A model generated the notes under the pieces. It was not told where the DNA came from. It saw only the letters and a program-made list of their open reading frames with translations, and searched no databases. The translations under genes and the position numbers were made by a program. From a virus, in IMG/VR virus record IMGVR_UViG_3300043437_000128, positions 1 through 21,420 of that record: a stretch of 21,420 nucleotides of DNA. The stretch is one strand, 5' to 3'. This document shows positions 1 through 21,420 of this stretch, one piece after another. Positions within the stretch are counted from its first letter, which is position 1; every line of letters starts with the position of its first letter.

Positions 1-374
1 TCATTAACAACTGAGGCAAGTGTAGTACTATTTGATACTAAAATTGGTAAACTAGAATCACATGGATAAAGTGTATAACATTGTTCTACTACTCTACAAG
101 GTCCACACTCAACATCTAAACAAGACTTGCTTTCAACATCTGTAAAATTAGTTAATGCTGGAGCTAAGGGAAATAGACCACCCGGTCCTAAATTTGTAAT
201 TGTATAACATTGACCTTGAGTAAAAGTTACTCCGTTAGTTGTAACAGGTGTAGCATTAGTATAAACAAATAGACCCCCTCCTGTTGCAGTAGGGCCTGAT
301 ATATTAAAATTAGTTACTTGTGCACCTTGTGAAGGACAACATGGAACAATGCTATAAACTATTGGAGCAGCCAT
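1..374 (-). CDS. Cys-rich structural protein, N-terminal 124 residues only
   Basis: An ATG at 374 opens a frame without stop to the window edge, so the gene continues beyond base 1. The visible part begins MAAPIVYSIVPCCPSQGAQV and is Gly/Thr/Asn-rich and beta-like, then turns Cys-rich: a stretch with SCLDVECGPCRVVEQC and CYTLYPCDSSLPILVSN. The C-Y-x-L-x-x-C-D pattern resembles the unit of large modular phage virion proteins with Cys-spaced repeats, so a long tail-fibre or tail-associated protein is likely. Confirmation needs the rest of the gene. It starts 7 nt after the zinc-ribbon gene. Confidence 0.75.
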   Translation of the reverse strand, partial: MAAPIVYSIVPCCPSQGAQVTNFNISGPTATGGGLFVYTNATPVTTNGVTFTQGQCYTITNLGPGGLFPLAPALTNFTDVESKSCLDVECGPCRVVEQCYTLYPCDSSLPILVSNSTTLASVVN

Positions 375-381
375 TATCTTT

Positions 382-621
382 TTATTTTGTAAACTTAGTT
401 AAGTCTTTATATCTTTCTTTTCCCCACACATTTAATCCTACGGGACCTTTTCCTTCAATAGTTACTGGAGCTTTTTTTACAGGTCTAGCTGCTGGTGTTG
501 GGCCTTTTGTGGCTCCAGCTACTTTTCCTAAACAACTGGTACATCCAGTTGCTCCATTTGGTAGTGTTCTTTTCTGACATGAACAACTCATTGAACTACC
601 ACAGTTTGGACATTTTGCCAT
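382..621 (-). CDS. Small zinc-ribbon protein
   Basis: This 79-residue protein begins MAKCPNCGSSMSCSCQKRTL with C4xxC7, C13, C15, and then C27xxC30 (GCTSCLGK), a short zinc-ribbon-like cluster. The rest is Pro/Ala/Lys-rich and probably disordered, ending in NVWGKERYKDLTKFTK, a short conserved-looking tail. Function is unknown; such small Cys proteins are common next to phage structural genes. The leader has the AAAAACCAAC element 5 nt before the ATG, shared with two other genes in the window. Confidence 0.78.
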   Translation of the reverse strand: MAKCPNCGSSMSCSCQKRTLPNGATGCTSCLGKVAGATKGPTPAARPVKKAPVTIEGKGPVGLNVWGKERYKDLTKFTK

Positions 622-642
622 AATTAGTTGGTTTTTAATTTT

Positions 643-1203
643 TTAACAATGTGTACAAGTCATCTTGTTTAACAGTTTCATAGCATAATTGTATAAGCTC
701 ATTCCTTTCTGAGGCTCATGACAAGTTTCTACTTTTGATACTGCAGCATCAAGATACATTCTAATCAAACGTAATTCTTCTAATCTTTGTTTGACTTTTA
801 AAGGAGGTTCACATGCAGCAGCATCAACATCACAAAGAACATTGTAATATTTATTCATTGCTTGTGTAATCCTCATATAATTGTACTCAACAAATACTTG
901 ATCATTTGGAGATACACTATATTTGATTATATAGATTCCATCAGGAAGATCTACATATTGAGTACCGCATTGTGTAGTCTGCAATTGCAGATCACAAGCT
1001 GTAAGAGTAATATGACCACTATTAACAAAATCAGTCATTACAGCTCCCTCAATTTGATTTGAGTAGCCAAAACCTGGTACTGTTATATTAAGAGTAGGGC
1101 AAGTAACTGGAATAGATGTTGTATAAACACTTGTGTCAAATATTTTCATAACACAAGAATTCATTACAAAAGGAACCTCTAAACTTAAAACATGATTTGC
1201 CAT
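643..1203 (-). CDS. Two-domain Cys-containing protein, probably virion-associated
   Basis: The 186-residue protein has a beta-rich N-terminal part (about residues 1-112: ANHVLSLEVPFVMNSCVMKI, DLPDGIYIIKYSVSPNDQVFVEYNYMR in two parts), resembling an immunoglobulin-like or jelly-roll domain, then a helical C-terminal part (about 113-186) with KVKQRLEELRLIRMYLDAAV and EPQKGMSLYNYAMKLLNKM. It has about ten Cys, including a final CTHC. I recall similar proteins in Bacteroidota phages but no assigned function. Its position downstream of the 542-aa structural gene, after a terminator, suggests a lower-copy virion or assembly protein. Confidence 0.75.
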   Translation of the reverse strand: MANHVLSLEVPFVMNSCVMKIFDTSVYTTSIPVTCPTLNITVPGFGYSNQIEGAVMTDFVNSGHITLTACDLQLQTTQCGTQYVDLPDGIYIIKYSVSPNDQVFVEYNYMRITQAMNKYYNVLCDVDAAACEPPLKVKQRLEELRLIRMYLDAAVSKVETCHEPQKGMSLYNYAMKLLNKMTCTHC

Positions 1204-1213
1204 AATGTTATAT

Positions 1214-1250
1214 TAAAAAAGGGGAGGAGTTTGAAACTCAGCTCCCCTTT
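1214..1250 (-). terminator. Rho-independent terminator after the 542-aa protein gene
   Basis: On the minus strand AAAGGGGAG pairs with CTCCCCTTT, with a 2-nt bulge and an inner GAGT/ACTC stem around a TTCAA loop, followed by a T run (TTTTTT, 1220-1215). The flanking A run on the other side makes it potentially bidirectional. It lies between the 542-aa and 186-aa genes and would reduce expression of the latter. Confidence 0.85.
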
Positions 1251-1270
1251 CTAGTTAATTGTTTGAATTA

Positions 1271-2899
1271 TTAGAATTGTCTTTTTGGAAGAGTTGGGAA
1301 TGTAATTGGAACATCACAACTTGTTTCACATCCAAAGTTTTCAACTTCACATACTCCACATCCTTCTAACCATGCTGTAGTAACATCATTAAACTCTACC
1401 AAGTCAGTTACATTTGTTGCAATAACTTGTAACAAGTATTGGTCATTATCAAATGTACTTGATGGGTTATTGAAACGTGGAACATTGTGTTGGATAACAG
1501 ATTGGTAGTATAAACCATTACGGTTGATAGAAGCAATGATTTGGTTTCCTTGAGTAATCTCACGGATACGGAAATCAGAGTGCAAGAAGTTTTGTCTGTA
1601 GTTTTCAGACAATGTTAATTCACGTAACATTGTTTCACCTAAACCATTAGCTTGAGTACCTAAACACTCATGAACTACACAGATTCCATCAAATGTACAT
1701 GGATCACCATTAAAGTCAACTTCAGATACATAAAGTTTAACTGGTTCTTTTTCATAGAAGTCAGTTAATTGGAATGTACAATCACCAAATTTAGTGTCAA
1801 CATAAGCACCGTTGAAGATCATACCTGCGCATGCACCTTCTGTATGTCCTGTAGATACATAGTTATCCCAAGTATCACCACCTAAAGCAGCTAAGTCAGC
1901 AGCAGTAGTTCCTGGAGCATACCAAAGAACACCAGCCTCATCTTGTATAACAATTTGTACAAATGGATTTACAACTGGGTAACGTAAGATTGCATCAGCC
2001 CATTTGATGAATACTTCAGTAGAGTCAACAGCAACTGGTGCAATTGAACCTTCTGGGCAACATCCTGTGTATGCTTCAGCAATATAATATGCATTGTGAT
2101 TCAAGTAACGTAAAGCAGGAGAACCTTTGATATCAATACGTAATGAGTAAGTCTCACCACATAAGAACTCTTTGCAACACGATGTACCACCTGATCCAGT
2201 GATTGGATCTACATTAGCAGTAGTGGTAGTTGCAATATCTACAGTAGCATCATCATTTCCTCCTACAAGAGTAAGTGTATCATCTACTGTATACCCTTTA
2301 CCTGGATTAATAACTGTTGCACTATCTACTGTTCCACCAGTAACTACAATTTGTAAAACGGCTCCTTCTCCAGTACCACCAGTTACTTCAACTGTATAAG
2401 TACCATTATCATAGCCTGTACCAGCAACTAAAGTATCTACAGTAAGTACACCACCACCTGCAGTCCAGAATGTAGAACCAACATGAAGTACTTCATTTTG
2501 TGGAGCACATGGATCTACTGTATAGAAACGTGATACATACTTAGGATTGATCATTTTAGACTTGTTAGTCTCAGTATATCCACCGTGGAAAGGACCAATT
2601 TTGTCATTAGTATAAATTGCAGAACCTGCAAGATATACATTGCAACAATTGTCTGGAAGAAGTGACAAGTTAGTTTTTGGATTAAAATATCCAACATACC
2701 CACTGTAGTAAGGACCATTAATATTTTCTGCAATAGTAGATAATGAGTTTAATACATAGGTTGGTAAATCTTTTGTAATTAAAAAACCATTGTCTGTTAA
2801 AGCTGCTACAACACTACCATCAAGTAATGTTACATTTGTGTCAAGAGTTTCCCCTGTTGCAAGGAAAGTCTTTTTAAACGCGTGATTAAAATAAGCCAT
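1271..2899 (-). CDS. Cys-rich virion protein with inserted glycine-rich beta domain
   Basis: The 542-residue protein starts MAYFNHAFKKTFLATGETLD, a beginning I associate with abundant structural proteins of Bacteroidota phages. Core segments include YLAGSAIYTNDKIGPFHGGY, ETNKSKMINPKYVSRFYTVD and, near the end, LRELTLSENYRQNFLHSDFR and QHNVPRFNNPSSTFDNDQYL. Residues about 149-236 are different: Gly/Thr/Val-rich with GYDNGTYT, GGTGEGA, VVTGGTVDSATV and GKGYTVDDTLTL, a module seen repeatedly in phage adhesins and fibres, so it looks inserted. There are 17 Cys by my count, ending in a CGVC...CETSC cluster (514-528). Likely a tail, decoration or head-fibre protein; precise position in the virion is unknown. 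Confidence 0.75.
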   Translation of the reverse strand: MAYFNHAFKKTFLATGETLDTNVTLLDGSVVAALTDNGFLITKDLPTYVLNSLSTIAENINGPYYSGYVGYFNPKTNLSLLPDNCCNVYLAGSAIYTNDKIGPFHGGYTETNKSKMINPKYVSRFYTVDPCAPQNEVLHVGSTFWTAGGGVLTVDTLVAGTGYDNGTYTVEVTGGTGEGAVLQIVVTGGTVDSATVINPGKGYTVDDTLTLVGGNDDATVDIATTTTANVDPITGSGGTSCCKEFLCGETYSLRIDIKGSPALRYLNHNAYYIAEAYTGCCPEGSIAPVAVDSTEVFIKWADAILRYPVVNPFVQIVIQDEAGVLWYAPGTTAADLAALGGDTWDNYVSTGHTEGACAGMIFNGAYVDTKFGDCTFQLTDFYEKEPVKLYVSEVDFNGDPCTFDGICVVHECLGTQANGLGETMLRELTLSENYRQNFLHSDFRIREITQGNQIIASINRNGLYYQSVIQHNVPRFNNPSSTFDNDQYLLQVIATNVTDLVEFNDVTTAWLEGCGVCEVENFGCETSCDVPITFPTLPKRQF

Positions 2900-2925
2900 T
2901 TTTTATTTTTTTAATTTATAAACAA

Positions 2926-2940
2926 TACTATAATATAGTA
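2926..2940. promoter_or_regulatory. 15-nt perfect palindrome in the leader of the 542-aa protein gene
   Basis: TACTATAATATAGTA is a perfect inverted repeat about a central base, located in the 63-nt gap upstream of the gene that starts at 2899. It overlaps a -10-like AT element, so it might be an operator or a promoter part. In such AT-rich sequence chance occurrence is possible. Confidence 0.3.
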
Positions 2941-2962
2941 AATCTTTTTGAAATAACAAAAT

Positions 2963-3475
2963 TTATTTCAAGAAAAGTAATTTGTACTTAGTTGAATTAA
3001 TAGAATCTTTTACAAGATCTAAATTATTGACAATCTCAGAATAAGGTAACATACCTTGAAGTTTGTTTACCATTGCGTAAATATCTCTAAGATAGCTTAC
3101 ACCATCTGCTACAGTATCAAGAGTTCTTGGAGCTACTTCACTATAAGAAAGAATCTTTTCAGCTGCTCCTTGATAACCTTCTATAAGAGTATCTGCATGA
3201 TCAGGTAAAGCATCATAAAATTCATTCAATGCTTTATGTGCTGCAAATGATCCTTCTCCAGTTACTTTTAAATGAAGTTTATGAATACTTGTTCTTGCAT
3301 TCATTAATTCAGTAGCACAAGCAGAAACCATATTATCTAATGAACTACCACCAACTCCTGTACTTGGTGTAGGTTGTGCTTTAGCTGGTTCACTTTTAGG
3401 TTGTGTTACAGTAACCTCTGGTCTACTAATAGTTTTAGTAGATTCTGGGTTTCTTTTTAACATTCTTTTTTCCAT
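2963..3475 (-). CDS. Dps-like ferritin-superfamily protein
   Basis: This 170-residue protein has a 45-residue Pro/Ser/Lys-rich tail, then a four-helix ferritin-like body. Residues 65-103 read HKLHLKVTGEGSFAAHKALN then EFYDALPDHADTLIEGYQG. The candidate ferroxidase ligands H68, H80, D95 and E99 have the spacing H-x11-H-x14-D-x3-E, which is the same as E. coli Dps (H51, H63, D78, E82). The V-x-G-x-x-F-x-x-H context also matches Dps. Dps proteins form 12-subunit shells that oxidise iron and bind DNA; the flexible basic-leaning N-terminus could be the DNA- or capsid-binding tail. It overlaps the previous gene by one base and lies among virion genes. Dps-like domains of unknown role occur in some phages. 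Confidence 0.82.
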   Translation of the reverse strand: MEKRMLKRNPESTKTISRPEVTVTQPKSEPAKAQPTPSTGVGGSSLDNMVSACATELMNARTSIHKLHLKVTGEGSFAAHKALNEFYDALPDHADTLIEGYQGAAEKILSYSEVAPRTLDTVADGVSYLRDIYAMVNKLQGMLPYSEIVNNLDLVKDSINSTKYKLLFLK

Positions 3476-3777
3476 TATTTTTTCTTTATGCTAACTGTTT
3501 TTTTATAAATCGGTTTATTAGGGTTAGCAGATTGATAACTAATTTCTTTTTTATTATTGGTTTTATTTTTAACTACTGCAGTAGTTCCTTTACCATATTT
3601 ATGATAAATTACAGCAGATTTTTCATCACCAGGATATTTTGTAGTTTCTCCTTTATTATTTTTATGTTTAAGTACAGCTAGTGTACCACCAGATGTTGTG
3701 GTTTTAGTAGTTAAACCTTTTTTATTTTTTTTAACTGTTGTTATACCACCGGTTTGCATTTTTTTCTTTATTGCCAT
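3475..3777 (-). CDS. Basic beta-rich repeat protein, 100 aa
   Basis: This 100-residue, Lys/Thr/Asn-rich protein begins MAIKKKMQTGGITTVKKNKK with the K-M-Q-x-G-G motif seen in the upstream basic array. The body has repeated short units of the type K-x-K-x-x-G-x-T-T followed by alternating hydrophobics (GGTLAVLKHKNNKGETTKYP, KSAVIYHKYGKGTTAVVKNK), suggesting a small beta-meander, and ends KKTVSIKKK. No family is recognised. Its stop overlaps the start of the Dps-like gene (TAATG), so the two are translationally coupled. Confidence 0.75.
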   Translation of the reverse strand: MAIKKKMQTGGITTVKKNKKGLTTKTTTSGGTLAVLKHKNNKGETTKYPGDEKSAVIYHKYGKGTTAVVKNKTNNKKEISYQSANPNKPIYKKTVSIKKK

Positions 3778-3788
3778 TTTAAAATGTT

Positions 3789-4487
3789 TTAGTTATTGCG
3801 TTCAGCCCCTTCAGTACCTCTTGCATATTGATTACTTGATTCAATATCACCGGCAAGTATTGCAACAGCTTCATCAATTATTAATTCTATAATATCATCT
3901 TTAAACTCACATGGAATATTTACTAAAGATTCTATACTAGTATAAGGATCAATACAACCTTGTATCTGTATCTTGATTGGTTGACGGTAATATACTAAAT
4001 CTGCAGATTGAACATCAAAGTCATTGTTTGTGTATATGTTTACATTGTTACCTTTTAGGGTAGCAAATGTTTCTCCCCAAACAAAATCAGGTCTCTTATT
4101 TACATCTCTCAATAACTGATTCAGGTTACCCTCCTCTGCTAAATATACTGTCATTCTTCTTTTATCACAACAGTCTTTTTTAGCATACACATCTACGCGT
4201 TTCCACTGTAAATATTCAGCCGGAAGATTACCTGTGTAATAGTATTCCTTATTTGCTAGGTTCAAAGATTGTGTACTTAACAAAACTTGTAAGTCATCTT
4301 TTCTTCTAGTAGATTGTTCATCACCTTCCCTTACCTGATTAATACCATGAAGTTGTCTCCGGGTCCATTCAACCTGAGCTTTATTAAAAGCTTCAACAAC
4401 CTGCCAGCACTCTATGTTATCATAGTCATTGCTGTCAAGCTTATTAAGCCTTTGCTTCATTTTTATGGTGATGGTGCTGTTTAACAT
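3789..4487 (-). CDS. Head-tail connector / ring protein
   Basis: The 232-residue product resembles crAss-like connector (ring) proteins that sit below the portal. The N-terminal helical part has MKQRLNKLDSNDYDNIECWQ (residues 10-29) and a helix ending in WTRRQLHG. The middle is beta-rich (LPAEYLQWKRVDVYAKKDCC, then RRMTVYLAEEGN, WGETFATLKGNNVNIYTN). The C-terminus has GCIDPYTSIESLVNIPCEFK and a final helix DDIIELIIDEAVAILAGDIES. The combination of a helical N-terminus, beta core, and a C-terminal helix with D-E-A-x-x-I-L-x-G-D is typical of adaptor proteins. Its place after the capsid genes fits. It would connect portal to tail in a podovirus. Confidence 0.78.
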   Translation of the reverse strand: MLNSTITIKMKQRLNKLDSNDYDNIECWQVVEAFNKAQVEWTRRQLHGINQVREGDEQSTRRKDDLQVLLSTQSLNLANKEYYYTGNLPAEYLQWKRVDVYAKKDCCDKRRMTVYLAEEGNLNQLLRDVNKRPDFVWGETFATLKGNNVNIYTNNDFDVQSADLVYYRQPIKIQIQGCIDPYTSIESLVNIPCEFKDDIIELIIDEAVAILAGDIESSNQYARGTEGAERNN

Positions 4488-4490
4488 CTC

Positions 4491-4646
4491 TTATTTATTT
4501 TTAGCCATTTTCTTTAATGTAATTGCCAGAGCTTTTCTCTTGGGTGTACATGTTGCTTTAGTCATTGGAGTACAGTAACCTTTATGAGCTGGATTGATTG
4601 CTTTTTGAATCCACTTCTTGTCAGTTTTTTTCTTTGCTGTTGCCAT
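4491..4646 (-). CDS. Small 51-aa basic protein (KKWIQKAI type)
   Basis: An ATG at 4646 opens a 51-codon frame ending in TAA: MATAKKKTDKKWIQKAINPA, then HKGYCTPMTKATCTPKRKAL and AITLKKMAKNK. Proteins with KKWIQKAI near the start and LA-TLKKM near the end are a recurrent small basic type in environmental phages, in my recollection, with unknown function. Here the middle part is replaced by a Cys-containing loop with two Cys (C25 and C33). It sits 2 nt after the repeat protein and 3 nt before the connector gene, so it is clearly part of the operon. Confidence 0.78.
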   Translation of the reverse strand: MATAKKKTDKKWIQKAINPAHKGYCTPMTKATCTPKRKALAITLKKMAKNK

Positions 4647-4648
4647 GA

Positions 4649-5713
4649 CTATTTCTTTTTAATTGCGCCACCTTTTCTTTTAATGACACCACGTCCTTTA
4701 AGAATATCAGCTTTAGTAATCTTACCATCTTTGTTTAAATCTGGAAAACCACCTTTAGCATACTTTTTCATAGCTCCTCCTTTTTGCTTATAAACACTAA
4801 GCTTTTTTTTCATTGCAGCTAGTTCAGCTTTAGAACGTACTCTACTTTCACCTTCAGAATCATTATATTCATTTTCTCTATCAACTTTTGCTTTAGATGC
4901 ATTATATGCACTAGGTGCATAAAATTGTGTACGTGCAACACTGTTTTCAGGCAATGTATCACTTGCAGCCATTTTGGGAAACTTTTGCATTAATTGTTGA
5001 TTATATGTTTTTGGTGTTTTAATCACAGTACCCTTTTGAGCTTTAACTAATTTTTTAGTAACACCACCCATTTTACGTTTACCTATTGATACAGTTCCTA
5101 CACCAGAAGCAGATCTTACACGACCTGGAGCAGGTGAATGTTGTACTGGAACAGAAGCACCAAATTTAGCTTTTGCTACTGAACCCCCTTTAGCCATTTT
5201 GTTAGTCTGAACAATTTTTTCAGGCATTTTTTTCATAGCTTCACCTTTAAGTTTCATTTGCATCCCGTTGTGTTTCATTTCAAGACCCTTCTTTTTCATT
5301 TCTAATCCTTCTAGTGTCATTGGATACGGATCTGTAGATTTTGCTTTTCTAATAACAACTGAATTAGTTCCACCTTTTTGCATTTTTTTAGCATTTGGAC
5401 TTGCCTGTTTTTCTGCCCATTTAGATGTATCTGGTTTATTACTTTCCGTAGGTGGAATATAACCTGATCCTTTTTTTCTAACATACTTCATTGTTTTTTT
5501 AGTAGATACAGGTTTTTGTCCCATTGCTTTTTGCATTGCGGCAACAGGACCACCATCTTGATATTTCTTTACAGAGCCTCCTTTTTTAAGCATAGCTCCT
5601 GTGGAAGTTCTAGGGTTATTACCATACTTTGGCATACCAACAATTTCTGCTGAACCTCCTTTTGCCATTTTTTTCATTGCTCCACCACAAGAAGCACATC
5701 CCATTTTTTTCAT
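4649..5713 (-). CDS. Lys-Gly-Gly repeat protein with EF-hand calcium loop
   Basis: This 354-residue, very basic protein is built from spaced repeats of a short motif, [KM]-x-[KQ]-x-G-G: AKGG (17-20), KKGG (43-46), YQDGG (51-55), QKGG (112-115), AKGG (174-177), KMGG (214-217), AQKG (225-228), QKGG (310-313), AKGG (319-322) and RKGG (346-349). Residues 136-163 hold four 7-residue repeats beginning with Gly (GLEMKKK type). Residues 325-336, DLNKDGKITKAD, match an EF-hand/dockerin calcium loop at positions 1, 3, 5, 7, 9 and 12. The N-terminus has MKKMGCASCGG, a possible CxxC metal site. Function is unknown. I infer a virion protein whose repeats bind the capsid or DNA. Confidence 0.8.
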   Translation of the reverse strand: MKKMGCASCGGAMKKMAKGGSAEIVGMPKYGNNPRTSTGAMLKKGGSVKKYQDGGPVAAMQKAMGQKPVSTKKTMKYVRKKGSGYIPPTESNKPDTSKWAEKQASPNAKKMQKGGTNSVVIRKAKSTDPYPMTLEGLEMKKKGLEMKHNGMQMKLKGEAMKKMPEKIVQTNKMAKGGSVAKAKFGASVPVQHSPAPGRVRSASGVGTVSIGKRKMGGVTKKLVKAQKGTVIKTPKTYNQQLMQKFPKMAASDTLPENSVARTQFYAPSAYNASKAKVDRENEYNDSEGESRVRSKAELAAMKKKLSVYKQKGGAMKKYAKGGFPDLNKDGKITKADILKGRGVIKRKGGAIKKK

Positions 5714-5716
5714 GAC

Positions 5717-6181
5717 TTATTTTTTTAATGATTTATTAGATTTAATTGGAGTTTGAACAGCACCGCCTCTTTTTTTCTCAAGATTCCAACCTTTTTTAAA
5801 CATCTTAACATATAAAGGACTAAGAGCAGCATTTAAAATAGCAGACCCTACTGCAGCAGTTCTACTTTCTTTTTTTTCATCAGAGTTTTTTGGTAAATTC
5901 TTGTAATCTTGTTTATAATTTTTCTTTTCCCCTTTACTCATTTTATATTTAGGTGATTTATCCTTAGAAATTCTTTTAGAATTTTTTGGATCCAGATCAT
6001 ATTCTTTTATTCTTTGAATACTCTGATCAGTAGAAAGAGGAAAACTTTTTCTTTTATATTCAGCACCTCTAATACGTGATGCAGCTTGTGGACTCATTGG
6101 ACCTTCTCTTTTCACTTCAGTTCCTGTTTGAGCTTTACGTAATGGTTTTTTACTAACAATTTTTTTAATTACCTTTTTCAT
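5717..6181 (-). CDS. Basic Lys-rich protein with short hydrophobic segment
   Basis: The 154-residue protein starts MKKVIKKIVSKKPLRKAQTGTEV, where KAQTGT resembles the K-x-Q-x-G-[GT] motif repeated in the next gene. Most of the body is Lys/Ser/Asp-rich and likely disordered, with a more hydrophobic stretch at about residues 108-130 (TAAVGSAILNAALSPLYVKMF) that could be an amphipathic or membrane-interacting helix, then KKRGGAVQT and a poly-Lys end. No family is recognised. It could be an internal virion protein; the hydrophobic helix also allows a role at the host membrane during DNA entry, which is speculative. Confidence 0.72.
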   Translation of the reverse strand: MKKVIKKIVSKKPLRKAQTGTEVKREGPMSPQAASRIRGAEYKRKSFPLSTDQSIQRIKEYDLDPKNSKRISKDKSPKYKMSKGEKKNYKQDYKNLPKNSDEKKESRTAAVGSAILNAALSPLYVKMFKKGWNLEKKRGGAVQTPIKSNKSLKK

Positions 6182-6193
6182 TATATATAAGTT

Positions 6194-6703
6194 TTAACAA
6201 TTCCACTTCCTTAGAGAAAGAGCCTTTCTAGTAGGTCTTCCTTTTTCATCCTTCATAGGTCCAGGCATACCTGACATCCTAGCACAGAATGACTTTCTTC
6301 TTTTGGCCGGTTTACTATCCGGATCAAGTTTAGATGGCTTAGTAGTTACTGCCATCTTAAGATTACTTCCAGGATTAGCAGCTCTATAACTTGCTACTCC
6401 TTTTGCATTTAATCCTCCTGTAGGATTCTTTCCCTCCTTACGGGTCCAAGCTGGTGTTGATCCACCACTTTTCATTTTAGGCATTTTATCATTTTTCTTA
6501 TGCCAATCTTTTTCAGCTTTAACTCCTTGCTTAACAGTTTTAGCATTAGCTGTTCTGGTTAAACTGATAGTATCATATGAACCTTTGTTTTTATTTGTAT
6601 GGTTCACCATAATATCACCAACTTTACCTTCACCTCTTTTTGTAGTTTTTTTATATACTACATGCTTTTCATTACCGGTGGTAAGTTTAACCTTAGCTGC
6701 CAT
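6194..6703 (-). CDS. Basic protein with C-terminal DUF6321-like domain
   Basis: The 169-residue product has a basic N-terminal half (residues 1-75, ending in KMPKMKSGGS, a Lys-x-Gly-Gly motif) and a C-terminal domain with TPAWTRKEGKNPTGGLNAKG, then AANPGSNLKMAV, then RRKSFCARMSGMPGPMKD and GRPTRKALSLRKWNC. The motif order AWTRKEG-NP-GGLNAKG ... RR-SF-ARM-GM-GP-D--G-PTR-ALSL--W is one I recall as a short domain of unknown function (DUF6321-like) in many phages of aquatic origin. The domain name is from memory. Role is unknown; strong positive charge suggests nucleic-acid or capsid contact. Confidence 0.8.
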   Translation of the reverse strand: MAAKVKLTTGNEKHVVYKKTTKRGEGKVGDIMVNHTNKNKGSYDTISLTRTANAKTVKQGVKAEKDWHKKNDKMPKMKSGGSTPAWTRKEGKNPTGGLNAKGVASYRAANPGSNLKMAVTTKPSKLDPDSKPAKRRKSFCARMSGMPGPMKDEKGRPTRKALSLRKWNC

Positions 6704-6705
6704 GA

Positions 6706-6891
6706 CTATTTCTTTTTAGTTTTGACACTACCTCCCTTTTTTCTTTCAGTTATGTTGATTACACGGTTTTGAGTTTTAGCAGCTCTACCTAAAAGTCTAT
6801 CAGCTTTTTTTTCTCTACCTTCATCAACAGCCTTGTAACCTTTCTTTACAAGTCTATTTTCTTTTTGTGTTAATCTTTTTACTCTATCCAT
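6706..6891 (-). CDS. Very basic 61-aa helical protein
   Basis: By my count 22 of 61 residues are Lys or Arg. The first 50 residues look like a single amphipathic or coiled helix pair (TQKENRLVKKGYKAVDEG and KKADRLLGRAAKTQNRV), followed by ERKKGGSVKTKKK, a Lys-Gly-Gly motif and poly-Lys end. This composition resembles small DNA-condensing proteins, but no family is recognised. Its last codons and stop (AAAAAGAAATAG) lie 2 nt before the next ATG and probably serve as an A-rich translation-initiation region for it. Confidence 0.72.
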   Translation of the reverse strand: MDRVKRLTQKENRLVKKGYKAVDEGREKKADRLLGRAAKTQNRVINITERKKGGSVKTKKK

Positions 6892-6909
6892 GACACATAA
6901 GTTTAGTTA

Positions 6910-7248
6910 TTACACATTTTTAACTCTTCTTCCCATTCCTACTTTAGACTTCTCAGCTTTTTTAGCAGCCAGTTTAGAAGGTGTTAATTCACTTTTTGTT
7001 TTAGGTGTATCCTTAGATATTCTCTTGGTTGGCCGGCAGTATTCATTTTTACCACCGGCACCACAAGCTTTTCCTGATTTAGTATCTTGCCATTTCTCTG
7101 CTTGCCATCTTTTAAGTTCTGTTCCTTTACTAGTTTTTCTTACATTGCCAGAACCTTTACGGCATTTGGCAATAGCTTGAGAAGCTCTAGCTGAAGGAAA
7201 CACAGCGTACTGTGCTTTTACTTTTGAATAACACGCATCTTTAGGCAT
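6910..7248 (-). CDS. Basic Cys-containing protein (DUF5872-like from memory)
   Basis: The 112-residue product begins MPKDACYSKVKAQYAVFPSA, followed by RASQAIAKCRKGSGN, LKRWQAEKWQDTKSGKACG, and EYCRPTKRISKDTPKT, ending in Lys-rich helix and GMGRRVKNV. This order (CY-KVK-Y-FPSA...AKCRK...LKRW-EKW...CG...YCRPTKR) is one I recall from a domain of unknown function (DUF5872-like) found in environmental phages and giant viruses. The family number should be checked. Four Cys (C6, C29, C62, C71) might bind a metal. It is strongly basic and part of the array between capsid and connector genes. Confidence 0.78.
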   Translation of the reverse strand: MPKDACYSKVKAQYAVFPSARASQAIAKCRKGSGNVRKTSKGTELKRWQAEKWQDTKSGKACGAGGKNEYCRPTKRISKDTPKTKSELTPSKLAAKKAEKSKVGMGRRVKNV

Positions 7249-7270
7249 TACTTAACAGATTAAAATATTA

Positions 7271-7450
7271 CTATTTACTTGGCTCAGCTGTTTTAGGAGC
7301 TGTGCTTAATCCACCTACGCGGCCTTTTGGAACTTTTTGTACTACTAATGGTGAGTTAAGACCAACCATTACTCCCTTGCTTCCAGGGATTTTTTGTACT
7401 TGCAAACTTGGATTTGGGTTATTAATTTTCCCAGTTGTGTATTGTGCCAT
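7271..7450 (-). CDS. Small 59-aa Pro/Gly-rich basic protein
   Basis: An ATG at 7450 opens a 59-codon frame ending in TAG, giving MAQYTTGKINNPNPSLQVQK and ending TAPKTAEPSK. It contains two related segments, LQVQKIPGSKGVMVG and LVVQKVPKGRVGG, an imperfect internal repeat of about 14 residues (V-Q-K-[IV]-P...G). It fills the otherwise empty gap between two basic genes, uses the same short A-rich junction upstream, and has the basic Gly-rich composition of the array. No family is recognised. Confidence 0.7.
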   Translation of the reverse strand: MAQYTTGKINNPNPSLQVQKIPGSKGVMVGLNSPLVVQKVPKGRVGGLSTAPKTAEPSK

Positions 7451-7455
7451 GATAA

Positions 7456-7851
7456 TTATTTTTTAGAAGTTTTACTAGCACCACCTGTTTTGTATTTGTA
7501 AGGAGCTTTCTTTTCTTTGTAGTAAGTTGTCCCATCACTTTTAGTAACCTTAGTCTGAGTTCTATAACCAGAAGGTGTTCCTTTTCTATTTACAGTAGTT
7601 GTAGTACCTTTAGCGTTTTTAGCAGTGCTTGAAGTATTTGTATTTCTTCTGTTAATATCTAAGTCTCTTCTTAATACTTCTTTATCAATATAAGTTCTAG
7701 ATTCTTTTGGTTCAGTTCTACCAAGACCAAAGTTTTTATTATTAAGTTTTAATTGAGAAGCTCTAACCCTAACATCAGAAGGACTCATAGAAGCCACCTC
7801 TTTACTTTTTTTCTGTTTAGTTTTAGTAACCTTGTCTTTTGTTGTTGCCAT
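7456..7851 (-). CDS. Basic Lys/Thr-rich protein of the protamine-like array
   Basis: The 131-residue protein is rich in Lys, Arg, Thr and Ser with few hydrophobic residues, so it is probably disordered. The first 20 residues are Lys-rich (KVTKTKQKKSK), the middle has an RRDLDINRRN segment, and the C-terminus has a beta-prone TTVNRKGTPSG...TTYYKEKKAPYKY stretch ending in a YKTGGASKTSKK tail with the Lys-x-Gly-Gly motif shared by its neighbours. Function is not known. Charge and position among virion genes suggest DNA or capsid-interior binding. Its final AAA codons and stop sit 5 nt before the next start. Confidence 0.75.
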   Translation of the reverse strand: MATTKDKVTKTKQKKSKEVASMSPSDVRVRASQLKLNNKNFGLGRTEPKESRTYIDKEVLRRDLDINRRNTNTSSTAKNAKGTTTTVNRKGTPSGYRTQTKVTKSDGTTYYKEKKAPYKYKTGGASKTSKK

Positions 7852-7863
7852 TTTATTTTATAT

Positions 7864-8880
7864 TTAAGAGTTCCAATACTTCTCGCAAGCAGTATTGAGA
7901 TCTTTCAAAATATCCTCATTTAAAGGATTCTTCAAGTACTCAATAACATCAGATACATTTCTACCAAGTAAGTTATTTAACTTAGCATGATATAAATAAC
8001 CATCTGGCTTACTTATAATATACTTAAAAAAACTGGAATCACGTACAATTGATTTAATTTTTAGTGTTTCCATGTCCATATTTGCAGCTTCCATAAATGA
8101 TTTGGCTGCTCTTTCTTTATTGGTTTCTCCGCCTTCTCCGTTGATATACAAGTCCATGTTTTCATAGATGACATCATTTGGAGTTGAACGTTTATAGCTT
8201 GTACTATTTAAATCTACAATTTTTGCAATGTAGAATAATTTAGTACTGTTTTTGTCAAATAATTTCTGAAGTTCAGAAAGTGCTTTGTTACGCAATTTCT
8301 TGTATTCAGTTCTTACCATAACAGTTTCTTCTTCTTTATCTAAGTAAAACTTAGGAGGAACTGCTTTGGATCTTGCATCATCATAGCTTTTAGCTACAAT
8401 TGAAAATCCACCCGCTTCAATGGCATAAAGCTTAACTCTATCAAAAGGATCTTTTGGATCCAAGTATAAAGGCTCATTACCACAGCTAAGTGTAATCTTA
8501 TTCCAGAACTCAGTGTTATCTGGTCTAAGTAATTTTACTTTATTCCAGAAATCTACATCTTCAGGGTTAAGGACATTTGCGGCTAATTCTTTTTCTAGTT
8601 CAGAAACAGCTTCCCTTACCTGCTTAACTTTAGCTAATCTTTCCTCTTCAGGTAATAGCTTAATCTCCGGTGCATACTCATTAAGACCAGTGATGTATCT
8701 TGTCACACCATTGTTCTCTAAACATGCAATTTGTTCAGTATGTGTTACTCCATCAAATAGAGTCATACCATAATCTTCTAAGCCCATGTTAGAAGTTCTA
8801 CTGTCAAAGAACGGACGTACTGTAATTGCCGTTTTTCTCATTGAGCCTTTACCGGTCTCAACCATTGTGAAATTTTCCAT
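7864..8880 (-). CDS. Capsid-proximal conserved protein, function unknown
   Basis: This 338-residue protein follows the capsid terminator. It has a basic N-terminus (KGSMRKTAITVRPFF), a charged helical segment at about residues 77-115, twin motifs DFWNKVKLLRPDN and EFWNKITL near residues 108-130, and a C-terminal half with RNKALSELQKLFDKN, TPNDVIYENMDLYING and MDMETLKIKSIV. I associate similar proteins with the gene after the capsid protein in Bacteroidota phages but know no function. Virion protein or assembly factor are both possible. Its leader carries the AAAAACCAAC element 6 nt before the ATG. No promoter was recognised in the 73-nt gap. Confidence 0.8.
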   Translation of the reverse strand: MENFTMVETGKGSMRKTAITVRPFFDSRTSNMGLEDYGMTLFDGVTHTEQIACLENNGVTRYITGLNEYAPEIKLLPEEERLAKVKQVREAVSELEKELAANVLNPEDVDFWNKVKLLRPDNTEFWNKITLSCGNEPLYLDPKDPFDRVKLYAIEAGGFSIVAKSYDDARSKAVPPKFYLDKEEETVMVRTEYKKLRNKALSELQKLFDKNSTKLFYIAKIVDLNSTSYKRSTPNDVIYENMDLYINGEGGETNKERAAKSFMEAANMDMETLKIKSIVRDSSFFKYIISKPDGYLYHAKLNNLLGRNVSDVIEYLKNPLNEDILKDLNTACEKYWNS

Positions 8881-8904
8881 TGTTTTGTTGGTTTTTGTTT
8901 ATTA

Positions 8905-8942
8905 ATAAAAAGAGAGAGTATCACTGATGACACTCTCTCTAG
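8905..8942 (-). terminator. Rho-independent terminator after the major capsid gene
   Basis: Minus-strand AGAGAGAGT pairs with ACTCTCTCT, extended by four inner pairs (G-T, T-A, C-G, A-T) around a TCAG loop, and is followed by TTTTTATT. It starts 12 nt after the capsid stop. Genes beyond it would be reached by read-through or another promoter, which would set capsid protein expression above theirs. Confidence 0.85.
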
Positions 8943-8953
8943 TTTTTTAAGTG

Positions 8954-10576
8954 TTAGAATGATCCACCAGTGATTGGGTTTCTCATAACAATTTTCAAGA
9001 CTTTAGTTGGATCTTTAACCCAAATAGCTGGCATTGTTTGAGACATCATTACACGGTATCCATTGAATTGTCCAGAAGACTGGAACCCTTGAGTTCTACC
9101 CATGTAATCCATTGTACCATTTTGATACCACCATTTCAATTGATTATCCCAAGACAATTTCAATAAGTAGATATTGTCATTAGTATTATCAGTGATGTCA
9201 AAGATAATGAATGAATAAGAAGACAATGGGAAACCATCAATAATTGGGTTCTCAATATCATTTGTATGAACGTTGTCAAATGCAGGATTCAATACAAATT
9301 TCACGTTAGCCAAGAATGGAATAACATAAGAAGTGTAAGCAAATCCAAAGTTCAAGTCCATACCTTTACCAGTGATTGCACCGATATCAGCAGCCTGAAT
9401 CAAAAGACCAGAAGATACTGCTTCTCTTTTGATAGCTTCATTTACCATACGCATTCCACCCATACCAGTTTGAACTACTAAGCTACGCTTAGGATCTGGA
9501 CCTTGGAACTCAACTTTACCATTAAAGAAGTTGTAGATTTCTCCACGGAACAAATCCAATGTAAAGTTATTTTTGTTGTATACTCTTTTGAAAGAGTTAT
9601 CCAATTGTTTCCAAAGACCGACAGATAATCTGATATCATCTGGACCATCTTGTTTAACACGTCCACCATGTCCCCACATCAAGTAAGTCTCAATGTCAGT
9701 TGCAATTTTAGACAAGTGAGCAGATTCCAAAGTAGTTAAGAAAGTTCTTGACAAATCTCCATTGTCAAATGCTTTTTTCACTTTGTCTTTACCCATTACT
9801 TTAACCATGTCCTCTAGGGATGTGATTGAAGGGTCCAAGTTTGATTTATCAAATGTTCTCCAGATCTCAGTTACAGGAACTGTACCATCTGCATTCATTC
9901 CACCTTTAATCATCAAGTCAGCACGAGATGAGATAGAATAGTGTACGTGAGCTTCAGCACCTCCTACAAAGTTGTAGAATTCACGGAAACCAGTTCTTGT
10001 TTGGATGTCAGAGAATCTCTCTCCATATTCACCTCTTGCAGAACCTTTACGGAATACTTTAGTACCATTTGCTAAATACTTGTTATCCAAGAATTTATAG
10101 TTGTCATTATCAACTAATTGTACTGTATAGATGAAACCGTCACCTACAGGAAGAATATCTTCTGTTGGTACAATGTACATCTCAGCTCCGTTGTATTTGT
10201 CATATGTGATCATATCACCATGTCCAAACTCACGTCTGCTTAATTTGATACGGAATGTAGTACCATCTACTCCTTTGAAAGAGTTACTTGGTTCAATATC
10301 CTCAATGATGTAAGGAAGATCCAAAGATACTGGAGTCTGCCATTTGTACTCACCACGAGCATTATCAACCATGATTACATTTTTCCCACCAAAACTTGAC
10401 ATTTGGTAAAGAGGCATTTCAACTTTTTGAGCCATAGCCCATAAGTCAACTGGACCTAAATCCATAGGCTCAGAATCTTTCAGCATGTTAACCAAGTGGT
10501 ATGAATCCACATGGGAACTTGCTTGATACGCGGTATCTCTGAGGAATATACCATTGTTTAAAACTGGAGTTGCCAT
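8954..10576 (-). CDS. Major capsid protein (HK97-type, crAss-like)
   Basis: The 540-residue protein starts MATPVLNNGIFLRDTAYQ and contains SYHLVNML, GPVDLWAMAQ and SFGGKNVIMVD in the N-terminal region, then many beta-rich segments with frequent Asp/Asn/Gly turns. I recognise this as the crAss-like phage major capsid protein type, expected to adopt the HK97 fold and form the icosahedral shell. Its position after a scaffold-like gene and its own downstream terminator agree. Codons appear regular, with many GGT/GTT and ACC-free choices, consistent with high expression. No propeptide cleavage site is obvious. The leader is C- and G-poor (AACAAAAACAAATAAATA). Confidence 0.9.
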   Translation of the reverse strand: MATPVLNNGIFLRDTAYQASSHVDSYHLVNMLKDSEPMDLGPVDLWAMAQKVEMPLYQMSSFGGKNVIMVDNARGEYKWQTPVSLDLPYIIEDIEPSNSFKGVDGTTFRIKLSRREFGHGDMITYDKYNGAEMYIVPTEDILPVGDGFIYTVQLVDNDNYKFLDNKYLANGTKVFRKGSARGEYGERFSDIQTRTGFREFYNFVGGAEAHVHYSISSRADLMIKGGMNADGTVPVTEIWRTFDKSNLDPSITSLEDMVKVMGKDKVKKAFDNGDLSRTFLTTLESAHLSKIATDIETYLMWGHGGRVKQDGPDDIRLSVGLWKQLDNSFKRVYNKNNFTLDLFRGEIYNFFNGKVEFQGPDPKRSLVVQTGMGGMRMVNEAIKREAVSSGLLIQAADIGAITGKGMDLNFGFAYTSYVIPFLANVKFVLNPAFDNVHTNDIENPIIDGFPLSSYSFIIFDITDNTNDNIYLLKLSWDNQLKWWYQNGTMDYMGRTQGFQSSGQFNGYRVMMSQTMPAIWVKDPTKVLKIVMRNPITGGSF

Positions 10577-10603
10577 TATTTATTTGTTTTTGTTTGTTAC
10601 TAA

Positions 10604-11887
10604 TTAAAAAGTTCTCCTAAACATATTGTTTTGACGAGAGATTGTTCTTTGTGGAGATTTGTTAGCAGATGGTTTTCTGCTTTCATCATCTCCGGTATTT
10701 GTTGAAGAACTAGAAAGTTTTCTTGATTCTTCAGTTTTTAGTTGTCTTACTGTTTTTTCTACAACAGCTTTACCACCTACTTCTTTCACTTTTGTTCTGT
10801 ATCCTTCTGGATCAGACAACAACCATAATGCTTCAGCAATTAGATCATGTCTTGGTTCTACAAATTGATACTTCTCAAGCAAGTGTCCAAGTAAGTTGGT
10901 TTGTTTACCAGAAATTGAAGAGTAGTTTGGTTGTACTAATCCTGAGTAAAGTAACCCTTGTACTTTCTTGTCAAGTTTTAATCCTCCCAACTCACCTGTA
11001 GCAAGTGTATTATACACATTGTCTTGGTAAGCTTTTGCTTGCTCAGTTTGTTGTTGCTTTTTGTATTCTTGCTCTGCAAGTTTTCTAGCTACAACTTCTT
11101 CATGCATTCTATCCAACTTTGGTTTAAATTGTTTTGCTTTTTGTCCAAGCTTATCAATATCTTTCCAGTCATTGATTTCATCTTCAATTTCCTCTGGACT
11201 ACCAAAGTTAGAAGCATAAAGATACTGACGTGCAATCTCTGCTTGGTGTTGTTCATTTTCAGGATCAAGTTCAAATACTTCTTCAACTTGAGCTAATGTT
11301 CTGAACAAACCTTTAAGATCTTGTCCTCCGTCAGCTACATACTTAGCTGCAATCTGAAGCTCTTCTGGCAATGCTTGAAAGAATTCTTTTGGAGTATTCT
11401 CTCTGATCTTTGCTTCTCTATCTTCAAAGTTAGCTTCAAAAAGTTCTCTGAAATCTTTTGTGCTGTATTCCTCTAAAGGTTTATCATCATCAAAAGGCAC
11501 CAAAGTTCCTTCTTCAATCATTTTAGCTGCAAGTTCAGCAAGACCTGATTTGTCAACCTTTGGTCTTCCTTTGTTACCTGCATCTTCTTCTTGAGAGATT
11601 AGGCCATCAAGCTCAGCAATTGTTTCTTCAACTTCTGCTTTCTTTTCCGCAGCTTCCTCCCTTTCTTCAGGAGTTGCTTTTGGATTGTCAATGAACGTAG
11701 TGTCTACTATGTCTTCTTTAGAAAATAAACTTTTATGTTTCTCTTCTTTCTTTCCGTCTGCAGGTAGCATAATACTATCCGCGCCTGGATTTCCAAAGAT
11801 CTCATCTAAGTTTACATCTACTTGGTCTACCGTTGTAGAATCCAAAAACTGGGTTTCTCCAGTTTTGTTAATTATGTCATCACTCAT
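10604..11887 (-). CDS. Scaffold-like capsid assembly protein
   Basis: This 427-residue, highly charged and largely acidic protein sits between portal and major capsid genes. It contains long predicted helices rich in Glu, Lys and Gln (about residues 60-110 and 200-290) and a Ser/Lys/Arg-rich C-terminus (SRKLSSSSTNTGDDESRK and onward to MFRRTF). Acidic helical bodies with a short basic C-terminal capsid-binding segment are typical of scaffolding proteins. I therefore infer a scaffold, although it could remain in the virion as an internal protein. No protease motif is visible. Its leader carries the AAAAACCAAC element 4 nt before the ATG. Confidence 0.7.
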   Translation of the reverse strand: MSDDIINKTGETQFLDSTTVDQVDVNLDEIFGNPGADSIMLPADGKKEEKHKSLFSKEDIVDTTFIDNPKATPEEREEAAEKKAEVEETIAELDGLISQEEDAGNKGRPKVDKSGLAELAAKMIEEGTLVPFDDDKPLEEYSTKDFRELFEANFEDREAKIRENTPKEFFQALPEELQIAAKYVADGGQDLKGLFRTLAQVEEVFELDPENEQHQAEIARQYLYASNFGSPEEIEDEINDWKDIDKLGQKAKQFKPKLDRMHEEVVARKLAEQEYKKQQQTEQAKAYQDNVYNTLATGELGGLKLDKKVQGLLYSGLVQPNYSSISGKQTNLLGHLLEKYQFVEPRHDLIAEALWLLSDPEGYRTKVKEVGGKAVVEKTVRQLKTEESRKLSSSSTNTGDDESRKPSANKSPQRTISRQNNMFRRTF

Positions 11888-11978
11888 TATTGTTGGTTTT
11901 TATTACAATATAATATACAAATTAAACTTGAGAAATTTATATTGGGGAAAAAAATATTTTCACATTATATAGCTAAGA
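11888..11978 (-). promoter_or_regulatory. AT-rich leader before the capsid-assembly genes, weak promoter candidate
   Basis: This 91-nt gap on the minus strand contains TTTG followed closely by TATATTATATTGTAA, ending in the leader element AAAAACCAAC just before the ATG. The TATATTGTA string is shared with the promoter region near 20230. The -33/-7 spacing of the Bacteroidota consensus is not met, so a promoter is only possible. No convincing terminator hairpin is seen. Confidence 0.3.
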
Positions 11979-14732
11979 CTATTTTTTCTCCCCTTTATTT
12001 TTTTCTTTCACATCAAATTTGTTTTTGTTTTCTTGTGCAATCTGCAATTGTTTGTTAGCAATTTCCCTTTGAGCAGCTATCTTTTCACGCTCAATTTGGT
12101 TCTTCTGAGTATCAATATTCATACGGTTAACCTCTTTTTCTCTTTGAAGATTAGTTTGGTCTTGGTATTCCTCTGATGCTCTGATCTCTTTCATTGCATC
12201 CATATAATCTGATTCCTGATTCTTATTGATATCACTCATGGCTCCCATACCAGATGCGCGTATTTCTGCTACCAAAATATCACGCTGTCTGTTTTTCTCT
12301 TCCTTAATTGCCTCAGCATCAATTTCCATTTGTTTCTGTTCTTTCTGAGCAGCCAACTGTTGTTCTTGCAGTTGTTGTGCGGACTGTTGTTCTTGTTGTT
12401 TAACAGCAGTTTGTTTTTGCTCAGCTTCTTTAAGAACAGAGTTCATTTGTGCAATTGAATCTGACTGTACTAATTTACCTAAGTCATAGATTGATGCTCC
12501 GGTAGTATTATTAGTAAGGGCCATTGACTTCAATTGTTCAAGAACAGCGCGGTGATTTGCAGTTGTACTAGCAAAGATATTTAAGTCACGCATTAATAAA
12601 TCCGTACCATTTATCTCAAAGTTTACTTTCTCATCTGCAGATGTCATGTAAGTTAATCTTGCTGATGGTTTAGTACTGTGATAATACTGTGCTAAGTCTG
12701 TACGCATTTGGTGTACTCTAGGCATTAGATAATCACAGTGCTGGATAAAGAATACCTCTGTCTGTGCGTAAGAGGCTGCAGCGGCTTGTTCTACCCCTGT
12801 AGCAGTCATCTGTGATAACTGTTGTCCCATTCTTTGTGGATTGACACCAATTACTTCATAAGCTTGTTGCTTAAAGTGACCAGCCAATTGCACCCTAGAC
12901 ATTAATCTTTCTGTCTGAGATAGATCAAGTTTTTGGAAATGGTTAAAGTTTAATGCATTCTCTGTGTTTGTAATACTAGTATCAAGAGGAAGCATTTGGA
13001 AATTCTTCATTGCCACATATGCTTTAGATAAGTTCCCTTTCCCCCAGTCTTCACCCAGTGAGTGTCTAGGTAAAGAGTTTTGATCAAGCATAATTACTGT
13101 ACCTAACTCATCTACTAGTATATCTGCTATCTGATTATTGACAATATTAAAACCAATCTGGTATGGTTTCATTAAGTCTAACAAGGCCGTTGATTTTGTA
13201 TTTCTATCTGAGAATACTGCACCTTCTACGGGAAGCTTACACCCATACAGATTGTTGTCTCCCTTGAACTGAAATTTTAATGGTCCAATATGGTTTCTTT
13301 CAATGCCTATGTAGATAGGTGAGAAACCTCCAGGATTATTCATACCCCAGAAGGAAGGAATATTTGGTCCAATTTTTACACCACCCCACACTTCATTAAT
13401 CCAGATCCAATCAATATGTTCTCCAAAGACAAGTGTATCTTTAGTTTTGTTTTTGAAAAGTCTAGTATCATAAATAGGCTTGTCAGTTACCTTGTATGCT
13501 TCAGTAATTATTTCTGTAAATACTTCACCATTCTCATTGATTTTGGTTAAGTGCCCTACTTTACGCTGAGACTTCCAATAAGCAGTTGTACAACGTAACA
13601 AGTATGCTGTACCTTGGTCAAAGTAATCTTCTCCCTCAGAAAGTATCTGATTGATAATATCTCCTCCATCATATACTGATCCAGCCATCATTGTAGTGTA
13701 CTGTCTGTATGCAAGGGAAGGCATGTTTACATTCCAGTCATGGTTCTTGGTAGCATCATAGTATGTACCATCATTTTGATATCCTCCGGTAATATAACCT
13801 CCTGACCTGATAGGGTAGACTGCTTCACAAGCTTCCATCTGCTCTTGGGTCATTAAGTAACCGTACTTATCAATAACATCTGATACAGTGTACATATCAA
13901 TTTTACCTACCCAGTTGCCTTGAGAAATGTATCTAGCATCCGGTGATTTGTGATAGAATGTCAATGGTGGATTCCATAGCTCTACTTCATAATCATCCTC
14001 CATCATTCTGAAATGCCAGAACTCTCTGTCAGTAATAAGCATATCTCTGAATCCTCTTTCCTCAAGTTCATCCATGCGGAATCTTTCTACATCAACTTGG
14101 TGTTGGTGAGAAGCCCACTGCTCTATCATACCTCTGTAATCCTTTTTGAAGAATTGCTCAATCTCTGGTAATGACTTTATAGTATCTGGTTGTAATTGTT
14201 TGTTTGCCTCTTCAGAATTTGGATCTAGTCCTTGTTCTATTAAGGCCGCCATAATTTTAGTTTGAGCATCTGCCATCAAAGTATCTTCCACCATCTTGCG
14301 CTTCTGCTCCATCATTTCATTATAGGAGAAATCATCTACTGCGCGGTATGTTAATTTAGTTGATCTTTTAGCAAATTCAGCTACTAGAACATTAATAACA
14401 TTTGGGATAATAGGATAGAACTTAAGCTCTAATGCTGAAGCATCTTCTTTAGTCAAGATCTCTACAATGTCTCTGTATTCATTATCCTCTTCAATAAGAT
14501 AATCTGTCTTGTCAATAATACCTTTTGCAAGTTTATAGTTCTTCATTAACCTGCGGGCATTTCTGCGGACCTGTTTAAGTCCATTCCACTCTAGCCAGTC
14601 AAGGTTCCATGCTGCCCATTCTTCATCTTTATCAACATTAGACAAAAATTGTAAAGGCTGAGTAATACTACCCATCCTATTATGTTGAGTCTTGGCCCCT
14701 TTCTTTAACTGTAATGCGTTATATATTTGCAT
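11979..14732 (-). CDS. Portal protein with long C-terminal coiled coil
   Basis: The 917-residue product follows TerL and precedes the scaffold-like and capsid genes, the usual portal position. The first 735 residues look like a crAss-type portal: helical N-terminus with paired Trp (EEWAAWNLDWLEWNG), a core with many aromatic residues, and a stem/wing region ending in helices (QRMGQQLSQMTATGVEQAA). Residues about 765-908 form a very long Gln/Glu/Lys-rich coiled coil that would extend from the dodecameric portal, into the capsid as a barrel or toward the ring proteins. Portals form the DNA gate and the platform for TerL and connector proteins. The 91-nt gap after it contains AT-rich sequence. 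Confidence 0.9.
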   Translation of the reverse strand: MQIYNALQLKKGAKTQHNRMGSITQPLQFLSNVDKDEEWAAWNLDWLEWNGLKQVRRNARRLMKNYKLAKGIIDKTDYLIEEDNEYRDIVEILTKEDASALELKFYPIIPNVINVLVAEFAKRSTKLTYRAVDDFSYNEMMEQKRKMVEDTLMADAQTKIMAALIEQGLDPNSEEANKQLQPDTIKSLPEIEQFFKKDYRGMIEQWASHQHQVDVERFRMDELEERGFRDMLITDREFWHFRMMEDDYEVELWNPPLTFYHKSPDARYISQGNWVGKIDMYTVSDVIDKYGYLMTQEQMEACEAVYPIRSGGYITGGYQNDGTYYDATKNHDWNVNMPSLAYRQYTTMMAGSVYDGGDIINQILSEGEDYFDQGTAYLLRCTTAYWKSQRKVGHLTKINENGEVFTEIITEAYKVTDKPIYDTRLFKNKTKDTLVFGEHIDWIWINEVWGGVKIGPNIPSFWGMNNPGGFSPIYIGIERNHIGPLKFQFKGDNNLYGCKLPVEGAVFSDRNTKSTALLDLMKPYQIGFNIVNNQIADILVDELGTVIMLDQNSLPRHSLGEDWGKGNLSKAYVAMKNFQMLPLDTSITNTENALNFNHFQKLDLSQTERLMSRVQLAGHFKQQAYEVIGVNPQRMGQQLSQMTATGVEQAAAASYAQTEVFFIQHCDYLMPRVHQMRTDLAQYYHSTKPSARLTYMTSADEKVNFEINGTDLLMRDLNIFASTTANHRAVLEQLKSMALTNNTTGASIYDLGKLVQSDSIAQMNSVLKEAEQKQTAVKQQEQQSAQQLQEQQLAAQKEQKQMEIDAEAIKEEKNRQRDILVAEIRASGMGAMSDINKNQESDYMDAMKEIRASEEYQDQTNLQREKEVNRMNIDTQKNQIEREKIAAQREIANKQLQIAQENKNKFDVKEKNKGEKK

Positions 14733-14737
14733 AGTTC

Positions 14738-16942
14738 TTATTTAAAGTGTTTAAAAGGTGAGCGTTTGATACTATCACTTCCTTTATAAACTGATTTACC
14801 CATATGACGGAATGGGCTATTATTTAATTTAAACAAATTTTCGGACTTTTGCAAGTTTTTAGCTGCATCATCCATAATAACTCTCTTAGTATATCCTCTA
14901 TTTGATTGCTGTATTCTCATGAATCCAACTAATGCTGCAAAAGAAACTAGTCTATCCACATTGACACCATCAGAATATGCGCGCATTTCTTTGAGTAACA
15001 TGATGTCAGGAATTCTTTCTATACCATATTTAGTCCTAACAATAGTACCATCAGGTTTAGTTTCATGATCTATTTCTTCTTTAGTATATTCTATGGCATA
15101 ACTTAGTAAGTGAGCTTTAAATAATGTACCTGTATTTTTCCAACCGTACTCCTGGAATACATTGGCATTGGCGCCAAGATCTTTCAAGAACATGATTTGG
15201 CTTTTAGGGACAAGATATCTTTGCTTTCTTCTGCCTATCATGTACTGAATAAAAAGAGAAATGTTATTCTCAATTAGGGCCCAGGCATTGTACCACTCTA
15301 TGATAAGTTCAAGTCTCTGGTGAGTTTTATTAATATCATCATATCTTCCACACCATGCAGCCACAATCTTACCTGGCTCTATGTATGTTTCAGTTTCAAC
15401 ACCGGTTACTTTAGTAACTTCTATTGGTGCTTTCATTACATAAATGGAACATAGAGATTCTGATGTGGTAGTTTTTCCTTCCCCTACGGGGTCAATAGAA
15501 GCATAGTACATTCCAAATGTAGGATCTGCTACCGGTCTTTCCCATACAACCAAACATCCAATTTTATCTTCTGTCTTTTTATCTACAGGGAAATCTTTAA
15601 TTGGACCTTTATTACTTAGTGTAACTTTTGGTTTACCGTTTTCATCAGTAGTTATGTCAAGATGCTCATATGCATATTCCTTATCTTCTATTCTTCTTTC
15701 CTGAGCGGTAATAAGATGAGTTGGGAATACAGACACTGTTCTGTGTGCAAAAGCTTCTTCAATATTTCTAGGGTGCTGAGAAATCCTTAACTGGTAAGTC
15801 TCCGGATCCAGTTCTTTTTTCCATTTCTCAAACTGTTCATCTAAAGCTTTTAATGCTTCAACAACCTGTGAATTTCCATACTTATCAATGTATGGTGGCA
15901 TAGACCATTGTTCAGGAATAAATAAACCTGACATACCAACTGTACCTTTATTATCTATAAGATTTGTTTCTACAGCATAGATATCATTATCTGTTGGAGA
16001 TATGATCATTTTTCTTAATGGCTCACATTGTGATAAATCACCCACTGATCCCGCAGCAATAAACATCCCAGTAGTAATCAAACCAGATCTCATGGCCGGA
16101 CGCATGTACTCATATGTCTGATTCATCTTAGGAGCAATACCAGCCTCCTCATGAAAGAAGTATTTAACTGGACCCCCTACACCATTTGTTGGATCTTTCT
16201 CAAAAGACATACCTTGTATGGTACCTTTGAGACCAACTTCATTCTTTCTATCTCCTTTTCTTACCTCAATCTTTTGCTGCCACATCATAACCTTGTTAGG
16301 ATTCATTGGACGGTACCAGGCTGTATGCTCATTTAAGAATGCAGCATACTCTTCTAGAAATTTCCAAGAACCTTTTTCATTGATGTAATCTTTAAGACTG
16401 GCGCCTATCTTAAGTGTAACCCCTGCTTCAAACCACTGCTGACAAATCAACTTGGCCATATGGTAATATGATGATGCAATCTGACGTTTCTTTAGAACAG
16501 CAACATGTTTATAATTAAGTTCTGCAAGTATCTCATATAGAGCCATATGATACTGGGCATCTCTAATATCAGCAAAACCAAATTGTTGAATCTCTTTATT
16601 AAAGATAGGCAGGAAGTTTAACCACATGTAATACTCGCGCGCAAGATACCAGATCTTGGTGCCATTCTTAATAATTATACCTTTTCTGCATTTGGCTTTT
16701 TGATCATCCCAGTACTCTATGAAATCTCTTGACTTAAATGGAGACATAGTATAAACTCCTTGAAGTCTAAATCTTCTTGACTCAATTGTAAACAAATCAG
16801 CACTTACATCATCAAACTCATACTCACCTGGTTCTTTAAAAATAGAAAGTAGGTAAACAGCAAAGTCTTCTCTGCTATCAAAAGATACGGTAGTCCAAGT
16901 ACCATTATCCCATGTGGGTATATCTTGATAAATTTCACTCAT
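14738..16942 (-). CDS. terL: Terminase large subunit (ATPase and nuclease)
   Basis: The 734-residue protein pumps phage DNA into proheads and cuts it. The ATPase half has a deviant Walker A at residues 149-158 (VLKKRQIASS, with no canonical GK[S/T]), a Walker B-like VKYFFHEE at 259-266 with E265/E266 as likely catalytic acids, and a coupling motif in TGMFIAAGS at 291-299. The nuclease half has the RNase H-like acids: D484 in ASIDPVGEGK, E557 in ALIENN, and D663 in NVDRLVSFAALVGF, a typical TerL ending. Length fits crAss-like TerL. The C-terminus is a basic tail (GKSVYKG...RSPFKHFK) that may contact the portal, whose gene follows 5 nt later. Confidence 0.93.
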   Translation of the reverse strand: MSEIYQDIPTWDNGTWTTVSFDSREDFAVYLLSIFKEPGEYEFDDVSADLFTIESRRFRLQGVYTMSPFKSRDFIEYWDDQKAKCRKGIIIKNGTKIWYLAREYYMWLNFLPIFNKEIQQFGFADIRDAQYHMALYEILAELNYKHVAVLKKRQIASSYYHMAKLICQQWFEAGVTLKIGASLKDYINEKGSWKFLEEYAAFLNEHTAWYRPMNPNKVMMWQQKIEVRKGDRKNEVGLKGTIQGMSFEKDPTNGVGGPVKYFFHEEAGIAPKMNQTYEYMRPAMRSGLITTGMFIAAGSVGDLSQCEPLRKMIISPTDNDIYAVETNLIDNKGTVGMSGLFIPEQWSMPPYIDKYGNSQVVEALKALDEQFEKWKKELDPETYQLRISQHPRNIEEAFAHRTVSVFPTHLITAQERRIEDKEYAYEHLDITTDENGKPKVTLSNKGPIKDFPVDKKTEDKIGCLVVWERPVADPTFGMYYASIDPVGEGKTTTSESLCSIYVMKAPIEVTKVTGVETETYIEPGKIVAAWCGRYDDINKTHQRLELIIEWYNAWALIENNISLFIQYMIGRRKQRYLVPKSQIMFLKDLGANANVFQEYGWKNTGTLFKAHLLSYAIEYTKEEIDHETKPDGTIVRTKYGIERIPDIMLLKEMRAYSDGVNVDRLVSFAALVGFMRIQQSNRGYTKRVIMDDAAKNLQKSENLFKLNNSPFRHMGKSVYKGSDSIKRSPFKHFK

Positions 16943-17457
16943 TATGAATCATATGCTAAACCTTGGCCTCCGCGCACTTTGCTAGATTGTTCCTCTTGTA
17001 AGTCTTTATATACTCCTTTAAATGAGGCTCTTATCTGGTCAAAATTCTTCGCGGCTGCAACAAGAGAATTAATATTCCCATCTCTACCGGCAGTAATACT
17101 TGTTGTTTCCATATACTTGGCTAATCTATCAAGCATAGAAGACATTCCTTTATATGCTCTTGATGTTGGAGTTTCATACATTCTCTCACAAAATATGAGT
17201 GCTGTATGAACTGTGTCATCTTCAGTAGAAAACTCTCCTTCTATCTCGCGCATGATCAGTGATTCTTTTTCTATTTCTGGTGTATGAAAGAAAGGATTCA
17301 TATCTGGATTAGGACATGTCATATAGAACAAGTACTGATAGATCTTAAGATGATCATCTGGATATTCATCCATAACATCTTTAAGTGCTTTCAAAGTATA
17401 ACAGTGTTCTGTTGGAATTACTGTTCTGTTCTGTACATCAAATAGTTTTATTAGCAT
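16942..17457 (-). CDS. TerL-proximal protein, small terminase candidate
   Basis: This 171-residue protein lies immediately upstream of TerL, sharing one base with it, and directly follows the nuclease by a TAATG overlap. The N-terminal half contains an aromatic-rich segment with several Cys and Pro (about residues 46-60). The C-terminal half is strongly helical, with AYKGMSSMLDRLAKYMETT followed by GRDGNINSLVAAAKNFDQIRA split by a Gly/Asp turn. Proteins of this kind recur before TerL in Bacteroidota phages as far as I recall, without a confirmed role. Position and helical character allow a small terminase subunit that recognises DNA and assembles TerL, but no helix-turn-helix is clear. Confidence 0.7.
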   Translation of the reverse strand: MLIKLFDVQNRTVIPTEHCYTLKALKDVMDEYPDDHLKIYQYLFYMTCPNPDMNPFFHTPEIEKESLIMREIEGEFSTEDDTVHTALIFCERMYETPTSRAYKGMSSMLDRLAKYMETTSITAGRDGNINSLVAAAKNFDQIRASFKGVYKDLQEEQSSKVRGGQGLAYDS

Positions 17458-18293
17458 TAGTGTTTAGATTTAAGTTTATGTTTGTTATCCGAAAGATAAT
17501 GAATAATTGCTAATACTTCATCAACTAAATAAGGTATTGCCATAGGAATTACTTCTTTCACAATTGGGTCTCCATTCTGGTCCCGTTTGCTAATTGGGTA
17601 TCCCCAGTTATCCTCACCTTCAACTTCAAAAGTAATGTGGTGAATGAATATCCTACCGGGCTTTAACTTTGGGTTATGCTTTAAGATTATGTACATATAG
17701 ATACTTAACTGCAGCGCGTAGTGATTAAAATGACAGTCTTCAAGATTATCTACAGGAAATAATAATTTTTCAGATACACCATCCCAGTTTACAAAAGATT
17801 CAGTTTTGATTTCTTTGTTAGTTTTGTAATCAATAATGTTTACTTTACCATTAACTACTTCAACTAAATCTGATTGTCCACATATACCTGCAGACTTAAG
17901 ATATACCATATGTTCAGGATATACTCCTGGCTCAAGCTTCTGAGAGGGAGCAAGCTTTAAACCATTACTTTGTTCAACTGGTTTAAATACCGGTATAGTA
18001 ATACCATCTCTTTCCATAGAAGCAAGTGAACAAATATCATCTTCTCTTTGATTATGATACCATGTACCAAGAGTTGTAGATCTATCAGCTTCATTCTTCC
18101 AAATCTGTTGAATAATAAGAGGATCAATACCGGCCCATTTAGACCTTTTACTCTTACTAACTCTTTCAGCAACTTTCTTTGCATCAAATGGTTTTTTAAA
18201 ATGAGAAACAAGTGTGGTTACACTTACCCAATCAATACCATTATCTTCTTGACTTTTGTAGCTGTGATCTGCTGCGTTAAATACTATACTCAT
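17457..18293 (-). CDS. PD-(D/E)XK nuclease, RecB/Cas4-like
   Basis: The 278-residue protein has the full RecB/Cas4-type exonuclease signature in order: G76xxxH80 (GTWYH), acidic E127, D142 in GQSDLVE, D155-Y-K157 in VNIIDYKTNK, and Q195xxxY199 in the helix HYALQLSIYMY. These are the metal and phosphate ligands of the superfamily, so it should be catalytically active on DNA ends. PD-(D/E)XK nucleases are reported in crAss-like phages. It lies two genes upstream of TerL in a tightly overlapping operon, which suggests a role in processing DNA for packaging or in recombination rather than host attack. The 3' stop overlaps the next start (TAATG). Confidence 0.88.
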   Translation of the reverse strand: MSIVFNAADHSYKSQEDNGIDWVSVTTLVSHFKKPFDAKKVAERVSKSKRSKWAGIDPLIIQQIWKNEADRSTTLGTWYHNQREDDICSLASMERDGITIPVFKPVEQSNGLKLAPSQKLEPGVYPEHMVYLKSAGICGQSDLVEVVNGKVNIIDYKTNKEIKTESFVNWDGVSEKLLFPVDNLEDCHFNHYALQLSIYMYIILKHNPKLKPGRIFIHHITFEVEGEDNWGYPISKRDQNGDPIVKEVIPMAIPYLVDEVLAIIHYLSDNKHKLKSKH

Positions 18294-18553
18294 TTTTTCA
18301 ATTGTTCTATTGCTAAAATAGCAATGTTAAAATTTTCTATGTCCTTTGACCTCAACATTGTTGTTAAACTTGTTGCTTCATCAGAAGTAATCTTTTTCTT
18401 TTCTTCCATCCATTTTACAAACCCAACTGAGTTTTCTACTGCAAATGCATGTGATATCATTTCTACACCAGACACACTTGTATACAAATGAATTTGTTTT
18501 CCTTGAGCCGCCATACCATCTGTCATCAGCGTCTCCAATTCCGGCCAGCTCAT
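18290..18553 (-). CDS. Hypothetical 87-aa protein
   Basis: This small protein starts MSWPELETLMTDG and has a mixed alpha/beta pattern, with a likely C-terminal helix containing alternating hydrophobic residues (NFNIAILAIEQLKK). No motif or family is recognised. Both ends are joined to neighbours by ATGA overlaps (18550-18553 and 18290-18293), so it is almost certainly translated in step with the gene before it and the PD-(D/E)XK nuclease after it. Confidence 0.7.
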   Translation of the reverse strand: MSWPELETLMTDGMAAQGKQIHLYTSVSGVEMISHAFAVENSVGFVKWMEEKKKITSDEATSLTTMLRSKDIENFNIAILAIEQLKK

Positions 18554-18912
18554 GCATTCTCAATTATTGATGTAACTAATGTTCTGGCTGATTCATCTTC
18601 AGCCATTAACATCTTACGCATATTAGCTACTTCTTCTTGTGTAAACTTGCCTTCTAGGGAAAGTATTTTCAACCGCAAAAACATATTATCTAGTTCTAAC
18701 TTATCTAGTCTTGATCTGACTAAAACAATAGGATCTGTCCAAGGTTCAGAATATGTAGATCCATCATTAAGCACTCCACCAAAGATACCATTATGATTAG
18801 TAGTAGTTACATTCATTTGTTTTGTAGGATCAGCTACATATATACCTTTTTGCACCATGTCTTTCCAATTGTCAAGCCATTGATCTGATGCGTTGTTTAA
18901 ATCTATAGTCAT
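18550..18912 (-). CDS. Hypothetical protein with C-terminal coiled coil
   Basis: The 120-residue product has a Trp-containing N-terminus (QWLDNWKDMVQKG), a low-complexity Asn/Gly/Thr region at about residues 33-60, and a helical C-terminus (about 65-118) with heptad-like Leu spacing, suggesting oligomerisation. I recognise no family. It overlaps the following gene in an ATGA arrangement (stop and start share bases 18550-18553) and sits 4 nt after the zinc protein, so it is part of the same operon. Confidence 0.7.
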   Translation of the reverse strand: MTIDLNNASDQWLDNWKDMVQKGIYVADPTKQMNVTTTNHNGIFGGVLNDGSTYSEPWTDPIVLVRSRLDKLELDNMFLRLKILSLEGKFTQEEVANMRKMLMAEDESARTLVTSIIENA

Positions 18913-18916
18913 AACA

Positions 18917-19213
18917 TTAATCTTTAAGGTTATCTAATTTGTCTTCCTCTTCTTCAGACATTAAAGCTTTCCATTTTCCTAATGGACATTCAGATGATAA
19001 AGATCTTGTTTTAAATGCTAAAGAACAACCACACTCATCACAACAAGGTGCTGTTCCTCGCATAACACATTTTGTACCTTTGCTTGTACATGCATCACAA
19101 ACTTCCATTCTGTGTTTTGCAACATCTTCCACAAATTCATCACGTCTAAGGGTATTGGTAATTCCCTCCATGATTTTGTTCCTATCCTTCCAAATTTGTT
19201 TTAATAGACTCAT
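18917..19213 (-). CDS. Small zinc-binding protein
   Basis: This 98-residue protein carries eight Cys: C39xxC42, C49, C57, C58, C61, C63 and C76, within a segment reading CCDECGCSLAFKTRS and CPLGKW. This looks like one or two zinc-ribbon knuckles. Small proteins with the CGCSL-KTRS-CP-KW arrangement are a type I associate with Bacteroidota phages near packaging genes, though I know no assigned function. The first 35 residues are basic and helical. The annotated start overlaps the HU-like gene by 32 nt; an alternative ATG at residue 15 (19171) would remove the overlap. Role is unknown; nucleic-acid or terminase binding is possible. Confidence 0.75.
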   Translation of the reverse strand: MSLLKQIWKDRNKIMEGITNTLRRDEFVEDVAKHRMEVCDACTSKGTKCVMRGTAPCCDECGCSLAFKTRSLSSECPLGKWKALMSEEEEDKLDNLKD

Positions 19214-19568
19214 ACTTTTCTGTTTTAAAAGTGTGTTTTCTTATTTCCTCTAGGGTAATCTTTTTTTCTAGTTCAATAAGAAGATCAAGTTTTTCTTCAA
19301 TCCTCACTTTTTTTGAATAGGCACCAAAAGTTGAGGTATCATGTTTTTCTAATGCAGCATTAGATCTTTCAATTGATCTTCTTATCCAACTAGCTTTTGC
19401 ACTAAAATGTCCTAACCCTTCTACATTTATCCTTGGATAAGACAAATTTGATAAACAGCTTCTAACATTTTTGTAAAGAAATTCTACAAAATCTTCAACC
19501 AATGTTTCTTCAACATTCATTTCTTCTGCTGCTTGTCTGTAGAGCTTAGACGCTTTCTTGGGTATCAT
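19182..19568 (-). CDS. HU/IHF-like DNA-binding protein
   Basis: The 128-residue product has the arrangement of the HU/IHF superfamily: helical N-terminus with AAEEMNVEETLVEDFVEFLYKNV (written in two parts: residues 13-20 and 21-35), then LSNLSYPRINVEGLGHFSAK around residues 39-58, where the INVEGLGHF segment corresponds to the conserved V-x-I-x-G-F-G-x-F strand. The usual DNA-binding beta arm is not obvious, and instead residues 60-128 form a charged helical extension. crAss-like phages are known to encode IHF-like proteins near their capsid genes, which fits. It would bend or compact DNA, perhaps at packaging sites. It overlaps both neighbours (23 and 32 nt), indicating coupling. Confidence 0.72.
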   Translation of the reverse strand: MIPKKASKLYRQAAEEMNVEETLVEDFVEFLYKNVRSCLSNLSYPRINVEGLGHFSAKASWIRRSIERSNAALEKHDTSTFGAYSKKVRIEEKLDLLIELEKKITLEEIRKHTFKTEKYESIKTNLEG

Positions 19569-19926
19569 TGCCTAAGAATTTATAGTCTAACAATATGTTT
19601 CCCTCTGTCTGGATTTTAAGATTTGGATTGATCATAATAATTTTTTTATTTTTAGCATCCTTCACTATTAATCCATTTTTCTCAGCTTTATTTACACAGT
19701 TGCGTACTGTCTGTGGAGATTTAAAAATCCATTCTTCCTCCGCAGATGCATCATAACAAAAGCTGGTTAACTCTATTGGCTCATTAAAGCTGAGTAGGGT
19801 TAAACAATTTAAATCAGATTCACTCATTGCTATATGATTTATATAACAATGAGTTAGGATCTGAAATTTTACTACATCCCATTTGGGCATTTTAACGCGT
19901 TTCTGTACTTGATTAACAAGTGCCAT
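19546..19926 (-). CDS. Winged-helix-like DNA-binding protein (putative)
   Basis: This 126-residue protein looks like a replication-initiator or MarR-type winged helix. Helical segments occur in the first half, a likely recognition helix at about residues 70-83 (SPQTVRNCVNKAEK), then NGLIVKD and a KKIIMINPNL beta-strand pair that would form the wing. The pattern of S/T-x-x-T-V followed by a helix and then NGLI is common in such domains. Its position at the head of the packaging operon suggests a transcriptional or packaging-related DNA-binding role; small terminase is an alternative. It overlaps the next gene by 23 nt. The fold call is by pattern only. Confidence 0.6.
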   Translation of the reverse strand: MALVNQVQKRVKMPKWDVVKFQILTHCYINHIAMSESDLNCLTLLSFNEPIELTSFCYDASAEEEWIFKSPQTVRNCVNKAEKNGLIVKDAKNKKIIMINPNLKIQTEGNILLDYKFLGNDTQESV

Positions 19927-19928
19927 GA

Positions 19929-20198
19929 TTAGTTCTTTTTAAGCTTTCTATCTGGTGCCGCAGATTTATCACTTGATTTTTTTTCTTCTTCTTCAGGCCC
20001 ATCACCTACCATTCTTGCAAATTGGTATTGATAGCTAACTCTTTTGAATCTTGCTTCTTCAATGTCTGTCAAAAGTTTTTCATACTTTGCTTGAGATTCC
20101 AGATAAGGAACTGATTCATCATAGAATTTTTTCATTTCCTCTTTTCTTGCCATCAATTCTTCATGTGACAATTCTTGTTCTTCTTGTTGGTTTTCCAT
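19929..20198 (-). CDS. Small acidic helical protein, first gene of packaging operon
   Basis: I place the start at the ATG at 20198 (MENQQEEQELSHEEL), giving 89 residues. A longer frame reaches 20270, but that extension would begin inside the terminator and run through the promoter, so it is rejected. The protein is Glu/Lys-rich and probably all helical, with a charged coiled-coil-like first half (about residues 1-55) and a disordered Lys/Asp/Glu tail ending in RKLKKN. No family is recognised. It ends 2 nt before the next start, and its A-rich Lys codons at the 3' end probably serve as the translation-initiation region of that gene. Confidence 0.75.
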   Translation of the reverse strand: MENQQEEQELSHEELMARKEEMKKFYDESVPYLESQAKYEKLLTDIEEARFKRVSYQYQFARMVGDGPEEEEKKSSDKSAAPDRKLKKN

Positions 20199-20219
20199 TT
20201 TTATATATTTAAGTTTAGA

Positions 20220-20251
20220 CAAATGTACAATATAAAGTTTAAACTTACAAA
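20220..20251 (-). promoter_or_regulatory. Bacteroidota-type promoter of the packaging operon
   Basis: The minus strand reads TTTG (20251-20248), 20 nt, then TACATTTG (20227-20220). This matches the known Bacteroidota primary sigma consensus (TTTG or TTG, about 19 nt, TAnnTTTG). Transcription would start near 20213, leaving a leader of about 15 nt before the ATG at 20198. The preceding terminator supports a new transcription unit here. It implies reading by host RNA polymerase. Confidence 0.75.
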
Positions 20252-20256
20252 AGTTA

Positions 20257-20292
20257 AACAAAAAACCCACATCACTTAAAGTAACATGGGTT
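20257..20292 (-). terminator. Rho-independent terminator after the lysis cassette
   Basis: On the minus strand the segment AACCCATGTTACT pairs with its mirror partner across a 3-nt loop, giving 13 consecutive pairs including four G-T wobbles, followed directly by a run of six or more T. It lies after the 52-aa gene and just upstream of the promoter at 20220-20251, separating the lysis unit from the packaging operon. Confidence 0.85.
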
Positions 20293-20317
20293 AAGTATTA
20301 TTAATAACTGTTGTGAA

Positions 20318-20476
20318 CTATCTATTCTTAATTGTAAAATTTAAAATAGTCAACATGTAAAATTCTCTTGATATATCTATCTCAATAGTGAGTATATCAA
20401 AAAATCCAAGCCTAAGCCGTAAAGCAAACTTATCCCATTGTTTGTTCTTTACTTTCCAATTATTTCTAAATTTCAT
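20318..20476 (-). CDS. Small 52-aa protein closing the lysis cassette
   Basis: Reading the minus strand after the endolysin stop gives an ATG only 3 nt downstream and an open frame of 52 codons ending in TAG. The protein begins MKFRNNWKVKNKQWDKF and ends TILNFTIKNR. It alternates basic and hydrophobic residues, suggesting an amphipathic, beta-rich or membrane-surface protein. The stop-start spacing and A-rich upstream sequence match other gene junctions in this window, and the gene ends just before the terminator at 20257-20292, so it fits as the last gene of the lysis unit. Function is unknown. It is supported by layout rather than by a named family. Confidence 0.55.
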   Translation of the reverse strand: MKFRNNWKVKNKQWDKFALRLRLGFFDILTIEIDISREFYMLTILNFTIKNR

Positions 20477-20479
20477 AGT

Positions 20480-20944
20480 CTATTCTTTTATTTCAAAATG
20501 CATCCAATCAAAATTATGCAATCTCCCTAGAGAAAGGAATCCATGTTTTTCAAAGATATCAATCATTTGTTTGTACTCAGGTCTTGCAAATCTTGCAGTC
20601 TTTGATGTTTCTTTTAATTTATTTCTAGCAGGGTCTAAATCAATAGCTATTCCCCATGAGTGTTTAGACCAATCTGACCCACCTCTCATTTTTCTAAAAT
20701 TAAAACATCCTCCAAATAAGTCAATACCTAATTCCTGGATCTTTGGTAATCCATATACTGCTAAGATTTCTTTAAATACTGCTAAGACTTTATCTGCAAT
20801 TAACTTATGACATCTAAGTTTAGTTGTAGTAACCTTAGTATCCCATGCAATACGCATTGGATAAGGTAGAGTAATTGTTGTAAGATATGTACCTTCAACA
20901 TTGGGAATTCCATATTTTTTAATTGTTTTTTCAGTTGTTAACAT
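20480..20944 (-). CDS. Endolysin, M15-family zinc peptidase (VanY/L-Ala-D-Glu type)
   Basis: This 154-residue protein has the zinc-site pattern of M15 peptidases. The motif [13 protein letters not shown] gives zinc ligands H95 and D102, and the C-terminal DWMHFE gives H149, with an acidic residue (D146 or nearby) as likely catalytic base. Members cut D-Ala-D-Ala or L-Ala-D-Glu bonds in peptidoglycan and often serve as phage endolysins. No signal peptide is visible, so export would depend on the neighbouring holin candidate. A single-domain enzyme without a cell-wall-binding module is usual for a Gram-negative host. The start overlaps the holin gene by 14 nt, and the gene is followed 3 nt later by a 52-codon gene. 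Confidence 0.88.
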
Positions 20945-21170
20945 TTTCTTCTGTGTTTGTTGGTTTGTCTTCTACTGTAAACTGTGATACTGTAGCCACT
21001 GCTGTTCCAATAGCCACGGCATATCCTGCTGCAGTAATCACAGCTGCTGGTAATGCAATAGGAGCTGCAATTATTGTACCAGCTACTGCTCCAACTACAA
21101 TAGCAATACGTTGTACTTTTTTCCAAAAATTTGGTGTTTTAGAATTCCATCTTTCTTTTAAATCTTTCAT
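20931..21170 (-). CDS. Small two-helix membrane protein, holin candidate
   Basis: This 79-residue protein has a basic N-terminus (about residues 1-20, rich in Lys, Arg and Trp), then two hydrophobic Ala/Val/Ile-rich segments at about residues 22-42 and 44-63 separated only by a short turn, then a hydrophilic acidic tail. Size, topology and position directly before a peptidoglycan peptidase fit a holin, which would form membrane lesions that release the endolysin. Its 3' end overlaps the endolysin start by 14 nt, implying translational coupling. Holins share no sequence signature, so the call rests on topology and context. The alternative is a generic small membrane protein. Confidence 0.6.
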
Positions 21171-21172
21171 GG

Positions 21173-21420
21173 TTATTTGTTTAAAATTAGTTCTTTAACT
21201 GCAAGGGATAGATCATTAACATTTTTAGCTAAGTTCTTCAGCTCTATCTGAGTTTGTTCTTGAATAGCCTGATACTTTAATCTTGACTCTTGCTCTACTA
21301 GTTCAATCTTTCCTTTTAATCTTCCTAGTTCTTCTGTAAGTCTTCTGTTGTTATCAGATGATTCATTAATAAAGTCTTTCACATCCTTGTGAACACTCTT
21401 TAAAAAGTAGCCAAAAATTC
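21173..21420 (-). CDS. Coiled-coil protein of lysis cassette, 5' end outside window
   Basis: The reading frame stays open to the window edge, so this is the C-terminal part of a longer gene. A GTG at 21382 could be read as a start, but codons upstream of it encode a plausible continuous protein (FGYFLKSVHKD and onward), so I treat the gene as partial. The visible part is charged and helical, with a heptad-like run rich in Leu, Glu and Lys, typical of a coiled coil. The aromatic FGYFLK stretch at the left edge may be the end of a membrane segment, which would make it a membrane-anchored coiled-coil protein. It lies 2 nt before the holin candidate and is probably cotranscribed with it. A spanin-like or other envelope role is possible but not shown by any motif. 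Confidence 0.7.
   Translation of the reverse strand, partial: IFGYFLKSVHKDVKDFINESSDNNRRLTEELGRLKGKIELVEQESRLKYQAIQEQTQIELKNLAKNVNDLSLAVKELILNK

Follow-up and report, generated by a model that had tools for sequence, protein, structure and literature searches.

Analysis of a 21.4-kb viral contig, which is the entire virus record and is called the window below, revealed on its minus strand a gene that probably encodes a phage Dps-like mini-ferritin with Dps-type ferroxidase function, as judged from its sequence and modelled fold. The Dps-type reading is supported because the predicted iron ligands are invariant and in exact register with those of H. pylori NAP, because a family profile matches Dps proteins and because Dps proteins top the lists of fold matches; further support comes from the gene's fixed position, flanked by a virion-protein gene on one side and a presumed virion gene on the other, from purifying selection, and from independent putative DpsA annotations carried by gut crAss-like phages. 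An earlier note on this DNA had proposed such a ferritin; its observation was accurate, and sequence and models support its central interpretation, with corrections given below. Phage-borne Dps is already known from crAssphages, Vi01-type phages and T4 (where it is unrecognised by name), and the gene described here adds a phage Dps whose tail is specific to its clade and whose position within a structural operon is constant.

The contig is a crAss-like virus related to gut crAssphages, an identity fixed because the predicted major capsid protein matches Crass_capsid.

8954..10576, minus strand: major capsid protein, crAss-like; PF23898 Crass_capsid, E 3.4e-30; weak PDB match to crAss001 gp32 (7qof, E 0.0024)

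The portal and large terminase (TerL) match PHROGs 6547 and 6681, and the terminase places Flavobacterium phages and gut crAss-like phages nearest among named phages (~24% identity). The presence of Crass_capsid, portal and TerL confirmed the phage structural operon as the setting of the gene. Positions 4649-7851, between the capsid-side genes and the gene of a 232-aa virion protein, hold six consecutive small, very basic ORFs (about 23-36% K+R), one of which encodes 354 aa with repeated KKMAKGG-like motifs. The C-terminal end of a basic 169-aa protein at 6194-6703, KSFCARMSGMPGPMKDEKGRPTRKALSLRKWNC, is a module common to eight PHROGs of unknown function, several of which are much longer.

The position of the ORF and the four ligands named earlier were borne out when the ligand codons were read from the minus strand.

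2963..3475, minus strand: coding sequence of the Dps-like protein (DUF5856 / PHROG 858), 170 aa; based on the ORF, Pfam PF19174, phrog_858, 80 close relatives in IMG/VR and dN/dS
3272..3274, minus strand: H68 codon, first predicted ferroxidase ligand; invariant in 134/134 sequences, aligned to H25 of H. pylori NAP
3236..3238, minus strand: H80 codon, second predicted ferroxidase ligand; invariant in 134/134, aligned to H37
3191..3193, minus strand: D95 codon, third predicted ferroxidase ligand; invariant in 134/134, aligned to D52
3179..3181, minus strand: E99 codon, fourth predicted ferroxidase ligand; invariant in 134/134, aligned to E56

The spacing H-x11-H-x14-D-x3-E is exact in the window protein. 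The surrounding context, given earlier as V-x-G-x-x-F-x-x-H, was one residue off and reads V71-x-G73-x3-F77-x2-H80 (G-x3-F). The same motif occurred in only 2 of 3,567 unrelated ORFs from the fetched loci (640,430 aa), apparently one sequence in two contigs, and a chance motif was rejected on this count together with the total conservation of the ligands. Median pairwise dN/dS was 0.12 in the body and 0.26 in the N-terminal tail, revealing purifying selection on the ORF, with a constraint on the tail that is weaker than that on the body yet clear.

The protein matched Pfam PF19174 (DUF5856) at 55.9 bits, against a cut-off of 34.6, and phrog_858 at E 2.9e-21. The PHROG label, 'starvation-inducible transcriptional regulator', appears to echo the naming of Dps-family proteins; we detected no regulator domain and rejected this assignment. 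The family spans T2/T4 rI.-1, Kuttervirus proteins, a protein of Methylophilaceae phage P19250A, many uncultured phages and crAss001 gp7; among Bacteroidota phages, a homologue was found in crAss001 but not in phi14:2, Fpv3 or cr272_1. A scan of genome contigs found no close relative of bacterial origin, and a literature search found nothing for DUF5856 or for Cellulophaga phage Dps.

Inspection of the homologues revealed that all four ligands were kept, both in the close homologues (81/81) and in a family alignment of 134 distinct sequences, including 15 representatives below 60% identity, in which S76 and G103 were invariant as well. The core HxxH...S...H...D...E...G, comprising H65, H68, S76, H80, D95, E99 and G103, aligned with the proteins of T4/T2, Kuttervirus and others. 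The interval between the two ligand histidines was x11 in each of the 62 distinct sequences from close crAss-like relatives and x8 in 70 of the 72 others, whose inter-His loop is three residues shorter. H-x11-H had been taken as part of the spacing that defines the Dps iron site; it holds within the crAss-like clade of the window protein but not family-wide, since most members have H-x8-H. A regular expression alone misleads in the x8 members, where H65-x11-H80 mimics the spacing.

Family genes of other phages neighbour rI, a holin gene, DNA primase and a tail gene, or genes for sugar-nucleotide enzymes; because they sit in these other contexts, the structural-operon setting is a feature of the window protein's clade. 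In the T2-like phage SV76 (L085:3938-4324), and also in T4, the uncharacterised rI.-1 overlaps the antiholin gene rI, and rI.-1 of SV76/T4 is a Dps-like family member with all four ferroxidase ligands kept. In certain small phages the family gene stands directly before an annotated holin gene (P19250A) or an endolysin-like gene (zth2-2), at L083:7962-8366 and L090:2959-3375.

In Dps proteins the four residues form an intersubunit dinuclear iron site. The window protein carries them in exact register with H25, H37, D52 and E56 of H. pylori NAP, which are the established ferroxidase ligands of that protein. As a single sequence it matched Dps weakly in the PDB (E 0.14); a profile of 11 diverse members gave Dps matches at E 6e-5 to 6e-3, including 2d5k (E 6e-5), MrgA 2chp (E 2.5e-4) and HP-NAP (E 5.5e-4). 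The window protein and the bacterial Dps proteins of E. coli, H. pylori (NAP) and M. smegmatis (Dps2), as well as MrgA, are alike in ligand register, profile similarity and fold (VIA Z up to 15.8). Against the Dps-type reading, the single sequence gave no match to Pfam Ferritin (PF00210) at E <= 1 and only E 0.053 with the NCBIfam Dps model, and the body, at ~126 aa, is shorter than that of bacterial Dps. Classical Dps proteins commonly have a Trp after the first His and an acidic residue four positions after the second, where the window protein has L69 and N84, and their short BC helix, in the B-C loop, appeared in one of our two models only: the first has it as helix 102-108, and in the second it is absorbed by helix 76-105.

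Structure prediction yielded a four-helix bundle with Dps topology, whose best structural matches were Dps proteins, preceded by a disordered N-terminal segment. Neither of the two outcomes that the earlier note had listed as refuting its reading, a different fold or loss of the ligands in homologues, was observed.

2963..3343, minus strand: ferritin-like body with a four-helix bundle, spanning residues 45-170 and the stop codon; AF2, VIA Z 15.8 to MsDps2 with rmsd 2.3 across 127 residues
3344..3475, minus strand: N-terminal tail, residues 1-44, containing Pro, Lys and Arg, predicted disordered; pLDDT <50 over most of the tail

The body helices were predicted at residues 45-70, 76-105, 122-140 and 146-168. 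AF2 with an alignment of 40 close relatives gave a mean pLDDT of 74, and with 31 more diverse sequences 80.6, the helical body being mostly >90 and residues 1-40 mostly disordered; over 10-residue blocks of the body, mean pLDDT was 79-97. Dps proteins topped both the Foldseek and the VIA-align lists, nearly all top structural matches being Dps, and MsDps2 was matched by the two models at Z 15.0 and 15.8 (VIA), with an rmsd of 2.5 and 2.3 over 127-128 residues. Since helical bundles can reach Z 13-14 without kinship, we read the fold match alongside the evidence from ligands and profile. The Ca. Methanoperedens mini-bacterioferritin (9qq4/9qq5; Z 14.3), which has a similarly short body, is described as a 12-mer (PMC13168243); it differs in being named a bacterioferritin, and its likeness to the window protein is structural. 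Dps-like fold matches were also seen in the BFVD entries A0A6J7WPK9, A0A6J7XDU5 and A0A6J7WIS1, phage proteins of 333-763 aa named prohead protease, over about 130-160 columns; these may be head morphogenesis proteins to which a ferritin-like domain has been fused.

The tail had been described as a 45-residue Pro/Lys addition to the Dps body. Such a tail does exist, at residues 1-44, but as a feature of the clade and not of the family: it was present only in the crAss-like clade, and the N-termini of other family members are shorter or acidic. Across 40 representatives L6, K7, R8, E29, P35 and V41-S45 were invariant, giving conserved LKR and VGGSS motifs. The tail contains 8 K/R, 4 D/E and 6 P, and this modest excess of basic residues is no more than suggestive of a DNA-binding role.

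Two further residues, which the window protein and its family carry in addition to the classical Dps site, are near-invariant potential metal ligands; both are absent from crAss001 gp7.

3281..3283, minus strand: H65 codon, extra near-invariant His of the HxxH pair; 132/134
3017..3019, minus strand: D153 codon, extra near-invariant acidic residue in the last helix; 130/134

These extra residues, together with the missing Trp and acidic residue of many Dps and the position of T4-type members beside the antiholin gene rI, would fit a four-helix bundle that has retained a metal site, such as one for Zn2+ or Mn2+, to stabilise itself and that works as an adaptor, structural or regulatory, with no ferroxidase turnover. 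We consider such an adaptor distinctly unlikely, as it is precisely the four ferroxidase ligands that are kept in all 134 sequences, down to 21-34% identity.

Comparison with other phage proteins placed the window protein in relation to several named relatives. T4 rI.-1 and the proteins of Vi01, CBA120 and Sajous1 (PHROG 858/DUF5856) are homologous over the entire body and above the Pfam cut-off, and they keep the four ligands, H65 and D153 as the window protein does; PHROG 858 members mostly differ from it in that they have H-x8-H, lack the Pro/Lys tail and sit among non-structural genes or tail genes. crAss001 gp7, annotated as putative DpsA, was found by the profile at E 4e-7 and by BLASTP at E 0.02 in another register. 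This protein and its gut crAss-like relatives are Dps-like proteins of Crassvirales with the same four ligands; gp7 differs in being very distant, in lying in a tRNA array and in keeping the Trp after the first His. Benler et al. (PMC8008677) also describe Dps enzymes of Gratiaviridae and further gut phages and cite such enzymes in Lactobacillus phages; these are likewise phage-borne and proposed to act against oxidative stress, but belong to other phage groups and are likened here by description.

The genes that flank the Dps-like gene are the following.

3475..3777, minus strand: 100-aa basic ORF overlapping the Dps-like start codon; absent from 80/80 relatives
3789..4487, minus strand: gene of a 232-aa virion structural protein, conserved upstream partner; phrog_29507 virion structural protein, E 4.7e-13
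1271..2899, minus strand: gene of a 542-aa presumed virion protein, conserved downstream partner; phage tail/head proteins matched weakly, over a repeat-like segment

Translational coupling to the basic gene had been proposed, and the overlap is real (TAATG at 3473-3477); the basic gene, however, is peculiar to this contig. In the relatives the 232-aa gene lies directly upstream of the Dps-like gene (80/80) with a gap of only -1 to 12 nt, mostly 2 or 5, so that there is no room for the 100-aa gene, which by this comparison is a local insertion specific to this contig. It was rejected as a functional link. The 542-aa gene follows 61-78 nt (~64 nt) downstream of the Dps-like gene in 79/80 relatives. 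PDB searches with the 232-aa and 542-aa proteins gave nothing useful, and phrog_29507 did not identify the 232-aa neighbour in crAss001 or phi14:2.

The fixed neighbourhood bears on a second reading, compatible with ferroxidase chemistry and differing in the place and time of action, which we hold as a tentative possibility: the protein may be a virion component, docked by its tail at the neck or connector or packaged with the DNA, that travels with iron or ferroxidase activity to the next host, or else exploits iron during host entry ('Ferrojan horse'). The virion-protein gene precedes directly in every relative, the presence of the tail, which is specific to the clade, coincides exactly with a structural-operon location of the gene, and the viral fold matches include the Dps-like proteins named prohead protease. 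The Kuttervirus (Vi01-like) homologue Sajous1 gp217 (154947-155300 of MW021757; BLASTP E 4e-12 to the window protein) was moreover detected in CsCl-purified particles by 10 spectra and modelled as a ferritin by Phyre2, and ferritin-mediated entry was proposed (PMC10892097). However, 10 spectra is a low number and the same study warns of cellular contaminants and reports, for one host, no dependence on the iron uptake genes TonB/FeoB (PMC10892097). The crAss001 homologue lies outside the structural genes, the main text on crAss001 virion proteomics makes no mention of it, and other family members occupy non-structural contexts. By analogy with its homologue, virion association is plausible for this phage; that the Dps-like protein is a regular virion constituent throughout the environmental crAss-like clade seems somewhat doubtful. 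If this were true, the conserved clade tail would anchor a cage with ferroxidase activity at the connector or on the packaged DNA, and the particle would carry its own anti-oxidant and iron module into the host.

The same ligands and fold, from which ferritin-type storage follows, would also suit a protein whose main gain is iron sequestration, either withdrawing host Fe2+ or holding Fe2+ for phage enzymes such as ribonucleotide reductase, and for which protecting DNA is a side effect. This appears unlikely, given that the late-operon position in the clade argues for action near assembly and that subunits with a body of 126 aa would presumably form a small cage able to store little iron.

Taking sequence and models together, the gene product is most likely a late-expressed Dps-type ferroxidase that detoxifies Fe2+ and peroxide near phage DNA, where we infer late expression from operon position only. 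Subunits would pair so that H68 and H80 of one and D95 and E99 of the other bind two irons, and the protein, probably a cage, would oxidise Fe2+ with H2O2 or O2, thereby removing Fenton reactants and storing ferric iron. Late synthesis from the structural operon would let it accumulate where phage DNA is packaged and shield this DNA there. The N-terminal tail, flexible and basic, may hold the cage to DNA or dock it to a virion protein, for which the product of the directly preceding 232-aa gene is the natural candidate.

These results join scattered annotations, namely T4 rI.-1, the 'starvation-inducible regulator' of Vi01, 'DpsA' of crAss001 and the structural-operon gene of the window protein's clade. 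With a common invariant Dps iron site, a gene that has lacked an explanation in T4 and in more than a thousand sequenced phages can now be tested for ferroxidase activity. The fixed place beside a virion-protein gene, with a unique tail, makes this clade well suited to the question of whether phage particles are equipped with an iron-handling enzyme.

Follow-up and report, generated by a model that had tools for sequence, protein, structure and literature searches.

Phage proteins that are injected along with the DNA determine the first minutes of infection, and small basic phage proteins are readily overlooked by both gene annotation and proteomics. Among described systems, the internal proteins (IPs) of T4 are small, basic, DNA-binding proteins that are packaged, ejected, and poorly conserved (PMC9026906). 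Within the Crassvirales, gp45 of phicrAss001 is a virion cargo protein (PMC10172136). For polyvalent proteins as a class, injection has been proposed (Iyer et al. 2017, PMC5512222). We analyzed a window of 21,420 nt (the whole stretch of DNA under study) from an aquatic crAss-like phage; a Crass_capsid gene and the order capsid, gp33-like, ring, as in phicrAss001 gp32-gp33-gp34, place it with the Crassvirales. Between the gp33-like gene and the ring gene lie eight co-directional basic genes separated by only 2 to 22 nt (Table 1). Literature searches returned no description of this cassette or of DUF6321. In our judgment it is somewhat more likely than not that the eight genes represent a single allele of a swappable cassette, encoding small basic proteins that reside inside the head and are ejected with the DNA.

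Table 1. Positions and properties of the cassette genes and their neighbors in the window.
Feature	Coordinates	Strand	Properties	Match
Basic gene after ring gene, 100 aa	3475..3777	-	lineage-specific; outside the recurrent cassette	
Ring protein gene, 232 aa, downstream border	3789..4487	-		PHROG 29507, 4.7e-13
Cassette gene 8, 51 aa	4491..4646	-	HKGYCTPMTK-TCTPKRKALA module	
Cassette gene 7, 354 aa	4649..5713	-	repeated KGG motifs; ends RKGGAIKKK	
Cassette gene 6, 154 aa	5717..6181	-	N-terminal PLRKAQTG; late KRGG	
Cassette gene 5, 169 aa	6194..6703	-	N-terminal GEGKVG-IMVNH module; C-terminal DUF6321 (PF19846)	Pfam, 1.1e-24
Cassette gene 4, 61 aa	6706..6891	-	pI 10.9; C-terminal KKGGSVKTKKK	
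Cassette gene 3, 112 aa	6910..7248	-	DUF5872 (PF19197); four Cys	Pfam, 3.4e-14
Cassette gene 2, 59 aa	7271..7450	-	pI 10.5; G-R/K-x-GG family	
Cassette gene 1, 131 aa	7456..7851	-	pI 10.4; C-terminal KTGGASKTSKK	
Upstream border gene, 338 aa	7864..8880	-	position matches phicrAss001 gp33 and phi4:1 gp063	
Terminator-like hairpin with T-run	8911..8940	-	between major capsid gene and 338-aa gene	
Major capsid protein gene (Crass_capsid)	8954..10576	-		PF23898, 3.4e-30
Acidic protein gene, 427 aa	10604..11887	-	pI 4.8; putative scaffold	

The eight products have calculated pI values of 10.3 to 10.9 and net charges of +12 to +27 per 100 residues. The eight consecutive genes are drawn from the 10 most basic of the 30 genes in the window (P = 1.3e-4 under random gene order); this run of basic genes is not a product of chance. 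A K-x-G-G motif occurs in five of the eight proteins, or in six if R-x-G-G is included. Among 268 nonredundant cassette proteins, 203 carry K-x-G-G, compared with 76.5 +/- 6.5 in shuffled sequences, and the corresponding figures for KKGG are 123 and 15. The motif is concentrated near the C terminus, where [KR]xGG-x(2-9)-end was found in 85 of 226 proteins (4.5 in shuffles), and KAQxG was also overrepresented (42 versus 1.6). The K-x-G-G motif forms a lysine-rich C-terminal tag shared among cassette proteins. It is enriched 3.9-fold in cassettes and 2.7-fold in three proteins at the cargo position (described below) but not in other structural proteins (0.5-fold) or the remaining proteins (1.0-fold). 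Base composition was rejected as the source of the charge; despite a purine excess in the cassette (63% versus 58%), K-x-GG is far above the level in residue shuffles.

A basic cassette occupies the same site in all 43 close relatives, which were chosen by capsid sequence. Across 70 cassettes, ranging from 1.4 to 5.0 kb, 490 of 505 ORFs (97%) have a pI above 9.5. Gene content is hypervariable even among close relatives, yet the genes are under purifying selection, with a median dN/dS of 0.14. In relative G001 the cassette is the only such basic cluster (10 of the 11 most basic ORFs are consecutive), and in relative G005 it is the main one.

Several of the window's genes belong to recurrent families. 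Gene 2 belongs to a family found at 37 loci. Gene 3 passes the Pfam gathering cutoff for DUF5872 (53.9 versus 27.5 bits), a domain found in 24 of the 43 cassettes and matched by 306 phage records. Gene 5 passes that for DUF6321 (87.3 versus 28.5 bits) and is matched by 545 phage records; its two modules are fused here and are individual genes in other cassettes. The module of gene 8 recurs in 27 of the 43 cassettes. Gene 7 has an EF-hand-like FPDLNKDGKITKADILKGRGVI close to its C terminus, and gene 1 had no clustered homologue in the examined cassettes except in the near-identical contig L002. AlphaFold modeled the 169-aa and 112-aa proteins with low confidence (pLDDT of 69 and 55), and Foldseek with the 169-aa model gave no match below an E value of 0.001.

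These results bear on a first-pass annotation of the window. The eight ORFs it had placed at 4491 to 7851 are all present on the minus strand with the lengths it reported, and the strong basicity it described was borne out. It proposed checking whether the set recurs between the capsid and ring genes of relatives; a basic cassette does recur there, with variable content. Its statement that most of the proteins carry Lys-x-Gly-Gly needs qualification, since the 112-aa and 51-aa proteins lack the motif. The 51-aa gene and portions of the 354-aa gene are modules that also occur in other cassettes. The 100-aa gene that it counted as a ninth member has no counterpart in any examined relative. Finally, its suggestion that the proteins are injected internal proteins with a common destination gains indirect support from the conserved site in the head operon, the C-terminal tag, the cargo-position modules, and the clusters in unrelated phages.

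In more distant relatives the site is mostly empty: the whole cassette is absent at 47 of 67 loci, with the same border genes. Since whole cassettes are missing in so many cousins, the cassette is unnecessary for building the particle. In seven of eight empty-site genomes, DUF5872 or the 50-aa family was found within a large ORF, and in six of the eight the large protein that contains a cassette module could be assigned to the cargo position. In G012 and G014 to G017 this protein is encoded directly after the muzzle gene, the position of phicrAss001 gp45; in G011 it is cargoA-like. The cargo assignment was made by synteny; sequence profiles gave no link between the cargo-position proteins and gp45 or gp46, and profile-profile alignment of the three cargo-position families against phicrAss001, phi4:1, and Lbo-JY46 proteins yielded no significant link, ring R1/gp43 being the only, weakly supported one. 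Some cargo-position proteins in relatives are polyvalent, combining SET with DUF5872 and DUF5754 or SET with ART-PolyVal (an ADP-ribosyltransferase).

Small basic families homologous to those of the cassette are also clustered in unrelated marine isolates; shuffled and reversed controls gave zero matches. Homologous families lie in tandem in marine T7-like phages, Zobellviridae, and roseophages (HTVC033P, P-SCSP2, S-CBP4, MEP402, and CRP-9). In T7-like phages such clusters adjoin scaffold or capsid genes, whereas the HTVC033P cluster precedes an amidase gene and the CRP-4 cluster lies at an operon end, both away from scaffold and capsid genes. These clusters differ from the cassette in their shorter proteins, their few K-x-GG tags, and the virion type. 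The S-SM1 record labels its DUF5872/DUF6321 protein hypothetical, which is uninformative because the record leaves some proteins detected by mass spectrometry unflagged. Likewise, the mass spectrometry-based structural labels of phi4:1 are no test of the cassette because phi4:1 lacks it. The cryo-EM paper on P-SCSP1u modeled the portal, adaptor, nozzle, fiber, and capsid, and no mention of mass spectrometry was found in its text.

Two observations lead us to favor an internal, ejected role: cassette modules occur in cargo-position proteins of genomes whose site is empty, and the same families form clusters in marine phages that are unrelated to this one, in many cases next to scaffold and capsid genes. 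According to this proposal, the proteins would be made late, together with the head genes, and would most likely enter the procapsid, probably because their charge attracts them to the acidic scaffold and by means of the lysine-rich K-x-GG C-terminal tag. They would remain with the packaged DNA, accompany it out of the portal during infection, and act in the host as first-arrival DNA-binding or counter-defense proteins. The packaging claim is directly testable in existing isolates, and if the tag does direct cargo into the head, it would represent a novel packaging signal. A broader hypothesis, which we put forward tentatively and consider rather doubtful, is that DUF5872, DUF6321, the 50-aa families, and further small basic modules make up a common kit that circulates among otherwise unrelated crAss-like, T7-like, T4-like, Zobellviridae, and roseophage genomes, encodes exchangeable proteins delivered by the virion, and moves between stand-alone cassettes and polyvalent cargo, with K-x-GG serving as the packaging signal in the crAss-like clade. 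Turnover at a fixed site, together with modules common to crAss-like and widespread marine phages, would open a path to many unknown early-acting proteins.

Formally, the products could instead be late, non-virion nucleic acid-binding proteins whose action is confined to the infected cell (e.g., to the nucleoid of the host, RNA, or DNA concatemers awaiting packaging), the location among head genes merely providing late expression. Small basic Lys-rich proteins are generic nucleic acid binders, no proteomic detection of a cassette protein is known to us, and the T4-like cyanophage protein in which DUF5872 and DUF6321 are fused adjoins terminase and neck genes and is not known as a capsid component. 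However, relatives with an empty site carry cassette modules within large proteins at the cargo position, and the K-x-GG motif is common to the cassettes and three cargo-position proteins and unenriched in other genes; both findings speak against this explanation. We regard it as unlikely, although it is the alternative to be taken most seriously. The chromatin set envisaged by the first-pass annotation, in which the proteins mainly condense or neutralize DNA in the head together with HU/IHF-like and Dps-like products, would fit the strong positive charge, the Lys-rich tails, and the location among head genes. Yet DUF6321 was wholly absent from eight checked cousins with similar, 97- to 124-kb records, and no substitute basic cluster was present in the four of these cousins checked for one; for this reason DNA condensation does not require the cassette. 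Moreover, a Dps-like (DUF5856) gene adjoins the ring gene in four of four empty-site genomes and is independent of the cassette, and the ORF at 19182 to 19568 that had been labeled HU/IHF-like had zero sequence matches in Pfam, PHROG, or PDB. A chromatin set is thus improbable for this dispensable locus.

The position between the capsid and ring genes might also suggest a minor role in decoration or head-tail cementing, with the proteins bound to the outside or the portal vertex and filling the capsid-ring interface. Extreme charge, low complexity, and hypervariability are ill suited to a fixed lattice site, however, and empty-site cousins keep the same border genes, so we consider such a role very unlikely. 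Least plausible of all is a selfish insertion hot spot, with homing endonuclease-driven accretion of ORFs useless to the phage. Several cassettes do contain HNH-like ORFs, and sizes at this single site are graded from 0 to 5 kb, but the low dN/dS, the near-uniform basicity, and the retention of the same families in unrelated isolates all argue against it.

The internal-protein reading is closest to the situation in T4. Like IPI, IPII, and IPIII (and related basic IPs of T-even phages), the cassette proteins are small, basic, and several per phage; they are poorly conserved from one relative to another, have a link to head assembly, and have a short peptide in common. This peptide is mainly C-terminal and Lys/Gly-rich in the cassette, whereas in T4 it is an N-terminal propeptide cleaved by gp21; the search of the window for a prohead protease found none. 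The cassette also differs in having about four to ten genes per operon and in that its packaging is presumptive. No IP family appeared among the PHROG or Pfam matches of the cassette proteins, and the best reading is that the cassette may be a nonhomologous functional counterpart of the T4 IPI-IPIII locus. As for Crassvirales cargo (phicrAss001 gp45, gp46, and gp47), the link is that large proteins encoded at the corresponding position in this clade contain cassette modules and K-x-GG; the cassette proteins themselves differ in being mostly 50 to 350 aa, stand-alone, and encoded at the gp33/gp34 site, with no sequence link to gp45. Polyvalent proteins, which combine at least two disparate effector domains, are represented among the cargo-position proteins of relatives, where DUF5872 is fused with SET and another protein carries ART-PolyVal, whereas the window has separate genes of single modules or one fusion. 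In T4-like cyanophages, gp114 (T4-GC 119) joins DUF5872-like, CWxGY-NCV-like, and DUF6321 modules that are individual genes in cassettes; it is basic and carries K-x-GG, as cassette proteins do, but is a single 443-aa protein adjoining the terminase small subunit.

Among the flanking genes, the ring protein matched phi4:1 gp62 in a phmmer search (9e-16). A family search with the 427-aa acidic protein gave no match; phi4:1 gp065, encoded between portal and capsid, carries no mass spectrometry annotation as structural. A sigma-70 promoter scan gave fewer matches than the shuffled expectation. Hairpins similar to that preceding the 338-aa gene were found in 82 of 92 spacers of relatives.

The window, a 21.4-kb virus fragment, encodes a capsid protein that matched Crass_capsid (PF23898; 3.4e-30) and a portal and terminase that matched phage head families. 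Its order of capsid gene, 338-aa gene, and ring gene is that of gp32, gp33, and gp34 in phicrAss001 and of gp064, gp063, and gp062 in Cellulophaga phi4:1. The eight small basic open reading frames (ORFs) named by the first-pass annotation were all found between the 338-aa gene and the ring gene, a run referred to here as the cassette; the ninth basic gene that it listed is present in the window but had a counterpart in none of the relatives examined. The 169-aa cassette gene joins two modules that other cassettes carry as separate genes. A hairpin similar to that of the window was present in 82 of 92 spacers of relatives and could lower cassette expression relative to the capsid.

Features of the window and, where an L-number precedes the position, of loci from other phages
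Feature	Position	Strand	Remarks
Cys-rich basic protein	382-621		79 aa, pI 9.8; near window end
Dps/ferritin-like gene	2963-3475		DUF5856, PHROG 858; 3' of ring gene in almost every relative, whether or not a cassette is present
Ninth basic gene	3475-3777		
Ring gene	3789-4487		Cassette border
Eight cassette ORFs	Between ring gene and 338-aa gene	-	pI 10.3-10.9; spacing 2-22 nt
338-aa gene	7864-8880		Other cassette border
Terminator-like hairpin and T-run	8911-8940	-	Just 3' of capsid gene
HTVC033P small basic genes	L337:3408-4753		Seven, consecutive, unannotated; pI 10.8-12.0
Large post-muzzle proteins	L217:9250-13590, L332:12600-17132, L226:14339-17065		SET; one also ART-PolyVal

Among close relatives chosen by capsid similarity alone (about 90% identity or more), all 43 with the site covered, window included, carried a basic cassette at this site. 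Across 70 distinct cassettes, comprising capsid-chosen loci and further loci chosen by DUF5872 (PF19197, the 112-aa gene), 490 of 505 ORFs had a pI of >9.5, and the site spanned 1.4 to 5.0 kb. Homologous pairs were under purifying selection (median dN/dS, 0.14; 494 pairs). In the 123-kb relative G001, the cassette site holds an unbroken run of 10 of that genome's 11 most basic ORFs, and the longest such run in relative G005 is likewise located at this site.

The border genes are adjacent, with nothing between them, in phicrAss001, phi4:1, phi17:2, and Leptolyngbya phage Lbo-JY46, and the Lbo-like loci L092 to L099 have no ORF there. At capsid identities of 66 to 87%, the site was empty (67 nt or less) in 47 of 67 distinct loci; the remaining 20 carried one to eight ORFs, nearly all basic, over 0.14 to 2.9 kb. 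DUF6321 (PF19846, the C-terminal part of the 169-aa gene) was found nowhere in eight empty-site records (97 to 124 kb), nor was a substitute basic cluster found in the four such records examined in full. HNH-endonuclease-like ORFs inside several cassettes (L007, L008, L050, L069, L124, and L163) are a possible engine of gene turnover, and the picture is of a fixed site with repeated gain, loss, and shuffling of content. Contigs L198 to L204, which carry capsid relatives (66 to 84%), are binned with genomes of bacteria from several phyla (Bacteroidia, Chitinophagaceae, Campylobacteraceae, and others), which leaves the host uncertain.

Among 268 nonredundant cassette proteins, 203 contained [KR]xGG (76.5 ± 6.5 expected when each protein was shuffled) and 123 contained KKGG (15 in shuffles). 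The former clusters near the C terminus, the chain ending 2 to 9 residues past GG in 85 of 226 proteins versus 4.5 after shuffling, most commonly in a form close to K-[KR]-G-G-[SA]-[VI]-K-x-K-K. Another motif, KAQxG (42 versus 1.6 in shuffles), frequently follows a basic N-terminal stretch. Across six genomes of relatives, enrichment of the combined motif was 3.9-fold for cassettes, 2.7-fold for three large proteins whose genes follow the muzzle gene, 0.5-fold for other structural proteins, and 1.0-fold for the remaining proteins; being composition-corrected counts on related genomes, these figures show association, not function.

The same families occur in unrelated phages. DUF6321 matched 545 and DUF5872 matched 306 annotated phage records, largely cyanophages, plus Pelagibacter phages and others. 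In T4-like Syn9, an alignment placed both in a single protein, gp114, adjoining terminase and neck genes. T7-like P-SCSP2 has five basic genes (pI 10.2 to 11.4), including both DUF5872 halves and DUF6321, between scaffold and capsid; in HTVC031P, KBS-P-1A, and S-CBP4, DUF6321 and a 50-aa family occupy the interval from the scaffold position to the capsid gene, and in P-SCSP1u they lie 3' of the capsid gene. Crass-like cassette homologues were found for four of the seven clustered basic genes of HTVC033P, a cultivable Pelagibacter phage, and for three in MEP402, three in CRP-9, and two in CRP-4. Isolate proteins matched cassette families in phmmer at up to 9e-38, and the first set of them gave no match to shuffled or reversed cassette proteins. 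The MEP402 cluster is just upstream of the terminase gene; those of HTVC033P and CRP-4 are not adjacent to capsid genes.

A large frame (571 to 1,513 aa) encoded DUF5872 or the 50-aa family in seven of eight genomes with an empty site; in cassette genomes, the frame was always 49 to 123 aa. Close examination of five genomes (G012 and G014 to G017) placed the gene for the module-bearing protein directly 3' of the muzzle gene, itself named by position, with weak profile support for gp44; in G011, the module-bearing protein is cargoA-like. The phicrAss001 gene at the post-muzzle position encodes gp45 (cargo protein 1), which mass spectrometry detected in virions and which was seen in the capsid and tail (PMC10172136). 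Profile comparison gave no link between module-bearing proteins and gp45, so the cargo assignment rests on gene order.

On balance, the cassette products are probably internal head proteins ejected with the DNA, and packaging, DNA binding, ejection, and any anti-defense role are inferred. The closest working model is the T4 internal protein locus: cassette proteins are small, basic, head linked, and hypervariable, they share a terminal peptide, and they exchange modules with cargo-position proteins. T4 internal proteins are basic, DNA binding, ejected, and variable between relatives; they copurify with core protein gp22 and carry capsid-targeting peptides (PMC9026906). Cassette proteins matched no T4 internal protein family, and the likeness is therefore one of design, not membership. 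The main rival, that these are late proteins confined in action to the infected cell, seems rather unlikely. The virion chromatin set, Dps-like gene included, that the first-pass annotation had also proposed is weakened, because cousins without a cassette keep a similar genome size and the Dps-like gene does not follow the cassette.

Two post-muzzle proteins are polyvalent, combining SET with DUF5872 (9.2e-20) and DUF5754 in G014 and with ART-PolyVal in G003; injection with DNA has been proposed for polyvalent proteins (PMC5512222). The SET and ART-PolyVal proteins are putative effectors unusual for crAss-like phages.
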